A stretch of DNA of 64,000 bases from Azospirillum lipoferum 4B (GTDB taxonomy: Bacteria; Pseudomonadota; Alphaproteobacteria; Azospirillales; Azospirillaceae), in assembly GCF_000283655.1 (NCBI RefSeq), contig NC_016587.1, forward strand, positions 62,001-126,000. Reading direction: 5' to 3'. The notes below the pieces were generated by a model that was not told where the DNA came from, did no database searches, and saw only the letters and a program-made list of their open reading frames with translations. The position numbers and the translations under genes are program-made. Below, in pieces: positions 1-64,000 of the stretch (positions are counted from its first letter, which is position 1; each line of letters opens with the position of its first letter).

Positions 1-166
1 TTGGTTCCGCTTCGCCGTTCTGCGGCAATCCCCACCTCCCGCACCGGATGGCCCGGCCCGGAAGCGAGGGCGCACTATAAGCGCCGCGACGCCGCAAGTC
101 TTCCCGCACGTTCGGGTGTTCCCCAAGCGGTCCTGCGCGGCGCCGGGCCCGTCACGAAACCGTCAC

Positions 167-201
167 TTGTCCGGCTTCCATATTTCGACTATATTCGAAG
201 C
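167..201 (+). promoter_or_regulatory. arsR promoter and probable ArsR operator
   Basis: A sigma70-like promoter is visible: TTGTCC at 167-172, a 17-bp spacer and TATATT at 190-195. The sequence TTCGA occurs at 184-188 and again at 195-199, overlapping and following the -10, where an ArsR repressor would block polymerase. The predicted transcription start falls almost on the arsR ATG at 202, and no good Shine-Dalgarno sequence precedes it, so the message may be leaderless (inference). Confidence 0.5.
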
Positions 202-558
202 ATGGAAATGAAAGCAGCCACCAACGCCTTCGCCGCCCTCGCCCAGGAAACCCGCCTTGCCGTGTTCCGCCTGCTGATCGCGGTCGGGCCGAACGGGCTG
301 ACGGCCGGCGATCTCGCCCAGCAGGTGGGGGTCCCCGCCTCCACCCTGTCTCATCATCTGGCGACGCTGGAACGCGCCGGCCTGCTCCGCTCCTGGCGGG
401 TGCAGCGGCAGATCTTCTACGCGTCCGATTACGAGGGCACCCGCCGGCTAATCGCCTTCCTGATGGAGGATTGCTGCCAGGGCCGCCCGGAACTCTGCTC
501 CACCGACCTGACCCTGGCCGTCCCTTGCGGTCCCGACGGATGCGACCACGAGGCCTGA
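202..558 (+). CDS. arsR: ArsR-family arsenite-responsive repressor
   Basis: This 118-residue winged-helix repressor is the expected sensor of the ars operon. It binds operator DNA and releases it when As(III) is bound. The helix-turn-helix lies around residues 34-62 (AGDLAQQVGVPASTLSHHL). The likely metalloid site is the C-terminal Cys91-Cys92-Cys99 set in EDCCQGRPELC, the arrangement known for the Acidithiobacillus-type ArsR rather than the CVC site in the DNA-recognition helix of the E. coli type. Two more cysteines (109, 114) lie near the C-terminus. The frame is open upstream to position 1, but homology to the family begins at the ATG at 202, just after the promoter. It heads the arsR-arsC-arsC-acr3-arsH operon and is probably autoregulated. 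Confidence 0.93.
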   Translation: MEMKAATNAFAALAQETRLAVFRLLIAVGPNGLTAGDLAQQVGVPASTLSHHLATLERAGLLRSWRVQRQIFYASDYEGTRRLIAFLMEDCCQGRPELCSTDLTLAVPCGPDGCDHEA

Positions 559-611
559 ACCCCCGACCCCAACCGCCGCGCGCGCCGCGGCATGGATAAG
601 GCGACCCAGCG

Positions 612-1130
612 ATGACCGACCGCGTCTACAATGTCCTGTTCCTGTGCACCCACAACAGTGCCCGCAGCGTCATGGCGGAATGCCTGCTGAACCGCGAGGG
701 CAAGGGTCGCTTCCGCGGCTTCAGCGCCGGCAGCCAGCCCTCCGGCCGCATCAACCCCTATGTCCATGACCTGCTGGTGCGGCTGGGCTTCCCGACCGCG
801 GACCTCCGCTCCAAGACCTGGGACGAATTCGCGACGGCGGACGCCCCGCACATGGATTTCGTCTTCACCGTCTGCGACAACGCCGCGGGCGAGGTCTGCC
901 CGATCTGGCCCGGCCAGCCGATGACCGCCCATTGGGGCTTCCCCGACCCGTCGAGCGCCCAGGGCACCGACGCGGAGAAGGCCGCCTTCACCGCCACGGT
1001 GTTCGGGCAGATCCAGCGCCGCATCCAGGCCTTCGTCAGCCTGCCCATCGCCTCGCTCGACCGTCTGGCGCTGAAGCGCAAGCTGGACGACATGGGCAAG
1101 ACGTCCGCCACCACGGAGGCGGCGCGATGA
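612..1130 (+). CDS. arsC: Arsenate reductase, low-molecular-weight phosphatase (thioredoxin-type) family
   Basis: This cytoplasmic enzyme would reduce arsenate to arsenite for export by Acr3. It has 172 residues, somewhat longer than the usual 130-140. The N-terminal phosphate-binding loop is Cys12-THNSA-Arg18 followed by Ser19. The two redox cysteines expected in this family are Cys88 and Cys96 in TVCDNAAGEVCP, and the general-acid Asp-Pro pair is at 112-113. These features match the thioredoxin-coupled (pI258-like) family; the physiological reductant is inferred. The stop codon overlaps the next start as ATGA, so the two reductase genes are translationally coupled. Confidence 0.92.
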   Translation: MTDRVYNVLFLCTHNSARSVMAECLLNREGKGRFRGFSAGSQPSGRINPYVHDLLVRLGFPTADLRSKTWDEFATADAPHMDFVFTVCDNAAGEVCPIWPGQPMTAHWGFPDPSSAQGTDAEKAAFTATVFGQIQRRIQAFVSLPIASLDRLALKRKLDDMGKTSATTEAAR

Positions 1131-1561
1131 CGCCCGTCACCATCTATCACAACCCGGCCTGCGGCACCTCGCGCAACACGCTGGCGCTGATCCGCAACAG
1201 CGGCGTCGAGCCGACGGTGGTCGAGTATCTGAAGACGCCGCCGACCCGCGGCGAGCTGGCCGACCTGATCCGCCGCATGGGCGTGCCGGTGCGTGCCGTT
1301 TTGCGCGAGAAGGGCACGCCCTTTGCCGAACTCGGGCTCGGCGACCCGGCGCTCGGCGACGACCAACTGCTCGACGCCATGATGGCGCACCCGATCCTGA
1401 TCAACCGGCCGATCGTGGTGACGCCGCTCGGCGTGCGGCTGTGCCGCCCGTCCGAAGCGGTGCTCGACATCCTCCCCGATGCCCAGCGCGGCGCCTTCGC
1501 CAAGGAAGACGGCGAGCAGGTCGTCGACGCCGCCGGACAGCGCATCGACAAAGCCTCCTGA
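1127..1561 (+). CDS. arsC: Arsenate reductase, glutaredoxin-type ArsC
   Basis: This 144-residue protein belongs to the ArsC/Spx-like thioredoxin-fold family, which is unrelated to the preceding reductase. Its N-terminus carries the family motif HNPACGTSRNTL, with the catalytic cysteine at position 12 as in plasmid R773 ArsC. The family uses glutathione and glutaredoxin to reduce arsenate. Conserved arginines follow in the LIRRMGVPVR and INRPIVV stretches. The ATG at 1127 overlaps the stop of the upstream gene by 4 bp. Having both reductase families side by side suggests redundancy for different reductant conditions (inference). Confidence 0.94.
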   Translation: MTPVTIYHNPACGTSRNTLALIRNSGVEPTVVEYLKTPPTRGELADLIRRMGVPVRAVLREKGTPFAELGLGDPALGDDQLLDAMMAHPILINRPIVVTPLGVRLCRPSEAVLDILPDAQRGAFAKEDGEQVVDAAGQRIDKAS

Positions 1562-1573
1562 CGGACACCGATC

Positions 1574-2647
1574 ATGACAACCGACATCCACGCCGCCCCG
1601 GCGGCCCGCCCCGCCATGGGGCTTTTCGAGCGCTATCTCAGCGTCTGGGTCGCCCTGTGCATCGTCGCCGGCATCGCGCTCGGCCATCTGGTGCCCGGCG
1701 TCTTCCAGGCCATCGCCACGGCGGAGGTCGCCAAGGTCAACTTGCCGGTGGCGGTGCTGATCTGGCTGATGATCGTGCCGATGCTGCTGAAGATCGACCT
1801 CGGCGCGCTGGGGCGGGTCGGCGAGCATTGGCGCGGCGTCGGCGTGACGCTGTTCATCAACTGGGCGGTCAAGCCCTTCTCGATGGCCCTGCTCGGCACG
1901 CTGTTCATCGGCAACCTGTTCGCCCCGCTGCTGCCGCAGGACCAGATTTCCTCCTACATCGCCGGGCTGATCCTGCTGGCCGCCGCCCCCTGCACCGCCA
2001 TGGTCTTCGTCTGGTCGAACCTGTGCGAGGGCGAGCCGCACTACACGCTGAGCCAGGTGGCGTTGAACGACATCATCATGGTCTTCGCCTTCGCGCCGCT
2101 GGTCGGGCTGCTGCTGGGCGTCGCCTCGATCACCGTGCCGTGGGACACGCTTCTGCTGTCGGTGCTGCTCTACATCGTCATCCCCGTGGTCGCCGCCCAG
2201 CTCTGGCGCCGCAGCCTGCTGGCCACCGGCGGAGAGGCCGCGCTGAAGCGCGTGCTTGACCTGATCCAGCCGGTGTCGCTGCTGGCGCTGCTGACCACGC
2301 TGGTGCTGCTGTTCGGCTTCCAGGGCGAGCAGATCCTGGCCCAGCCGCTGGTCATCCTGCTGCTGGCGCTGCCGATCCTGATCCAGGTCTATTTCAACGC
2401 CGGGCTGGCCTATTGGCTGTCGCGCCGCTTCGGGGTGGCGTGGTGCGTGGCGGCGCCGGCGGCGCTGATCGGCGCCTCCAACTTCTTCGAGCTGGCGGTC
2501 GCCGCCGCCATCAGCCTGTTCGGCCTCGGCTCCGGCGCCGCGCTCGCCACCGTGGTCGGCGTGCTGGTCGAAGTGCCGGTGATGCTGTCGGTGGTGAAGA
2601 TCGTCAAGGCGACCAAGCCCTGGTACGAGGGACGCACCCATGCATGA
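1574..2647 (+). CDS. acr3: Acr3-type arsenite efflux permease
   Basis: This 357-residue integral membrane protein exports arsenite. The length and about ten hydrophobic segments fit the Acr3 (bile acid/arsenite) family rather than ArsB. The essential family cysteine is seen at residue 140 in [14 protein letters not shown]. Other family stretches include [11 protein letters not shown] and [12 protein letters not shown]. The gene starts 13 bp after the second reductase, and arsH starts 8 bp before its end, so it is inside the operon. No arsA-like ATPase is present, so transport is expected to be driven by the membrane potential, as in other Acr3 proteins. Confidence 0.95.
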
Positions 2648-3416
2648 TGTCCAGCACGTCGAACACGACTCCTTCCCCAGCCTGGACGAGCCCTATCTCG
2701 ATGCGCCCGACCTTGCGAAGCTGACGCCCACCCAGCTTTCGACCCACCCGCCGCGCATCCTGCTGCTCTACGGTTCGCTGCGGGAACGCTCCTACAGCCG
2801 CTTCCTGGCCGAAGAAGCCGCCCGGCTGCTCCGCCGCATGGGGGCCGAGACGCGCATCTTCGATCCCGCCGGCCTGCCGCTGCCCGACAGCGTGCCGGCC
2901 GACCATCCCAAGGTGGCGGAGCTGCGCGCCCTGTCGCAATGGTCGGAAGGCCAGGTGTGGGTCAGCCCGGAACGGCACGGCACGCTCACCGGCATCCTGA
3001 AATGCCAGATCGACTGGCTGCCGCTGGAAAGCGGCGCCATCCGGCCGACGCAGGGGCGGACGCTGGCGGTGATGCAGGTGTCCGGCGGCTCGCAATCCTT
3101 CAACGCCGTCAACGCCATGCGGGTGCTGGGGCGCTGGATGCGGATGGTGACCATCCCCAACCAGTCCTCCGTCGCCAAGGCCTATCAGGAGTTCGACGAG
3201 GCCGGGCGGATGAAGCCGTCGCCCTATTACGACCGCGTGGTGGACGTGATGGAGGAGCTGGTCAAGTTCACCCTGCTGGTGCGCGACCGCAGCGACTATC
3301 TGACCGACCGCTACAGCGAACGCCGCGAGGCCGGGCTGAAGGCCGAAACCGAGGCGCAGGCCCTCGCCGCCGCCGCCATGAGCGGGGAGAAGGCCGGCGG
3401 AGGCAAGCCCGACTGA
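2640..3416 (+). CDS. arsH: ArsH NADPH-dependent FMN reductase (organoarsenical oxidase)
   Basis: This 258-residue flavodoxin-fold protein is the ArsH component of ars operons. It is known in other bacteria as an NADPH-FMN oxidoreductase able to oxidise trivalent organoarsenicals. The flavin-binding stretch is [20 protein letters not shown] near residue 40, and [20 protein letters not shown] is the second family signature. The start overlaps acr3 by 8 bp, which indicates translational coupling. The C-terminus is Ala-rich, ending shortly before a stem-loop at 3432 that probably closes the operon. Confidence 0.95.
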
Positions 3417-3431
3417 TCCAATGCAGCAGGC

Positions 3432-3452
3432 GTCCCGGCCCGCCGCCGGGAC
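3432..3452 (+). terminator. Possible terminator of the ars operon
   Basis: A perfect 8-bp GC stem (GTCCCGGC / GCCGGGAC) with a CCGCC loop lies 16 bp after the arsH stop. No clear T-run follows, so it may be a transcript-end stabiliser or a weak terminator rather than a strong intrinsic one. Confidence 0.45.
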
Positions 3453-3554
3453 CCTTGCCGCATTCCTGCACAACGGTTGCGCAAAGTTTCGGGTCGATCC
3501 GCAAGGCCGCTCAGGTCCACATGGTGACAAACAATCCCATGGGAGGACAATAGG

Positions 3555-5054
<1,500 letters not shown>

Positions 5055-5066
5055 TGGGTCCTTAGC

Positions 5067-5299
5067 CTCCCTCTCCCGCCCCGGGAGAGGGCGTGGAGCC
5101 GACGGCCGCAGGCCGGACGAGCGCCGAAAGGCGATCGTAGGCGGAATGCAGTCGCGAGGCTTGCGAGCGACTTCGGGGCCCATGCGCAGCATGGGAAGGG
5201 TGAGGGGGACGACAAGGATCGTTGCGCTTATCCTTGGATCACCCCTCACCCTCCCCACCTTACGGTGGGTCCCCTCCCTCTCCCGGGGCGGGAGAGGGC
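5067..5299 (+). repeat. Intergenic inverted-repeat element, family A, long copy
   Basis: It opens with CCCTCTCCCGCCCCGGGAGAGGG and closes with an inverted match, CCCTCTCCCGGGGCGGGAGAGGG. Between them are GCCCATGCGCAGCATGGG, GGGTGAGGGG and the complementary CCCCTCACCCTCCCC. Compared with the copies at 6473 and 21893 it carries about 85 extra bases near 5093-5178. It fills the mmsA-acyl-CoA dehydrogenase gap and can fold into a very long hairpin. Confidence 0.85.
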
Positions 5300-5316
5300 C
5301 TTGATTGAGGTGACGC

Positions 5317-6462
5317 ATGTCCTTTGAACTGACCGAAGACCAGGTCGCCATCCGCGACATGGCGTTGTCCTTCGCCCGCGACGAGCTGGCGCCCAACGCC
5401 GTCGAGTGGGACCAGAAGAAGCATTTCCCCGTCGACACGCTCCGCGCCGCCGGCGAGCTCGGCATGGGCGGCATCTATGTGTCGGAGGACCATGGCGGCT
5501 CGGCGCTGAGCCGCTTCGACGCCGTGGTGATCTTCGAGGCGCTGAGCCAGGGCTGCCCGACCATCGCCTCCTACATCTCCATCCACAACATGGTGGCGGG
5601 GATGGTGGACAATTTCGGCAATGACGAGCAGAAGGCCCATTGGCTGCCGAAGCTGTGCAGCATGGAATGGCTGGCCAGCTATTGCCTGACCGAGGCCAAC
5701 GCCGGCTCCGACGCCGCGGCGCTGCGGACCAGGGCGGTGCGCGACGGCGACAGCTACATCCTCAACGGCGCCAAGCAGTTCATTTCCGGTGCCGGCAGCT
5801 CCGACCTCTACCTCGTCATGGCCCGCACCGGCGAGGACGGTCCCGGCGGCATCAGCGCCTTCCTGGTGCCCAAGGACACCCCCGGCCTCTCCTTCGGCGC
5901 CAACGAGCACAAGATGGGCTGGAACGCCCAGCCGACGCGCGCCGTCATCATGGAGGACGCCCGCATCCCCGCCTCCGCCCTGCTGGGGCAGGAGGGGATG
6001 GGCTTCAAGTTCGCCATGAAGGGTCTGGACGGCGGCCGCATCAACATCGCCGCCTGCTCCATCGGCGGCGCCCAGGCCGCGCTCGACAAGGCGCTGACCT
6101 ACATGAGCGAGCGCAAGGCCTTCGGCCAGACGCTCGACCGCTTCCAGGCGCTGCAGTTCCGCATCGCCGACATGGCGACGGAGCTGGAGGCCGCCCGCAC
6201 CTTCGTCCACCGCGCCGCCTCGGCGCTGGACGCGAAGAGCAAGGACGCGACCCGCCTCTGCGCCATGGCGAAGCGCTTCGCCACCGATACCGGCTTCGAG
6301 GTGGCGAACAATGCCCTGCAGCTGTTCGGCGGCTACGGCTATCTGGCCGATTACGGCGTGGAGAAGATCGTCCGCGACCTGCGCGTCCACCAGATCCTGG
6401 AAGGCACCAACGAGATCATGCGCCTGATCGTCTCGCGCAGCGAGATCGGGCGGATGGCGTAG
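5317..6462 (+). CDS. Acyl-CoA dehydrogenase, probably isobutyryl-CoA dehydrogenase
   Basis: This 381-residue FAD enzyme has the full acyl-CoA dehydrogenase layout: helical N-terminal domain, beta domain with YCLTEANAGSDAA and the FISGAG flavin stretch, and helical C-terminal domain. The catalytic base is expected at Glu362 in QILEGTNEIM, the position used by short and medium branched-chain enzymes. Its place between mmsA and mmsB points to isobutyryl-CoA as substrate in valine breakdown; the sequence alone does not exclude 2-methylbutyryl-CoA. Enoyl-CoA hydratase and 3-hydroxyisobutyryl-CoA hydrolase, also needed for the pathway, are not in the window. Confidence 0.9.
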   Translation: MSFELTEDQVAIRDMALSFARDELAPNAVEWDQKKHFPVDTLRAAGELGMGGIYVSEDHGGSALSRFDAVVIFEALSQGCPTIASYISIHNMVAGMVDNFGNDEQKAHWLPKLCSMEWLASYCLTEANAGSDAAALRTRAVRDGDSYILNGAKQFISGAGSSDLYLVMARTGEDGPGGISAFLVPKDTPGLSFGANEHKMGWNAQPTRAVIMEDARIPASALLGQEGMGFKFAMKGLDGGRINIAACSIGGAQAALDKALTYMSERKAFGQTLDRFQALQFRIADMATELEAARTFVHRAASALDAKSKDATRLCAMAKRFATDTGFEVANNALQLFGGYGYLADYGVEKIVRDLRVHQILEGTNEIMRLIVSRSEIGRMA

Positions 6463-6472
6463 CGGCAATTGA

Positions 6473-6621
6473 CTCCCTCTCCCGCCCCGGGAGAGGGAAG
6501 GGGCCCATGCGGAGCATGGGAAGGGTGAGGGGTGATCCGAACATGGTTCTTGATCCTTGGATCACCCCTCACCCTCCCCGCCTCCGGCGGGTCCCCTCCC
6601 TCTCCCGGGGCGGGAGAGGGC
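6473..6621 (+). repeat. Intergenic inverted-repeat element, family A
   Basis: This is the short form of the element at 5067. Outer arms CCCTCTCCCGCCCC.. and ..GGGGCGGGAGAGGG are inverted, with GCCCATGCGGAGCATGGGAAGG and GGATCACCCCTCACCC between them. It lies between the acyl-CoA dehydrogenase and mmsB genes. Confidence 0.85.
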
Positions 6622-6651
6622 TAATAAACCAAAGCAACGGGAGACGCGACG

Positions 6652-7542
6652 ATGGCGGTGATCGGTTTCATCGGATTGGGCAACATGGGCGGCCCGATGG
6701 CCGCGAACCTCGTGAAGGCGGGGCATCAGGTGGTGGGTTACGACCTCTCCCCCGCCGCCATCGACGCCGCCAAGGCGGCCGGCGTCACCATCGGCGAGTC
6801 CCCTGCGGCAATTGCCGCGGCGGCGGAGGTGGTCGTCACCATGCTGCCGGGCGGCCGCCACGTTCTGGGCGTCTATGACGGCGACACCGGCATCGTCGCG
6901 GTCGCCCGCCCCGGCACGCTGCTGATCGACTGCTCCACCATCGACGTGGACTCCGCCCGCAAGGCGCATGCGCTTGCCGCCGCCAACGGCGCCGCTTCGC
7001 TCGACGCGCCGGTGTCGGGCGGCGTCGGCGGGGCTGCGGCCGGCACGCTGACCTTCATGGCCGGCGGCGAGGCGGACGCCTTCGAGCGCGCCCGCCCGAT
7101 CCTGGAGGCGATGGGCAAGAAGATCGTCCATTGCGGCGGCGCCGGTGCCGGTCAGGCGGCGAAGATCTGCAACAACATGATCCTCGGCATCTCGATGATC
7201 GGCGTCTGCGAGGCCTTCGTTCTGGCGGAAAAGCTGGGCCTGTCGCATCAGGCGCTGTTCGACGTGTCGTCCACCTCGTCGGGCCAGTGCTGGTCGCTGA
7301 CCAGCTATTGCCCGGTCCCCGGCCCGGTGCCGGCCAGCCCGGCCAACCGCGATTACCAGCCCGGTTTCGCGGCGGCGCTGATGCTGAAGGACCTGAAGCT
7401 GGCCCAGGAAGCGGCGCAGAGCGCCGGCGCCCCCACCCCGCTGGGGGCCGCGGCGGCGCAGCTCTACGCGCTGATGAACGCGCAAGGCGAGGGCGGCACC
7501 GACTTCTCCGGCATCATCCGCATGCTGCGCGGCGAAGGCTGA
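6652..7542 (+). CDS. mmsB: 3-hydroxyisobutyrate dehydrogenase
   Basis: This 296-residue beta-hydroxyacid dehydrogenase oxidises 3-hydroxyisobutyrate to methylmalonate semialdehyde, the substrate of MmsA encoded upstream. The N-terminal Rossmann motif is GFIGLGNMGGPMAANL. The substrate motif DAPVSGGVGGAAAGTL sits mid-protein, and the catalytic lysine lies in GAGQAAKICNNMILG. The ribosome site GGGAGA lies just downstream of the repeat element. The stop codon overlaps the first bases of a strong hairpin. Confidence 0.94.
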   Translation: MAVIGFIGLGNMGGPMAANLVKAGHQVVGYDLSPAAIDAAKAAGVTIGESPAAIAAAAEVVVTMLPGGRHVLGVYDGDTGIVAVARPGTLLIDCSTIDVDSARKAHALAAANGAASLDAPVSGGVGGAAAGTLTFMAGGEADAFERARPILEAMGKKIVHCGGAGAGQAAKICNNMILGISMIGVCEAFVLAEKLGLSHQALFDVSSTSSGQCWSLTSYCPVPGPVPASPANRDYQPGFAAALMLKDLKLAQEAAQSAGAPTPLGAAAAQLYALMNAQGEGGTDFSGIIRMLRGEG

Positions 7543-7587
7543 GCTACAGCGTCGTGCGTTTAATATGAAACGCACGACGCTGTAGCT
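7542..7587 (+). terminator. Perfect 20-bp hairpin after mmsB
   Basis: Arms at 7542-7561 and 7568-7587 are perfectly complementary over 20 bp around the loop AATATG, and TTTA follows. It begins on the last base of the mmsB stop and lies between convergent mmsB and the lysR gene, so it could act as a bidirectional terminator. A perfect stem this long is unusual for a simple terminator and may be a small palindromic repeat element. Confidence 0.65.
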
Positions 7588-7644
7588 TTATGTTTGGCGA
7601 TCGGATTCACGCTCCAAATCGATTCCGATTTTACGCGATCCGAT

Positions 7645-8550
7645 CTATGCGGCCGGCGGGGGCAGGAACAGCGCCTGCTCCCGCCGGACCAGATCGGCGA
7701 TGTAGTCGGCGGTCATGGATATCCGCGCCAGCGACCGCAGATCCTCGTGCACGATCAGCCAGAAGGACCGGGTGATCGTCAGTTCCTCCGGCAGGACCGG
7801 CACCAGATCGGGCTCACCGCCGGCGATGAAGGCCGGCAGCATGCACAGGCCGGCGCCCGCCTGCGTCGCCTTCAACTGGGCGACGAGGCTGCTGCTCTTG
7901 ATCCGCGGCACCACCTCCCCGATGGTCTCGACATAGTCCAGTTCGGGGGCGAAGATCAGGTCGTCGATATAGCCGATGAAGGACTGGCCGCGCAGGTCGG
8001 CGCGGCTGCGGATCGCTGGCCGGCTGTCCAGATAGGCCGCGGTGCCGTACAGCCCCAGCCGGTAATCGGTCAGTTTCCGCGCATAGAGCCGCCCTTCCTG
8101 CGGGCGCGACAGGCTGATGGCGATGTCGGCCTCGCGCTTCGACAGGCTGAAGACGCGCGGCATGGCGACCAGCTGCACCTCCAGCTCCGGATGCCGTTCG
8201 CACAAGGCACCGATGCGCGGCGCCAGGAAACAGCTGCCGAAGCCGTCGGGCGCCCCGATGCGCACCGCGCCGGCAAGCGCCAGATCGCCATCCGCCACCA
8301 TGCCCTGGGCGAGGAAGGCGGCACTCTCCATCACCTCGGCGGTCTGCTTCAGCCGCTCGCCCTGCGGCGTCAGCGTGAATCCGCTGGGCCGCCGTTCGAA
8401 CAGGGTGACGCGCAGCGCATCCTCCAGCGCCGAGATGCGGCGGCTGACCGTGGTGTGGTCGGCCCGCAGGCGCTGGGCCGCCGTGGTCAGTGTGCCGGCG
8501 CGGGCCACCGCCAGGAAGAATCGCAGGTCGTTCCAGTTGAAATCGGCCAT
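7645..8550 (-). CDS. LysR-family transcriptional regulator
   Basis: This 301-residue protein has the LysR winged helix at residues 1-60 (DLRFFLAVARAGTLTTAAQ, then HTTVSRRISALEDAL) and a periplasmic-binding-fold effector domain after it. The ATG at 8550 is chosen because homology begins at WNDLRFFL; the frame continues upstream without conserved sequence. The DHTTVSRRI helix is seen in a subfamily that often regulates dehydrogenase or glutathione-related genes. It is convergent with mmsB, so control of the valine genes is possible but not shown. The target cannot be named from sequence. Confidence 0.9.
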   Translation of the reverse strand: MADFNWNDLRFFLAVARAGTLTTAAQRLRADHTTVSRRISALEDALRVTLFERRPSGFTLTPQGERLKQTAEVMESAAFLAQGMVADGDLALAGAVRIGAPDGFGSCFLAPRIGALCERHPELEVQLVAMPRVFSLSKREADIAISLSRPQEGRLYARKLTDYRLGLYGTAAYLDSRPAIRSRADLRGQSFIGYIDDLIFAPELDYVETIGEVVPRIKSSSLVAQLKATQAGAGLCMLPAFIAGGEPDLVPVLPEELTITRSFWLIVHEDLRSLARISMTADYIADLVRREQALFLPPPAA

Positions 8551-8815
8551 GTCCGCCGGCGCCGCCGTCCGTTCTCTCTGGTGACTCAGGGGCCGAACTG
8601 TCCCATCAACCCGCCCCCCTGACAAGAGCGCCAACCCGCCCCTGCGACAACGCCGCACCCGGCGCGATTGGGCACACCGAAAGAGCCTGCCCCGAAGGAT
8701 TACCGCATCTTCCGGCTAACGCTCCGATTTCGCGTGGACGAAGCGCCCGCCTGCCGCGTTTATCTGTTGGGGAACGCGGCGTTCCTGACCACTGCAAAGA
8801 CCGAAAGGACGGGCG

Positions 8816-9343
8816 ATGCCGGGCGAGGGCCGGACGAAAAACTGGAGCGGATCGGCCATTGCAAGGACCGTGGCGGCGGCGCTCGCCGTCCTTGTCGCGG
8901 CTGCGGCGCTGCCGGCCGCCGCCGAACCGGTGGCGGTTCAAGCGCCGGCAAAACCCCGGACCGACGCCTTCGATTGCTGGCTTCTCGACCCGGACCGGCT
9001 GGAGCAGGCGGCCGACCAGGGCCTGTGCGGCGATGCCTTCGCCCGCGCGCCGGACATCGCCTCCCTGCCCGACGCCCCTCCCCTGCCCGCCCTGACGCCG
9101 CCGCGCAAGCCGAAGATTCCGGAACGGCGCAGCCGCACATCCAGCCGCAATTCCAGCCACAGCGAAAGCCACGCGATGGGCACGTCGGCCGCGCGGGTTT
9201 CCCGCACCGGCGGCGGTGGCGGCGATTTCTTCAGCAACTTCCAGCGCGATTTCCGCGCGCTGACCGACCTGCTGGGCAGCGGAACGTCACCGCGCCGGGG
9301 CGACGGCAGCGGCCCCGGCTCCCATACCTCGCACCGGAACTGA
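8816..9343 (+). CDS. Hypothetical exported or membrane-anchored protein
   Basis: I do not recognise a family. The 175-residue product has a short basic N-terminus, a hydrophobic Ala/Val-rich segment at about residues 14-37 that looks like a signal peptide ending in AAAEP, two cysteines (in DAFDCWLLD and GLCGDAF), and a proline-rich then Ser/Arg-rich tail. A Gly5 run precedes DFFSNFQRDFRALTDLLGSG near the end. A GAAAGGACG ribosome site precedes the ATG. It converges with the gene for the ParA partner, with only 7 bp between them. Coding bias matches neighbouring genes. Confidence 0.6.
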   Translation: MPGEGRTKNWSGSAIARTVAAALAVLVAAAALPAAAEPVAVQAPAKPRTDAFDCWLLDPDRLEQAADQGLCGDAFARAPDIASLPDAPPLPALTPPRKPKIPERRSRTSSRNSSHSESHAMGTSAARVSRTGGGGGDFFSNFQRDFRALTDLLGSGTSPRRGDGSGPGSHTSHRN

Positions 9344-9350
9344 GGCCGCC

Positions 9351-10085
9351 TTACGACGCCTCGTCCGCTTCCGTGCCGACATCCTCCGCTTCCACGTCGA
9401 TGGTGACGCCGGTGCGCCCCGGCCGGCCATGGTCATGCTCCGGGTCGATGCCGTGGTCGCGCCGCAGCTCGTCGCGGACCTCCGCCATGCGGGTGCTCAG
9501 CCTGGCATATTCGGCCAGAAGCTGGCGGCGCCGGTCGTTCGGCGTCACGTCCTTCGGCGGCCGCAGCGAGCGTTTGAAGTCGATCAGCTGGCGGCGGGTC
9601 ACGTCGGGACGGATCAGCCCCTGCGCCTTCGCGCGCTCCAGCTCGTCCGGCGTCATGGTGACGATCTGGTAGGCGACGCTTTCCGCCCCCGGCAGCACGT
9701 CCAGCGACAGCCGGCCGGTGTCCACCGCCTCCGCCACCGCGCGGAAGCGGAAGGCGGTCTCGACCGAAAACGGCATGTCGCTCTCGATCATCGCCTCGAA
9801 CTCGCCATGCGGCAGAATCTCCTTGGCGCGGTTCAGATAACGGCCGATCGACAGGAATTCCTTGCGGCTGCGGTTCCAGTGGTAACGGATTTCCTGCGCG
9901 AATTCCTGCCGGGTGTGGCAGGGCACGATGGCGTCGCTGATGTCCGACGCCCGGCGGTCGGCCTTGGACGGCGCCACCGCCGTGGTCCGCGGCGGCGCGG
10001 TGGCCGCGGCGGGCTGGGCAGCCGGCTGGGGAGCGGCCTTGCCCTGCTCCGCCACCTTCTTCATGAAGGATTTCACATTGGCCAT
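9351..10085 (-). CDS. DUF3102-like protein, probable partner of ParA
   Basis: This 244-residue protein starts 17 bp after the parA stop. Residues 1-50 are an Ala/Pro-rich leader. The middle part, with FLSIGRYLNRAKEILPHGEF followed by an AFRFRAVAEAV helix, resembles DUF3102 proteins of phages and plasmids. It contains a possible DNA-binding segment (VTRRQLIDFKRSL) and a charged helical stretch (LLAEYARLSTRMAEVRDELRRDH), and ends acidic. It lacks an obvious ParB N-terminal ATPase-activating motif, but position and gene order make a ParB-like, DNA-binding partition role the best guess. No ParB CTPase motif was seen. Confidence 0.7.
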   Translation of the reverse strand: MANVKSFMKKVAEQGKAAPQPAAQPAAATAPPRTTAVAPSKADRRASDISDAIVPCHTRQEFAQEIRYHWNRSRKEFLSIGRYLNRAKEILPHGEFEAMIESDMPFSVETAFRFRAVAEAVDTGRLSLDVLPGAESVAYQIVTMTPDELERAKAQGLIRPDVTRRQLIDFKRSLRPPKDVTPNDRRRQLLAEYARLSTRMAEVRDELRRDHGIDPEHDHGRPGRTGVTIDVEAEDVGTEADEAS

Positions 10086-10102
10086 CTTCAAATCCCTCGG
10101 GT

Positions 10103-10855
10103 TCAGATCCCCAGCTCGTGCCGGATGAAGTACCAGGCGCCCAGGCATTCGTCGGCGCCGTTCACCGCGCCCACATCGACGATGGAACAGCCGATGTCGT
10201 CGACCCGGTGCATGTCCTCGATGTCCGGCACCTCGTGCGGCACCAGCCGGCCGACCCGGCCCAGCTCCAGCTTCGCTTCGCGCAGGCTGACCGAGCGGCG
10301 CTTGACCCGGTTCAGCAGGAAGGCGGCGGGGCGGCCGTAATCGCGCAGGAACTCCATCCAGGGGATGACGCTCATCTTGTCGAAACGCCCGACACCGGTC
10401 GGCACCAGCACGAGGTCGGCGCGGCGCAGCAGGATCTTGGTCGCTTCGGGATAGAGTTCCACCGACGGCGGCGTGTCGATGAAGACCACGTCGTAGCGGG
10501 TAGGATCGATCTGGGCGAGCGCCGAGTCGATCTCCTCCAGCGTGCCTTCGTAATGGTCGATGGCGGCGACGTCGTGCGGACGGCGCAGTTCGTGCCATTG
10601 GCCCAGCGTGCGCTGCGGATCGAAATCCAGCGTCGCGACGCGCATGCCGTCCTTGGCCGCCGCGACCGCGGTGTTCTTGCAGCTTGTGGTCTTTCCGGTG
10701 CCGCCCTTCGGCGCGCTGTAGACAACCCAGCGGGCGGGCTTCTGCGCGGGTCTCTGTACCGGATCGCCGGCGCTTTGGCCCGCTTGCCTGCCGGACGGTT
10801 TACCTGCCGATTTGCCTGCAGATTTCCGTGTGGCGACGGCGGTCGGATCGGCCAT
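10103..10855 (-). CDS. parA: ParA-family partition ATPase
   Basis: This protein of about 250 residues is a deviant-Walker ATPase. Walker A is KGGTGKTT at residues 50-57, with the signature lysine at its start. The A' motif is VVFIDTPPS, and the C-terminal part is of the MinD/ParA type (DLVLVPTGVGRFD). Residues 1-42 are a Lys/Gly/Gln-rich extension with no DNA-binding HTH, so it is closer to short plasmid ParA proteins. The ATG at 10855 is preferred because AGGGGGA precedes it closely; an in-frame ATG at 10870 is possible. It is expected to move plasmid DNA together with the downstream DUF3102-like partner, acting at palindromic sites upstream. Confidence 0.9.
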   Translation of the reverse strand: MADPTAVATRKSAGKSAGKPSGRQAGQSAGDPVQRPAQKPARWVVYSAPKGGTGKTTSCKNTAVAAAKDGMRVATLDFDPQRTLGQWHELRRPHDVAAIDHYEGTLEEIDSALAQIDPTRYDVVFIDTPPSVELYPEATKILLRRADLVLVPTGVGRFDKMSVIPWMEFLRDYGRPAAFLLNRVKRRSVSLREAKLELGRVGRLVPHEVPDIEDMHRVDDIGCSIVDVGAVNGADECLGAWYFIRHELGI

Positions 10856-11219
10856 CTGTTCCCCCTGCATCGCGTGCCCGTCTTCTGGATGGCCTTCTTA
10901 TTAGCGGATCGGCCGGCGGGTCGAAAGGGCAAAGGCGGCACCTGGACCATGGAAATAGGAGATCTCTGTACCGAAAAACCATTACCGGTAACGCTTTCCG
11001 TGCCAAAGCCGTTACCGGTAACGCTTCCGTCGCGACACACGGCCCCACCCGCGTTGCGGCAACGAAACATTCTGTCACCACTTTGTGCATTTCCGCATCG
11101 GTGCGGCGCCGCTAAAATGTTTCGCCTTCCACGAAACCTGACAGGGTATCGCCTTCCCGCACTCTTCAGGGCATGGGGCGGGGCATGGGGTGGGAAGCGG
11201 GCTGGGGAACGGATCGGTG
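10856..11219. other. Divergent control region between parA and the TPS-caspase gene
   Basis: These 364 bp hold no convincing gene. They contain the TTACCGGTAA pair and, further right, CGAAACATT at 11063-11071 with its inverted copy AATGTTTCG at 11116-11124. The last 60 bp before the TPS-caspase gene are G-rich. Confidence 0.6.
10982..11021. promoter_or_regulatory. Two TTACCGGTAA palindromes: candidate centromere or par operator
   Basis: Perfect palindromes TTACCGGTAA occur at 10982-10991 and 11012-11021, 30 bp apart centre to centre. Each is embedded in a longer direct repeat (CC/GT before, CGCTT(T)CCGT after). Their place 130-165 bp upstream of parA fits a parS-like centromere or autoregulatory operator. 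Confidence 0.6.
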
Positions 11220-14200
11220 ATGCGGGGTTCGGGTGTGAAGGACGGATCGTTGCGACAAGCTGTGGACAGCCGGAAGGGGCAGGTCGGGACCGGGTTCAGG
11301 CAAGCCCTTTGCCGCACCACCGCATTGGCGGGGACGGCCCGTCTGGCTCTCCTCGCCGCCGTGGCCGCCTTTGGCCTGTCCGCCCTGCCCGCCTTGGCCA
11401 ATCCCGAAGGCGGCGTGGTCACCGACGGCAGCGCCACCATCCAATCCACCGCCCCCGGCCGGCTCGACGTCATCCAATCCACCTCGAAGGCGGTGATCGA
11501 CTGGCAGCGCTTCGGCATCCGCGAGGGCGAGCACACCAACTTCCAGCAGCCCGACGCCAACTCCATCACGCTCAACCGCGTCACCGGCCCCGACCCCTCC
11601 GCCATCATGGGGCGGCTGACCGCCAACGGGCAGGTCTGGCTCGTCAACCCCAACGGCATCCTGTTCGGCCCGAATGCCCGCGTCGATGTCGGCGGGCTGC
11701 TCGCCACCACCCACGACATCCGCAACGAAGACTTCATGGCCGGCCGCCACAGCTTCGAGGGGCGGGCCGGCTCCACCGCCACGGTGGAGAATGAGGGCAC
11801 CATCACCGTCGCCCAGGCCGGGCTGGCGGCGCTGGTCGCCCCCGGCGTCGCCAACCGCGGCACCATCCAGGCCCGGCTGGGCGAAGTGACGCTGGCATCC
11901 GGCCGGCGCTTCGTCGTCGACCTGTTCGGCGACCAGAAGATCAACATTGCCCTCGACTCCCAATCCGACGCCAAAACCGACGCGCGGCCCGTCGGCGCCG
12001 ACGGCAAGCCGGTGGAGGCGCTAGTCAGCAACAGCGGCAAGATCTTCGCCGACGGCGGCCGGGTGCAGATGACCGCGTCGGCCGCCAAGGGGCTGGTCGA
12101 CCGCGTCGTCAACATGTCCGGCACCGTCCAGGCCCGGCGAGTGGAGCAGCAGGGCGGCGACATCGTCCTGCTCGGCGACGGCGGCGAGGTGGAGGTGTCG
12201 GGCACGCTGGATGCCGCCGGCCACGGCGCCGGCCAGATTGGCGGCTCCGTTACCGTGTCGGGCAATCGCGCGGTGCTGGCGGCCACGGCGCGCATCGACG
12301 CGTCGGGCGCCGCCGGGGGCGGCGAGGTGCTGGTCGGCGGCGACGTGCAGGGCGGCAGGGCGTCCGCCGCCACGCTCGCCGGCTACAATATCCGCCCGGC
12401 GCGCAAGCCGGTGCCGCCCTCCACCGAAACCGTGGTGGCGCAGGGGGCGACCATCGCCGCCGACGCCACCGGCAACGGCAAGGGCGGCAAGGTCGTGGTG
12501 TGGGCCGACGGAACCACCCGCTTCGACGGCACCATCTCCGCCCGCGGCGGGGCGAAGGGCGGGGAAGGCGGCTTCGTCGAGACGTCCGGCAAGCTGTCGC
12601 TGCAGGTGCGCGGCCGGGTCGACGCCGGAGCGACGGCAGGGAAGGGCGGGTCCTGGCTGCTCGACCCGACCGACATCACGGTGGCGTCGAGCGGCGGGAC
12701 CATCACCGCCGAAACCATCCAGACATCGCTGAATGCCGGAACCGACGTCACGCTGCAGACCGAAAGCACCGGCAGCGGGGGCGGCGACATCACCGTTTCC
12801 CAGGCCATCGCCAAATCGGCCGGCGGCACTGCGTCCCTGACGCTGAAGGCCCACCGCAACATCTTCGTCACCGAGAACATCACCTCCACCGCCGGCGCCC
12901 TGAACCTGACGCTGAATGCCGCGACCGGCACCGGGAACGGCGTGGTGCGGGTGACCGGGCAGGATCAGACGAAGACCGTCAGCATCGCGACCAACGGCGG
13001 CAGCTTCATCGTCGGCGGCGGTTCCGACCCGTCGACGAAGCCCGCTGTCGGCCTTTCCGGCGGCTACACCCCGGAGTTCGAGCGGATCGGCGTGAGGTTC
13101 CGCTATGCCACCGTCACCACCGGGGCCGGCTGGATCCTCGTCAACGGTGACGGCGGCGAAAACAACCGGGAAGGGAACCACGGCATCGCCCTCTACAACA
13201 GCCGGCTGGAAAGCACGGCCGGCTCGATCACGCTGAACGGCAAGGGCGGCAACGGCATCTATGCCGGCAACAACATTGGCGTCCTGCTGTCCGACTCCTC
13301 GCTGGTGACGTCCGGGGGCGCAATCGCCATCACCGGCACGGAAGGCGGCGGCGAAAGCTCCGTCGGCAGCAACGCCGTGCACATCGAAGGCACCTCCCGC
13401 GTCACCGTTCTGGGCAACGGGCCGATCAACATCGCGGGCGGGACGAATTCGGACGGGGACATCGTCCTGAGCGGTACGGAACTGTCCACCGATGCCGCCG
13501 CCATCACTGTGGAGTCGGGCGGAAAACTGCAGCTGAACCAAAGCGCAAGCCTGACGTCCGACGGCGTCGTGACCCTCACGTCGGCGCGCGGAATCCATCT
13601 GACCGACAGCACCATCGTGACCAGCGGTTCGCCCGTCACCATCAACAGCAACCGGTCCGGATCCTCCCGGGGCGCCATCCGGCTGATCTCGAGCCGCATC
13701 GCCACTTCGGGCGGCGCCATCACGCTGGGGGGCGGCACCGATCCTGTCCAAAATGCAGCCAAGGGCGATTCGGAAAGCCCCGCCGGCGTGACGGTCGCCG
13801 ACAGCACGGTCGATTCCAACGGCGGCAACATTTCCATCCGTGGCGAAGGTGCCGACTCCGCAGGCGAAGGGCATGGCGTGTCGATCATCGGCGCTTCGAC
13901 CATCGACTCCGGTGCGGGAACCATCGCCATCCGTGGCAAGGCGGTTTCCGTCAGCGGCTGGAATGCGGGCGTGTCGATCGCTCCCGACGGCAGCGGCCAG
14001 AGCGGTACGGTCATCCGGTCGACCTCAACCGCCGCCAATGCCATCACGATAGACGGCGACGCCAGCGAGGTCGATGCCGAGGAGGCCTGGGGTGTCGCAG
14101 TCAAGGGTTCGGTGGAAATCGCCTCGTCCGGCGGGATCGCCATCGCCGGCAAAGGCGGAGCATCGACCGCTCTGTACGAGGTTGCCGGGATCGGTCTGGT

Positions 14201-16529
14201 TGCGGGCACCGGCGAAACCATCCGCATCGCCGCCGGTGGCGGAGAGGTGACATTGCAGGGCACCGCCGGCACCGGCGAGATGGCATTGAACCTGTACGAA
14301 AGCGGCAGCGTGACGATCAGCAGCACGCCGGCCCCGCCACCACCACCACCACCACCACCACCACCACCTCCTCCTCCTCCTCCTCCTCCTCCTCCGCCGC
14401 CGCCGCCGCCGGTGACGCCGACCGTGCCGGAAGTCCCGACCACGCCGACAACCCCAACCACTCCGACCACGCCCGGAACCGACAGCGGAACGGACACGCC
14501 GTCCACCGGTACGGACACTTCAGGAACAGGCACGGGGGGAACGGGCACCGGAGGAACGGGAACGTCCGGGACCGATACGTCCGGCAGCGGGACCGGATCG
14601 ACGGGCACCGCCTCGTCGGGCGATTCGTCCTCCAGCAGCCAGTCCGCCGTGGCCGGCAACAGTTCCGTCCAGACGGTTCTGCAGACGGTGGCGCAGATCG
14701 CTGCGACTCCGACGGCCACGACGACCGCCACGACGACCGCCACGACGACCGCCACGACGACCTCTGCGACGACCGCGACCGTCGCCGGCACGACAGCCCC
14801 GACGACCGGCGCCACGGCCGGCGCAACCACGCCGCAGACCTTCCTGTCGTCGCTGGAACAGGCCCCAGCCACCCGGGACAGTGCCACCCAGGACACCGGC
14901 ACCCAAGGTGGAGAAGGGCAGGGCACCCAGGCGGCGGAAGGCGGATCGCCGTCCGGCACCGGCCCGACGTCCCCGCCGCCACCGCCACCGCCTCCACCCG
15001 GCCCGGCAACGGTGGTTCTGGCCTCGGGCCGGTCGGTTTCCTTCACGGCGGAAGCGACCCAGGCCTACGCCTCCGGCGCCACCCTGTCGCAGCCCGGTCC
15101 GCAGCTGCTCTCCTCGCCCCAGGTCCAGGCGGCGGCAGGCACCCTGATCCAGGCGGCCGGCAGCGGCGGCATCGTGCAGGCGGTGACGGATCTTTCGACC
15201 GGCAGCCTGTCGCTGCCGGAACAGCGCGCCGTGCTGGCCAGCGTTCCGGTCGCCACCCTGATCGGCGGCCTGACCTCCAGCAGCGATCCGGTGGCGGCGC
15301 GCGTCGGCGGCATCCTGCAGACCAGCGCGGCGGGCCAGCCGGGCGGCTATGCCCAGGTGCGCGCCGCGGTGACGCAGGCCAACCTGCCGCCGCAGGTCGC
15401 CCGCACCTACCTCGCCATGGTGCAGCGGGTGGAGCGCGAACAGCGCACCCAGGCCTTCTCCGGCGCGCTGCGCCAGCTGGTGGCGAACCCGGCGGCGGCG
15501 GACATGTTCGGCCGGCCGAACGCCTCCTCGGCACCGCCCAGCCTGCAACAGGCGCGCGGCGGCCGCACCCGCGGCGGCACCATGACCCTGCGCGGCGTCG
15601 TCGCCGACAGCGCCAATCTGGCCGAGGCGCGGGTGAACGGCCGCTGGGTCTTCATCGATGAACAGGGGCAGTTCCGCACCAGCATCCCGGTGGAGCCGGG
15701 GGCGACCGAAGCCACGCTGACCATGACCGACGAGACCGGCAAGACGACCGAGCAGCGCATCGCCATCGATGCCGCCGCCGCCGCCACGCCCGATCCGGCA
15801 GCCCCGCCGAAGCCGCGCAAGATCGCCCTGATGATCGCGGTCGACAGCTACCGCGACACCGGCATTCCCGCCCTGGCCACGCCGGACGCCGACATCAAGT
15901 CGGTGGGGCAGGCGCTGAACGACCATCTCGGCTTCGAAACGCGGGTGCTGCGCAACCCGACCAAGGCCCAGATCGGCGAGGCGTTGCGCAAGCTCGGCCG
16001 CGAGGTCGGCGAACAGGATCAGGTGATGGTCTATTACGCCGGCCACGGCTATGAACTGGCGGAAACCGGTGCCGGCTATTGGCTGCCGGCCGATGCGGAG
16101 ACGACCAGCGCCCGCAACTGGGTGTCGAACAACGACATCGGCCGTTTCCTCAGCCGCATGCCGGCCAAGCATGTGATGCTGGTGTCGGACAGCTGCTATT
16201 CCGGCGCCTTCACCAAGGAACAGAAGGTCGATGCCAGCCGCATCGCCAACGAGCAGGAGATCCGCCAGCGCCGCTCGGTGATGGCGCTGTCGTCGGGCGG
16301 CGACGAGCCGGTGGCCGACGGCGAGGTGAACTCCCCCTTCGCCACCGCGCTGAAGAAGCGGGTGCTGGCGCTGCCGAAGGACAGCAACGGCTTCGCGCTG
16401 TACCAGCAGGTCCGCCAGGACGTGACCAGCGAGGCGCCGCAGACCCCGCAATACGGCGTGATCCGCACCGCCGGCTACGACGAAGGCGGCGACTTCCTGC
16501 TGGACCTGCCCGATAGAGCGATGAACTGA
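11220..16529 (+). CDS. Two-partner-secretion (filamentous haemagglutinin N-terminal) protein with C-terminal caspase-like domain
   Basis: This 1769-residue protein combines domains rarely seen together. Residues 1-52 form a long signal peptide ending ALPALA. Residues about 55-170 are a TPS secretion domain with WLVNPNGILFG (Asn143-Pro-Asn-Gly). A long beta-helix-like repeat region follows to about 1030. A polyproline run sits at about 1040-1064, then Thr/Ser/Gly-rich and Pro-rich linkers. A small beta domain precedes a caspase/metacaspase-like domain from Lys1534 (KIALMIAVDSY). Its catalytic dyad is His1609 in YYAGHGYE and Cys1659 in SDSCYSGAF. An in-frame GTG at 11190 is an alternative start. 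No TpsB outer-membrane partner gene is nearby. The product is probably exported to the surface; proteolytic activity is inferred. Confidence 0.88.
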   Translation: MRGSGVKDGSLRQAVDSRKGQVGTGFRQALCRTTALAGTARLALLAAVAAFGLSALPALANPEGGVVTDGSATIQSTAPGRLDVIQSTSKAVIDWQRFGIREGEHTNFQQPDANSITLNRVTGPDPSAIMGRLTANGQVWLVNPNGILFGPNARVDVGGLLATTHDIRNEDFMAGRHSFEGRAGSTATVENEGTITVAQAGLAALVAPGVANRGTIQARLGEVTLASGRRFVVDLFGDQKINIALDSQSDAKTDARPVGADGKPVEALVSNSGKIFADGGRVQMTASAAKGLVDRVVNMSGTVQARRVEQQGGDIVLLGDGGEVEVSGTLDAAGHGAGQIGGSVTVSGNRAVLAATARIDASGAAGGGEVLVGGDVQGGRASAATLAGYNIRPARKPVPPSTETVVAQGATIAADATGNGKGGKVVVWADGTTRFDGTISARGGAKGGEGGFVETSGKLSLQVRGRVDAGATAGKGGSWLLDPTDITVASSGGTITAETIQTSLNAGTDVTLQTESTGSGGGDITVSQAIAKSAGGTASLTLKAHRNIFVTENITSTAGALNLTLNAATGTGNGVVRVTGQDQTKTVSIATNGGSFIVGGGSDPSTKPAVGLSGGYTPEFERIGVRFRYATVTTGAGWILVNGDGGENNREGNHGIALYNSRLESTAGSITLNGKGGNGIYAGNNIGVLLSDSSLVTSGGAIAITGTEGGGESSVGSNAVHIEGTSRVTVLGNGPINIAGGTNSDGDIVLSGTELSTDAAAITVESGGKLQLNQSASLTSDGVVTLTSARGIHLTDSTIVTSGSPVTINSNRSGSSRGAIRLISSRIATSGGAITLGGGTDPVQNAAKGDSESPAGVTVADSTVDSNGGNISIRGEGADSAGEGHGVSIIGASTIDSGAGTIAIRGKAVSVSGWNAGVSIAPDGSGQSGTVIRSTSTAANAITIDGDASEVDAEEAWGVAVKGSVEIASSGGIAIAGKGGASTALYEVAGIGLVAGTGETIRIAAGGGEVTLQGTAGTGEMALNLYESGSVTISSTPAPPPPPPPPPPPPPPPPPPPPPPPPPPVTPTVPEVPTTPTTPTTPTTPGTDSGTDTPSTGTDTSGTGTGGTGTGGTGTSGTDTSGSGTGSTGTASSGDSSSSSQSAVAGNSSVQTVLQTVAQIAATPTATTTATTTATTTATTTSATTATVAGTTAPTTGATAGATTPQTFLSSLEQAPATRDSATQDTGTQGGEGQGTQAAEGGSPSGTGPTSPPPPPPPPPGPATVVLASGRSVSFTAEATQAYASGATLSQPGPQLLSSPQVQAAAGTLIQAAGSGGIVQAVTDLSTGSLSLPEQRAVLASVPVATLIGGLTSSSDPVAARVGGILQTSAAGQPGGYAQVRAAVTQANLPPQVARTYLAMVQRVEREQRTQAFSGALRQLVANPAAADMFGRPNASSAPPSLQQARGGRTRGGTMTLRGVVADSANLAEARVNGRWVFIDEQGQFRTSIPVEPGATEATLTMTDETGKTTEQRIAIDAAAAATPDPAAPPKPRKIALMIAVDSYRDTGIPALATPDADIKSVGQALNDHLGFETRVLRNPTKAQIGEALRKLGREVGEQDQVMVYYAGHGYELAETGAGYWLPADAETTSARNWVSNNDIGRFLSRMPAKHVMLVSDSCYSGAFTKEQKVDASRIANEQEIRQRRSVMALSSGGDEPVADGEVNSPFATALKKRVLALPKDSNGFALYQQVRQDVTSEAPQTPQYGVIRTAGYDEGGDFLLDLPDRAMN
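14336..14762 (+). repeat. Low-complexity tracts inside the TPS-caspase gene
   Basis: CCA/CCT/CCG triplet runs (about 14336-14411) encode a polyproline stretch of more than 20 residues. A 12-bp unit GCCACGACGACC is repeated in tandem at 14715-14762 (four copies, the last slightly changed) and encodes Thr/Ala repeats. Such tracts are prone to in-frame length change, so the linker may vary between strains. Confidence 0.8.
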
Positions 16530-16530
16530 G

Positions 16531-16698
16531 GGGGGAGTGGTTGCTATGGGCGCCCCCTCCCTAACCCTCCCCCGCTAAAGCGGGAGAGGGGACTGCCGCT
16601 GCTTTGGCAGTGACGTCACGCCGACTAGCGTCCTACCCCCTCCACCGCCAGAGGCGGGGGAGGGAGGGGGAGGGGGCACCCACAGCAACCACTTCCCC
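16531..16698. repeat. Terminal-inverted-repeat element, family B
   Basis: The left arm (16531-16562) begins GGGGGAGTGGTTGCTATGGG and continues into GCCCCCTCCCT. The right arm (16661-16698) is its near-perfect inverse, ending CACAGCAACCACTTCCCC. The inside holds CCCCGCTAAAGCGGG and CCACCGCCAGAGGCGGGGG hairpins. It begins one base after the TPS-caspase stop codon and can fold into one long hairpin. Confidence 0.8.
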
Positions 16699-16713
16699 AA
16701 TTTCCACTGGCGC

Positions 16714-16733
16714 ATAGTTTCAAAAGAAACTAT
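16714..16733. promoter_or_regulatory. Palindromic operator candidate upstream of hmgA
   Basis: ATAGTTTC-AAAA-GAAACTAT is a perfect palindrome with 8-bp arms, 67 bp before the hmgA start. AT-rich palindromes of this size are typical targets of MarR- or IclR-type repressors that control homogentisate genes. No such regulator gene lies beside it. Confidence 0.5.
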
Positions 16734-16800
16734 ATGAGCGACAAATGGTCGCGCCCGGCCCTGTTGCCGGCCGCATCCCCCGGATAAGGGAGCAGCCCGC

Positions 16801-18105
16801 ATGACGCCCTCTGCCTTCACCTACCAGTCCGGCTTCGGCAACGAGTTCGCGACGGAAGCGCTGCCGGGCGCGCTGCCCGTCGGCCGCAACTCGCCGCAAC
16901 GCCCGCCCTACGGCCTCTATGCCGAACAGATCAGCGGCACCGCCTTCACCGCGCCCCGCGCCCACAACCGCCGCTCCTGGTTGTACCGCATCCGCCCGGC
17001 GGTGGTGCATGAGCCGTTCCAGCCGATGGAGTCCGGCAGGCTGACCAGCCGCTTCGACGAGGTGCCGGCCCCGCCGACCCAGCTGCGCTGGAACCCGCCG
17101 CCGATGCCGGACATGGCCACCGACTTCGTCGCCGGGCTCGTCACCATGGGCGGCAACGGCGGACCGCAGGCGCAGGCCGGCTGCGGCATCCATCTCTATG
17201 CCGCCAACCGGTCGATGGAGGGGCGCTTCTTCTACGATGCAGACGGCGAGCTGCTGATCGTGCCGCAGCAGGGCCGCCTGCGCCTGTTCACCGAGCTGGG
17301 CGCGCTGGAGGTCGAACCGCAGGAGATCGCGCTGATCCCCCGCGGCCTGCGCTTCCGCGTCGAGCTGCCGGACGGCACGGCGCGCGGCTATGTCTGCGAG
17401 AATTTCGGCGCGCCCTTCCGCCTGCCGGACCTCGGCCCCATCGGCTCCAACGGGCTGGCGAACCCGCGCGACTTCCTGACCCCAGATGCCCGCTACGAGG
17501 ATGTCGAGGGCGAGTTCGAGCTGGTGGCGAAGTTCGACGGCGCCCTGTGGAGCGCCCCCATCGGCCACTCGCCGCTGGACGTGGTGGCCTGGCACGGCAA
17601 CCATGCGCCCTGCAAATACGACCTGCGCCGCTTCAACACCATCGGCTCGATCAGCTTCGACCACCCGGACCCGTCGATCTTCCTGGTGCTGCAATCGCCC
17701 AGCGACACGCCCGGCGTCGACAGCATCGACTTCGTCAACTTCCCGCCGCGCTGGCTGGTGCAGGAGGATACCTTCCGCCCGCCCTGGTTCCACCGCAACG
17801 TCGCCAGCGAATTCATGGGCCTGATCCACGGCGTCTACGATGCCAAGGAGGAAGGGTTCCTGCCCGGCGGGGCCAGCTTGCACAACTGCATGAGCGGCCA
17901 CGGGCCGGATGCGGAGACCTTCGCCAAGGCCACCGCCGCCGACACCAGCCGGCCGCAGCGGGTCGGCGACACCATGGCCTTCATGTTCGAAACGCGCGCC
18001 GTCATCCGTCCGACGCGGTACGCACTGGAAACTGCCGAGCTTCAGCACGATTATTACCGCTGCTGGCAGGGGCTGGCGAAGCGCTTCGACCCGCACCGCC
18101 CGTAA
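16801..18105 (+). CDS. hmgA: Homogentisate 1,2-dioxygenase
   Basis: This 434-residue Fe(II) dioxygenase opens the homogentisate ring to maleylacetoacetate in tyrosine and phenylalanine catabolism. The N-terminal [19 protein letters not shown] is the family hallmark. The three iron ligands are visible as His331 (PPWFHRN), Glu337 (VASEFMG) and His367 (MSGHGPD), with exactly the 6- and 30-residue spacing known in the human enzyme. The ATG at 16801 begins at the family N-terminus. Maleylacetoacetate isomerase and fumarylacetoacetase genes are not adjacent, so this is an isolated pathway gene, apparently under its own promoter and the palindrome upstream. Confidence 0.96.
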
Positions 18106-18221
18106 GCGGGCAGGGCGGCGGCACCCGCCGGCTCCGACCTCGCGACAATTTGTCTCGACGGCACGCGCGCGGCCTTTCACACTGCGCCCGTGCCGATCCG
18201 TGAAGCGCAGGGGAGGGGCCG

Positions 18222-18743
18222 ATGGGGGCCGCCATGGGCAAAGAGATGGAATCCCGGTCGCTGCTCGACCGCATGATCGACCGCCTGACCGTTCAGCGCG
18301 ACGCGCTGGCCTGGGCCGCGCGTGCCGTGACCGGGCAGGACGGCATGGTGCTGGAGGTGGGGCTGGGCAAGGGCCGCACCTTCGACCATCTGCGCCACCT
18401 GTTCCCGCCGCGCGACATCCTGGTCTTCGACATGTGGGTCCGCGTACCGCCGGAGCTGACGCCCGACGACGACCGCCTGTTCGTCGGCGATTTCCAGGAA
18501 ACCATGCCGGCGGCGGCGGAGCGCTTCGGCCGCTGCGCCCGGCTGGCCCATGCCGATTTCGGCAGCACCGACCGCAGCCACGACGCCCGGCAGGCGGCTT
18601 GGCTGGCACCGCTGATCGACGCGCTGATGCTGCCGGGCGGCGTCGTGCTGTCCGACCGGCCGCTGGACCGCCCCGGCTGGACCCCGCTTCCCCTGCCGGC
18701 CGACGAACGCTGGCCCTATCATGCATGGCGGGTGGACGGCTGA
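18222..18743 (+). CDS. Class I SAM-dependent methyltransferase-like protein
   Basis: This 173-residue protein has a Rossmann-like methyltransferase core: the SAM-binding motif VLEVGLGKGRTFDHL near residue 45 and a second strand ending ILVFDMW, where the acidic residue would contact the SAM ribose. A VGDFQETMP motif follows at the next strand. It is shorter than most methyltransferases and lacks a recognisable substrate domain. AGGGGAGG precedes the ATG at 18222. It lies 64 bp upstream of the ABC-like gene in the same direction and is likely cotranscribed with it; the methyl acceptor is unknown. Confidence 0.75.
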   Translation: MGAAMGKEMESRSLLDRMIDRLTVQRDALAWAARAVTGQDGMVLEVGLGKGRTFDHLRHLFPPRDILVFDMWVRVPPELTPDDDRLFVGDFQETMPAAAERFGRCARLAHADFGSTDRSHDARQAAWLAPLIDALMLPGGVVLSDRPLDRPGWTPLPLPADERWPYHAWRVDG

Positions 18744-18807
18744 GCCGCGCGGTGCCCATGCCGGGCTCCGCAGGAACGGACGACGGTCGCGACGCTGAAG
18801 GCCTTTG

Positions 18808-21800
18808 ATGGACCGCAATATATTTCAATTCATTTGGAAGCACAGCGGCCGGCAGCAGATCCTGCTCGCCCTGTTGACCATCGCGTCCTTCCCGGTGCTC
18901 TACGCATCGCTGGAACTGCCGAAGATCATCATCAACCGGGCGCTGTCCGATCCCCAGCCGGTGCGCGAGATCCTGGGCGTCGCCATGGGTCCGGTGACCT
19001 ATCTGCTGGTGCTGTGCTTCACCTTCCTGGCGCTGGTGCTCGCCAACGGCGCCTTCAAGATGCGCATCAACACCTTCAAGGGGGTGGTCGGCGAACGGCA
19101 GGTGCGGCGCCTGCGCTTCATGCTGCTCGACCGCATGCTGCGCTTCCCGCTGCCGCATTTCTCCAAGGTCAGCCAGGGAGAGCTGATCTCCACCGTCACG
19201 TCGGAAACCGAACCGCTGGCCGGCTTCATCGGCGATTCCTTCGCCCAGCCGCTCTACCAGGGCGGCACGATGCTGACGATCCTGCTGTTCCTGTTCATCC
19301 AGCAGCCGACCATCGGGCTGGTGTCCATCGCGCTGATCCCGGTGCAGGCCTACATCATCCCCAAATTGCAGATCAAGGTGAAGATGCTGGGGAAGGAGCG
19401 GGTGCGCAAGGTCCGGCAACTGTCCGAGCGCATCGGCGAAAGCGTGGAGAATGTCCGCGAGATCCGCGTCAACGGCACGATCCGCTACGTCCTGGCCCAA
19501 TTCTCGCAGTATCTCGGCAGCATCTACTGGATCAGGCTGGAGATCTACAAGCGCAAGTATTTCGTCAAGTTCCTGAACAACTTCATCAACCAGATCACGC
19601 CCTTCTTCCTGTTCTCCATCGGCGGGTATCTGGTCCTGCAGGGCGACCTGACCATCGGCGCGCTGGTGGCGGCGCTGTCGGCCTTCAAGGACCTGACCGC
19701 CCCCTGGAAGGAGCTGCTCGACTATTACCAGAACATGATCGACGCCCAGATCAAGTACGAGCAGATCGCCGACCAGTTCTCCCCGCCCTTCCTGTTCGAA
19801 TGGGCCCCGTCGACGCCCGCCACGCCCACCGACCTGAAGGCCCCGATACGGCTGGAGGCGGTGACCTGGGCCAACGAATACGGCGACCGCATGCTGCAGC
19901 GGCTGTCGCTGGAGGTGCCGCCGGGCGCGCTGGTCGGCATCGCCGGCACCAACGCGCTGGCGCTGCGCCGTCTGGCCGAGGTGCTGGTGCGGCTGTCGCC
20001 GCCGACCTCCGGCCGGATCGCCATCGGCAACCAGACGCTGGACCAGCTGCCGCTCGACCTGCTGGGGCGCCGCATGGCCTATGCCAGCCCGGAACCGCGC
20101 ATGTTCACCGGCAGCATGATGCAGAACATCACCTATGGGCTGCGCCACCGCCCGCCACCCGACGATCCGGAAACCATGAGCCCCGCCCGTCGGCGCGAGA
20201 TCGTGGAGGCCGAGGCGTCCGGCAACTCCGCCGACAGCATGGAAGGCATCTGGACCGACTTCGCCATGATCGGCGCGACCGACTGGAACAGCCTGCGGCC
20301 CTGGTTCATGCAGTGTCTGGCGGCCACCGGCGGCGAGAACGCCGTCTACCAGCGCGGCCTGCGCGAGGTGTTCGACCCCGACGACTATCCCTTCGTCGCC
20401 GAGCCGCTGCTGCGCGTCCGCCACTGGCTGCGCGACGCCATTACCGAACGCGGCATGGACACGCTGCTGGCCCGCTTCGAGCGCGACCGCTTCAACCCCT
20501 ATGGCAGCCTTGCCGAGAACCTGCTGTTCGGCCTGCCGGACGGCAAGCGGCTGACCGTCGCCCGCATGGTCTGCGATCCCACCATCCGCGCCCTGATGGA
20601 GACACATGGGCTGTGGGACTCCGCCGTGCGCATCGGCCGCCGCTTCGCCATGCGGGTGGTCGGCGTCTATCGCGACAGCGCCGACGGCGACGTCATGATC
20701 ATGCGCTACCCGCACATCGACGACGCCCTGTTCGAGGAGCTGGTGGAGGCGGTCACCCGCCTGAAGCGCCGGTCCGAGCGGCCCCAGCGCCGCCACCAGG
20801 AGGCGGACACGCTGCTGTTCGCCACCATGTTCCTGATGATCGTGCCCAAGCGCGACGGCATGGACTTCGCCCCGCCGCCGGAACGCGAGGCGATCATGGC
20901 GATCCGCCGCCGCCTGCTGGACGACATGCCGCAGGAGCTGCGCGACAAGGTCGCCGTCTTCGACCCGGAACTCTATCACCCGCGCCTGAACGTGATGGAC
21001 AACCTGCTGTTCGGCCGCATCACCACGGAGGATCCCCGCGCGATCACCCAGCTGCGCGCCCTGGTGGATGAGGCGCTGGAGCGGAACGACGCACGGGCCT
21101 TCGTGCTGATCCTGGTGGTTCTGGGCGAGGTCGGCATCGGCGGTTCGCTGCTGCCGATCAGCGTGCGGCAGCGCATCCAGCTGACGCGGGGGCTGATGAA
21201 GAAGCCCGACATCTTCGTGATCTATCAGGCGCTGAACAGCTACGACCCGGACGAACGGATGCGCATCTTCCTGCGCATGAAGGAGCTGCTGCCGGAAATG
21301 ACGCTGATCGTGCTGGAGGAGCGGATCGCCGACAACCCGGCCTTCGACGCGCTCTACGACCTGGAGGACGGCCGGCTGGTCCGGCGCGGCCAGAACGGCG
21401 GCGACCAGCAGGAGGACACGATGCCCGGCGACGGGGAGGGCACCGACGAGCCCGCCCTGCGGCTGCTCTCGCGCTCTCCCGTCTTTTCCGACCTGCCGGA
21501 AACGGTGCTGCGCAGGATGCTCACGGTGTCGGAGTGGCGGACGGTGTCGGCCGGCGACTTCATCTTCCGCAGCGGCGAGCCGTCGGAGTTCGTCTTCGTC
21601 CTGGCGGAGGGCGAGGCGGAGATGGTGCGGCTGATGCCCGACAACCAGCCGCCGCTGCACATCGCCTACATCAAACCGCCGGAGGTGATGGGTGAGGTGG
21701 AGCTTCTGGCCGGCGTCCGCCGCTTCTCCACCATCCGGGCGCGCACCGACCTGCGTCTGCTGCGGCTGGACGGTGCGGCGATGCTGCGGCTTCTGCCGTC

Positions 21801-21954
21801 GGTGCCGGACCTGCCGATGCGGGTGATCCAGCAGATCGGCAAGCGCCTGACCAGCGAGGGACCGGCCGGTTCGGTGCCCTCGGATGCTCAAGTCCCTCTC
21901 CCGCCCCGGGAGAGGGAAGGGACCCATGCGGAGCATGGGAAGGGTGAGGGGTGA
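18808..21954 (+). CDS. ABC-exporter-like membrane protein with degenerate nucleotide-binding domain and cyclic-nucleotide-binding domain
   Basis: This 1048-residue protein begins with an ABC exporter membrane domain (residues 1-320, six expected helices; EXPORTER-like GELISTVTSETEPLAGF and SVENVREIRVNG). The region after it follows the ABC ATPase layout but the key motifs are changed: GIAGTNALALRRL stands where Walker A (GxxGxGKS/T) should be, LPISVRQRIQLTRGLMKKPD replaces the LSGGQ signature, and VIYQALNSYDPDER replaces Walker B/D-loop. Several hundred extra residues are inserted between. Residues about 890-1015 form a cNMP-binding beta-barrel (GEPSEFVFVLAEGEAEMV). The last 19 residues are encoded by a repeat element. 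The ATG at 18808 is preferred to an in-frame TTG. ATP-driven transport looks unlikely; the role is unknown. Confidence 0.8.
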   Translation: MDRNIFQFIWKHSGRQQILLALLTIASFPVLYASLELPKIIINRALSDPQPVREILGVAMGPVTYLLVLCFTFLALVLANGAFKMRINTFKGVVGERQVRRLRFMLLDRMLRFPLPHFSKVSQGELISTVTSETEPLAGFIGDSFAQPLYQGGTMLTILLFLFIQQPTIGLVSIALIPVQAYIIPKLQIKVKMLGKERVRKVRQLSERIGESVENVREIRVNGTIRYVLAQFSQYLGSIYWIRLEIYKRKYFVKFLNNFINQITPFFLFSIGGYLVLQGDLTIGALVAALSAFKDLTAPWKELLDYYQNMIDAQIKYEQIADQFSPPFLFEWAPSTPATPTDLKAPIRLEAVTWANEYGDRMLQRLSLEVPPGALVGIAGTNALALRRLAEVLVRLSPPTSGRIAIGNQTLDQLPLDLLGRRMAYASPEPRMFTGSMMQNITYGLRHRPPPDDPETMSPARRREIVEAEASGNSADSMEGIWTDFAMIGATDWNSLRPWFMQCLAATGGENAVYQRGLREVFDPDDYPFVAEPLLRVRHWLRDAITERGMDTLLARFERDRFNPYGSLAENLLFGLPDGKRLTVARMVCDPTIRALMETHGLWDSAVRIGRRFAMRVVGVYRDSADGDVMIMRYPHIDDALFEELVEAVTRLKRRSERPQRRHQEADTLLFATMFLMIVPKRDGMDFAPPPEREAIMAIRRRLLDDMPQELRDKVAVFDPELYHPRLNVMDNLLFGRITTEDPRAITQLRALVDEALERNDARAFVLILVVLGEVGIGGSLLPISVRQRIQLTRGLMKKPDIFVIYQALNSYDPDERMRIFLRMKELLPEMTLIVLEERIADNPAFDALYDLEDGRLVRRGQNGGDQQEDTMPGDGEGTDEPALRLLSRSPVFSDLPETVLRRMLTVSEWRTVSAGDFIFRSGEPSEFVFVLAEGEAEMVRLMPDNQPPLHIAYIKPPEVMGEVELLAGVRRFSTIRARTDLRLLRLDGAAMLRLLPSVPDLPMRVIQQIGKRLTSEGPAGSVPSDAQVPLPPREREGTHAEHGKGEG

Positions 21955-22039
21955 GGCAAGGGGCGATGATCCATATCCACATTGCCCCTCACCCTCCCCA
22001 CTTCGTGGGTCCCCTCCCTCTCCCGGGGCGGGAGAGGGC
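21893..22039 (+). repeat. Inverted-repeat element, family A, overlapping the end of a gene
   Basis: It closely matches the copy at 6473: inverted arms CCCTCTCCCGCCCC.. and ..GGGGCGGGAGAGGG, with GACCCATGCGGAGCATGGG and CCCCTCACCCTCCCC inside. The first 62 bases are translated as the C-terminal tail of the ABC-like protein; the rest forms the leader of the yejF-like gene. Confidence 0.85.
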
Positions 22040-22060
22040 ATTCCTCCAGGAGACGCGACG

Positions 22061-23826
<1,766 letters not shown>

Positions 23827-23830
<4 letters not shown>

Positions 23831-25902
23831 GGGCCATCATCGACCTTCTTTTCGGCCGTCATCCCCGCGAAGGCGGGGATCCAGGTGCTCCCGTTGCGAC
23901 GATGCCGGAAAGGCTGGATTCCCGCCTTCGCGGGAATGACGGCCGATTCAGGTTCGGCTCTCTCGGCAAAGCAACACTCGGCCTGACGATTGCCCTCCTC
24001 CTCACCACCCCGGCCGCCGCCTTTACCCCGCAGGAGCCGGCGATGCTGCGCGATCAGGTCGTCTACGGCCTCATCCCCCCCGTCAGCCAGCGCATGCCGG
24101 CGGAGCCTCTCATCGTCGACCCGACGGCGAAGGGCCGCGATCTCGGCCGTTCCGGCGGCTGGATCCGCACCTTCATCACCCAGCGGCGCAACAGCCGCGT
24201 CGCCGTGCTCTACGGCTATGCCCGGCTGGTCGGCTACAACGGGAAGCGGGAACTGGTCCCCGACATCCTGAAGGACGTCACCGTCGTCGACGGCCGCGAC
24301 TTCACCCTGACCCTGCGCGCCGGCCACCGCTGGTCCGACGGCGCCCCCTTCACCAGCGACGACATCCGCTATTGGTGGGAGGACATCGCCAACAACCCCA
24401 TGCTCTCGCCGTCCGGCCCGCCGCGCTTCATGCTGGTGGACGGCAAGCCGCCGCAGGTCAGCTTCCCCGACGCGGTCACCGCCCGCTTCCGCTGGGAGGA
24501 GCCGAACCCCTATTTCCTGCCCGCGCTCGCCGCCGCCCGGCCGCCCTTCATCTATCGGCCGGCCCATTACCTGAAGCGCTTCCACGCCCGCTACACCGGC
24601 GAGGCGGAGCTGTCGCCGCTGATCGCCAAGTACAAGGTCCGCAACTGGGCGGCGCTGCACAACGCCCGCGACGACATGTTCCGGATGGAGAACCCGGACG
24701 AACCGACCCTCCAGCCCTGGATGGCGATGTCGAAGGGCACCGGCAGCCATCTGCTGTTCCAGCGCAACCCCTATTACCACCGCTTCGACACCCGCGGCAT
24801 GCAGCTGCCCTACGCCGACGGGCTGGACGTGACGGTGATGGCCGGCGGGCTGATCCCGGCGCAGGTCGCCACCGGCAAGGCCGACCTCCAGGCCGAAGGG
24901 CTGACCTTCTCCCAGGTGCCGGTGCTGGTGGCGGGGGAGGGGGGCGGCAACTACCGCACCCTGCTGTGGCCGGAGGGCAAGGCGGCGGAGATCGCGCTCT
25001 ACCCCAACCTGAACTACAACGACCCGGTCTGGCGCGGCCTGCTGCGTGACGCCCGCTTCCGCCGCGCCCTGTCGATGGGGATCGACCGGCGGATCATCAA
25101 CCGCTCGCTCTTCTTCGGGCTGGCGCGGGAAAGCGGCGTGGACGTGCTGCCGGGAAGCCCGCTCTACAAGCCGGAACGCACCGGCGTCTGGACCGGCTAC
25201 GACCCCGAACGGGCGGCGGCGCTGCTCGACCAGATCGGGCTGAAGCGCAAGCGCGGCGAGGCGTACCGCGACCTGCCCGACGGCCGCCCGCTGGAGGTGA
25301 TCGTCGAATCGTCGGGCGAGAAGCCGGAGGTGGCCGACGCCCTGCAGATCATCGCGGAGACCTGGCGCGACATCGGCGTCCGGCTGCTGGTGCGCACGGT
25401 GGACCGCGACGTGCTGCGCAACCGCGTCTATGCCGGCCAGACCATGATGGCGGTGTGGGGCGGCTGGGACAACGGCGTCCCCGATCCCGACAGCAGCCCG
25501 GAGGAGCTGGCGCCGATGACGCAGGAGAATTTCAGCTGGCCGAAATGGGGGCAATATTACCAGACCTCCGGCAGTGCCGGCGAGGCCATCGACATGCCCA
25601 TCCCGCAGGAGCTGATGGACTTCGCCCGCCGCTGGCGCCGCACCACCGACGAGACCGAACGGCGCGCCCTGTGGTCGGCGATGCTCGACATCCATGCCGA
25701 CCAGATCTTCGCCATCGGCGTGGTGTCGAAGACGCCCCAGCCCATCGCCGTCTCCAACCGCCTGCGCAACGTGCCTGACAAGGGGCTGTGGCTGTGGGAT
25801 CCCGGCGCCTATCTCGGCATCTACCGGCCCGATGAGTTCTATTTCGCCGACGCCCGCCCGGCCGACCCGGAGCCGGCCGGCCTCCACCGCGGGGGGGAAT
25901 GA
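23827..25902 (+). CDS. yejA: Extracellular solute-binding protein of peptide importer (YejA-like)
   Basis: This 691-residue periplasmic protein belongs to the SBP_bac_5 (DppA/OppA/YejA) family, which captures peptides for the permeases encoded next. Family stretches include FTLTLRAGHRWSDGAPFTSDD and FRRALSMGIDRRIIN. The ATG at 23827 overlaps the yejF stop. The signal-peptide core is LGLTIALLLTTPAAA at about residues 51-65, but residues 11-40 (RHPREGGDPG..DSRLRGNDG) are encoded by an inserted palindromic repeat. Removing those 30 residues would leave a normal signal peptide. An ATG at 23902 inside the repeat is an alternative start but has no ribosome site. Confidence 0.88.
23855..23945 (+). 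repeat. Palindromic repeat element, family D, in the yejA reading frame
   Basis: Inverted arms GTCATCCCCGCGAAGGCGGG (23858-23877) and CCCGCCTTCGCGGGAATGAC (23921-23940) flank a loop of about 43 bases. The same arms occur at 45809-45894. The insertion keeps the yejA frame open and is translated. Confidence 0.85.
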
Positions 25903-25908
25903 CCGCCC

Positions 25909-26940
25909 ATGCTGCGTTTCATCCTGCGCCGGCTGCTGGTGATGATCCCGACCCTGATCGCGGTGTCGATGTTGATCTTCATCGTCATCAACCTGCCGCC
26001 CGGCGATTACCTGTCCAACCAGATCGCGGAGCTGCGGGCCACCGGCCAGGAGGCCGGCCTCGCCAAGGCCGAATTCCTGCGCCGCGAATACGCCCTGGAC
26101 CGCCCGCTGCCCGAACAATATCTGGTCTGGATCGGCGTCTGGCCGGGGCCGAACGGCTTCAACGGCCTGCTGCAGGGCGACCTCGGCTGGTCCTTCGAGT
26201 TCAACAAGCCGGTGGCGGAGGTGGTGGGGGAGACCCTGTGGTTCACCGTCATCCTCAACCTCGCCGCCGTGCTGTTCGTCTATCTGGTCTCCTTCCCGCT
26301 GGGGGCGCTGGCGGCGATCCGCGCCAACAGCTGGGTCGATTACCTTGCCGCCACCATCGGCTATATCGGGCTGGCGACGCCCAACTTCCTGCTGGCGCTG
26401 ATCCTGCTCTATTACGGCCAGAAATGGTTGGGCCTGCCCATCGGCGGGTTGCTGGATGCCCAGTACGAGAACCAGCCGATGAGCTGGGGCAAGATCGGCT
26501 CTGTGCTTGAACACCTGATCGTCCCCACCATCGTCATCGGCCTGTCCGGCACCGCCGCCATGGTGCGGCGCCTGCGCGCCAACCTGCTGGACGAGCTGGG
26601 CAAGCCCTATGTCGTCACCGCCAAGGCCAAGGGCGTGCCGCCGCTGCGCCGGCTGACCCGCTATCCGCTGCGCATGGCGCTGAACCCCTTCGTCTCCGAC
26701 ATCGGGTCGCTGCTGCCGTCGCTGGTGTCGGGCTCGGTGCTGATCTCCGTCGTGCTCAGCCTGCCCACCATCGGGCCGGCCCTGCTGGGGGCGCTGCGGG
26801 CGCAGGACATCTTCCTGTCGGGCTTCATCCTGATGTTCATCTCGCTGCTGGTGCTGGTCGGCATGCTGATCTCCGACATCGCGCTGGCGCTGCTCGATCC
26901 CCGCATCCGGCTGGGCAAGGCAAGGAAGGCCCAGTCATGA
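25909..26940 (+). CDS. yejB: Peptide ABC importer permease (YejB-like)
   Basis: This 343-residue permease of the DppB/YejB class has an N-terminal membrane anchor (FILRRLLVMIPTLIAVSMLIF), a periplasmic loop and five further hydrophobic segments. The cytoplasmic coupling motif is KAKGVPPLRRLTRYPLRMAL, with the EAA-like glycine. The gene starts 6 bp after the binding-protein stop and overlaps the next permease by ATGA. It should form the heterodimeric channel with the YejE-like protein. Confidence 0.93.
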   Translation: MLRFILRRLLVMIPTLIAVSMLIFIVINLPPGDYLSNQIAELRATGQEAGLAKAEFLRREYALDRPLPEQYLVWIGVWPGPNGFNGLLQGDLGWSFEFNKPVAEVVGETLWFTVILNLAAVLFVYLVSFPLGALAAIRANSWVDYLAATIGYIGLATPNFLLALILLYYGQKWLGLPIGGLLDAQYENQPMSWGKIGSVLEHLIVPTIVIGLSGTAAMVRRLRANLLDELGKPYVVTAKAKGVPPLRRLTRYPLRMALNPFVSDIGSLLPSLVSGSVLISVVLSLPTIGPALLGALRAQDIFLSGFILMFISLLVLVGMLISDIALALLDPRIRLGKARKAQS

Positions 26941-28154
26941 AGGACCGGAGCATGGAAGGCGGGGGCATGAAGGGCGGAGGCGTGAAGGGCGAAGGCGTGA
27001 AAGGCGGCTGGGACCATTACGTCGACAGCCGGCCCTATCCCGATCCCGCCGCGCCGGACGGCCCGGCGACCCGCTTCGATCCGGGCGCCTCGACCGCGCG
27101 GCTGATGCTGCGGCGGTTCCTGCGCCACCGGCTGGCGGTGCTGGGGGCGCTGTTCCTCGGGCTGTCCTATCTCAGCCTGCCCTTCGTCGATTTCCTGGTT
27201 CCCTACGGCGCCAACGAACGCGACGTGGAGCATCTCTACGCCCCGCCGCAGGGCATCCACCTGTTCCACGACGGGCGGTTCATCGGCCCCTTCGTCTACC
27301 CGACCACCGGACGGCCCGACCTGAAGGATTATCGCTGGCGCTACGAGGCCGACGAAAGCCGGCCGATGCAGCTGGAGTTCTTCTGCCCCGGCGCGCCCTT
27401 TCGCTTCCTCGGGCTGGTGGAGATGCGGATGCGGCTGGTCTGCCCGCCGCCGGGGGCGACGCTGCATCTGCTCGGCACCGACCGGCTGGGGCGGGACATG
27501 TTGTCGCGGCTGGCCATCGGGGCGCAGCTGTCGCTGACCGTCGGGCTGCTGGGCATCGCCGTGTCCTTCGCCATCGGCGTCACGCTGGGCGGCATGGCCG
27601 GCTATTTCGGCGGCTGGATCGACTCCGGGGTGCAGCGCCTGTCGGAGATCCTGAAATCCCTGCCGGAACTGCCGCTGTGGCTGGCGCTTTCCGCCGCGGT
27701 GCCGGCGCAATGGAGCCCGGTGACGGTGTTCCTCTGCATCTCCGTCATCCTCGGCCTGCTGGACTGGCCGTCGCTGGCCCGCGCCGTGCGCTCCCGCTTC
27801 CTGGCGTTGCGCGAGGAGGATTTCGTCATGGCGGCCGAGCTGATGGGCGCCAGCCCGGCGCGGATCATCCGCCGCCACCTGCTGCCCAACTTCGCCAGCC
27901 ACCTGCTGGCCAGCGCCACCCTGTCGATCCCGGCGATGATCCTGGGCGAGACGGCGCTGTCCTTCCTGGGACTCGGCCTGCGCGCGCCGGCGACCAGCTG
28001 GGGGGTGATGCTGAACGACGCCCAGAACCTGATGGCCGTGGAAACCTATCCATGGGTGTCATTGCCGATGCTGCCGGTGATCCTGGTAGTCTTGTCCTTC
28101 AACTTCTTCGGCGACGGACTGCGTGACGCCCTGGATCCCTATCATGGCGATTGA
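26937..28154 (+). CDS. yejE: Peptide ABC importer permease (YejE-like)
   Basis: This 405-residue permease is of the DppC/YejE class, with a long periplasmic loop between the first and second membrane segments (about residues 80-180) and the coupling stretch AAELMGASPARIIRRHLLPN. Residues 1-25 are a low-complexity Met/Lys/Gly segment made of a 15-bp tandem repeat (GGCGTGAAGGGC-like units at about 26955-27005). Other YejE proteins do not need such a segment, and an internal start is hard to place. It ends the four-gene importer unit. Confidence 0.92.
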   Translation: MKDRSMEGGGMKGGGVKGEGVKGGWDHYVDSRPYPDPAAPDGPATRFDPGASTARLMLRRFLRHRLAVLGALFLGLSYLSLPFVDFLVPYGANERDVEHLYAPPQGIHLFHDGRFIGPFVYPTTGRPDLKDYRWRYEADESRPMQLEFFCPGAPFRFLGLVEMRMRLVCPPPGATLHLLGTDRLGRDMLSRLAIGAQLSLTVGLLGIAVSFAIGVTLGGMAGYFGGWIDSGVQRLSEILKSLPELPLWLALSAAVPAQWSPVTVFLCISVILGLLDWPSLARAVRSRFLALREEDFVMAAELMGASPARIIRRHLLPNFASHLLASATLSIPAMILGETALSFLGLGLRAPATSWGVMLNDAQNLMAVETYPWVSLPMLPVILVVLSFNFFGDGLRDALDPYHGD

Positions 28155-28420
28155 GCCCGGAACGGGATGGACGGCCGAAGGCCGGAAAGCCCTCCCCATC
28201 TATGCGTTATGTCATAGCTGGATTGCCTCACCCTGGCCGGAAGTCGGCTTGATGCGCGGCACAATCCATGTGAGGGGTTTTGTCCAGGCTGGAGCGTTGC
28301 TGCCGGCGCCTGGACAAACCCGCAACCGCCGGCGACCGAACCGGTTCCCAGACAAGAACGACGATCTGTCCCGCAACGGATTTTCGGTTCCGAAGCATTG
28401 CTGAAGCGGAGTGTCCGAGC

Positions 28421-29734
28421 ATGCACCAGCCACAGCCATCCCTTCGGTCCCTCCATCCCGACCGGGCACCGCCGCGCATCCTGCTCTACAGCCACGACAC
28501 CTTCGGGCTTGGGCATCTGCGGCGGTCGCGGACGATTGCCCAAGCCCTGGTGTCGGCCTTTCCCGAGGCCTCCGCGCTGATCCTCACCGGCTCGCCCGTC
28601 GCCGGCCGCTTCGATTTCCCGCAGCGCGTCGACCATGTGCGCCTGCCGGGCGTGGTGAAGCAGCCGGACGGCGGCTACACCGCCCGCAACCTCGGCCTGC
28701 CGATCGAGGAGACCGCCGCCATCCGGGCGGAGATCATCCGCGCCACCGCCCGCGCCTTCCGCCCGACGCTGGCCATCGTCGACAAGGAGCCGACCGGCCT
28801 GCACGGCGAATTCCTGCCGGCGCTGGAGGAGATGCGGGCCGGCGGCAACACCCGCGTGGTGCTGGGCCTGCGCGACGTGCTGGACGCGCCCGAGGCGCTG
28901 CAGCCGGAATGGGAGCGCAAGGAGGCGGTGGCCGCCATCGAGCGCTATTACGACCAGCTCTGGATCTACGGCCTGCCGGAGGTCTACCGCCCGCTCGACG
29001 GCCTGGAGCTGCCGCCGGAGGTGGCGGCGCGCGTGCGCTACACCGGCTATCTGCGACGGGAACCGTCGGAGGGCGGCGGCGCCGTCCAGGCGGCGGACAG
29101 CCTGATGGCGGCGCCCTATGTGCTGGTGACGCCCGGCGGCGGCGGCGACGGGGCGGCCCTGGTCGACTGGACCATCGCCGCCTATGAGAGCGATCCGGAT
29201 CTCGCCCCCAACGCGCTGATCGTCTACGGCCCCTTCCTGGAGGATGCCCGCCGCCAGGAATTCGCCGCCCGCATCCGCCGGCTGAAGGGCAGGGTGGAGA
29301 CCATCAACTTCCATTCCCGCATGGAAGACCTCTATGCCGGCGCGGTCGGCGTGGTGGCGATGGGCGGCTACAACACCTTCTGCGAGATCCTGTCCTTCGA
29401 CAAGCCGTCGGTGCTGGCCCCGCGCACCCGCCCGCGGCTGGAACAGCGCATCCGCGCCGAAGCGGCGGAGGCGTTGGGCCTGCTGCGCACGCTCGACAGC
29501 GACCGCGACGGCGGCGACCCGCGGGCGATGGCCGATGCCATCCGCGCGCTGCCCGCCCAGCCGCCGCCCTCGGCCAGCCCGCTGCCCGGCCTGCTCGGCG
29601 GGCTGGACCGCATCGTCGAGCTGACGCGCGAGGTGCTGCAAGCCGAGTCGGCGGTCGCCCGCGCCACCCCTGTCACCCCGATCCGCCGGGCGGCGCAACG
29701 TCTGTCCCGCGCGGCGATGGGCAAGCGCGCATGA
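28421..29734 (+). CDS. Glycosyltransferase, GT28/MurG-like fold
   Basis: This 437-residue protein opens with RILLYSHDTFGLGHLRRSR, the glycine-rich N-terminal loop of GT-B enzymes that process a lipid or glycan acceptor. Its C-terminal half has VLVTPGGGGDG and AVGVVAMGGYNTFCEILSF, the nucleotide-sugar-binding part of the MurG/GT28 clan. The ATG at 28421 is chosen because homology starts nearby; an upstream in-frame extension lacks conservation. It is the first of six genes coupled by 4-bp overlaps. The cluster probably builds or decorates a surface or secreted glycan; donor and acceptor sugars are unknown. Confidence 0.8.
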   Translation: MHQPQPSLRSLHPDRAPPRILLYSHDTFGLGHLRRSRTIAQALVSAFPEASALILTGSPVAGRFDFPQRVDHVRLPGVVKQPDGGYTARNLGLPIEETAAIRAEIIRATARAFRPTLAIVDKEPTGLHGEFLPALEEMRAGGNTRVVLGLRDVLDAPEALQPEWERKEAVAAIERYYDQLWIYGLPEVYRPLDGLELPPEVAARVRYTGYLRREPSEGGGAVQAADSLMAAPYVLVTPGGGGDGAALVDWTIAAYESDPDLAPNALIVYGPFLEDARRQEFAARIRRLKGRVETINFHSRMEDLYAGAVGVVAMGGYNTFCEILSFDKPSVLAPRTRPRLEQRIRAEAAEALGLLRTLDSDRDGGDPRAMADAIRALPAQPPPSASPLPGLLGGLDRIVELTREVLQAESAVARATPVTPIRRAAQRLSRAAMGKRA

Positions 29735-31047
29735 TCTCCGGACCGGGGAAGGACGGCCGCGTGCCGTCCCCCATGATTTCGAATGCCGTGCCGTTGAAGC
29801 TGACCGTGCCGTTAAAGGTGGCGGTGGTGGTGAAGGGATACCCCCGCCTGTCGGAGACCTTCATCGCGCAGGAGATCCTGGCCCTGCAGGAGCGCGGGGT
29901 CGATCTGGCGATCTGGTCGCTGCGCCACCCCACCGACGGCCGACGCCACGCCCTGCACGACCGCATCGCCGCGCCGGTCCATTACCTGCCGGAATATCTG
30001 CGCGACGAGCCGCGGCGGGTGCTGCGCGCGCTCGGCCGGCTGCTGCTCCGCCATCCGGCCGGGCTGGCCCGGACGGCGCTGGGCTGGCTGCGCGACCTGT
30101 GGCGCGACCGCACTGCCAACCGGGGCCGCCGCTTCGGTCAGGCGCTGGTGCTGGCGGCGGAGCTGCCGGCGGATGTTCCCTTCCTCTACGTCCATTTCCT
30201 GCACACCCCGGCGTCGGTCGGGCGCTATGCCGCGGCGATCCGCGGCATCGGCTGGGGCTTTTCCGCCCACGCCAAGGACATCTGGACCACGCCGGAGTGG
30301 GAGAAGCGCGAGAAGCTGGCCGACGCCCGCTTCGGCGTCACCTGCACTGCGGTGGGGGCGGCGCATCTGCGCGGGCTGGCGGCCGATCCCGAACGCATCG
30401 ACCTCGTCTATCACGGCCTCGACCTCGGCCGCTTTCCCGCCCCGCCGGATCGCACGGACGCGCTGGACCGCGACGGCTCCACCCCCGGCCGCGCGGTGGA
30501 AATCCTGTCCGTTGGCCGGCTGGTGGAGAAGAAGGGCTACGACCGGCTGCTCGACGCCCTGGCGACTCTGCCGGACGGCCTGCATTGGCGGCTGGTCCAT
30601 ATCGGCTCCGGCGAGCTGAAGCAGGCCCTGCGCGCCCAGGCCGAGCGGCTCGGCCTGTCGGACCGCATCGACTGGCGCGGCGCGCAGGACCAGGCGACGG
30701 TGATCGAGGCGCTGCGCCATGCCGATCTGTTCGTGCTGACCAGCGTGGTGGCCGGCGACGGCGACCGCGACGGCCTGCCCAACGTGCTGATGGAGGCGGC
30801 GAGCCAGCGCCTCGCCATCCTGTCCACCGCTGTGTCGGCCATCCCCGAATTCATCGCCGACGGCACCCATGGCCTGCTGACCGACGGCACCCCGCCGGCC
30901 ATCGCCGCCGCGCTGGAACGGCTTGCCAGCGACCCGGCGCTGCGCCTGCGGCTGGGCGGGGCCGCCCATGACCGCCTGCGCGCCGAGTTCGGCATGACCG
31001 CCGGCATCGACCGCCTCGTCCGCCGGCTGGAGGAGGCCGCGGCGTGA
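29731..31047 (+). CDS. Glycosyltransferase family 4
   Basis: This 438-residue retaining GT-B enzyme overlaps the previous gene by ATGA. After a variable first 30 residues, VVVKGYPRLSETFIAQEILAL is the N-terminal motif of colanic-acid-type GT4 proteins. ILSVGRLVEKKGYDRLLDAL and the EX7E-like GLPNVLMEAASQRLAILST contact the nucleotide-sugar donor. No signal peptide or membrane segment is seen, so it should act at the cytoplasmic membrane face. Confidence 0.88.
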   Translation: MISGPGKDGRVPSPMISNAVPLKLTVPLKVAVVVKGYPRLSETFIAQEILALQERGVDLAIWSLRHPTDGRRHALHDRIAAPVHYLPEYLRDEPRRVLRALGRLLLRHPAGLARTALGWLRDLWRDRTANRGRRFGQALVLAAELPADVPFLYVHFLHTPASVGRYAAAIRGIGWGFSAHAKDIWTTPEWEKREKLADARFGVTCTAVGAAHLRGLAADPERIDLVYHGLDLGRFPAPPDRTDALDRDGSTPGRAVEILSVGRLVEKKGYDRLLDALATLPDGLHWRLVHIGSGELKQALRAQAERLGLSDRIDWRGAQDQATVIEALRHADLFVLTSVVAGDGDRDGLPNVLMEAASQRLAILSTAVSAIPEFIADGTHGLLTDGTPPAIAAALERLASDPALRLRLGGAAHDRLRAEFGMTAGIDRLVRRLEEAAA

Positions 31048-32159
31048 GCGCCCCACCGGCAACCCGCATCGCCTTCTACGCCCCGCTGAAGCCGGTCGAC
31101 CACCCCATCCCCTCCGGCGACCGCCAGATGGCGCGGCTGATCCTGCGCGCGCTGGAGGCGACCGGCCCGGTCGAGGTGGCGAGCAGCCTGCGCGTCTATG
31201 ACGGCTCCGGCGACGCCGCGGTCCAGGCGCATCTCCAGGCCGCCGCCGGCGCCGAGCGCGAGCGCCTGCTGTCCCTCTACGCCGCCGAGCCTGCACGGCG
31301 CCCGTCGCTGTGGCTGAGCTACCATGTCTATTACAAGGCCCCCGACCTGATCGGCCCCGTCATCGCAAGCACGCTCGGCATCCCCTATGTCGTGGTGGAG
31401 GCGACCCGCGCCCGCAAGCGCCTGACCGGCCCCTGGTCCGCCTTCGCCGCCGCCGCCGAGACGGCCATCGAAGCGGCCGACCTCGTGCTCTGTGTCAGCG
31501 CCCGCGACCGGCAGGCGGTGGAGGCCTATGGCCCGCCCGGCCAGCGCGTGGCGATGCTGCCCCCCTTCCTCGACCTGCCGCCTTCCGTCGAACGCACCGG
31601 CCCGGCCTCTCCGCCCCGCCTGCTGACCGTCGCCATGATGCGGCCGGGCGACAAGCTGGCCTCCTACCGCCTGCTGGCCGAGTCCCTCGACCTCCTTGCC
31701 GCCCGGCCCTGGACACTCGACATCGTCGGCGACGGCCCGGCGGCGGCGGAGGTGTCGGCCCTGTTCGCCCCCTTCGGCCCGCGGGTGCGGCTCCTCGGCG
31801 CCTGCGCCCCCACGGACCTCGCCGCCCATTACCGCGCCGCCGACCTGCTGGTCTGGCCCGGCCTGAACGAGGCCTTCGGCATGGTCTATCTGGAGGCGCA
31901 GGCCCATGGGCTCCCGGTGGCCGCCATCGACAATGCCGGCACCGGCACCGTCATCCGCGACGGCGTCGGCGGACGGCTGACTGGCCCGACGCCACATGAC
32001 TTCACCGCGGCACTGGCTGGTCTGCTCGCCGACCCGTCGGCCCTGCGGTCGCTCGGCCAAAGCGCCCGCGCTTACGTCGAGACGCATCACGGCCTGCCCG
32101 CCGCGGCGGAGCGCCTGCGCCACCTGCTGACCGGTCTGACGGGACGGGTGCCGGCATGA
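31044..32159 (+). CDS. Glycosyltransferase family 4
   Basis: This 371-residue GT-B enzyme starts with GTG overlapping the upstream stop (GTGA). The N-terminus RIAFYAPLKPVDHPIPSGDR is a distinct GT4 subgroup opening. The donor site is seen in VWPGLNEAFGMVYLEAQAHG with the paired acidic residues, followed by GLPVAAIDNAGTGTVI. It is translationally coupled on both sides. Substrate is unknown. Confidence 0.87.
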   Translation: MSAPPATRIAFYAPLKPVDHPIPSGDRQMARLILRALEATGPVEVASSLRVYDGSGDAAVQAHLQAAAGAERERLLSLYAAEPARRPSLWLSYHVYYKAPDLIGPVIASTLGIPYVVVEATRARKRLTGPWSAFAAAAETAIEAADLVLCVSARDRQAVEAYGPPGQRVAMLPPFLDLPPSVERTGPASPPRLLTVAMMRPGDKLASYRLLAESLDLLAARPWTLDIVGDGPAAAEVSALFAPFGPRVRLLGACAPTDLAAHYRAADLLVWPGLNEAFGMVYLEAQAHGLPVAAIDNAGTGTVIRDGVGGRLTGPTPHDFTAALAGLLADPSALRSLGQSARAYVETHHGLPAAAERLRHLLTGLTGRVPA

Positions 32160-32950
32160 TTCGCCTCGCCTTCCTGCGCCATGGCGTCACCGGCTGGAAC
32201 CGTGAGGGGCGCATCCAGGGCCGCACCGACATCCCGCTCGACGCGGAAGGCCGCGAGCGCCTGTCCCGCCTGACGCTGCCGGAGGACTGGCGCGACGCCA
32301 CCCTGCACGCCAGCCCGCTGTCCCGCGCCGTGGAGACCGCCCGCCTGCTGGGCAACGGCCGCCCCGTCCACACCGACCCTCGCCTGATCGAGATGGACTG
32401 GGGCGCCTGGGAGGGGCTGCGCGGCCACGACCTGCGCGCCGATCCCGCCAGCGGCTACCGCGACATCGAAGACTGGGGCTGGGACTTCCGCCCCCCCGGC
32501 GGCGAAAGCCCCGCCGACCTCCGCGACCGCCTGACCGCCTGGCTGGACACCCTCTCAACCCAGCAAGAATCCCCTCTCCTAACGCAGCATCAATCCCCTC
32601 TCCCCCCCGGGGAGAGGGTTAGGGTGAGGGGGTCGCGCGGCGGCCCTCCACCGAGAATCCACGCACTGCATCCCCCTCACCCCGACCCTCTCCCCGCTTT
32701 CGGCGGACCAAAGGTCCGCCTGTCGCGTCAGCGCAAACGAAGTTTGCGCGTGAGCGGGGGGGAGAGGGGGATGCACCTCATCGTCACCCATATCGGCGTG
32801 ATGCGCGTCGCCCTGGCGCTCGCCTGGGGCTGGGACTTCCGCGGCCCGCCGCCGGTGCCGGTGAAGCGCGACCGCCTCTATGCCATGACACTCGCCGCCG
32901 ACGGCACCCTCCGCCCCACCGGCAACCGCGAGGGGGAGCGCCTGTCGTGA
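32156..32950 (+). CDS. Histidine phosphatase (phosphoglycerate-mutase-like) with an in-frame repeat insertion
   Basis: This 264-residue protein has the branch-1 histidine phosphatase features: FLRHGVTGWNREGRIQG with the phospho-acceptor His9, ASPLSRAVETA, MDWGAWEG and a second catalytic His212 in LIVTHIGVMRV. Between DTLS (about residue 134) and HLIVTH (from 207) lie some 70 residues, rich in Pro and Arg, encoded by a repeat element. Family members are normally near 190 residues, which matches the length without the insert. The insert falls on a surface connection before a core strand, so the enzyme may still fold. It probably dephosphorylates a sugar phosphate for the glycan cluster (inference). 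Confidence 0.85.
   Translation: MIRLAFLRHGVTGWNREGRIQGRTDIPLDAEGRERLSRLTLPEDWRDATLHASPLSRAVETARLLGNGRPVHTDPRLIEMDWGAWEGLRGHDLRADPASGYRDIEDWGWDFRPPGGESPADLRDRLTAWLDTLSTQQESPLLTQHQSPLPPGERVRVRGSRGGPPPRIHALHPPHPDPLPAFGGPKVRLSRQRKRSLRVSGGERGMHLIVTHIGVMRVALALAWGWDFRGPPPVPVKRDRLYAMTLAADGTLRPTGNREGERLS
32569..32770 (+). repeat. Mosaic repeat element, family C, inside the histidine phosphatase gene
   Basis: The left part holds CCCCTCTCCCCCCCGGGGAG and GTTAGGGTGAGGGGG; the right part holds CCCCTCACCCCGACCCTCTC and GCGGGGGGGAGAGGGGG in inverted sense. Two smaller hairpins lie inside: GGCGGACC-AAA-GGTCCGCC and CGCAAAC-GAA-GTTTGCG. The frame stays open through the whole element. Confidence 0.85.
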
Positions 32951-34092
32951 AGCTCCTGATCGCCGTCACCCACCTTCTCGGCACCGGCCATCTCAGCCGT
33001 GCGCTCGCCCTGGCCGAGGCGTTCTCCGCCCGTGGCTGGAGCGTCGATGTCGTCAGCGGCGGGCGCCCGGCCTCCCATCTCGGCAGCGGCGGCGCCACCC
33101 TGCACCAGTTGCCGCCGCTGGCGAGCGACGGCGCCGATTTCGCCACCCTGCTGACCGCCGACGGGCGCCCCGCCGATGCCGAAACCTTCGCCGCTCGGCG
33201 CGCGATGCTGACCGGCCTGCTCGACGCCCTGCGCCCCGACGTGCTGGTCACCGAACTCTTCCCCTTCGGCCGCCGCGCACTCGCTGCTGAGTTCGACGCC
33301 CTGCTGGAGCGTGCCCGCGGCCTGCCGGCCCCGCCGCTGACCCTTGCCTCCGTCCGCGACATCCTGGCCCCGCCCTCCAAGCCGGCGCGGGTGGCGGAGA
33401 CGGAACGCCGGCTGCTCGGCTTCTATGACGGGGTGCTGGTCCATTCCGACCCCGCCGTGGTGCCGCTGGAGGATAGCTGGCCGCTGACCCCGGCGATGCA
33501 TCCGCTGCTGCGCTACACCGGCTTCGTCGTCCCGCCGCCGGCCGCTGCCGATGGCGGAACGGACGGGCAGGGCGAGATCCTGGTAACGGCCGGCGGCGGC
33601 CCGGTCGGGCGTCCCGTCTTCGAGGCCGCCGCCCTTTGCGCCGCCTCCGCCGCCCTGCCACAGCGCTGGCGCCTGCTGGTGGCGAAGGGCGACGCGGCGC
33701 TGGCCGACCGGCTGCGCGCCATGGCCCCGCCCGACCACCTGCTGGTGGAGCCGGTGCGCCCCGACTTCCGCGCCCTGCTGGGCCGCGCCGCCGCCAGCGT
33801 CGGCCGCTGCGGCTACAACACCGCGCTGGACTGCCTGACGGCCGGCGTCCCCAGCGTTTTCTGCCCGTTCGAGGACGGCAAGGAGGTCGAGCAGACCATC
33901 CGCGCCGCCATCCTGGCCCGCCGCCCCGGCATCGCCATGCTGCGCGAAGCGGATCTCACCCCCGACAGCCTTGCCGGCGCCCTGCAGTCCGTCCTGGGCA
34001 TGCGCACCCCGCCGCTCGACCCGGCATCGCTGGCCGGGGCGGCGCGCAGCGTCGAGATCGTCGAGACCATGCTGGCGGAGAAAAGACCATGA
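32947..34092 (+). CDS. Glycosyltransferase, GT28/MurG-like
   Basis: This 381-residue protein starts with GTG overlapping the phosphatase stop. Its opening VTHLLGTGHLSRALALAEAF is a GT-B glycine loop followed by a helix. The C-terminal donor region includes ILVTAGGGPVGRP and VGRCGYNTALDCLTAGVPSV, closely parallel to GYNTFCEILSF of the first gene of the cluster. It is likely a paralogue with a different acceptor. Confidence 0.82.
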   Translation: MKLLIAVTHLLGTGHLSRALALAEAFSARGWSVDVVSGGRPASHLGSGGATLHQLPPLASDGADFATLLTADGRPADAETFAARRAMLTGLLDALRPDVLVTELFPFGRRALAAEFDALLERARGLPAPPLTLASVRDILAPPSKPARVAETERRLLGFYDGVLVHSDPAVVPLEDSWPLTPAMHPLLRYTGFVVPPPAAADGGTDGQGEILVTAGGGPVGRPVFEAAALCAASAALPQRWRLLVAKGDAALADRLRAMAPPDHLLVEPVRPDFRALLGRAAASVGRCGYNTALDCLTAGVPSVFCPFEDGKEVEQTIRAAILARRPGIAMLREADLTPDSLAGALQSVLGMRTPPLDPASLAGAARSVEIVETMLAEKRP

Positions 34093-34838
34093 GCGACTGG
34101 ACCGCCGTAAACGAAGAACTCGCCCGTTGGACGGATCTCGGCCTCCGCTGCGCCATCTGGCTGCGCGACGACGACGCGGTCGCCGCCAGCCCGCAGCTCG
34201 ACCGATTGCTGAACCGCTGCACCCAGGCCGGCATCCCCCTCGGCCTCGCCGTCATCCCGGCGGAGGCCGAGCGCTCGCTCGCCGACGCGCTGGCGGACCA
34301 GCCGCATGCGACCGTGCTGGTCCATGGCTGGTCCCACGCCGACCATGCCGCCCCCGGCAAGAAGAAGTGCGAGTTCGGCCCCGAACGTCCGCCCGACATC
34401 CGCCAGGCCGAGGCCGAACGCGGCCTGTCCGTCCTGCGCGCCCTGTTCGGGAACCGCGTTCTGCCGCTGTTCGTCCCGCCCTGGAACCGCATGGCCGCCG
34501 ACATGCCCGACCGGCTGGCCGCCGCCGGCTACCGCGCCGTCTCCGCCTTCGGCGCGCCGCCGCGGGAGCGGGGCGGCATCGCCTGGATCAACACCCACCT
34601 CGACCTGATCGACTGGCGCGGCAGCCGCTCCGCCGTATCGCTCGACGCCCTGCTCGACACACTGTGCCGTGAGTTGCGCGAACGGCGGGAGGGCCGTGGC
34701 GACCCGCATGAGCCCATCGGCCTGCTGACCCATCACCGGGTCCATGACGAGGCGATCTGGGCATTGCTCGACCGCCTGCTCGACCGGCTGGCGGGGCATC
34801 CGGCGCTGGAGTGGCCGGCTGTCGGCAGCTTGGGGTGA
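34089..34838 (+). CDS. Polysaccharide deacetylase-like protein
   Basis: This 249-residue protein has a NodB-like outline. RCAIWLRDDDAVAASPQLD near residue 20 carries the paired aspartates, VLVHGWSHADH has the metal-binding histidine pair, and FVPPWNRMAADMPDRL contains the RxPxG/PPWN region of carbohydrate esterase 4 relatives. GLLTHHRVHDEAIW supplies the last catalytic histidine. There is no signal peptide, so it may act on a cytoplasmic or lipid-linked sugar. It closes the six-gene cluster, overlapping the upstream gene by ATGA. Confidence 0.82.
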   Translation: MSDWTAVNEELARWTDLGLRCAIWLRDDDAVAASPQLDRLLNRCTQAGIPLGLAVIPAEAERSLADALADQPHATVLVHGWSHADHAAPGKKKCEFGPERPPDIRQAEAERGLSVLRALFGNRVLPLFVPPWNRMAADMPDRLAAAGYRAVSAFGAPPRERGGIAWINTHLDLIDWRGSRSAVSLDALLDTLCRELRERREGRGDPHEPIGLLTHHRVHDEAIWALLDRLLDRLAGHPALEWPAVGSLG

Positions 34839-34912
34839 CCGCAAGTCCGATAAAAATCGGCAGAGCCAAAAAGACATTAAATTGATATATCCATCGGGAA
34901 CTTGAAAAGTTT

Positions 34913-35554
34913 CTAACCCAAAGTAATGATTTCGATTGGATGCACGCTCTCGAAGCGGCTATGCGCTCGACACCATTCCAGCGCAGGCGGTGACAACCAT
35001 CCAGTTATTTCCAAGATGCTGGCATGCCGCTTCCGCAGGTCCCACATCACTATCGGTTCGTGATGCGCGATTCTGTTCCGCAGGCTGCGGATTTGCGCGA
35101 GTGGACCTGAAAAATCCTTGCGACGCAGGCCTTTTCCGTCCATGCGGCGGCCAACCTTGTGCAGGGTCTGCTGCCACAGCGTTTCGTAGTCCTTGCCGAA
35201 CATCGCCGTCCAGAAGCTGAAGGTCAAAGCGGCTACGATCCGACCGGCTGTCGGTTCCTTCTTGCTCTGCTCGATGTCTTTGATGGCTTTGGCGAGTTGC
35301 TCCGGCTGCCACTGACCCAGCAAGACGCTTTCATCCCGGAACCAATTCTCGTGGAAGGCGCCGCTCATCACAGCGTGAATCCGGTTCCGAAGGGCAACTT
35401 CAAGCATCTGCAGGGGCGTATAAAGGGCTTCCGACAATGCGGTGTTGAGGGTGTAAAGCTCGATCGCGCGTTCGCGGTCGCCGCCCGCCCAATCAAGGTA
35501 GCGGCTGAACCGTTCCAGGGAGAGAGCCTTCTCCAACTCCTCGTAGGAATTCAT
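34913..35554 (-). CDS. Abi-like protein with HEPN-type RNase motif
   Basis: This 213-residue protein resembles the Abi_2/AbiD-F group of abortive-infection proteins. It is mostly helical, with LEVALRNRIHAVM near residue 52 and the HEPN motif RNRIAH at residues 159-164 (Arg-Asn-X3-His), followed by HEPIVMWDL. In this superfamily the R-X4-6-H motif is the RNase active site. It converges with the glycan cluster; the flanking DNA is visibly poorer in G+C than the neighbouring operons, which suggests acquisition. A phage-defence role is inferred from the family only. Confidence 0.8.
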   Translation of the reverse strand: MNSYEELEKALSLERFSRYLDWAGGDRERAIELYTLNTALSEALYTPLQMLEVALRNRIHAVMSGAFHENWFRDESVLLGQWQPEQLAKAIKDIEQSKKEPTAGRIVAALTFSFWTAMFGKDYETLWQQTLHKVGRRMDGKGLRRKDFSGPLAQIRSLRNRIAHHEPIVMWDLRKRHASILEITGWLSPPALEWCRAHSRFESVHPIEIITLG

Positions 35555-35661
35555 TTTACGGCTTCCTCTTGCGTTCTTTCCGTAGCTGTCCTATATTAAA
35601 TTCGTACACCCCGGTACCGTCTCTGCCTCTGGCATGCGGCCGGGGTTCATTTTTTCCCGGA

Positions 35662-36147
35662 TCACATTCTAAGCCCCTTGGGCGTTTGCAGTGCCGCTTT
35701 GCGCTCTCTGCGCAGTTTCTTTTCAGCAGCGAACTCCGGCTCCAAAGCCTGCACTCTCGCAACCAGCCCATCCAGATGGTAGATGTTGCTGTTCCAGTCG
35801 CCGGCGGCTGTCTTGCGCTGTTCGCGCAGAAGTAGGCCCGCCCGTTCAAGTTTCCTGATGTTGTTCTGGATCGTTTTCTCCGTTACGTCCATACGCTGAG
35901 CCAACTCCCGCTTGGTCGGGAATGGCTTGCGCGATGGCTCGCGCCAATAATCCAAAATTTGAATAATGATATTCATCTGCATTGGGTTAATACCTAACCG
36001 GCGCTGAGCCTGGATCAACATAGAAGGAATTCCGGCATAGCCATGGCTATAAACGGCCTTGACCCATATCTTCTCAGTAGACGACAGATTTCTTGCTGAA
36101 CCAGTCGAAACGGCAGCCACGCTCTCTTTCAAATCGCTTTCACTCAT
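35662..36147 (-). CDS. Winged helix-turn-helix protein, replication- or plasmid-type
   Basis: This 161-residue protein has a clear winged helix around residues 75-110 (KRELAQRMDVTEKTIQNNI, then RKLERAGLLLREQR). Upstream is a helical region with AQRRLGINPMQMNIIIQILDYW, a pattern seen in helix-turn-helix proteins of plasmids and integrated elements. The C-terminus is basic. It lies 107 bp upstream of the Abi-like gene in the same direction and could be its regulator. No exact family assignment is possible. Confidence 0.7.
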   Translation of the reverse strand: MSESDLKESVAAVSTGSARNLSSTEKIWVKAVYSHGYAGIPSMLIQAQRRLGINPMQMNIIIQILDYWREPSRKPFPTKRELAQRMDVTEKTIQNNIRKLERAGLLLREQRKTAAGDWNSNIYHLDGLVARVQALEPEFAAEKKLRRERKAALQTPKGLRM

Positions 36148-36420
36148 TGCACGATGTCTCCTTTGCTGAAGACGATACGCGGAGAAATACAGGCTTTCAA
36201 TATTCGGCCGGAAAGAGGGTAGGGAACCTACAGGGGGGTCCCTATCCTCTGCTCATTGAGCTGCATCGGCTTTCCCGCTTCAAGGTACACGGTGCTTTGA
36301 TGGTCGGATTTCGACCCGTCCCCGGGAAACCCAATTACCGTCTGGTGGGTTATTTAATTTCCCCACCCAAAGACCCATGGCCCTTCATACTGGACGCAGC
36401 GTAAAGCACACGACCATCGA
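36148..36420. other. Gene-free stretch
   Basis: No convincing coding sequence was found. The frame 36093-36404 on the plus strand overlaps the winged-helix gene start and has no recognisable product. This is probably the control region of the minus-strand gene that starts at 36147. Confidence 0.5.
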
Positions 36421-36470
36421 AAAACGCAACGGGGCCGACCCGCGCCTTTGGCGACGTGGATCGGCCCCGT
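36421..36470 (-). terminator. Rho-independent terminator of the cellulase gene
   Basis: On the minus strand, a stem with arms ACGGGGCCGA and TCGGCCCCGT (perfect over 10 bp) encloses a 22-base loop and is followed by TGCGTTTTTC. It begins about 28 bases after the stop of the glycoside hydrolase gene. Confidence 0.8.
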
Positions 36471-36497
36471 GCTGCAGTGCTGTCCTCGTGGAAGAGC

Positions 36498-38864
36498 TTA
36501 CGCCGCGTGCTCGGTGATGTAACCCGTGGCGGCACCGATGCTGGTGTTGCCGTGGGTCAGGTTCAGCAGGAAGTTCTCCGTTCCTTCATTGCCCGAATTG
36601 TCGCCGTTGATGTGGACGGTGACGGTCTTGGTGGTCTCGCCCGGCTGGAAGGTCAGGCTGCCGCTGGCGGCGGTGTAGTCGGACCCGGCCTTGGCGGTGC
36701 CGTCCTCGGTCGCATAGTCGATGGTGGTGGCGGTGGTGACCGCCTTGGCCAGCTGCACGGTGAAGACCGCCTCGTCGCTGCCCGCCACGGTGCCGGAGCT
36801 GCCGGTGCCGGACGCCAGACCCGCCTTGATGATGTTCATCTTGTTCGGGTCGATGGTCTTGTAGTCGTCCTTCAGCAGGCCGCCGACATCGCCCGATTCC
36901 GGCGTCCAGGCCCAATAGGTCCAGTTCATGCCCTGCTGGCCGGCCGGCAGGTCGCTCTTGCCGTCCAGATCCCAGTCGCCGTTCATGTACTTGACGAAGG
37001 CGTTGGCCCAGGTCTGCTCGGCGGCGCTGTTCATCTGGCCGCCGAACTCGCCGATCAGCACCGGCGCGATGTTGTTCTTATAGATATAGCCCCACATGCT
37101 GTCGTACTGGGCCGGCAGGTTGTTCGGATAGGCCGGGTCGTTCAGCCAGCTGAAGTTGCCGACGCTGTGGCCGTAGGCGTGCGGGGAATAGACCAGCTTG
37201 TTCGGCACGTCGAACTCGATGGGACGATCCTTCACGCCGGCCAGCGTGCTGCTCCACTCCGTGCCTTCGACCAGCATCAGCCAGTCCTTGTTGACGGACT
37301 GGATGGCGTTGCCGATGCGCTCGGCGGCCGAGGCCCAGTCGGTGGCGGCGTTGCCGCCCCAGGTGGCGGACACGCTCGGCTCGTTGTGCAGGTCGGCGCC
37401 GATCACCGCCTCGTTGCCGGCATAATGCTTGGCCAGCATCTTCCAGTTTTCGATGACCTTCGATTCCGGGTTGTTGTCGGTGTACCACAGCCCGTGTTCG
37501 TTGGTGCCGGCGCCGCCGTCGTTGCGGTGGTGGTCGAGGATCACCTTCATGCCGACCTTGCCGGCATAATCGATGACCTTGTCATAGACCTCCAGCCGGG
37601 TCAGGCCCTTCAGGTCCGGGTTCTTCGAATAGTCGATGCCGTTGGTGACCGCCTCGCTGTCGAACATGTCGTCGGCCCAGGTCAGGCGGATGACGTTGAA
37701 GCCCAGGCCCTTCATGCTGTCGATGTGGCCCTGATAGCTGTCGGCCCACAGGCCGGCCGGCACATAGTTGTAGCCCTCGCCGCCGAACCAGTTGACGCCG
37801 GTCAGCCGGACGGTGTTGCCGCTTTCGTCGACGATCTGGTTGCCCCTGGTGCTCAGGAAGCCGTTGATCGACCCGCTGCTCTGGCTCTGCACCATGCCCG
37901 GATCGGCGACGGTGACGTTGCCGACCTTGACCGACGGCGTGCTGCCGCTGCCGGTGGAGCCCCCCGTGGGGCCGCCTGCGCTGCCGCCGTCGCTGCTGCC
38001 GGTATCGCCGCCGGCGTCGCCGGTGGAGGCGTTGAAGTGGCTGGCATCCAGCTTCGCGGTCAGCGTGGCGTTCCAATAGAGGTCGGTGGTGGCGCCCAGA
38101 TCGGCACCGTCGGCCTCGCGCAGGACCGACACCGCATCGTCGGTCGCCGCGACGGCCTTGCCGTCGACGCTGACGCTGTGGACGTACAGGTTGCGGTCGG
38201 CACCGTCGACCATGGCGTCGTTGTCGTATTTCACCTCGACCGAATGGGCCGCGCCCTGGGCCAGATCGGCGGTGAACTTGAATTCCTTGGCTTCGGCGCT
38301 GTCGGCGATGCCCTTGCCGATCTCCTTGCCGTCCACCAGCACGGTGAAATGGGCGCCCTCGCCGCCGGCGGCGTTGCCGGCGGCAGTCACGGCGATGACG
38401 TTCTGCGCGGTGCCGGCGGCCGGGGCGGTGATCGGAGCCGCGGGGGCGGCCGGGGCGGCGGTCTGGGCACCGGCGTAATAGCTGGCGGGGGTGCTGAAGG
38501 TCAGCGCGCCGTCCCACCACATGGCCTCCTGGCCGGCCTGGGTCGGCGCCGGGGCGGCATCGTCATGGCGTTCATAGATGGCGTCGGTCGGCTGCAGCGT
38601 GTGGCCGTTCACCTCGATAGACTGGACGTAGAGGTCGCGGTTGGCGCCGGTCGCGGTGTCGTTGTCGTAAACGACCTGGATCTTGTGCGCCATGTTGGCC
38701 GCAAGGTTGGCGGTGAAGCTGTAGGCCTTCGACGAGGCGGTCGCCGCATTGGCCGTCCCGACCTCCTGACCATCCACCAGCAGCTTGAAATTCGGCGCGA
38801 CGCCGTCCGCGGACTGGCCGTAGGCGTTGACGACGATCTTGCTCGGCGCGGTGGTCGTGCTCAT
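36498..38864 (-). CDS. Glycoside hydrolase family 5 (cellulase-like) with two N-terminal carbohydrate-binding modules and a Calx-beta domain
   Basis: This 788-residue protein starts without a signal peptide. Residues about 8-115 and 135-245 are two copies of a module resembling calcium-dependent xylan-binding CBM60 (SKIVVNAYGQ..FKLLVDGQEVG..HKIQVVYDND.., each ending WWDG or YWNA). A Gly/Ser linker follows. The GH5 domain spans about 300-680, with the acid/base Glu495 in LHNEPS and the nucleophile Glu606 in LIGEFGGQ. Residues about 690-785 form a Calx-beta domain (YATEDGTAKAGSDYTAASG). AGGAACT precedes the ATG. Without a signal peptide, type I or another secretion route is implied. It would act on extracellular beta-glucan or its own polymer. 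Confidence 0.9.
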   Translation of the reverse strand: MSTTTAPSKIVVNAYGQSADGVAPNFKLLVDGQEVGTANAATASSKAYSFTANLAANMAHKIQVVYDNDTATGANRDLYVQSIEVNGHTLQPTDAIYERHDDAAPAPTQAGQEAMWWDGALTFSTPASYYAGAQTAAPAAPAAPITAPAAGTAQNVIAVTAAGNAAGGEGAHFTVLVDGKEIGKGIADSAEAKEFKFTADLAQGAAHSVEVKYDNDAMVDGADRNLYVHSVSVDGKAVAATDDAVSVLREADGADLGATTDLYWNATLTAKLDASHFNASTGDAGGDTGSSDGGSAGGPTGGSTGSGSTPSVKVGNVTVADPGMVQSQSSGSINGFLSTRGNQIVDESGNTVRLTGVNWFGGEGYNYVPAGLWADSYQGHIDSMKGLGFNVIRLTWADDMFDSEAVTNGIDYSKNPDLKGLTRLEVYDKVIDYAGKVGMKVILDHHRNDGGAGTNEHGLWYTDNNPESKVIENWKMLAKHYAGNEAVIGADLHNEPSVSATWGGNAATDWASAAERIGNAIQSVNKDWLMLVEGTEWSSTLAGVKDRPIEFDVPNKLVYSPHAYGHSVGNFSWLNDPAYPNNLPAQYDSMWGYIYKNNIAPVLIGEFGGQMNSAAEQTWANAFVKYMNGDWDLDGKSDLPAGQQGMNWTYWAWTPESGDVGGLLKDDYKTIDPNKMNIIKAGLASGTGSSGTVAGSDEAVFTVQLAKAVTTATTIDYATEDGTAKAGSDYTAASGSLTFQPGETTKTVTVHINGDNSGNEGTENFLLNLTHGNTSIGAATGYITEHAA

Positions 38865-39482
38865 GACTTAGTTCCTATATCCGTTGTGTTGAAGCCATGC
38901 TGGCGTTCCAATGGTTAATGAAACCTTTCCAAATCCGGTTAAGTTTTCTCGAAGCTTGTGGCAAAATTGGCTCATCCGATCACAGGGGCGTTCAAGGGGT
39001 ACGGGCTATGTTCGGCAACTATATCCCATCATGGTCACAGGGATCTCCGGTCCATCACCAGACTTTCCTTTAAGCATGCAATATTGGCTTTGAAATACAG
39101 AACGCTGGAAAAACAATCTCAAAAGACATAGATCCATCTACTATGAAGCTCACCGCGCATTCCGAATTATTGTTTCGCACATCCGCCGGTTTGCGACCAA
39201 TCGTTAGCAAAAATACTTAATCTGCGAGGTGCCAGATTGGTCGACATTTTAACGCCGCGAGGTAAGGTCTCAGGGGTAATCCGAAGTCGGAACAGACCGT
39301 CTGCGCGCGCAAAAAGGTTAACAATCGTGATCGGTCGAGACTGCACGGCAGCAAAGTGAATGGATTGTTTAATAGACTATATTCCTATTATCCACTCACA
39401 CGAGAGCGCCCCGCACGCAGGGGCGTACGGGGCAGGGCAGGGCGGGGCAGGGATGGGCGGCGATGGAGGGCGGGCGTGCCGG
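38865..39482. other. Gene-free, A+T-richer region between two minus-strand units
   Basis: These 618 bp contain no supported gene. The part next to 38864 is the leader and promoter area of the cellulase gene. The part next to 39483 holds a weak stem (CGCCCC-GCACGCA-GGGGCG near 39410) after the glnQ-like stop and a G-rich run. Base composition is clearly lower in G+C than in the flanking genes. Confidence 0.6.
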
Positions 39483-40247
39483 TCAGCGCGCCTCGACCAT
39501 GCCGATGAACTGCGCCAGTTCGGGCGTGGACGGCCGGTCGAACAGCTCGGCCGGCGGCCCCTGCTCGATGATGCGGCCGCCATGCATGAAGACCAGCCGG
39601 TCGCAGACCTCGCGGGCGAAGCGCATCTCGTGCGTCACCAGGATCAGCGTCATGCCCTCTTCCGCCAGCTTGCGCACCACCCCCAGCACCTCGGCAACCA
39701 GTTCGGGGTCGAGCGCGGAGGTGATCTCGTCGCACAGCAGAACCTTGGGCGCCATCGCCAGCGACCGCGCGATGGCGACGCGCTGCTGCTGGCCGCCCGA
39801 CAGCTGCGACGGGTAGGCGTCGAACTTCTGGCCCAGCCCGACCTTGGCCAGCGCGGCTTCCGCCGCGGCGCGGGTGGTGGCCTTGTCCTGCTTCTTCACC
39901 ACCTTCAGCGCCAGCATGACATTCTCGCCGGCGGTCAGGTGGGGGAACAGGTTGAACTGCTGGAACACCATGCCGACCTTCTGGCGCAGCGCCCGCAGGT
40001 CGATCTGGCCGGGATCGACGCATTCGCCGTCCACCTCGATGACGCCGCCGTCGATGCGCTCCAGCCCGTTGATGCTGCGCAGCAGCGTGCTTTTGCCCGA
40101 TCCGCTGCGGCCGATCATGGCGACGACCTGCCCCTCCTCGACCGCCATGTCGACGCCCTTCAGCACCTCCACCGGGCCGAAGGATTTGCGGATGCCGGAC
40201 AGCTTCACCAGAGGCCGACCGGTGGCGGGGGTCTTAACGGGCGACAT
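39483..40247 (-). CDS. glnQ: Polar amino acid ABC importer, ATP-binding protein (GlnQ-like)
   Basis: This 254-residue ATPase has Walker A GRSGSGKSTLL, the Q-loop region VGMVFQQFNLFPHLT, signature LSGGQQQRVAIARSL and Walker B VLLCDEITSALD (Ile in place of the usual Ala or Pro). FGPVEVLKGVDM at the start is typical of the polar amino acid group. A ribosome site AAGGAAG precedes the ATG. The start overlaps the permease gene by 14 bp. Substrate specificity (glutamine, glutamate or another polar amino acid) cannot be told. Confidence 0.93.
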   Translation of the reverse strand: MSPVKTPATGRPLVKLSGIRKSFGPVEVLKGVDMAVEEGQVVAMIGRSGSGKSTLLRSINGLERIDGGVIEVDGECVDPGQIDLRALRQKVGMVFQQFNLFPHLTAGENVMLALKVVKKQDKATTRAAAEAALAKVGLGQKFDAYPSQLSGGQQQRVAIARSLAMAPKVLLCDEITSALDPELVAEVLGVVRKLAEEGMTLILVTHEMRFAREVCDRLVFMHGGRIIEQGPPAELFDRPSTPELAQFIGMVEAR

Positions 40248-40884
40248 TCAGCTTCCTTTCCAGCGCCTTGGCCGACAGAGACAGCGGGTAGCACAGGGCG
40301 AAATAGATCAGGCCGACCAGCCCATAGACCAGGAAGGGCTGGAAGGTGGCGTTGGTGATCATGGTGCCGGCCTTCGTCACCTCGACGAAGCCGATGATGG
40401 AGGTCACCGCCGTGCCCTTCACCACCTGCACCGAGAATCCGACGGTCGGCGGCACGGCGATGCGCAGGGCCTGGGGCAGGATGACGTGGCGCATCTGCTC
40501 CCCGAAGGTCAGCGCCAGACTGGCGGATGCCTCCCACTGGCCCTTCGGCACCGCCTCGACGCAGCCGCGCCAGATCTCGGCGAGATAGGCGGCGGTGAAC
40601 AGCGTCAGCCCGACGGCGGCGGCGGTCCAGGCCGTCGTCTCGATGCCGATCAGCGGCAATGCGAAGAAGACGATGAACAGCTGCATCAGCAGCGGCGTGC
40701 CCTGGAAGATCTCGATGAACAGCTTTGCCGCGATGCGCAGCGGCGGCACCGGCGACACGCGGGCGACCAGCAGCAGCAGCCCGGCCACCCCGCCGGAAAC
40801 GAAGGCGATCAGCGACAGCAGCACCGTCCAGCGCGCCGCCAGCAGCAGGTTGGACAGGATGTCCCACAGGGTGAAATTAAGCAC
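40234..40884 (-). CDS. Polar amino acid ABC importer, permease
   Basis: This 216-residue HisM/GlnP-type permease starts with GTG overlapping the preceding gene's stop by 8 bp. It shows five hydrophobic segments, the family stretch FIEIFQGTPLLMQLFIVFF and the ATPase-contact loop EAVPKGQWEASASLALTFGE. It pairs with the permease encoded at 40877-41551. Confidence 0.93.
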   Translation of the reverse strand: MLNFTLWDILSNLLLAARWTVLLSLIAFVSGGVAGLLLLVARVSPVPPLRIAAKLFIEIFQGTPLLMQLFIVFFALPLIGIETTAWTAAAVGLTLFTAAYLAEIWRGCVEAVPKGQWEASASLALTFGEQMRHVILPQALRIAVPPTVGFSVQVVKGTAVTSIIGFVEVTKAGTMITNATFQPFLVYGLVGLIYFALCYPLSLSAKALERKLNVAR

Positions 40885-41551
40885 GCGACACCCCCTTGGC
40901 GAACATCCGCCGGCCCATCAGGCCGAAGACCCAGCGCAGCCCCACCGCCAGCGCCAGATACAGCGCGGTCGCCAGGAAATAGACCTCGAAGGGCCGGAAA
41001 TTGCGGGACTGGATGAAGTTGGCGGCGAAGCTCAGCTCCTCCGCCGCGATCTGCGAGCAGACCGACGAGCCCAGCATGACGATCACCACCTGGCTGGTCA
41101 GCGCCGGCCAGATCTTCGCCATCGCCGGCCCAAGCACGACATAGCGGAAGATCTGCGGCCCGGTCATGCCCAGGCTGGCGCCGGCCTCGATCTGGCCCTT
41201 CGGCGTCGCCTCGATGCCGGCGCGGATGATCTCGGTCGAATAGGCGCCGAGATTGATGACCATCGCCAGCACCGCCGCCTGCCATTCCGCCAGCCGGATG
41301 CCCAGCGACGGCAGCCCGAAGAAGATGAAGAACAGCTGGACCAGGAAGGGGGTGTTGCGGATCAGCTCGACATAGGCGCCGACGAGGATCGCCAGCGGCT
41401 TGACCGTCGAGGTCCGCGCCGCCGCCCCGCCGACGCCGAGCGCCACCCCCAGCACCGTGCTGACCGCAGTCAGCCCGATGGTGGTCACCACCCCGTCCAC
41501 CAGCACGGGCGTGTAGTCCAACAGGGACGAGAAATCGAAACTGTAGGCCAT
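40877..41551 (-). CDS. Polar amino acid ABC importer, permease
   Basis: This 224-residue HisQ/GlnP-type permease carries AYVELIRNTPFLVQLFFIFF and the coupling loop EATPKGQIEAGASLGMTGPQ. The ATG at 41551 (MAYSFDFSSLL) is chosen, since sequence upstream comes from a repeat element. It follows the binding-protein gene across a 137-bp gap holding that element and is coupled to the second permease. Confidence 0.92.
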   Translation of the reverse strand: MAYSFDFSSLLDYTPVLVDGVVTTIGLTAVSTVLGVALGVGGAAARTSTVKPLAILVGAYVELIRNTPFLVQLFFIFFGLPSLGIRLAEWQAAVLAMVINLGAYSTEIIRAGIEATPKGQIEAGASLGMTGPQIFRYVVLGPAMAKIWPALTSQVVIVMLGSSVCSQIAAEELSFAANFIQSRNFRPFEVYFLATALYLALAVGLRWVFGLMGRRMFAKGVSRA

Positions 41552-41570
41552 TGTGTGGGGTCCGTCGGTG

Positions 41571-41683
41571 GTTTGCCCCCTCCCCATCCCTCCCCCTCTT
41601 CGAGGGAGAGGGGGCCTTGCAGGAGAGCGGCGGCAGTCCCCTCCACCGCCAAAGGCGGGGGAGGGTTAGGGAGGGGGCAAAAC
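41571..41683. repeat. Small terminal-inverted-repeat element, family B
   Basis: GTTTGCCCCCTCCC at 41571-41584 is inverted as GGGAGGGGGCAAAAC at 41669-41683. Inside are CCCTCTTCGAGGGAGAGGGGG and CCACCGCCAAAGGCGGGGG, matching the core of the element at 16531. It lies between the binding-protein and permease genes of an ABC importer. Confidence 0.8.
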
Positions 41684-41688
41684 GCCGC

Positions 41689-42483
41689 TCACAGATCCTT
41701 CGGCAGCGGCGCGTGCAGCCACTTCTTGGCGATGTCGTTCAGCGACCCGTCGTCCTTCGCCTTGGCGATGATGGCGTTGACCTTTTCCAGCAGCGGGCCC
41801 TCGTTCTTGTTCAGCCCGACGAAGCAGGGGGAGTTCTTGACCAGGAACTTCAGGATCGGCTGGCGCGGCGGGTTGCGCTCGAAGATGGCGGCGGCCACCA
41901 CGTTGCCGGTGGCGACCAGCTGCACCTGACCCGACAGGAAGGCGGAGATGGTGCCGTTGTTGTCCTCATAGCGGCGGACGGTGACCTTGTCCGACACGAT
42001 CTTCGACAGCTCGATGTCCTCGACCGAGCCGCGGGTGACGCCGACGGTCTTGCCTTCCAGGTCTTCCGGCTTCTCGGCCTTGATGTCGTCGGGGCCGAAG
42101 ACGCCGTTGTAGAAGGGGGCGTAGGCGGCGGAGAAGTCGATGACCTTCTCGCGCTCTGCATTCTTGCCCAGGCTGGAGATCACCAGATCGACCTTGCCGG
42201 TGGTCAGGTAGGGGATGCGGTTGGTGCTGGTCACCGGCACCAGCTCCACCTTGGCGCCCATTTCCTTGGCGATCAGGGTGGCGGTGTCGATGTCGTAGCC
42301 GACCGGCTTCAGGTCGGTGCCGACCGAACCGAAGGGCGGGAAGTCCTGCGGAACGGCGACGCGCAGCACCTTTTCCTTGGCGATGCGCTCCAGCGCGTCG
42401 GCTTTTGCATGGGTCGGAGCGAGACCGCCGGCGAGAACCGCCGTGGCAAGGCCGAGAGCACCCAGAATCTTTGCGAACCGCAT
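41689..42483 (-). CDS. Polar amino acid ABC importer, periplasmic binding protein
   Basis: This 264-residue SBP_bac_3 protein has a signal peptide (residues 1-26, ending PTHAKA). The opening VLRVAVPQDFPPFGSVGTDL and YDIDTATLIAKEMGAKVELV form the first ligand-binding lobe, and GKTVGVTRGSVEDIEL the hinge. GGAGATCAGG precedes the ATG. It is the first gene of the importer and is transcribed divergently from the RpiR regulator. Confidence 0.93.
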   Translation of the reverse strand: MRFAKILGALGLATAVLAGGLAPTHAKADALERIAKEKVLRVAVPQDFPPFGSVGTDLKPVGYDIDTATLIAKEMGAKVELVPVTSTNRIPYLTTGKVDLVISSLGKNAEREKVIDFSAAYAPFYNGVFGPDDIKAEKPEDLEGKTVGVTRGSVEDIELSKIVSDKVTVRRYEDNNGTISAFLSGQVQLVATGNVVAAAIFERNPPRQPILKFLVKNSPCFVGLNKNEGPLLEKVNAIIAKAKDDGSLNDIAKKWLHAPLPKDL

Positions 42484-42611
42484 GGCACCTGATCTCCAAA
42501 CCGAAGGACGATGAGCCTCCCCGTTTCAAACCATGTGCCACTTTCGCCATACGAATTCGGGTGTGCGCCAAAGGGCGGGAATGTTACGGTTATCCCGCTT
42601 TCGGCAATCTC

Positions 42612-42627
42612 CGTTACATTCGTAACG
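42612..42627. promoter_or_regulatory. Palindrome in the divergent importer/RpiR promoter region
   Basis: CGTTAC-ATTC-GTAACG is a perfect inverted repeat with 6-bp arms, and a related half TGTTACGG occurs about 25 bp to the left. RpiR/HexR-type regulators bind palindromes of this shape, so it is a candidate operator for the adjacent regulator. Confidence 0.5.
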
Positions 42628-42693
42628 TCGCTTTGGTTGTGGTCACTACGCTTAATTTTTGTGCATATGCCGATCTTGCGAGGCGTTCAGCCC

Positions 42694-43599
42694 ATGAAAC
42701 AGGCAAGTCAGTCCACCACCGCCACCGCCACGGCGGATCCCTCCCTGACCGCGCGCATCCGCGACCGCTACGGCGCCCTCAGCCGGACGGAGCGGCAACT
42801 GGCCGACGTCATCCTCGCCTGTCCGGGCGAGCTGTCGGGCTATTCGGCGACCGAACTGGCGAGCCGGGCCGGCGTGTCGAAGATGACGGTGTCGCGGCTG
42901 GTCCGCCGCCTCGGCTATGCCGGCTTCGAGGAGGCGCGGCTGGCCGCCCGGCGGGGTGGCGACTGGGGCTCGCCGCTGTTCCTGCTGCCCCCCGGCGGCC
43001 CGCCGCCCGCCCCCGATGCCGAGCGTCCGCCGCTCGACGCCCATTTCCAGCGCAGTGCCGAGGCGCTGGCCGCCACCGCCCGCCAGACCGATCCGGCGAT
43101 GCTGGCCCAGGCGGCCCGTGCGCTTGCCGACGCCCGGCGCATCTGGGTCTGCGGCGCGCGCAACAGCGCCTTCCTGGCCGGCTATGCCCGCTGGCAGTTC
43201 ATCCAGGTCCGCGGCGAGGTGCATCAGCTTGCCGCGACCGGCGAGACGATGGCGGAGACGCTGGCCGATCTCGGTCCTGGCGATATGGGACCCGGCGACC
43301 TGCTGTTCCTGGTCGGCATCCGCCGCCGCCCGCCCGCCATCGTCCGCCTGCTGCGCATAGCGGGGGAGCGCGCCATCCCCACCATCCTGATCGCCGACAG
43401 CCATTCGGCGCTGGAGGCCCCGCCGCCGCCGCTGACCTTCCGCTGCGAGACGCGCAGCCTGGCGGCGCTCGACACCCATGTCGCCGCCCTGGCGGTGATC
43501 CACGCCCTCGCCGCCGAGCTGATCCCCCTGACCGGCGAGCCCGGCCGCGCCCGCATCCGCGCCATCGAGGATCTGCACGAACGATTGGAAGAACTCTAA
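42694..43599 (+). CDS. RpiR/MurR-family transcriptional regulator with SIS domain
   Basis: This 301-residue regulator has an N-terminal HTH_6 domain (LSRTERQLADVILACPGELS, then ATELASRAGVSKMTVSRLVR) and a C-terminal SIS sugar-phosphate-binding domain (RIWVCGARNSAFLAGYARWQ). The ATG at 42694 gives the best N-terminus; an ATG at 42667 is in frame. It lies divergent from the amino acid importer and 203 bp upstream of pyk in the same direction. RpiR proteins such as HexR are often neighbours of pyk, so control of either flank is plausible. Confidence 0.87.
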   Translation: MKQASQSTTATATADPSLTARIRDRYGALSRTERQLADVILACPGELSGYSATELASRAGVSKMTVSRLVRRLGYAGFEEARLAARRGGDWGSPLFLLPPGGPPPAPDAERPPLDAHFQRSAEALAATARQTDPAMLAQAARALADARRIWVCGARNSAFLAGYARWQFIQVRGEVHQLAATGETMAETLADLGPGDMGPGDLLFLVGIRRRPPAIVRLLRIAGERAIPTILIADSHSALEAPPPPLTFRCETRSLAALDTHVAALAVIHALAAELIPLTGEPGRARIRAIEDLHERLEEL

Positions 43600-43802
43600 C
43601 TCCGTGAGCCGCCTTGCTTTCCGGCGGCAATGGCGACACCTTGGTATGGCACGCGAACAGTCGCCGGGCGACCTCACCGGTTGCCCGATCCGGCCGTTCC
43701 GTTGCGGACCAGTCACCCCGCCGTCCTGCCAAGGTGCAGCCGCTTGTGCCGGCGCACCGGACGGCCCAGCCAACAGAGGACGGCCCCCGCGGCCGGAACC
43801 AC

Positions 43803-45227
43803 ATGCGCCGTCATCGCCGCGCCAAGATCGTCGCCACCGTCGGACCGGCCAGCAACTCGCCCGAGATGCTGAAGACCCTGTTCCTGGCCGGCGTCGACAC
43901 CTTCCGGCTGAACTTCAGCCATGGCACCCACGACGACCACGCCAAGGTCCACCGCGCCATCCGCGAGCTGGAGGCGGAGGTCGGCCGTCCCATCGGCATC
44001 CTGCAGGATCTCCAGGGTCCGAAGATCCGCGTCGGCACCATCCGCGACGGCAAGATCGCCGTCGCCACCGGCGAGCAGATCCGCTTCGTCCTGCAGGGCA
44101 GCGAGGGCGACAAGCGCTCCATCCCGCTGCCGCACCCGGAAATCTTCGCCGCCATCATGCCGGGCCACCATCTGCTGATCGACGACGGCCGCGTCCGCGT
44201 CGAGGTGGTCGAGCTGGGCGATGACTGGATCGAGGCGAAGGTCGTCGTCGGCGGCACCATCTCCAACCGCAAGGGCGTCAACCTGCCGGGCACCGTGCTC
44301 GACCTGTCGCCCCTGACCGCCAAGGACCGCGCCGACCTCGCCTTCGGGCTGGAGCTGGGGGTGGACTGGGTCGCCATGTCCTTCGTGCAGAAGCCGGGCG
44401 ACATCATCGAGGGGCGCAGCCTGATCGGCGACCGCGCCGGCATCATGGCGAAGATCGAGAAGCCGCAGGCGCTGGAGCGGATCGACGACATCATCCGCCT
44501 GTCCGACGCGGTGATGGTGGCGCGCGGCGACCTCGGCGTCGAAATCCCGCACGAGGACGTGCCCGGCCGCCAGAAGGAGCTGGTGCGCGCCTGCCGTCTG
44601 GCGGTGAAGCCGGTGATCGTCGCCACGCAGATGCTCGACTCGATGGTCTCCGCCCCGACCCCGACGCGGGCCGAGGCGTCGGACGTGGCGACCGCCATCT
44701 ATGACGGCGCCGACGCGGTGATGCTGTCGGCCGAATCGGCGTCCGGCCAGTATCCGGTCGAAGCGGTGACGATGATGGACCGCATCATCCGCTCCACCGA
44801 GCAGCACAAGCTCTATCACTCGCTGATCCAGGCGACCCATCCGGGCGAGGAGCACAGCCCGCCCCATGCGGTGGCCGCCGCCGCCGCCGATCTGGCCAAC
44901 AACCTGCATTCCTCGGCCATCGTCGCCTTCACCTCCAGCGGCACCACCGCGGCGCGCATCGCCCGCAAGCGTCCGGAGGTGCCGATCCTGGCGATCACCC
45001 CGGACACCGCGGTGTCGCGCCGCCTCTGCCTGCTGTGGGGTGCACACAGCGTGCTGTCCGACGACATCCGCACCTACGAGGAGATGGTCGATCGCGCCAT
45101 CGCCACCGCGCGGGCGGAGGAGTTCGCCGGCCGGACCGGCACCATGGTGGTCGTCGCCGGCATCCCCTTCGCCCAGGCCGGCACCACCAACAACCTGCGC
45201 GTCATCCAGATGGAAGCCAAGCCCTGA
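43803..45227 (+). CDS. pyk: Pyruvate kinase
   Basis: This 474-residue enzyme makes pyruvate and ATP from phosphoenolpyruvate and ADP. It starts with KIVATVGPASNSPEMLKTLF and FRLNFSHG. The catalytic lysine and metal site are in IMAKIEKPQALERID and MVARGDLGVEIPHEDVP. The signature KPVIVATQMLDSM and the C-terminal allosteric domain are complete. The ATG at 43803 is chosen because the family N-terminus begins directly after it. A complete glycolytic gene supports a chromid-like replicon. Confidence 0.96.
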   Translation: MRRHRRAKIVATVGPASNSPEMLKTLFLAGVDTFRLNFSHGTHDDHAKVHRAIRELEAEVGRPIGILQDLQGPKIRVGTIRDGKIAVATGEQIRFVLQGSEGDKRSIPLPHPEIFAAIMPGHHLLIDDGRVRVEVVELGDDWIEAKVVVGGTISNRKGVNLPGTVLDLSPLTAKDRADLAFGLELGVDWVAMSFVQKPGDIIEGRSLIGDRAGIMAKIEKPQALERIDDIIRLSDAVMVARGDLGVEIPHEDVPGRQKELVRACRLAVKPVIVATQMLDSMVSAPTPTRAEASDVATAIYDGADAVMLSAESASGQYPVEAVTMMDRIIRSTEQHKLYHSLIQATHPGEEHSPPHAVAAAAADLANNLHSSAIVAFTSSGTTAARIARKRPEVPILAITPDTAVSRRLCLLWGAHSVLSDDIRTYEEMVDRAIATARAEEFAGRTGTMVVVAGIPFAQAGTTNNLRVIQMEAKP

Positions 45228-45269
45228 GGATGAACCGGAGCGGTGGCGCCGCCGCCGCTCCGCCGCCTT

Positions 45270-45695
45270 CTACCGCTCCATCTTGGTGGACAGCACGATC
45301 GACGACATCGTCCGCTCCACCCCCGGCAGCCGGCCGATGGCGTCGAGCGCCGCGTCCATCGCGTCATGGGTTTCGGTGCCGACGGTGGCGCACAGGTCGT
45401 ATTGGCCGCTGATGCTGTGCAGCCGGATCACCTCCGGCATCTTGCGCAGGGCATGCACGGCGCGGTCGGCCAGCTTGGCGTTCACGCTGATCATCACCAG
45501 GGCCGACACGCCGCGCCGCGGCGCCGGGTCGCCCAGCTTCACCGTATAGCCGGCGATCACCCCCTGCCGTTCCAGCCGGGCGATGCGGTCCTGCACGGTG
45601 GAGCGCGACAGCCCCAGCGCCCGGCCCAGCGCCGCCGTGCTGGTGCGCGCATTCACCGTCAACAGATCGATCAGCCGGCGGTCGATGTCGTCCAT
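45270..45695 (-). CDS. Lrp/AsnC-family transcriptional regulator
   Basis: This 141-residue protein has the Lrp HTH (LGRALGLSRSTVQDRIARLE) and the RAM effector domain (VSALVMISVNAKLADRAVHA ... ISGQYDLCATVGTE). It is convergent with pyk. The divergent neighbour side holds only repeat elements, so its targets are unclear; amino acid metabolism is usual for the family. Confidence 0.92.
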   Translation of the reverse strand: MDDIDRRLIDLLTVNARTSTAALGRALGLSRSTVQDRIARLERQGVIAGYTVKLGDPAPRRGVSALVMISVNAKLADRAVHALRKMPEVIRLHSISGQYDLCATVGTETHDAMDAALDAIGRLPGVERTMSSIVLSTKMER

Positions 45696-45732
45696 GGAGA
45701 ACCGTCACAGGGGGGGCAGGGCGCTTGCAAAG

Positions 45733-45967
45733 CCCTCTCCCCGGGGGGGCTATGGCATTCACACATCTCAGCGTCACTTAAGACGTTGAAATAAAGCAAT
45801 TCTGTCGGCCGTCATTCCCGCGAAGGCGGGAATCCAGCCACATCCGCCGCTGATCTGCGGAGTTTCCTGGATCCCCGCCTTCGCGGGGATGACGCAAAGT
45901 TCCTTTCATCTCAGAAGCTTAGCGATGCCTGGAATTGTGTGAATGCCATAGCCCCGGGGGGAGAGGG
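45733..45967. repeat. MITE-like element with CTATGGCATTCACACA inverted ends, carrying a family D palindrome
   Basis: The left arm (45733-45765) runs CCCTCTCCCCGGGGGGGC then TATGGCATTCACACA. The right arm (45936-45967) is TGTGTGAATGCCATAGCCCC then GGGGGGAGAGGG. They are inverted over about 32 bp with few mismatches. A similar pair of ends occurs at 49181-49445 around different contents. No transposase gene is inside, as in miniature elements moved in trans. Confidence 0.82.
45809..45894. repeat. Palindromic repeat, family D, nested
   Basis: Arms GTCATTCCCGCGAAGGCGGG and CCCCGCCTTCGCGGGGATGAC face each other around a loop of about 40 bases. The copy is closely related to the one inside the yejA-like gene at 23855. 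Confidence 0.85.
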
Positions 45968-46001
45968 AGATACCGCGGGAGAGGGGGAAAACGCTCCAAC
46001 C

Positions 46002-46487
46002 CTACCCCTCGCAGCCGGCCTGATAGCGTTCCATCGCCGCGCGGATGTCGTCGGGGATCGGCACCGCGGCGAAATCGTCCAGCGAGGTGGTGACCAGCGT
46101 CAGGCTGCCCGACAGCCGGACCTGCCCCTCATGCTCGCCGTTGATGCGCAGTTTGACGGAACTGCGGCCGAGCCGCTCCAGCAGGACGCCCAGCGTCAGG
46201 GTGTCGCCCATGCGGCTGGGGATCACGAAGTCGCATTCCGCATGCACGATCGGCAGGCCCAGCCGCCGCTGCAGGATCATCGTCGCATAGTCGATGTCCA
46301 GGCCCTGGGTGAACCAGTCCTCCACCGTCCCGTTGAACATGTCGAAATAGACCGGGAAATAGACGATTCCGGCGGGATCGCAGTGGGAGAAGCGAATGGG
46401 CCGCTGCATCCGGAAACAGCCCGGCGGCAGTGGCCGGGGACCGGGGTTCTCGTCTGGGCGGCGCGACCGCTCGCTGTACTCGTGCAT
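46002..46487 (-). CDS. Acyl-CoA thioesterase, 4-hydroxybenzoyl-CoA-thioesterase-like hotdog fold
   Basis: This protein of about 161 residues is of the hotdog family. The motif PIRFSHCDPAGIVYFPVYFD places the catalytic Asp in the CDPAGIVYFP signature of YbgC/4HBT thioesterases. VEDWFTQGLDIDYATMIL continues the fold. The start is uncertain: ATG at 46487 (with AAGGA upstream) is chosen, ATG at 46409 just before QRPIRFSHC is possible, and the frame is open to 46616. Substrate is unknown. Confidence 0.8.
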   Translation of the reverse strand: MHEYSERSRRPDENPGPRPLPPGCFRMQRPIRFSHCDPAGIVYFPVYFDMFNGTVEDWFTQGLDIDYATMILQRRLGLPIVHAECDFVIPSRMGDTLTLGVLLERLGRSSVKLRINGEHEGQVRLSGSLTLVTTSLDDFAAVPIPDDIRAAMERYQAGCEG

Positions 46488-46897
46488 CTCTCGATCAATC
46501 CTTGTTCCGCACAGGCTCCGGACATATGGGGTGGCCGGGCCGTTGCGGTAGCCGCGCCTCTTCCGGCGGCAAACAGTTGTGTCCATCCCAAACAATCCGG
46601 GAAAAGCACCTTTCATTCAACGGCTTCCTGCAGGAATAAGGGAAAGCCGCAATATTCGCTCCGCTTGCTGTTGCGGAAATGCTGCAGTGCAATCACCACA
46701 ATGCCGGGAATCGGCGCACAGTATCGCTGTCCATAATTTGTCGCAGGTTCGGCGGCTTTTAGCCCAAACATCACACAAAGATCCCGCGCTTCCTCGCCAT
46801 CCTCCGCGCACATCCTGGGTTCAGGCTCAAAACGGACATCCGGCCCGACAGATCCGCGAAGGAACCGTCGGGCCCATCAGGCGAGGACACCGAACCG
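46488..46897. other. Divergent intergenic region
   Basis: These 410 bp separate the thioesterase gene and the beta-helix protein gene. No supported gene is seen. It should hold both promoters; a GCGAGGA ribosome site stands 15 bases before the ATG at 46898. Confidence 0.5.
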
Positions 46898-49159
46898 ATG
46901 GCCACATCCGCTTCCAAGATCGTCGTGAACGCCCAGGGCAAGGCCGCCGGCGGCGTGAACGCCCATTTCACCCTGCTGGTCGACGGCAAGAAGGTGGGGG
47001 AGGGCACAGCCGGCACGACGGCCAAGGATTTCGTCTTCACCCCCGTGCTGACCGCCGACGCCGCGCACAAGGTGCAGATCCGCTACGACAACGACGCCGT
47101 CATCGACGGCCAGGACCGCAGCCTGACCGTCAACAGCATCAGCATCGGCGGCAAGACGATCGCGCCCACCGCCGGCATCGTCAGCTACGACAAGGGCGCG
47201 CTCGACGGCCGGGACGTCGCCGCCGGCCAGTCGAACCTGTGGTGGAACGGCACGCTGGTCGTCGCTGCCGACAAGAGCTATTTCCCCGCGGCCGCGGCGC
47301 CGGTGGCGACCACCGGGGGCAAGGACACCATCGTGGTGAACGCGTCCGGCACCCCGGCCGGCGGCGTGAACGCCCATTTCAAGGTGCTGGTCGACGGCAA
47401 GCAGATCGGCGAGGGGACCGCCGGCACCACCGCGAAGACTTTCACCTTCACCACCGACGCCGCCGACCGCGTGGCGCACAAGGTGCAGATCCAGTACGAC
47501 AACGACGCGGTGATCGACGGCCAGGACCGCAGCCTGAACGTCAACAGCATCACCATCAACGGCCACAGCTATGGCCCGACCGGCAGCGCCGTCTCCTATG
47601 ACAAGGGCGCGCTGGACGGCAAGGACGTGATCGCCGGCCAGAAGGGGATGTGGTGGAACGGCACGCTGGTGGTGAACGCCCCGGCCTCCGACTTCCCGGC
47701 CGGCACGACCACGCCGACCCCGACTCCCACTCCGACCCCCACACCGACTCCCGCCCCCACGGTGCCGTCGCCGACCGAACCCGGCTTCTACGTCGCCAGG
47801 AACGGCAACGACAGCTGGTCGGGCAAGCTGGCTGCTCCCAATGCCGCCGGCACCGACGGTCCCTTCGCCTCGCTGCAGAAGGCGCAGGCGGCGATGCGCG
47901 CCGATCCCACCATCGACACCACCTATGTGCGCGGCGGCGACTATTACCTGAAGAACGTCGTCTGGATGGACGGCCAGGATTCCGGCGTGACCTTCAGCGG
48001 CTACGGCAACGAAAAGGCGGTGATCCACGGCAGCGCCCAGGCGTCCGTGTCGTTCGGGCTGGGCGGCGCCAAGAACGTGACCATCGAAGGCCTGACCTTC
48101 ACCGACGGTGTCGCGAGCGGCCACTATGTCTACGCCGACAATGCCGCCGGCCTGACCTTCGCCAACAATGTCGTCACCGGCGGCGGCTACGGCATCACGG
48201 TGCAGAACAGCGCCAACAGCAAGGTCATCGGCAACCAGTTCGACCGCACCGGCGCCGAGGCCGTCTTCGTCAAGGCCGGCTCCAACGCCACCATCGTCTC
48301 CGACAACCTGATCCGGCACCCCAACGCCGCCGACCGCGGCGACGCCGGCATCTGGGTCAACGGCAGCTCCGACGTCAAGATCACCCACAACCAGATCGAG
48401 GATTCGCCGGAGAAGGCCATCGCCGTCGGTTCGGTCCAGACGGACGGCAGCGACGCGACCTACCGCGCGACCATCGCCTTCAACAAGGTGATCGACGCCA
48501 ATCTGGACTCGAACGACGGCGGCGGCATCTACCTGATCAACCGCCAGCAGGATTTGACCGGCCACACCGTCGTCAACAACGACGTGTCCGGCACCACGGC
48601 CACCAACCCCTCGGGCGACGTGGCGAGCTGGGGCATCTATCTCGACGACTGGACCAGCGGCGCCACGGTGAAGGGCAATGTCGTCCATGACAACATCGGC
48701 GGCGTGTTCCTGCATGGCGGCTGGAACAACAGCGTCACCGAGAACGTGATCGCCGGCAACAGCGGCGCCCAGATCGGCCTGCAGCAGGATGTCGCCTGGG
48801 GCGGCTGGAAGGGCAAGGCGATGAGCGGGAACGACATTTCCGGCAACGTCATCGACGTGCGCGAGGGCACCGCCGTCCACATCTATGGCCCGGCCGGTGT
48901 CGGCAACATCCACAACAACTTCTACAGCAGCCTGAACACCGCCGGGAAGGAGTTCGACGCCTGGCCGCAGGTGATGTCGAGCGGTGCCTGGGGCACCCTG
49001 TCGAACTGGCAGGCTGCCGGCTACGACAAGGGCTCGGTGATCCTCAATCCCGGCTTCGCCAATCCGGGCGCCGACGACTTCAGCCTGTCGGCGAACTCGC
49101 CGGTCTTCGGCCTGGGCTTCGACCACATCGCCTACGGCGACATCGGCCTGCTGGGCTGA
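46898..49159 (+). CDS. Right-handed beta-helix protein with two N-terminal carbohydrate-binding modules
   Basis: This 753-residue protein has no signal peptide. Two modules at about residues 5-120 and 143-262 (SKIVVNAQGK..FTLLVDGKKVG..HKVQIRYDNDAVIDGQD..WWNGTL) match those of the GH5 protein at 36498. A Pro-Thr repeat linker (TPTPTPTPTPTP, near 270-290) follows. FYVARNGNDSWSGKLAAPNA starts a parallel beta-helix domain with repeated NN and GN turns to the end, as in pectate lyase-like and alginate-modifying enzymes. The N-terminal FYVARNGNDSWSG motif is typical of polysaccharide-acting beta-helix proteins. Catalytic residues cannot be assigned. It is probably extracellular. Confidence 0.85.
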   Translation: MATSASKIVVNAQGKAAGGVNAHFTLLVDGKKVGEGTAGTTAKDFVFTPVLTADAAHKVQIRYDNDAVIDGQDRSLTVNSISIGGKTIAPTAGIVSYDKGALDGRDVAAGQSNLWWNGTLVVAADKSYFPAAAAPVATTGGKDTIVVNASGTPAGGVNAHFKVLVDGKQIGEGTAGTTAKTFTFTTDAADRVAHKVQIQYDNDAVIDGQDRSLNVNSITINGHSYGPTGSAVSYDKGALDGKDVIAGQKGMWWNGTLVVNAPASDFPAGTTTPTPTPTPTPTPTPAPTVPSPTEPGFYVARNGNDSWSGKLAAPNAAGTDGPFASLQKAQAAMRADPTIDTTYVRGGDYYLKNVVWMDGQDSGVTFSGYGNEKAVIHGSAQASVSFGLGGAKNVTIEGLTFTDGVASGHYVYADNAAGLTFANNVVTGGGYGITVQNSANSKVIGNQFDRTGAEAVFVKAGSNATIVSDNLIRHPNAADRGDAGIWVNGSSDVKITHNQIEDSPEKAIAVGSVQTDGSDATYRATIAFNKVIDANLDSNDGGGIYLINRQQDLTGHTVVNNDVSGTTATNPSGDVASWGIYLDDWTSGATVKGNVVHDNIGGVFLHGGWNNSVTENVIAGNSGAQIGLQQDVAWGGWKGKAMSGNDISGNVIDVREGTAVHIYGPAGVGNIHNNFYSSLNTAGKEFDAWPQVMSSGAWGTLSNWQAAGYDKGSVILNPGFANPGADDFSLSANSPVFGLGFDHIAYGDIGLLG

Positions 49160-49180
49160 TCCTCTCCCGTGGTCGAGCAT

Positions 49181-49445
49181 CCCCTCTCCCGGGGGGCTAT
49201 GGCATTCACACATCTCGCCTCTGCGAAATGGCGGCAACCACCGGTGGTAAAAAGCCCTTCTCCCCTTGCGGGAGAAGGGTTGGGATGAGGGGTGCGGCGG
49301 CCGCAAGGCCGGTACGATCCTGATTTGCGCCCCCTCACCCCAACCCCTCTCCCGCGAGGGGAGAGGGGCTGTCCTCAATGCCAAGCTGCACGTCTTTTCG
49401 CAAACGCGAAATGTGTGAATCCGCTAGCCCCGGGGGGAGAGGGGG
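49181..49445. repeat. MITE-like element with CTATGGCATTCACACA-type ends, different interior
   Basis: The left arm (49181-49216) includes CCCGGGGGGCTATGGCATTC then ACACATCTC, almost identical to the left end at 45733. The right arm (49412-49445) is TGTGTGAATCCGCTAGCCCC then GGGGGGAGAGGGGG, with four changed bases. The interior is a family C unit (CCCCTTGCGGGAGAAGGG, GGGATGAGGGG, CCCCTCACCCCAACCCCTCT). The remaining 260 bp up to 49707 hold nothing clear. Confidence 0.82.
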
Positions 49446-49707
49446 ATGGTTCGGCTGGAACCTTGGGGCAGGCGTGACGTTGAGGCTTTCGAAAAGTCAC
49501 CCGGCCTGACGCCGGAGGGATCTTGAAGTCAAGACAAGCCACCCCAACCTGTCACTTCGTCATGCCGCCCCCGCCTTGAAAAAGGACATCGGGAGCCATC
49601 CTGTGAAACACATCGGATGTCTCGTCACCGAACCGTCTTCGACACGGGCGGCATGCCGCAGGCTTGGTCGGCGTTCCGCCGAGGACCAGCCAATTCAAGA
49701 GGAAACC

Positions 49708-49902
49708 ATGGAACGACGTGAATCCTGGATGAAGGACCCGGAGTTGAAGGCCGCCTACGAGGCGCTCGGCCCGAATTTCCGCCGCGAGGTGGAGATGGCG
49801 CAGCAGCGCCGCAACCAGCGCCCCGTGCAGGGCGCCGCCATCGCCGCCCGCACCGGCCGCTCCGCTCCCAAAGCCCATTCGGTCAGCGTCGTCCGCCGCT
49901 GA
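49708..49902 (+). CDS. Small protein resembling the N-terminus of XRE-type antitoxins
   Basis: A 64-residue product starts at the ATG at 49708, preceded by AAGAGGA. Its first half, WMKDPELKAAYEALGPNFRR, matches the pattern DPxxxxAYEALxPxF found just before the helix-turn-helix in HigA/XRE antitoxins, but no HTH follows. The rest is basic and Ala-rich. It could be a truncated antitoxin remnant or a small independent protein. The frame extends upstream to 49576 without support. Confidence 0.55.
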   Translation: MERRESWMKDPELKAAYEALGPNFRREVEMAQQRRNQRPVQGAAIAARTGRSAPKAHSVSVVRR

Positions 49903-49956
49903 CGGCCTCCCCTCACGGGATATTCTGCTCCGCGCCTAGCCTCGCCCGGCCGCTCG

Positions 49957-50910
49957 CTACCAGGCGCTCGCCCGGTCCAGCCGTCCGATATCGTCGGCAT
50001 CCAGGCGCAGGTGCGCCGCGGCGATCAGGTCGCCCATCTGTTCGGGCTTCGACGCGCTGGCGATGGGCGCGGTCAGGCCGGGGCGCGCGATCAGCCAGGC
50101 GATGGCGACCTGCGACGGCGTCGCGCCATGCCGGCCGGCGACCTCGTCCAGCGCCGCCAGGATCGCCCGGCCGCGGTCGTTCAGGTATTTCGACACCACC
50201 CCGTTGCCGCGGGCGCTCTTGCCGGCATCCTCGGCCGAGCGGTACTTGCCGGTCAGGAAGCCGGCGGCCAGCGAGTAATAATTGATGACCCCCAGCCCAT
50301 TCTCCCGGCAAATCCCCTCCAGCTCCGCCTCATAGCCCTGGCGGCTGTAGAGGTTGTATTCCGGCTGCAGGGTCTCGTAGCGGGGCAGGCCGGTGCGGGC
50401 GCTGACCTCCAGCGCCTCGCGAAGGCGTGGCGCCGTCAGGTTGGAGGCGCCGATGGCCCGCAGCTTGCCCTGGTCGATCAGCTCCTTGTAGGCGCCCAGC
50501 GTGTCCTCGAACGGCGTCGACGGATCGTCCCAGTGGGACTGGTAGAGGTCGATGCGGTCGGTCTGGAGCCGCTTCAGCGAATCCTCCACCGCGCTGCGGA
50601 TCCAGGCCGGGGACAGGCCCTTCTTGCCCGGCCCCATCTCCGACCCGACCTTGGTCGCCAGGACGATGCGGTCGCGGTTGCCGCGGCTTTTCATCCAATT
50701 GCCGATGATGGTCTCGGACTCGCCGCCCTTGTTGCCGGGCGCCCAGGCCGAATAGACGTCGGCGGTGTCGACGAAGTTGAAGCCGGCATCGACGAAGGCG
50801 TCGAGCAGCCGGAAGGAGGTCGCCTCGTCGGCGGTCCAGCCGAACACGTTGCCGCCGAAGCAGAGCGGGGACACCGTCAGGCCACTACGGCCAAGCGGAC
50901 GTTGATCCAT
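49957..50910 (-). CDS. Aldo/keto reductase
   Basis: This 317-residue NADPH-dependent oxidoreductase has the (beta/alpha)8 family motifs: PLGRSGLTVSPLCFGGNVFG, FVDTADVYSAW with the catalytic Asp and Tyr, IVLATKVGSEMG with the catalytic Lys, and IDLYQSHWDD with the active-site His. The ATG at 50910 follows an AAAGGAGACG site that sits just after the MFS gene. It is 27 bp downstream of that gene, so the two form an operon. Substrate is unknown. Confidence 0.93.
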   Translation of the reverse strand: MDQRPLGRSGLTVSPLCFGGNVFGWTADEATSFRLLDAFVDAGFNFVDTADVYSAWAPGNKGGESETIIGNWMKSRGNRDRIVLATKVGSEMGPGKKGLSPAWIRSAVEDSLKRLQTDRIDLYQSHWDDPSTPFEDTLGAYKELIDQGKLRAIGASNLTAPRLREALEVSARTGLPRYETLQPEYNLYSRQGYEAELEGICRENGLGVINYYSLAAGFLTGKYRSAEDAGKSARGNGVVSKYLNDRGRAILAALDEVAGRHGATPSQVAIAWLIARPGLTAPIASASKPEQMGDLIAAAHLRLDADDIGRLDRASAW

Positions 50911-50937
50911 TGCGTCGTCTCCTTTGAAGATCACCGG

Positions 50938-52182
50938 TCAGGCGGCCGACCGCCCACGGAATTCGGTCAGGTAGAACAGCAGGCCGATGGCGGGGAAGGC
51001 GAAGCCGATCCAGGTCACCGGCTCCCACCCGCCGACGGCGAAGGCATAGCCGGCCAGCGCCGAACCCGCCGCCCCGCCCAGGAAGAAGATCGCCATATAG
51101 ATGGCGTTCATCCGGCTGCGAGTCTCCGCCCCCAGCGAATAGATGGCGCGCTGCCCCAGCACCATGTTCATCTGCACGCCCATGTCGAGCAGCAGCCCGG
51201 CCAGCACCAGCAGCGCGATCGATCCCTCGCCCGCCCCCACGCCAGCCTGGGCCACGAAGAAGGACAAGGCCGCCATCGCCAGCGCGAAGCCGGTGGCCGG
51301 CCGGGTCCAGCCGCGGTCGGCGATCCGCCCGGCGAGCGGCGCCACCAGCGCTCCCGCCGCCCCCGACAGGGCGAACAGCGCGATCCCCCGCTGGCTGAGA
51401 TGGAAGGGCGCGCCCATCAACAGCAGCGGCACGGCGGTCCAATAGAGGCTGAAGGAGGCGAACATCATGGTCTGGTAGACGGTCCGCCGCTGCAGCACCG
51501 GCGTCCGCACCAGAAGCCGCCCAAGCGAGCCGATCAGCGCGCCATAGCCGGACCGGCCCGTCGGCCGCCGCTGCGGCAGCACCCGCCACAGCAGGATGGC
51601 AAATCCCACCATCGCCACTGCCGACAGGCCGAACACCGCGCGCCAGCCGAAACTGTCGGCGATCAGGCTCGACACCGGGCGGGCCAGCAGGATGCCCAGC
51701 AGCAGGCCGCTCATCACATTGCCCACCACCTGCCCGCGCGAGGCCTCCGGCGCCATGTGGGCGGCGAGCGGCACCAGCATCTGCACGGCGACGGAGGTGA
51801 CGCCGATCAGGAAGGCCGCCGCCAGGAACAGCGAGGCGGTGGGGGCGACCGCAGCCACCAGCAGCGCCGCCACCGTGCTGGACAGCGTCACCACCACCAG
51901 CCGGCGGTTCTCCAGCAGATCGCCCAACGGCACCAGCAGCACCAGCCCGGCGCCATAGCCGACCTGGGTCAGGGTGACGACGAGGCTCGCGGTCTCCGGC
52001 GACAGCCCGACCGCCGGGCCGATCAGCCCGACCAGCGGCTGGGCATAATAGATGTTGGCGACCACCACCCCGCAGGCCAGCGCCATCAGCATGACCAGCG
52101 AGCGGGACAGGGCCGGATGGGCGGCGTCTTCAGCCGGATGGGGAACAGCGGTTGGCGGCATCGCGCGGTCCTGTAGGGTCAT
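50938..52182 (-). CDS. Major facilitator superfamily exporter
   Basis: This 414-residue membrane protein shows about 12 hydrophobic segments. ANIYYAQPLVGLIGPAVG and LVPLGDLLENRRLVVVTL (the loop 2-3 G-X3-D-X2 motif) mark the YnfM/sugar-efflux-like exporter group. A second ATG at 52161 (MPPTAV) is possible. It is followed by the aldo/keto reductase gene, and a LysR gene lies directly upstream in the same direction. Efflux of a toxic carbonyl compound is one possibility (inference). Confidence 0.9.
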   Translation of the reverse strand: MTLQDRAMPPTAVPHPAEDAAHPALSRSLVMLMALACGVVVANIYYAQPLVGLIGPAVGLSPETASLVVTLTQVGYGAGLVLLVPLGDLLENRRLVVVTLSSTVAALLVAAVAPTASLFLAAAFLIGVTSVAVQMLVPLAAHMAPEASRGQVVGNVMSGLLLGILLARPVSSLIADSFGWRAVFGLSAVAMVGFAILLWRVLPQRRPTGRSGYGALIGSLGRLLVRTPVLQRRTVYQTMMFASFSLYWTAVPLLLMGAPFHLSQRGIALFALSGAAGALVAPLAGRIADRGWTRPATGFALAMAALSFFVAQAGVGAGEGSIALLVLAGLLLDMGVQMNMVLGQRAIYSLGAETRSRMNAIYMAIFFLGGAAGSALAGYAFAVGGWEPVTWIGFAFPAIGLLFYLTEFRGRSAA

Positions 52183-52289
52183 GACTGCGGGGAAGCAAAA
52201 CGGAAACAGCGGCCACCCTATGTCGGCACCCGCAGGCGGCGCATCAGCGAATTGTGCATCGGCGAATTGCGCCAAAAGGACAAAGGGGC

Positions 52290-53195
52290 CTACTCCACCT
52301 CGGCACACAGCGCATAGAGCCAGTCGCGGAAGGGCGCCAGCCCGGCATCGTCGCGGCGGGACGCGCGATAGACCAGATACCAGGCATGGACCATCGGCAC
52401 CGCCAGCCCGAAGGGCGTGGCAAGGCGCCCGGCGGCGATGTCGTCCAGGATGTAGAGCCGCGGCGCCAGTGCCACCCCGACCCCGTCGATGGCCGCCTGC
52501 AGCGTCATGGCATAGCTGCCGAAGGAAAGCCCCTTCGACGACGGCCCCTTCGACGATGGCCCCTTGGCCGACACCTCCGCCACCCCGGCGGCGGCGAGCC
52601 AGCGCGGCCAGTCCTCCGCCCAATGGGACACATGCAGCAGGGTTGCGCCGGCCAGATCCGCCGGCTGGCGCAACTCCGCCGCCAGCCGCGGCGCGCAGAC
52701 CGGCTGCAGGGTGGAGGAGAACAGCCGCTCCGCCTCATAGCCCGGCCATTGGCCGTCGCCCAGCAGGACGGCGCAGGTCCAGTCGTCGTTCATCGGCGCG
52801 CCGGCCCCGCCGGTGGCGATCCGCACCTCGATCTCCGGGTGGGCAAGGTGGAAGCTGGACAGGCGCGGAATCAGCCAGCGCACCGCCACCGTCGCCCCCA
52901 TGCCCACGGTCAGCACCGGCCCGGCCCGCATCGCCGACACCTGCTCCACCCGCCGGGCGATGCCGTCGAACGCCTCGGTCAGCGCCGGCTGCAGCGCCCG
53001 GCCGCGTTCGGTCAGCACCAGCGCATTGGCCCGCCGGTCGAACAGGGGAAAGCCCAGCCGCTCTTCCAGCAGCTTCACCATCCGGCTGATCGCCGCCTGC
53101 GAGACATGCAGTTCCGCCGCCGCGGCGGTGAAGCTGCCATGGCGGGCCGCCGCCTCGAAAGCGCGCAGGCCGTTCAGCGAGGGCAGGCGGCGCAT
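52290..53195 (-). CDS. LysR-family regulator, GcvA-like
   Basis: This 301-residue protein begins RRLPSLNGLRAFEAAARHGS, the N-terminus typical of GcvA/AmpR-type LysR regulators, with HTH FTAAAAELHVSQAAISRMVK. The effector domain contains an odd segment SAKGPSSKGPSSKGLSFGSY encoded by a 15-bp tandem repeat near 52533-52566, a length-variable insertion. The ATG at 53195 is chosen because homology begins there. It could control the MFS and reductase genes downstream or the divergent TauE-like gene. Confidence 0.9.
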   Translation of the reverse strand: MRRLPSLNGLRAFEAAARHGSFTAAAAELHVSQAAISRMVKLLEERLGFPLFDRRANALVLTERGRALQPALTEAFDGIARRVEQVSAMRAGPVLTVGMGATVAVRWLIPRLSSFHLAHPEIEVRIATGGAGAPMNDDWTCAVLLGDGQWPGYEAERLFSSTLQPVCAPRLAAELRQPADLAGATLLHVSHWAEDWPRWLAAAGVAEVSAKGPSSKGPSSKGLSFGSYAMTLQAAIDGVGVALAPRLYILDDIAAGRLATPFGLAVPMVHAWYLVYRASRRDDAGLAPFRDWLYALCAEVE

Positions 53196-53313
53196 CGGTC
53201 CATCCTTACTTAACCCCAACTTTTCCTGAGGCTCAGCATCGAACAATGCCGTTTGCGGCGCAACCGCGCGCGTGCGAGCTTTTCAGCCTGATCTCCGACA
53301 TTTGGACCGATTC

Positions 53314-54066
53314 ATGCTGACGCTTCCGCTGATGGTGGGGCTTGGCCTTACCGTTCTCGTGACCTCGTTTCTGTCGGGCCTGTTCGGCATGGCCGGCGGC
53401 ATGGTGCTGATGGGCCTGCTGCTGATCCTGCTGCCGGTTCCGTCGGCGATGCTGCTGCATGGCGTGACGCAGTTCGCCTCCAACGGCTGGCGGGCATGGC
53501 TGTGGCGGCACCATGTGGTCTGGCCGATCATCCTGCGATTCGCGCTGGGCGGATCCGGGGCCGGCTTGCTGTTCGCCCTGGTCGGCGCCATTCCCGACCG
53601 GGCGGTGTCGCTGCTGATTCTGGGGCTGACGCCCTTCCTTGCGCTGGCGGTGCCCGCGCGCTGGGCGCTGGATGCCCAGAAGCCGCTGCATGGCCTCATC
53701 GGCGGCTTCCTGTGCATGGGGGTGCAGCTGGTCGCCGGCATCTCCGGCCCGTTGCTGGACACCTTCTTCATCCGCAGCGCCATGACCCGGCAGAGCGTGG
53801 TCGCCACCAAGGCGGCGATCCAGTCGGTCGGCCATCTGGTGAAGATCGCTTACTTCGCTCCGCTGGTCGCCGGCGGCGTGGACGGGACGGTGGAATCGAC
53901 GGTGATCGTGATGTCGGTCGCCATGGCGCTGCTGGGCACGAATCTCTCCCGCCGGGTGCTGGACCGCATGAGCGACGCGCAATTCCGCCTGTGGAGCCGC
54001 TATCTGGTGATGGGCACCGCCAGCGTCTATCTGGGCCAGGGGCTGTTCCTGCTGGCCGCCCACTGA
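53314..54066 (+). CDS. TauE/SafE-family permease
   Basis: This 250-residue membrane protein has about eight hydrophobic segments. SFLSGLFGMAGGMVLMGLLL carries the first family glycine-rich motif, and the second half GVQLVAGISGPLLDTFFIRS repeats it. The family exports sulfonate or sulfite-type anions. The ATG at 53314 is chosen; an upstream in-frame start adds a non-hydrophobic leader. It is divergent from the LysR gene across 118 bp and ends at the edge of the replication origin. Confidence 0.87.
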   Translation: MLTLPLMVGLGLTVLVTSFLSGLFGMAGGMVLMGLLLILLPVPSAMLLHGVTQFASNGWRAWLWRHHVVWPIILRFALGGSGAGLLFALVGAIPDRAVSLLILGLTPFLALAVPARWALDAQKPLHGLIGGFLCMGVQLVAGISGPLLDTFFIRSAMTRQSVVATKAAIQSVGHLVKIAYFAPLVAGGVDGTVESTVIVMSVAMALLGTNLSRRVLDRMSDAQFRLWSRYLVMGTASVYLGQGLFLLAAH

Positions 54067-54112
54067 AAGAAAAACATTCTAAATCAGTGATTTAAATCTC
54101 CACCGTTCCCTA

Positions 54113-54392
54113 TCCTTACCGCCTGGGGGCTGGATCCCGGCCTCCCGAAGCCAAATGGCCCGTTTCCCGATCCTTACGGCTTGGGGGCGGGCTTCCTTAC
54201 ATCCTGGGGGCTCTCAAACCCCTGGAAATCCTTACATGCCCCGGATAGCGACTCAGTTCGTCTCCAGAATCTGCCGATCCTTACCTCTTGGGGGCCTGGA
54301 TCTGGCCGTGAGTGCCCCCAAGCCGTAAGGATGGCGCTTGTCCATAGACCCCCGGACAGCAAAAATGGCCGAACGCCCCCAGGGAGTAAGGA
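54113..54392. repeat. Iteron array 1
   Basis: Direct copies on the plus strand lie at 54113-54130, 54171-54188, 54194-54211 and 54278-54295; a degenerate copy starts at 54229. Inverted copies lie at 54314-54331 and 54375-54392. The inverted copy at 54314 is the exact reverse complement of the one at 54171. The central pair (54278 plus, 54314 minus) forms a large dyad. Confidence 0.9.
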
Positions 54393-54599
54393 TGGAGCTG
54401 GTCCCATGGGGAGGCTTTCCGGACTCGAGTCGGGCCGATTCGGGTGATGTAAGGATGCCGGAGGGAGAGTTCGGGTGAGATTCGCACTGCGGAAGCCTTG
54501 GCAGATCCGGCACTTAGCAGGCGTTCGCGACTCCCTTTCCCTTTTAAGAGGATTCGTCGGCGCGAAACCCTAGGTGAGTCCGCGAGTCGCATCGAATCT

Positions 54600-54689
54600 T
54601 CCTTACAGGGTGGGGGAAACAGCCTTACCGGGTGGGGGCGAGTCGCACACCCCCCGGGGCGTAAGGGTTCCGCCCCCAGGATGTAAGGA
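54600..54689. repeat. Iteron array 2, next to rep
   Basis: Plus-strand copies at 54600-54617 (TCCTTACAGGGTGGGGGA) and 54622-54639 (GCCTTACCGGGTGGGGGC) face minus-strand copies at about 54651-54667 (degenerate) and 54672-54689 (GCCCCCAGGATGTAAGGA). The inverted layout beside the gene suggests a role in copy control as well as initiation. Confidence 0.88.
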
Positions 54690-54716
54690 TGAACAGGATT
54701 CTGCGGCGCGACCCTT

Positions 54717-54741
54717 TCCTTACTTGTTTTTCGGGTAAGGA
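54717..54741. promoter_or_regulatory. Inverted iteron half-sites in the rep promoter
   Basis: TCCTTAC (54717-54723) and GTAAGGA (54735-54741) are inverted around TTGTTTTTCGG, 38 bp before the rep start. In iteron plasmids such half-site palindromes bind initiator dimers and repress rep transcription, so this is the likely autoregulatory operator. Confidence 0.65.
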
Positions 54742-54778
54742 TTGATTTAGCCTCCCTCGATTTCGGCGGAGGACGGCG

Positions 54779-56167
54779 ATGGCGGGGACGGGGCGCAGGA
54801 AGGCGCGCGGTGCGGTGGCGGAGGAGTCCGTCCCGTCGGACGCGGCTGCGCCCACCAAGGCGAACACGGCGAAGGCCGCCCCCGGCCTCGTCGTGCTGGG
54901 GCCGGAGGATCTGGCCGGCGGTGCGGTGATCGACGGCGACGGTGCCGCGGCCACCCTGCCGTCTGTTGCTGCCGAATCCGCGGCGCCGGTCGCCGGGCTG
55001 ACCGCCCGCGTCGCCAGTGCCACCTTCGAGCGCGACGGCTACAAGCATCTGATCAAGGCGGCGGAAGCGGTCTACAGCTATCCCGCCAACGGCACGCGCC
55101 TGTCGCTGCCGGCGCAGAAGATGCTGAACTTCATGATCCATCTCGCCGGCAGCCAGAATTTCGCCAACAAGCTCTATCGCCTGCCCAAGCGCGTGGTGCG
55201 CGGCAACCACAAGGGCAACGAGCGGATCTTCGACGCGCTGAAGGAAATCTTCGATTCCAGCCTCGTGGTCATCGGCCCCTTCCGCGGCCGCCGGTCGCGC
55301 GCCGAGCTGCGCATCCTCTCCAGCTATGTCCGGCCGGAGGAGGAGGAGGACAGCGACGCCGCCGACATCCATTTCCAGTTCACCGACGCCTTCCTGGAAA
55401 TCCAGCGCTCGTCCCAGCTGTGGGCCAAGCTGTCCGGCCCGGCGATGGTCAAGGTCACCAGCACCTACGCGCTGAAGCTGTACGAGATCGGCATGCAGCG
55501 CTACCAGATGGATTATCCGTCGCTGGAACTGGACATCGACACGCTGCGCAAGCTGATGAACGTGCCGGAAGGCGCCTATAAGGATTTCGGCATCCTGCGC
55601 ACCCGCACCATCGACCGCGCGATTGCCGAGGTGAACCAGCTCGCCCCCTTCCGCGTCAGCATGCCGGAAGACAAGATGAAGCGGAAAGGCCGCAAGATCG
55701 AGGCGGTGACGCTGGATTTCCACGCCAAGGACGAGGAGGAGGCGGCCGAGACCTATCTGGAGCGCGAACGCCACAGCGCCGGCCGCCGCGCCCGCCGTAT
55801 CGGCAAGGTCGACACCGTCGCCCCCGCCGACCCGGTGGAGGCCGGCCTCGCCGACCTCGGCCCGCTGCCCGACGCCGACGACGTGACGGCGCTGTGGGCC
55901 GCCGTCCTGCACGCCCTGAAGGGCAAGGTCCCCGCCCCGCTGCTGGCCGAACTGGAGCCGGAACGGGTGGAGGAAGCGCCCCAGGGCGGCCGCCGCCTCG
56001 TCCTGAAGGCCAGGAACGCCGCCGTCGCCGACACCGCCCGCATGAACCACTGGCCGAGCCTGAAATCGGCCCTGGCCTCGCTGACCGGCGGACTGATCGA
56101 GGACGTGGCCTTCGAGGTGGCGGCCCGCAAGGCGAAGACGGCGAAGGCGGCCTCCCCCGAGACGTAA
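54779..56167 (+). CDS. rep: Replication initiator protein, Rep_3 superfamily (RepB/RepE-like)
   Basis: This 462-residue protein has two winged-helix domains of the Rep_3 class. The first is at about residues 80-200 (LSLPAQKMLNFMIHL .. ERIFDALKEIF). The second is at about 215-310, with STYALKLYEIGMQRYQ, LDIDTLRKLMNVPEGAYKDF and RTRTIDRAIAEVNQLAPF, the segment that reads iteron DNA in relatives. The N-terminal 75 residues and the C-terminal 150 residues are extra; the latter may be a dimerisation or regulatory part. It lies directly beside the iterons, which is the usual arrangement. A half-iteron (GTAAGGA) spans its stop codon at 56163. Confidence 0.9.
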   Translation: MAGTGRRKARGAVAEESVPSDAAAPTKANTAKAAPGLVVLGPEDLAGGAVIDGDGAAATLPSVAAESAAPVAGLTARVASATFERDGYKHLIKAAEAVYSYPANGTRLSLPAQKMLNFMIHLAGSQNFANKLYRLPKRVVRGNHKGNERIFDALKEIFDSSLVVIGPFRGRRSRAELRILSSYVRPEEEEDSDAADIHFQFTDAFLEIQRSSQLWAKLSGPAMVKVTSTYALKLYEIGMQRYQMDYPSLELDIDTLRKLMNVPEGAYKDFGILRTRTIDRAIAEVNQLAPFRVSMPEDKMKRKGRKIEAVTLDFHAKDEEEAAETYLERERHSAGRRARRIGKVDTVAPADPVEAGLADLGPLPDADDVTALWAAVLHALKGKVPAPLLAELEPERVEEAPQGGRRLVLKARNAAVADTARMNHWPSLKSALASLTGGLIEDVAFEVAARKAKTAKAASPET

Positions 56168-56239
56168 GGATGGGTGGGAGTGGCTGCAGGGGAAGCGGAT
56201 TGCCGGCCAGCTGTGACGCCGGTTCGCGGATAGCTGGCC

Positions 56240-56758
56240 CTATTCAGCCGCTGCCGGCGGACGGCCGGGCCGGCGGGGGCGGTACCGGGCGGCGAACAGC
56301 AGCGGGTCGCGGCTAAAGGCGCGGCAGACGATGCCGAGCATGGCCGGCACGGCAGTGGCGCCGGTGCGCCAGTTCGACCAGGTGTTGACGTGCACCCCCA
56401 CCAGATCGGCCGCCTCCTGATTGGACAAGTCGTGGCGATCCTGCCAAGCGATCAGTTCGGGTTGGCCGAAAGGGCGTTGCTGTTCCGCCAGCAGGGCCAG
56501 ATGCATGCTGTCGATGGCCAGATCCTCGTCGCCGTTCCACTCCACCGTGGTGGCGTCGATCAGGCGGGCGGAGGCGAAGACGGTGGGGTCGCGCAGCTGG
56601 CGGAAATAGGGGTGTCCGGATTCCAGCCAGCCGGTCAGGTCGACGCGGTCGGCGCGGCCGTCGTCCCAGGTCAGCGCCAGGACGGCGCCCGCGGCCGGCG
56701 CCACGGCGGCGAGCCGCGGGATTGGGCGGGGGCCTTGCGGCAGGACGGGCGGGATCAT
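56240..56758 (-). CDS. DUF2442 domain protein with C-terminal helix-turn-helix
   Basis: This 172-residue protein begins with a DUF2442 segment (LALTWDDGRADRVDLTGWLE .. PYFRQLRDPTVFASARLID). It ends with an XRE-like HTH (QDRHDLSNQEAADLVGVHVN then TWSNWRTGATAVPAMLG). DUF2442 proteins are commonly paired with DUF4160 proteins, as here: the DUF4160 gene ends 14 bp upstream. The HTH suggests the DUF2442 partner regulates the pair like an antitoxin (inference). It is convergent with rep. Confidence 0.8.
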   Translation of the reverse strand: MIPPVLPQGPRPIPRLAAVAPAAGAVLALTWDDGRADRVDLTGWLESGHPYFRQLRDPTVFASARLIDATTVEWNGDEDLAIDSMHLALLAEQQRPFGQPELIAWQDRHDLSNQEAADLVGVHVNTWSNWRTGATAVPAMLGIVCRAFSRDPLLFAARYRPRRPGRPPAAAE

Positions 56759-56772
56759 GGGCGCGCCTCCTT

Positions 56773-57015
56773 TCAGGCGAAGGGGATGTTGGGGTTCCAG
56801 ACGTTCCACTCGCTCACCAGCCGGTCCTTGTTGGCGGCGGCCCAGGTCTGGACATCCTTGCGGATGGCGGTGGGCAGGTCGCCGGCGATGACCTCGAAGG
56901 TTTCGATCGAGACCAGTGCTTCGAAATCGGTATCCTTGACGTGGAAATGCGGGGGAAGGTGGTCGTTGCCGAAGACCCGGATGGTCGCCTTTCCGATTGT
57001 CGCCAGCTTCCCCAT
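56773..57015 (-). CDS. DUF4160 family protein
   Basis: This 80-residue protein shows the DUF4160 signature: IRVFGNDHLPPHFHVKDTDF near residue 12, then ALVSIETFEVIAGDLPTAIR. Small proteins of this family are encoded with DUF2442 genes in many bacteria, often on mobile DNA, and are suspected toxin-antitoxin-like modules. The ATG at 57015 is chosen because the family motif begins soon after; the frame upstream runs through the 47-bp repeats and is not coding-like. Confidence 0.82.
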   Translation of the reverse strand: MGKLATIGKATIRVFGNDHLPPHFHVKDTDFEALVSIETFEVIAGDLPTAIRKDVQTWAAANKDRLVSEWNVWNPNIPFA

Positions 57016-57066
57016 CGTGCCCCCATCGGTGACGACTAAGTCTGCCCCAAATATTGGGTGTTGGGA

Positions 57067-57081
57067 ACACAAAATTTGTGT
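57067..57081. promoter_or_regulatory. Palindrome ACACAAAATTTGTGT upstream of the DUF4160 gene
   Basis: A 15-bp palindrome, perfect apart from its centre, lies 52 bp before the DUF4160 start. A similar CACAAAATATTGTG lies at 57543-57556. It may be the operator for the HTH-containing DUF2442 protein. Confidence 0.45.
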
Positions 57082-57208
57082 GAGATCGCATGAAGAGGGG
57101 CCGCCACGACCAACCGGTGGGCGGATCGGGATCTGGCGGGGGAGGTGGGAAGCAACCGAGCACACGACACTGAACTGGGCGTTCCGAGCGGTTGCCACGG
57201 CCGATGAT

Positions 57209-57395
57209 GCAAATACGTGCAATGATGAACAGGCAAATGTCCTGAAAGCGGTTTTGCAAACGCACGGAGCGATGTGCAGGCAAATGTCCTGAAAGTGACT
57301 TTCAAACGTGCGCAACGACGCACAGGCAAATGTCCTGAAAACGATGATGCAAACGTACGGAACGACGTTTAAGCAAATTATGCAGTCGTTAGCGA
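57209..57395. repeat. Four tandem repeats of about 47 bp
   Basis: Units start at 57209, 57256, 57302 and 57349. The shared core is GCAAACGYRCGGARCGAYG followed by CAGGCAAATGTCCTGAAA; the latter contains the short dyad CAGG-CAAATGT-CCTG. The first three units keep the dyad, the fourth is degenerate. Period 47 is not a multiple of three, so it is not a protein repeat. Position beside the replication genes suggests binding sites. Confidence 0.85.
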
Positions 57396-57534
57396 TGTTA
57401 TCGACGTTTGTAACGGAGACGAACATCGGAAATCATATGAACTGAGAGGCGAACGGCGCCAGAATGAAGCCGCGGAAACGTCAACGCACTATAGGTTTCG
57501 TAGGGAATCGGGCTAAACCTTTACGCATAGCCCA

Positions 57535-57556
57535 TATATTGACACAAAATATTGTG
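57535..57556 (+). promoter_or_regulatory. Possible promoter and operator of the small-peptide unit
   Basis: TATATT (57535-57540) and TTGACA (57539-57544) lie in an A+T-rich stretch overlapping CACAAAATATTGTG. No well-spaced -35/-10 pair can be fixed. The location, about 130-150 bp before the 37-codon gene, suits its promoter. Confidence 0.35.
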
Positions 57557-57687
57557 AATCATCTTGTCAGATGGCTGGCGGCCGCGCAATGATGAGGGTG
57601 GCACCGCATGGGACCGTGGGGGGAAAGGTTAGCGCCAACCCCCACGGCCTCCATGAAGCGCATCATCAATTGCTAAGGAGCACTCTC

Positions 57688-57801
57688 ATGAAGAACACCC
57701 CCCGCTTGCCGATCCTGAACCGCGAGCGTCTGGAGATCATGACGCTGTGGGTACGCCTGATCGGCGGTATCCTGGTCATCATCCGCGTGCTGCGCGGTTG
57801 A
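57688..57801 (+). CDS. 37-residue hydrophobic peptide, possible small membrane protein
   Basis: The ATG at 57688 is preceded by TAAGGAG at a good distance (AAGGAG at 57675-57680). The product has a polar N-terminus (MKNTPRLPILNRERLEI) and a membrane-length segment (MTLWVRLIGGILVIIRVLRG) rich in Ile, Leu and Val with scattered Arg. It resembles in size and character type I toxins or small regulatory membrane peptides; no family is recognised. A hairpin and a strong terminator follow, giving a self-contained unit of about 350 nt near the origin. Confidence 0.65.
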   Translation: MKNTPRLPILNRERLEIMTLWVRLIGGILVIIRVLRG

Positions 57802-57811
57802 TGACCAAGCC

Positions 57812-57841
57812 GGTGATCGGGTGTCTCACCACCCGATCACC
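57812..57841 (+). other. Perfect 12-bp hairpin downstream of the small-peptide gene
   Basis: GGTGATCGGGTG and CACCCGATCACC pair perfectly around TCTCAC. No T-run follows, so it is not itself an intrinsic terminator. It may protect the transcript end or be a regulatory structure. Confidence 0.7.
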
Positions 57842-57862
57842 AGCACGATCACTATGCGGCGA

Positions 57863-57895
57863 ACGGCCGGATCCCGCAAGGGACCGGTCGTTTTT
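57863..57895 (+). terminator. Rho-independent terminator of the small-peptide unit
   Basis: A strong stem (ACGGCCGGATCCC-GCAA-GGGACCGGTCGT, one bulged A and one G-U pair) is followed at once by TTTTT. The next 340 bp to 58236 show no supported gene; half-iterons such as TCCTTACC near 58052 occur there. Confidence 0.85.
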
Positions 57896-58236
57896 CGTGC
57901 CCGAACCACCAGGGCAATTTGAGCCGGATACAACCTGCGCCGGGCTGCAATCCGGGGCACTTGACGCAATGTTGGGGAACCCGCCCTATCAGGCTTTCCA
58001 ATAACTTCCACCTCCCGCACGAAGGCGTGGCGGAACAGGGACTTACCCTCCTTACCGCCCGAACAGCCTTTGGACGTTATGGAGAGCCACGAAGTTCAAC
58101 TAATGGCGCGCAGTAACTGGCCCCAGCGCAACGGCTCAACGCGTTGCTCGCCACGGATTTTCAAAAAACGCCCCATGAAAGGATAACTTTCCCATAACCT
58201 CTCCGCACCCGTCCCACCATCCTGCGGAGCCACCCC

Positions 58237-58941
58237 ATGCCCCTCGACAGCCGTACCCTTGCCGACGACCGTTTCCCCTGCTGGGCGGAGGAGCCGCCGG
58301 TGCCGTCTGAAGGCTCGCTGGTTCCCGGTTCGCAATTCCATGAGGAACAATGGATCATGGCCGCCGGCATGCTGGCGCGCGGCAGCAGCTTCCTCTATGT
58401 CGCCCGCGCCATGGGATGCAGCCGCACCACCCTGTGGCGGGCCTATTACGGATCCAAGGATTTCCGTCACAGGGTCTGGTGGGAACGGCAGGCGCTGAAA
58501 CGGGAAGCCGAGCTGCGCCTCTCCTCGCTGCGCAGTCTGGTTGTCGAGCAGATCGAGCGGCTGGTCTCCTGCGGCGATCCGTCGACCGTGCGCTGGCTGG
58601 CCGACCGGCTCGGCCTCCTCGACGGGCTCGGAGACCAATCGGTCCAGCGGCCGGCCCGGCGGTCGGCCCAGCAGCCGGCGGACTCCGCCACGCCCCAGCC
58701 GCCCCCGTTCGAGGACGCTCCCGCCGTCATCGTCCCCGAACTGGACGACGACGACATCCCCGGCGCCTTGCGGGAGCGCCGCGCGCCCGATCCGCGCGCC
58801 GTCGCCGCCATCCTCGCCCGTCCGGAATCGGAAGGACCGAAGGGCGTCTATCCCTGGACCTTCAATCCCGACGATCCCTATCCCAACCTTGCCTCCGCGC
58901 TGGAACGGCAGGGCGGACAGGCCGCCTTCGGCCGTCTGTAA
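58237..58941 (+). CDS. Hypothetical protein with helix-turn-helix-like segment
   Basis: I do not recognise this 234-residue protein. Residues 45-70 (MLARGSSFLYVARAMGCSRT then TLWRAYYGSKDFR) look like a homeodomain-type HTH of the kind seen in terminase small subunits and transposase-associated proteins. A helical stretch rich in Arg/Glu follows, then a Pro/Ala-rich acidic linker and PWTFNPDDPYPNLASALERQ near the end. It is 125 bp upstream of, and converges with, the pspA-like gene. Coding bias is normal for the window. Confidence 0.65.
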   Translation: MPLDSRTLADDRFPCWAEEPPVPSEGSLVPGSQFHEEQWIMAAGMLARGSSFLYVARAMGCSRTTLWRAYYGSKDFRHRVWWERQALKREAELRLSSLRSLVVEQIERLVSCGDPSTVRWLADRLGLLDGLGDQSVQRPARRSAQQPADSATPQPPPFEDAPAVIVPELDDDDIPGALRERRAPDPRAVAAILARPESEGPKGVYPWTFNPDDPYPNLASALERQGGQAAFGRL

Positions 58942-59014
58942 GGCGGACAGGCCAGCGGACGGGCCAGCGGACGAAATGGAACAGCCGCCGGAAACCGTTC
59001 CACGCTGTTCCATC

Positions 59015-59032
59015 TCCCCCAGGAGGTAAGGA
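59015..59032 (-). repeat. Isolated iteron copy outside the origin
   Basis: TCCCCCAGGAGGTAAGGA matches the minus-strand iteron consensus GCCCCCANGNNGTAAGGA at all but the first base. It lies just beyond the stop of the pspA-like gene, about 2.8 kb downstream of rep. Confidence 0.7.
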
Positions 59033-59067
59033 TCGGCGGAGTCTCCCCCACCGATCCCCTCTGAATG

Positions 59068-59838
59068 TCAGCCCTGCTTGGCCTTCAGCGCCGCCAGACG
59101 GTCCGACAGGCTCGTGGGCGAGGTCTTGCCCGACGCGGCGGCCAGCGCGGCGGCGATGTTGGGGTCTTCCTTTTCCGGGACCGACGGGCGCAGCAGCTTG
59201 GCCTTGGCGTTCGCCGCCTCGGCGGCGGCCAGATCCTTGGCGGCGGTGTCCTGCATCGCCTTCAGCGCAACCGACAGGCCGCTGGTGGCGCCGGCAAGGC
59301 CGGCGGCCTGACGGGCGGCTTCGGCCTGACGCTCGGCCATGGCCCGCTGCTGGTCGGCACGGCCCATGTCGCGCTGGGCGCGGGTCAGTTCGGCGCGGGC
59401 GGCCTTCAGCTTGGCGCCGGCCTCGGCATAGTTCTTTTCCAGCATCTCCAGGAACTCGCGGGCTTCCACCGCGTCGCGGACCTCGCGCTCGATCTCCGGA
59501 GCCATCTCCTCCAGCATGGCGACGATGGTCTCCAGGCTCTTTTCCAGCCCGGCCTTGCGGGCGGGATCGGTCTCGCCGTCGATCTGGCGCTGCAGATGCT
59601 CGGCCGCCGCCATGCGCTGGGTCGACAGCGCCTTGATCTCGTCGGCTTCGCGCTGCTCGCGGTCGTAGATGGCGCGGGCTTCCGCCACCTGCCGGCCCAG
59701 CCCGTCGAGATGCTGCTCCATGGTCCGCAGTTCCGCCTCGGTCGCGGACTTCGGATCCCAGCGCACCAGCGCCTCCATGGCGCCCTGGACGGCCTGGTCG
59801 GTCTTGACACCCATAAGGTTGCGGATGAAGGCAAGCAT
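59068..59838 (-). CDS. PspA/IM30-family protein (YjfJ-like)
   Basis: This 256-residue coiled-coil protein has the PspA/IM30 organisation: an N-terminal amphipathic helix (MLAFIRNLMGVKTDQAVQGA), then long heptad-rich helices (RTMEQHLDGLGRQVAEARAI; RDAVEAREFLEMLEKNYAEA). Family members bind and stabilise the inner membrane under stress. Its neighbours encode DUF350 and DUF2491 proteins, the combination found in the E. coli yjfJKL genes. The ATG at 59838 is chosen at the amphipathic helix. An iteron sits 97 bp upstream of the start and another beyond the stop. Confidence 0.85.
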   Translation of the reverse strand: MLAFIRNLMGVKTDQAVQGAMEALVRWDPKSATEAELRTMEQHLDGLGRQVAEARAIYDREQREADEIKALSTQRMAAAEHLQRQIDGETDPARKAGLEKSLETIVAMLEEMAPEIEREVRDAVEAREFLEMLEKNYAEAGAKLKAARAELTRAQRDMGRADQQRAMAERQAEAARQAAGLAGATSGLSVALKAMQDTAAKDLAAAEAANAKAKLLRPSVPEKEDPNIAAALAAASGKTSPTSLSDRLAALKAKQG

Positions 59839-59934
59839 GGCTCGAATCCTGTCGATGAGGGTTGTTGGAGGCGCCACGCAATGCGCCTCGCCTGCACAGA
59901 TGGGGAGGGGATGATCCGGCGACCAGACCCCTTA

Positions 59935-59952
59935 TCCTTACCTCTTGGGGGC
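59935..59952 (+). repeat. Isolated iteron copy upstream of the pspA-like gene
   Basis: TCCTTACCTCTTGGGGGC is identical over all 18 bases to the origin iteron at 54278-54295. It lies in the 118-bp gap between the DUF350 and pspA-like genes, 5 bp after the DUF350 stop. Confidence 0.88.
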
Positions 59953-59956
59953 CGGC

Positions 59957-60382
59957 CTATCCGGCCATGGCGGCGGCGTTGATCAGCGCCACCCCCAGCT
60001 GGACCCCGACCAGGGTCGCGGCCGACGCGACGTTGCCGGATTCGATCTGGCCGCGCAGGTCGCGGATCAGCAGGGTCGCGACCGCGAAGGCGACCAGCTG
60101 CAGGATCACCGCCACCACGCCCCACAGAACGATGTCCAGCAGGAAGGCGCTGGTCGCCAGCGTCGCCGCCAGCGGAATGGCGAGCGCGACGATGGAGCCG
60201 GCCAGGGTCAGGCCGCCGGCGGCATTCCCTTCCGCCACCAGCCGGCGTTCGTTGAAGGGGGTGATGCGGGTGTAGACGGCGACGCCGACCGCCAGCAGCG
60301 CCAGCGTGACGGCGAGCTGGACCAGCAGCACCGGAAGCCCGGTGCCGAGCGCGGTCAGGATGGAACCGAAGGTGCTTTCCAT
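59957..60382 (-). CDS. DUF350 family membrane protein (YjfL-like)
   Basis: This 141-residue protein shows four hydrophobic segments and the DUF350 pattern: TPFNERRLVAEGNAAGGLTL, and an AIPLAATLATSAFLLDIVLW helix. The family often accompanies PspA-like and DUF2491 proteins. It starts 25 bp after the DUF2491 gene and is in the same operon. Function is unknown; a membrane-stress role is inferred from the neighbour. Confidence 0.87.
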   Translation of the reverse strand: MESTFGSILTALGTGLPVLLVQLAVTLALLAVGVAVYTRITPFNERRLVAEGNAAGGLTLAGSIVALAIPLAATLATSAFLLDIVLWGVVAVILQLVAFAVATLLIRDLRGQIESGNVASAATLVGVQLGVALINAAAMAG

Positions 60383-60407
60383 GGGGCCGGCACTCTTGTC
60401 GTGTGGG

Positions 60408-62186
60408 TTAGGACAGGGAGAGGGAGGCGGGGTTCACGTCGATGCCGGCGGCAATCTCGACCGAGGCGCGGCCGGACCGCTCCACCGCCTCCACCAGGAT
60501 GTATTCCGTGGTGGGGGCGGGGGCCGCGGCACCGGTGGGGGCGCCGTACAGCATGGACTGGCTGACCACCGTCTCGGTTCCGCGCACGGTCTGGCGCGCC
60601 TCGCTGAGGGTGAAGGGCTGGATGCGGCTGGCGCCCGGCTGCCAGACTCGGGCATAGAGCTTGCCGTCCTTGGTCTGGAATTCCGGCCAGCCGATCATCC
60701 CCTCGGCATCGTCCAGCCAGAAGCCCCACTCGCCCTCGTCGGACGGCGCCACGCTGTCGATGGGCGTGAAATAGCGGCATTCGTCCGGCTGCCCGTCGGG
60801 GCCGAGATGGATCTGGAAGAAGCCTCCTCCCGGCAGATGCAGCCGATAGACGGTGGCCGGGCCGGAGGTGACGGTGCCGACCGCCTCGATCGACACCAGC
60901 CGGTCGCTGCCGGTGTCCGGCGCCTTCACCTTGGTGGCGCTCTCCGCCAGCAGGAAGGGGGTGGGGTCGATGGTGACCGCCATGCCCAGCCGGAACAGCG
61001 ACGGGCTGTAGGCCTTGCCGCCGAGCTTCTGGTTCACGTAGTTGCCGAGCGTTCCGAACAGGGGCACGTCCGATCCTCCCTTGGAGACTGGGCCATTGGA
61101 CACTGGGCTGGGTTTCGCCGCCGGGGCATCCATCCGCCGCCGCGCCCGCCACAGCAGGAACAGCATCGCCACGCCAAGCAGCAGCAGAACCCACAGCCAC
61201 ATGCTGTACCCGGACGTGCGGGGATCGGCGCGGGCCAGATCCGCCGGCACGTCGGGGGGCAATTGGCCGGCTTGGCGCGGGCTGCCGGATTGTGCGGCCA
61301 CCGACTGGTCGAGCTGGTCCAGCTTGCCGCGCAGTTCCGCATCGTCGCGGGCCAGCCGGTCGGCTTCCTTCCGCCATTCCCGATAACCGGGGTCGTCGGC
61401 GTTGTTGTGGAAGAAGGCGGCATGGCCCGGCCGGGTCAGCGTGTCGAGCATGAACCACAGGAACAGCCCGTCCCAGACGCCGAAGCGCCGCGGCGCGGTG
61501 TAGGCATAGGACGGCGGGTTCCAGCCGTAGCGGCCATAGGGATTGGCAGGTGCGGGCTGTGTCGACGGGGCGCGGTAGGACGACCCGCCTCCGCCCCACC
61601 AGCTCCAGCCCGAGCCGCCGGAGTTGCCGGAGTTGCCGGTACGGCCCTGGGTGGAGGCGGCGGTGGGCGTGCGGTCGGTCTCCTGGCGGCTGCGGTAGCG
61701 GTTCAGCGCGTCGGCCGAGCCCTGCTGGCTGAACGTCCGGTCACCGGCGGAGGTCGGGGGGGCGGCGACCGAGGGAGCGCTGCTGCCCGGCCGGGCATAG
61801 CCGCCGCTGGAGCTGGCGGAGCCGCCGGAGAACCATCCGCCGCCGCTGCTTCCGGTCGAGGGCGTGCGCGGAGCCGAGGGACGGGAGTAGCCGCTGCTGC
61901 TGCTGCCGACGGACGGGGTGCGCGAGGGTCGCGAATAGCCGCCCGAGGACGAGGACCGGCCTCCGCGGGATCGGGCGGAGGCCTCGTCCGGAGCGAGCGC
62001 CACAGCGACCGCCGCGGTTGCGGCGATGGCGAGCGGAGCGGGTGCCGCCGGCACGGTCAGGATGGCGCCGGCGGGGACTGCCAGCGGCTGCGCCGTCATC
62101 AGCAGGGCGACGGCGGCGGCGCGCCATCGCTGTTTCCAGAGGTCCAGCGGCCGGGTGGGACACCGGGGCTTCGCGGTCTGCGTCAT
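60408..62186 (-). CDS. DUF2491 domain membrane protein (YjfK-like) with long Ser/Gly-rich N-terminus
   Basis: This 592-residue protein has an N-terminal hydrophobic segment (about residues 24-45), a low-complexity Ser/Gly/Tyr region (70-220) and WGLFLWFM-like aromatics near 245. One transmembrane helix follows at about 327-348 (SMWLWVLLLLGVAMLFLLWR). The C-terminal DUF2491 domain (about 380-590) includes DVPLFGTLGNYVNQKLGGKA and GEWGFWLDDAEGMIGWPEFQ. E. coli YjfK consists of only the last domain. GAGAGGACGG precedes the ATG. It is the first gene of the operon with DUF350 and PspA-like proteins. Confidence 0.85.
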   Translation of the reverse strand: MTQTAKPRCPTRPLDLWKQRWRAAAVALLMTAQPLAVPAGAILTVPAAPAPLAIAATAAVAVALAPDEASARSRGGRSSSSGGYSRPSRTPSVGSSSSGYSRPSAPRTPSTGSSGGGWFSGGSASSSGGYARPGSSAPSVAAPPTSAGDRTFSQQGSADALNRYRSRQETDRTPTAASTQGRTGNSGNSGGSGWSWWGGGGSSYRAPSTQPAPANPYGRYGWNPPSYAYTAPRRFGVWDGLFLWFMLDTLTRPGHAAFFHNNADDPGYREWRKEADRLARDDAELRGKLDQLDQSVAAQSGSPRQAGQLPPDVPADLARADPRTSGYSMWLWVLLLLGVAMLFLLWRARRRMDAPAAKPSPVSNGPVSKGGSDVPLFGTLGNYVNQKLGGKAYSPSLFRLGMAVTIDPTPFLLAESATKVKAPDTGSDRLVSIEAVGTVTSGPATVYRLHLPGGGFFQIHLGPDGQPDECRYFTPIDSVAPSDEGEWGFWLDDAEGMIGWPEFQTKDGKLYARVWQPGASRIQPFTLSEARQTVRGTETVVSQSMLYGAPTGAAAPAPTTEYILVEAVERSGRASVEIAAGIDVNPASLSLS

Positions 62187-62315
62187 CCGTCCTCTCGCGC
62201 GTCAACCGGAGCCGGTTCAACCGGCCCTCCCGGCGATTCGTTGCGCGAGCGTAGGCAGATACGCGGCGGTGCTCAAGGGATTAACCGCCGCGGCCCGCCG
62301 GTTGCGGCCGAACCG

Positions 62316-63098
62316 TCACGACACGGCGGTCGCCGCCTGCTTGTTCCGCTCCGGCTCGGCCTGCGGCGGGCGGATGGTGGGCGGGCCGCCGGCAGCGGTG
62401 ACGAGGCGGTCGCTGGCGGCCTCCAGCCGTTCCTCCAGATCGCGCATCGCCTCGGCGCGCGGACGGCCGGGAGGGATCGGCGGCAGGAACTCCACCACCA
62501 CGGTGCCCGGACGCTTCAGGAAGCTGTGGCGCGGCCAATAGAGGCCGGCGTTCAGCGCCATCGGCACGATGGGGATCTTCAGGCTGTCATAGAGCATGCC
62601 CACGCCGATCCGATAGGGCCGGTATGTGCCGGGAGCGACGCGGGTTCCCTGCGGGAAGATCACGATGGGCCGGCCTTCGTCGCGCACCGGGCGGGAGTTC
62701 CGGATCAGCGACTTGATCGCCGCCCCGCCGGCGCCGCGGTCGACCGGGATCATCTTCGCCTTGGCGGCGTACCAGCCCCAGATCGGGATCCACATCAGCT
62801 CCCGCTTTAGGATGATCGCCGGGTCCTTCACCAGAAGGTGGAGCTTCATCGTCTCCCAGGCCGACTGGTGCTTGGCCGCCAGCAGGAAGGGGCCGTCGGG
62901 CAGGTTCTCGCGCCCGTGCACCTCGTAGCGGATGCCGACGAGCGTGCGCTCCAGCCAGCCGACGGTGCTGAGATACCATTTCACGACCGCGACCATCTGC
63001 GGACGCGGCAGCAGCAGCATCCACAGCAGGGCGAAGCACATCAGCGCGGTCCAGAGGTGGAACGCGATGTTGAAGGCAAGGGACCGGATCCAGATCAT
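62316..63098 (-). CDS. plsC: 1-acyl-sn-glycerol-3-phosphate acyltransferase
   Basis: This 260-residue membrane enzyme converts lysophosphatidic acid to phosphatidic acid. The N-terminus is a membrane helix (FNIAFHLWTALMCFALLWML). The acyltransferase motifs are AAKHQSAWETM (HX4E in place of the common HX4D) and VIFPQGTRVAPG. The ATG at 63098 is chosen because the membrane helix starts just after it. It is divergent from ftsE across 147 bp. Confidence 0.92.
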   Translation of the reverse strand: MIWIRSLAFNIAFHLWTALMCFALLWMLLLPRPQMVAVVKWYLSTVGWLERTLVGIRYEVHGRENLPDGPFLLAAKHQSAWETMKLHLLVKDPAIILKRELMWIPIWGWYAAKAKMIPVDRGAGGAAIKSLIRNSRPVRDEGRPIVIFPQGTRVAPGTYRPYRIGVGMLYDSLKIPIVPMALNAGLYWPRHSFLKRPGTVVVEFLPPIPPGRPRAEAMRDLEERLEAASDRLVTAAGGPPTIRPPQAEPERNKQAATAVS

Positions 63099-63245
63099 GG
63101 CCGGCAACTTGTCAGGTCTTCGCCGACTTCTCAAGTATTCCGCGCTGTTGCGGCGATGGTGCCGCTGTGCGGGGCGGGGTGGACTCCGTCCCCCGCCGGG
63201 TGCATTGTCCCCGGCACGGAGGGTTGTCGTGGCTGTGGTGGGACC

Positions 63246-63986
63246 GTGATTCGTTTCGAAAATGTCGGCTTGCGGTACGGCACGGAGGCGGAGGTGCTGC
63301 GCGACATCAGCTTTACCCTGTTGCCGGGGTCCTTCCATTTCCTGACCGGTGCCAGCGGGGCGGGCAAATCGTCGCTGCTGAAGCTGATGTATCTGGCCCA
63401 CCGGCCGTCGCGCGGTCTGGTCACCCTGTTCGGCCGCGACATGGCGATGGCGACCCGCCGCGACCTGCCGGAGCTGCGCCGCCAGATCGGCGTGGTGTTC
63501 CAGGACTTCGCCCTGCTCGACCATCTGTCGGCGCTGGACAATGTGGCGCTGCCGCTGCGCATGGCCGGCACGCCGGAGGCAGACGTGGTCGCCCACTGCA
63601 CCGAGATCCTGCGCTGGGTGGGGCTGGGCAACCACCTGCACGCCAAACCGTCCACCCTGTCGGGCGGGCAGAAGCAGCGGGTGGCCATCGCGCGCTCGGT
63701 CATCAACCGGCCGCGGCTTCTGCTGGCGGACGAGCCGACCGGCAACGTCGACGACGGCATCGGCATGCGCCTGCTCTATCTTTTCGAGGAACTGTACAAG
63801 CTGGGAACCACCGTGGTGATCGCCACCCACAACGAGGCGCTGATCCGCCGTTTCGACCACCCGCGACTGCACCTCGACAATGGCCGGTTGATGGTGCTGC
63901 CTGCGCGCGGAAGCCGGGTTCATGATGGCCATGCGCCCGACGGCCGTGCCGGCGACACGCGCCCGCAAGAGTCGCGGTGGGAGTAG
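63246..63986 (+). CDS. ftsE: Cell division ATP-binding protein FtsE
   Basis: This 246-residue ABC ATPase works with FtsX at the septum to activate cell-wall hydrolases. VIRFENVGLRYGTEAEVLRD is the typical FtsE start, here from a GTG codon. Walker A is GASGAGKSSLLKL, the signature LSGGQKQRVAIARS and Walker B LLLADEPTGNVD. The C-terminal 25 residues (RGSRVHDGHAPDG..) are extra. The ftsX start follows 4 bp later. Confidence 0.94.
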   Translation: MIRFENVGLRYGTEAEVLRDISFTLLPGSFHFLTGASGAGKSSLLKLMYLAHRPSRGLVTLFGRDMAMATRRDLPELRRQIGVVFQDFALLDHLSALDNVALPLRMAGTPEADVVAHCTEILRWVGLGNHLHAKPSTLSGGQKQRVAIARSVINRPRLLLADEPTGNVDDGIGMRLLYLFEELYKLGTTVVIATHNEALIRRFDHPRLHLDNGRLMVLPARGSRVHDGHAPDGRAGDTRPQESRWE

Positions 63987-63990
63987 CGGC

Positions 63991-64000
63991 ATGGCGCTTC
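63991..64000 (+). CDS. ftsX: FtsX, first codons only
   Basis: An ATG at 63991, 4 bp after the ftsE stop, opens a frame (MAL..) that is cut by the window end. The call rests on the conserved ftsE-ftsX order alone. Confidence 0.5.

Follow-up and report, generated by a model that had tools for sequence, protein, structure and literature searches.

Does the genome of Azospirillum lipoferum 4B encode a single protein that is both a filamentous-haemagglutinin-type exoprotein and a caspase-like protease and, if so, how would such a protein be exported and what would its protease do? The question arises from a first-pass annotation of one frame in a 64,000-nt stretch of contig NC_016587.1 (positions 62,001 to 126,000; hereafter the window). 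Checking of the frame showed that it is open throughout (Table 1), with an alternative upstream GTG start that would yield a product of 1779 aa. At its N-terminal end the translation matched the two-partner secretion (TPS) domain family PF05860 (E 1.4e-35, above the curated cut-off) and TIGR01901 (adhes_NPXG, E 1.4e-23); it contains the NPNG motif within NPNGILFG and has the NPxGG start after the signal region that is common to relatives. The solved structure closest in sequence to this part is EtpA (8vba; residues 44-502, E 1.7e-74), and homology of the passenger to EtpA ends at residue 502. The C-terminal part matched Peptidase_C14 (PF00656, E 3.1e-21, above the curated cut-off). The protein is a giant one, probably exported, with an intact caspase-type protease domain at its C-terminal end.

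Most of the architecture described by the first-pass annotation was recovered, including the fusion of the two end domains, seen both in Pfam and in relatives, and the polyproline/Thr hinge. For the beta-helix body, the start agrees with EtpA and the remainder is predicted to continue in the same fold. Two elements between hinge and caspase were absent from that description: an Ig-like domain (Glucodextran_B, PF09136; E 1.3e-6, narrowly above the cut-off at 28.7 vs 27 bits) and a segment termed mid, which has no Pfam match, is conserved among relatives and forms helices at pLDDT mostly 75-91 in the AlphaFold model. The linker between mid and the Ig-like domain has at least two Arg in 17/17 aligned rows. 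The longest poly-Pro run of the hinge (residues 1039-1064 in the window protein) varies among close relatives from fewer than 5 residues (L092) to 40 (L011).

Table 1 Features of the TpsA-caspase gene, in window coordinates
Feature	Position	Strand	Basis
TpsA-caspase fusion gene, 1769 aa + stop	11220..16529	+	Open frame; Pfam; one-frame orthologues
Signal region, residues 1-60, hydrophobic stretch ending ALA before NPEGG	11220..11399	+	Read from sequence
TPS secretion domain, residues 61-330, with NPNG	11400..12209	+	PF05860 E 1.4e-35; EtpA
Beta-helix type body, residues 331-1030, differs among relatives	12210..14309	+	EtpA match to residue 502; remainder of helix predicted
Pro/Thr hinge, residues 1031-1264, 26-Pro run from residue 1039	14310..15011	+	Sequence
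mid, helical domain without Pfam family, residues 1265-1441	15012..15542	+	Conservation; model helices
Arg-rich linker R1446 to R1451, candidate self-cleavage site	15555..15572	+	Arg kept in relatives; cleavage predicted
Ig-like domain, residues 1450-1518	15567..15773	+	PF09136
Caspase domain, residues 1533-1745	15816..16454	+	PF00656; MALT1 profile and fold matches
Catalytic His1609	16044..16046	+	30/30 aligned rows
Catalytic Cys1659	16194..16196	+	30/30 aligned rows
RQRR, residues 1682-1685, precedes next strand, second candidate processing site	16263..16274	+	17/17 rows; strand position from weak model

A frame of this kind could be an artefact of assembly or annotation that joined two genes, and the GC-rich poly-proline stretch between the parts is a place where assemblies can err. 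The closest relatives of the protein are from Azospirillum, and a contig search returned 22 loci, 11 from this genus and 11 TPS proteins of other taxa. TPS and caspase parts lie in one open frame in 10/10 complete Azospirillum loci from named records, the eleventh locus ending at a contig edge, and none of the 11 TPS proteins of other taxa had a caspase match in the same frame. At E<=1e-20 the Ig-caspase part was matched in 28/82 genomes of the order, namely 22/45 genomes of the genus of G001, the genome nearest to the window in the set (at least 64% identity), the decayed G036 (50%) and five of other genera (G048, G050, G053, G056 and G057). Both domains share a frame in 20 of the 22 genus genomes, as judged for 16 by profiles and for G022, G028, G032 and G035 by agreement of contig and of frame length; in the other two (G023 and G033) the frames end at a contig edge. 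Loci L089 and L090 are repeats of L013 and L014. The profiles TPS, CASP, TPSB, mid and ig were built from the sequences analysed here, so their E-values are not independent, whereas the Pfam and PDB matches are. The same one-frame architecture thus recurs across independent assemblies, and L214 has it without any run of at least five Pro, leaving a join of two genes with a negligible probability. Annotated plasmid records name the product only as "filamentous hemagglutinin N-terminal domain-containing protein" (3/3). An orthologue is present on record NC_013858.1 of the plant-growth-promoting relative Azospirillum sp. B510. Among viral contigs, 15 stretches fit a pattern and none is a relative.

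The closest solved structure for a profile of the C-terminal part is the paracaspase MALT1 (3v4o, E 3.8e-12), and PF00656, the MALT1 profile and fold matches together place the domain in the caspase fold of family C14. His1609 and Cys1659, the dyad proposed by the first-pass annotation, are invariant in 30/30 aligned rows, and Cys1659 is the sole Cys of the protein from the TPS domain onward. D1558 and D1657, counterparts of the residues of the MALT1 Arg pocket, are likewise kept in 30/30 rows; from these two acidic residues, cleavage after Arg is predicted. Two AlphaFold models, based on an alignment of 12 rows, had low mean pLDDT (60.8 and 60.9) and weak active-site loops. The caspase domain was better conserved than the body in 9/9 comparisons, and dN/dS of the body was 0.45-0.91. 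A constant protease on a variable filament favours a task that does not change, for example releasing itself or trimming surface proteins, over a polymorphic weapon.

As the first-pass annotation had stated, no TpsB transporter adjoins the gene: none was found among window ORFs of at least 120 aa. The distant partner for which it proposed a search is present in relatives, where its gene lies at another place in the genome and has conserved neighbours of its own; for the window, a cognate TpsB is expected by analogy. In G013, G016, G018 and G043 the TpsB gene lies directly upstream of the fusion, and in L013 and L014 the open frame of the fusion starts at the stop codon of TpsB. A tree of 70 TpsB rows contained a clade of 22 (support 100/99) made up of five fusion-near TpsBs and 17 orphans, the latter being 15 loci with searched flanks plus L071 and L120. 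The flanks of the 15 (3.1 to 9.3 kb), which belong to the window's clade, held no match to a TPS protein at E<=0.01. Joining the clade of 22 next, at 100/100, were four rows from genomes that also have the caspase part (G048, G053 and two of G056); their mutual grouping is weak (88/26).

Occurrence of the two genes points the same way. The orphan TpsB of G001, used as query, matched 22 genus genomes at 60-100% identity, followed by a gap to <=47%. The 45 genus genomes comprised 22 with fusion and TpsB, one with the fusion only (G042), none with TpsB only and 22 with neither (Fisher p 5.8e-12, or 1.3e-10 if G031 is taken as a mismatch, in both cases ignoring shared ancestry); G031 was counted as having the fusion by its 88%-identical TPS part in a frame of 681 aa. 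In G026, G032 and G035 the fusion is the sole TPS protein and the orphan the sole TpsB; G001 has four TPS proteins and four TpsBs, its three other TpsBs lying near another TpsA. In G042, a draft 96% complete, the fusion is intact (L011, L037) and no TpsB of this clade was detected even at E 0.001, reflecting either a draft gap or a real exception. One genome with neither gene, G036, carries broken fusion remnants between parA and hmgA (L088, ~7344-9270), and two pieces with 49 and 52% identity (G036:C1:1558966-1559356) are most likely remnants of the same TpsB; remnants of both partners in one genome would amount to their joint decay.

The orphan TpsB genes have constant company. A small gene, g1, whose product has no Pfam match and appears by eye to carry a signal and be exported, and a gene for a CHASE2-cyclase lie beside TpsB at 15/15 orphan loci and at L179 (G031), as well as in the operons of G013, G016, G018 and G043; at the cut locus L120 (G004) only the cyclase is visible. 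Pfam confirmed CHASE2 (PF05226) and cyclase (PF00211) in L014, L076 and L214. The pair occurred at 0/12 loci of other TpsBs in the same genus (L077-L079, L097, L098, L103, L104, L108, L112, L114, L117 and L118), indicating that g1, cyclase and TpsB are kept together as a trio, with the TpsA-caspase gene apart. The fusion is followed downstream by g1 and cyclase in L087 (G033) and L214. Given the operons of deep-branching members, we infer that relocation of genes, and not another ancestral order, accounts for the split of TpsA and TpsB. A cyclase-like stretch (39-43% identity) also adjoins a 965-aa caspase protein without TPS match in L178 (G195, ~3159-3854), and linkage of caspases to cyclases may thus extend beyond this family.

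In the window the fusion is divergent from parA (10103-10870, minus strand), and the upstream region is common to both, as the first-pass annotation had noted; this arrangement is limited to one clade and does not occur in deep-branching members. The fusion lies between parA and hmgA in L005-L009, L011, L015, L080 and L095; L012, L093 and L094 have parA and no hmgA match within the stretch, and L010 has hmgA, its other side being cut. A functional link to parA was rejected, since L013, L014, L087 and L089-L092 lack all five window neighbours. Between the divergent genes are two copies of the palindrome TTACCGGTAA (10981-10992 and 11011-11022), one a perfect 12-mer and the other altered at an end base; they may form an operator or a partition site. 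Downstream of the locus, and kept in relatives, is a 1049-aa ABC-transporter-like frame (18805-21954) with, by eye, an apparent C-terminal cyclic-nucleotide-binding domain.

The C-terminal cassette is also found outside the genus. Among 385 genomes of the class, the Ig-caspase part was present in 23 and mid in 3 (G001, G013 and G084); the G084 locus (L172) shows haemagglutinin-type repeats by eye, then mid, Ig and caspase, and its contig ends before any TPS domain. Across 398 genomes of the phylum mid was present in 15, and at 15/15 mid places listed outside G001 the frame also encodes a caspase that has both catalytic motifs. One of these, L214, is a TPS-mid-Ig-caspase protein with TpsB directly upstream and g1-cyclase downstream. 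An LExR-type start motif occurs in 10 of the other 14, and the three of the 10 that were scanned (L206, L209 and L211) consist of DUF4347 and caspase; L204, L205, L207 and L208 have no such start, and the L208 frame is only 594 aa long. Two further DUF4347-caspases occur in the order, L082 and L084, with mid detected in L084 and not in L082. These giants (L082, L084, L206, L209, L211 and others) share the C-terminal cassette, apart from the undetected mid of L082; instead of TPS and beta-helix they have DUF4347 with cadherin, lectin-like or propeller parts, and those of the phylum-wide set show no Ig match before the caspase, unlike the window protein. The same end on TPS and DUF4347 proteins makes the mid-caspase cassette a unit carried by at least two kinds of giant protein. 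SHG and YGC[DS] are kept in the DUF4347-type part of L082, L084, L206, L209-L213, L215 and L216, and the count of Cys in L082, L206, L210 and L216 gave just two, those of YGC[DS] and of the caspase; by eye, DUF4347 itself may be a caspase-like His/Cys domain. The first-pass annotation had treated a caspase domain outside the cell as an oddity, a view we do not share, since several single caspase proteins of the same class (L148, L149, L152, L153, L155, L156, L159 and L168) have, by eye, a signal-like hydrophobic start.

Compared with known systems, the protein resembles TpsA exoproteins such as EtpA and filamentous haemagglutinin in its TPS domain, NPNG, beta-helix start and the cognate TpsB of its relatives, and differs in its mid-Ig-caspase cassette, in the separation of TpsA and TpsB genes in the window's clade and in the g1 and CHASE2-cyclase genes beside TpsB. 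A Clan CD protease inside a giant exported protein is also found in MARTX and large clostridial toxins, whose C80 domains are thought to cut their own giant protein. C80 toxin domains cleave after Leu upon ligand binding, according to passages of PMC4357240, whereas Arg is predicted here; a C80-type domain was rejected, as no C80 occurs among Pfam matches at E up to 1. With MALT1 and metacaspases (C14B) the domain shares the caspase fold, the dyad, the acidic pocket residues and a nearby Ig-like domain; here, though, the Ig domain precedes the protease and export on a bacterial filament is predicted. In a prokaryotic caspase survey (PMC3501461), 30/671 sequences were placed as extracellular, with surface or fratricidal roles proposed, and a metacaspase-CHASE2 protein was noted in a cyanobacterium; the words haemagglutinin and Azospirillum are absent from it, as is haemagglutinin from PMC6426788 and PMC8283722. 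We found no description of a TPS-caspase combination in the literature searched, which took in few subscription papers.

We consider it reasonably probable that the protein is a two-partner (type Vb) exoprotein carrying, as its C-terminal cassette, an exported cysteine protease of paracaspase-like type that acts as follows. The TPS domain would cross the outer membrane through the dedicated TpsB, which in relatives of the window's clade is encoded elsewhere beside g1 and CHASE2-cyclase, as would also be expected for the window. Beta-helix and Pro/Thr stalk would hold the cassette outward, and the protease, cutting after Arg, might cleave the polypeptide it is part of, either at the Arg-rich linker or at RQRR; the mid-Ig-caspase end, once freed or activated, would act on proteins of its own cell surface or of neighbours. 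From domains and linkage, the CHASE2-cyclase could link envelope state with cyclic-nucleotide signalling. Self-cleavage is weighed down by the statement, in passages of PMC4357240, that processing of paracaspases and type I metacaspases is neither needed nor shown. A fuller scheme is more speculative and, on balance, somewhat doubtful: a four-part export-and-signal system of exported g1, CHASE2-cyclase sensor, TpsB pore and filament, with an Arg-specific, self-cleaving paracaspase tip reporting or executing an extracellular event and the mid-paracaspase cassette shared by giant surface proteins of two or more unrelated kinds.

TPS export proceeds N-terminus first, and CHASE2 is of a periplasm-facing kind. 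The caspase end might accordingly remain periplasmic, as the C-terminal end of certain large TpsA proteins does, and work there as a protease in the processing or quality control of exoprotein or envelope, a role that its constancy and the exported look of g1 would also suit; the long Pro/Thr stalk and near-absence of Cys fit full export better, and we regard this as unlikely. A contact-dependent toxin of the CdiA or polymorphic kind, with the caspase as effector against neighbours, is quite unlikely and was set second as a main reading. The enzyme is the last domain of the filament, as in such toxins, and sections of a polymorphic-toxin survey (PMC3482391) take C-terminal caspase domains of large exported proteins as toxins (Tox-Caspase). 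Those sections list Tox-Caspase with T2SS, T6SS, T7SS and PVC, adding TcdB/TcaC in the text, and give HINT alone as a T5SS protease. Polymorphic toxins vary at the end, the reverse of the conserved end and varying body seen here, and the three Pfam families matched at E up to 1 do not include the pretoxin domains PT-VENN or DUF637. No immunity-type gene was seen: in the 3 kb that follow the fusion at 15 loci, g1 is the only small gene to recur across lineages (L087 and L214 only), and the next gene in the window's clade is hmgA or another housekeeping-type neighbour. Inactive caspase-like versions exist, according to parts of PMC6426788, and the fold could have been kept for binding or structure within an adhesin; such a loss of catalysis is very unlikely against dyad and pocket residues in 30/30 rows, the retained single Cys and the 15 mid-caspase proteins of other families, every one of which has the H and C motifs.

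Judged by its relatives, the TpsA-caspase is no product of misassembly: it is conserved, has a secretion partner of its own and is linked to a sensor enzyme. Scans that label such proteins as orphans should take note that this TpsA and its TpsB are encoded apart and nevertheless co-occur. Bacterial caspase homologues are discussed mainly in the context of stress and cell death. Passages of PMC3501461 offer the guess that they act at the surface or against neighbours, and this would become testable in a plant-associated genus with a conserved family that has an identifiable secretion partner, one Cys and a linked cyclase.
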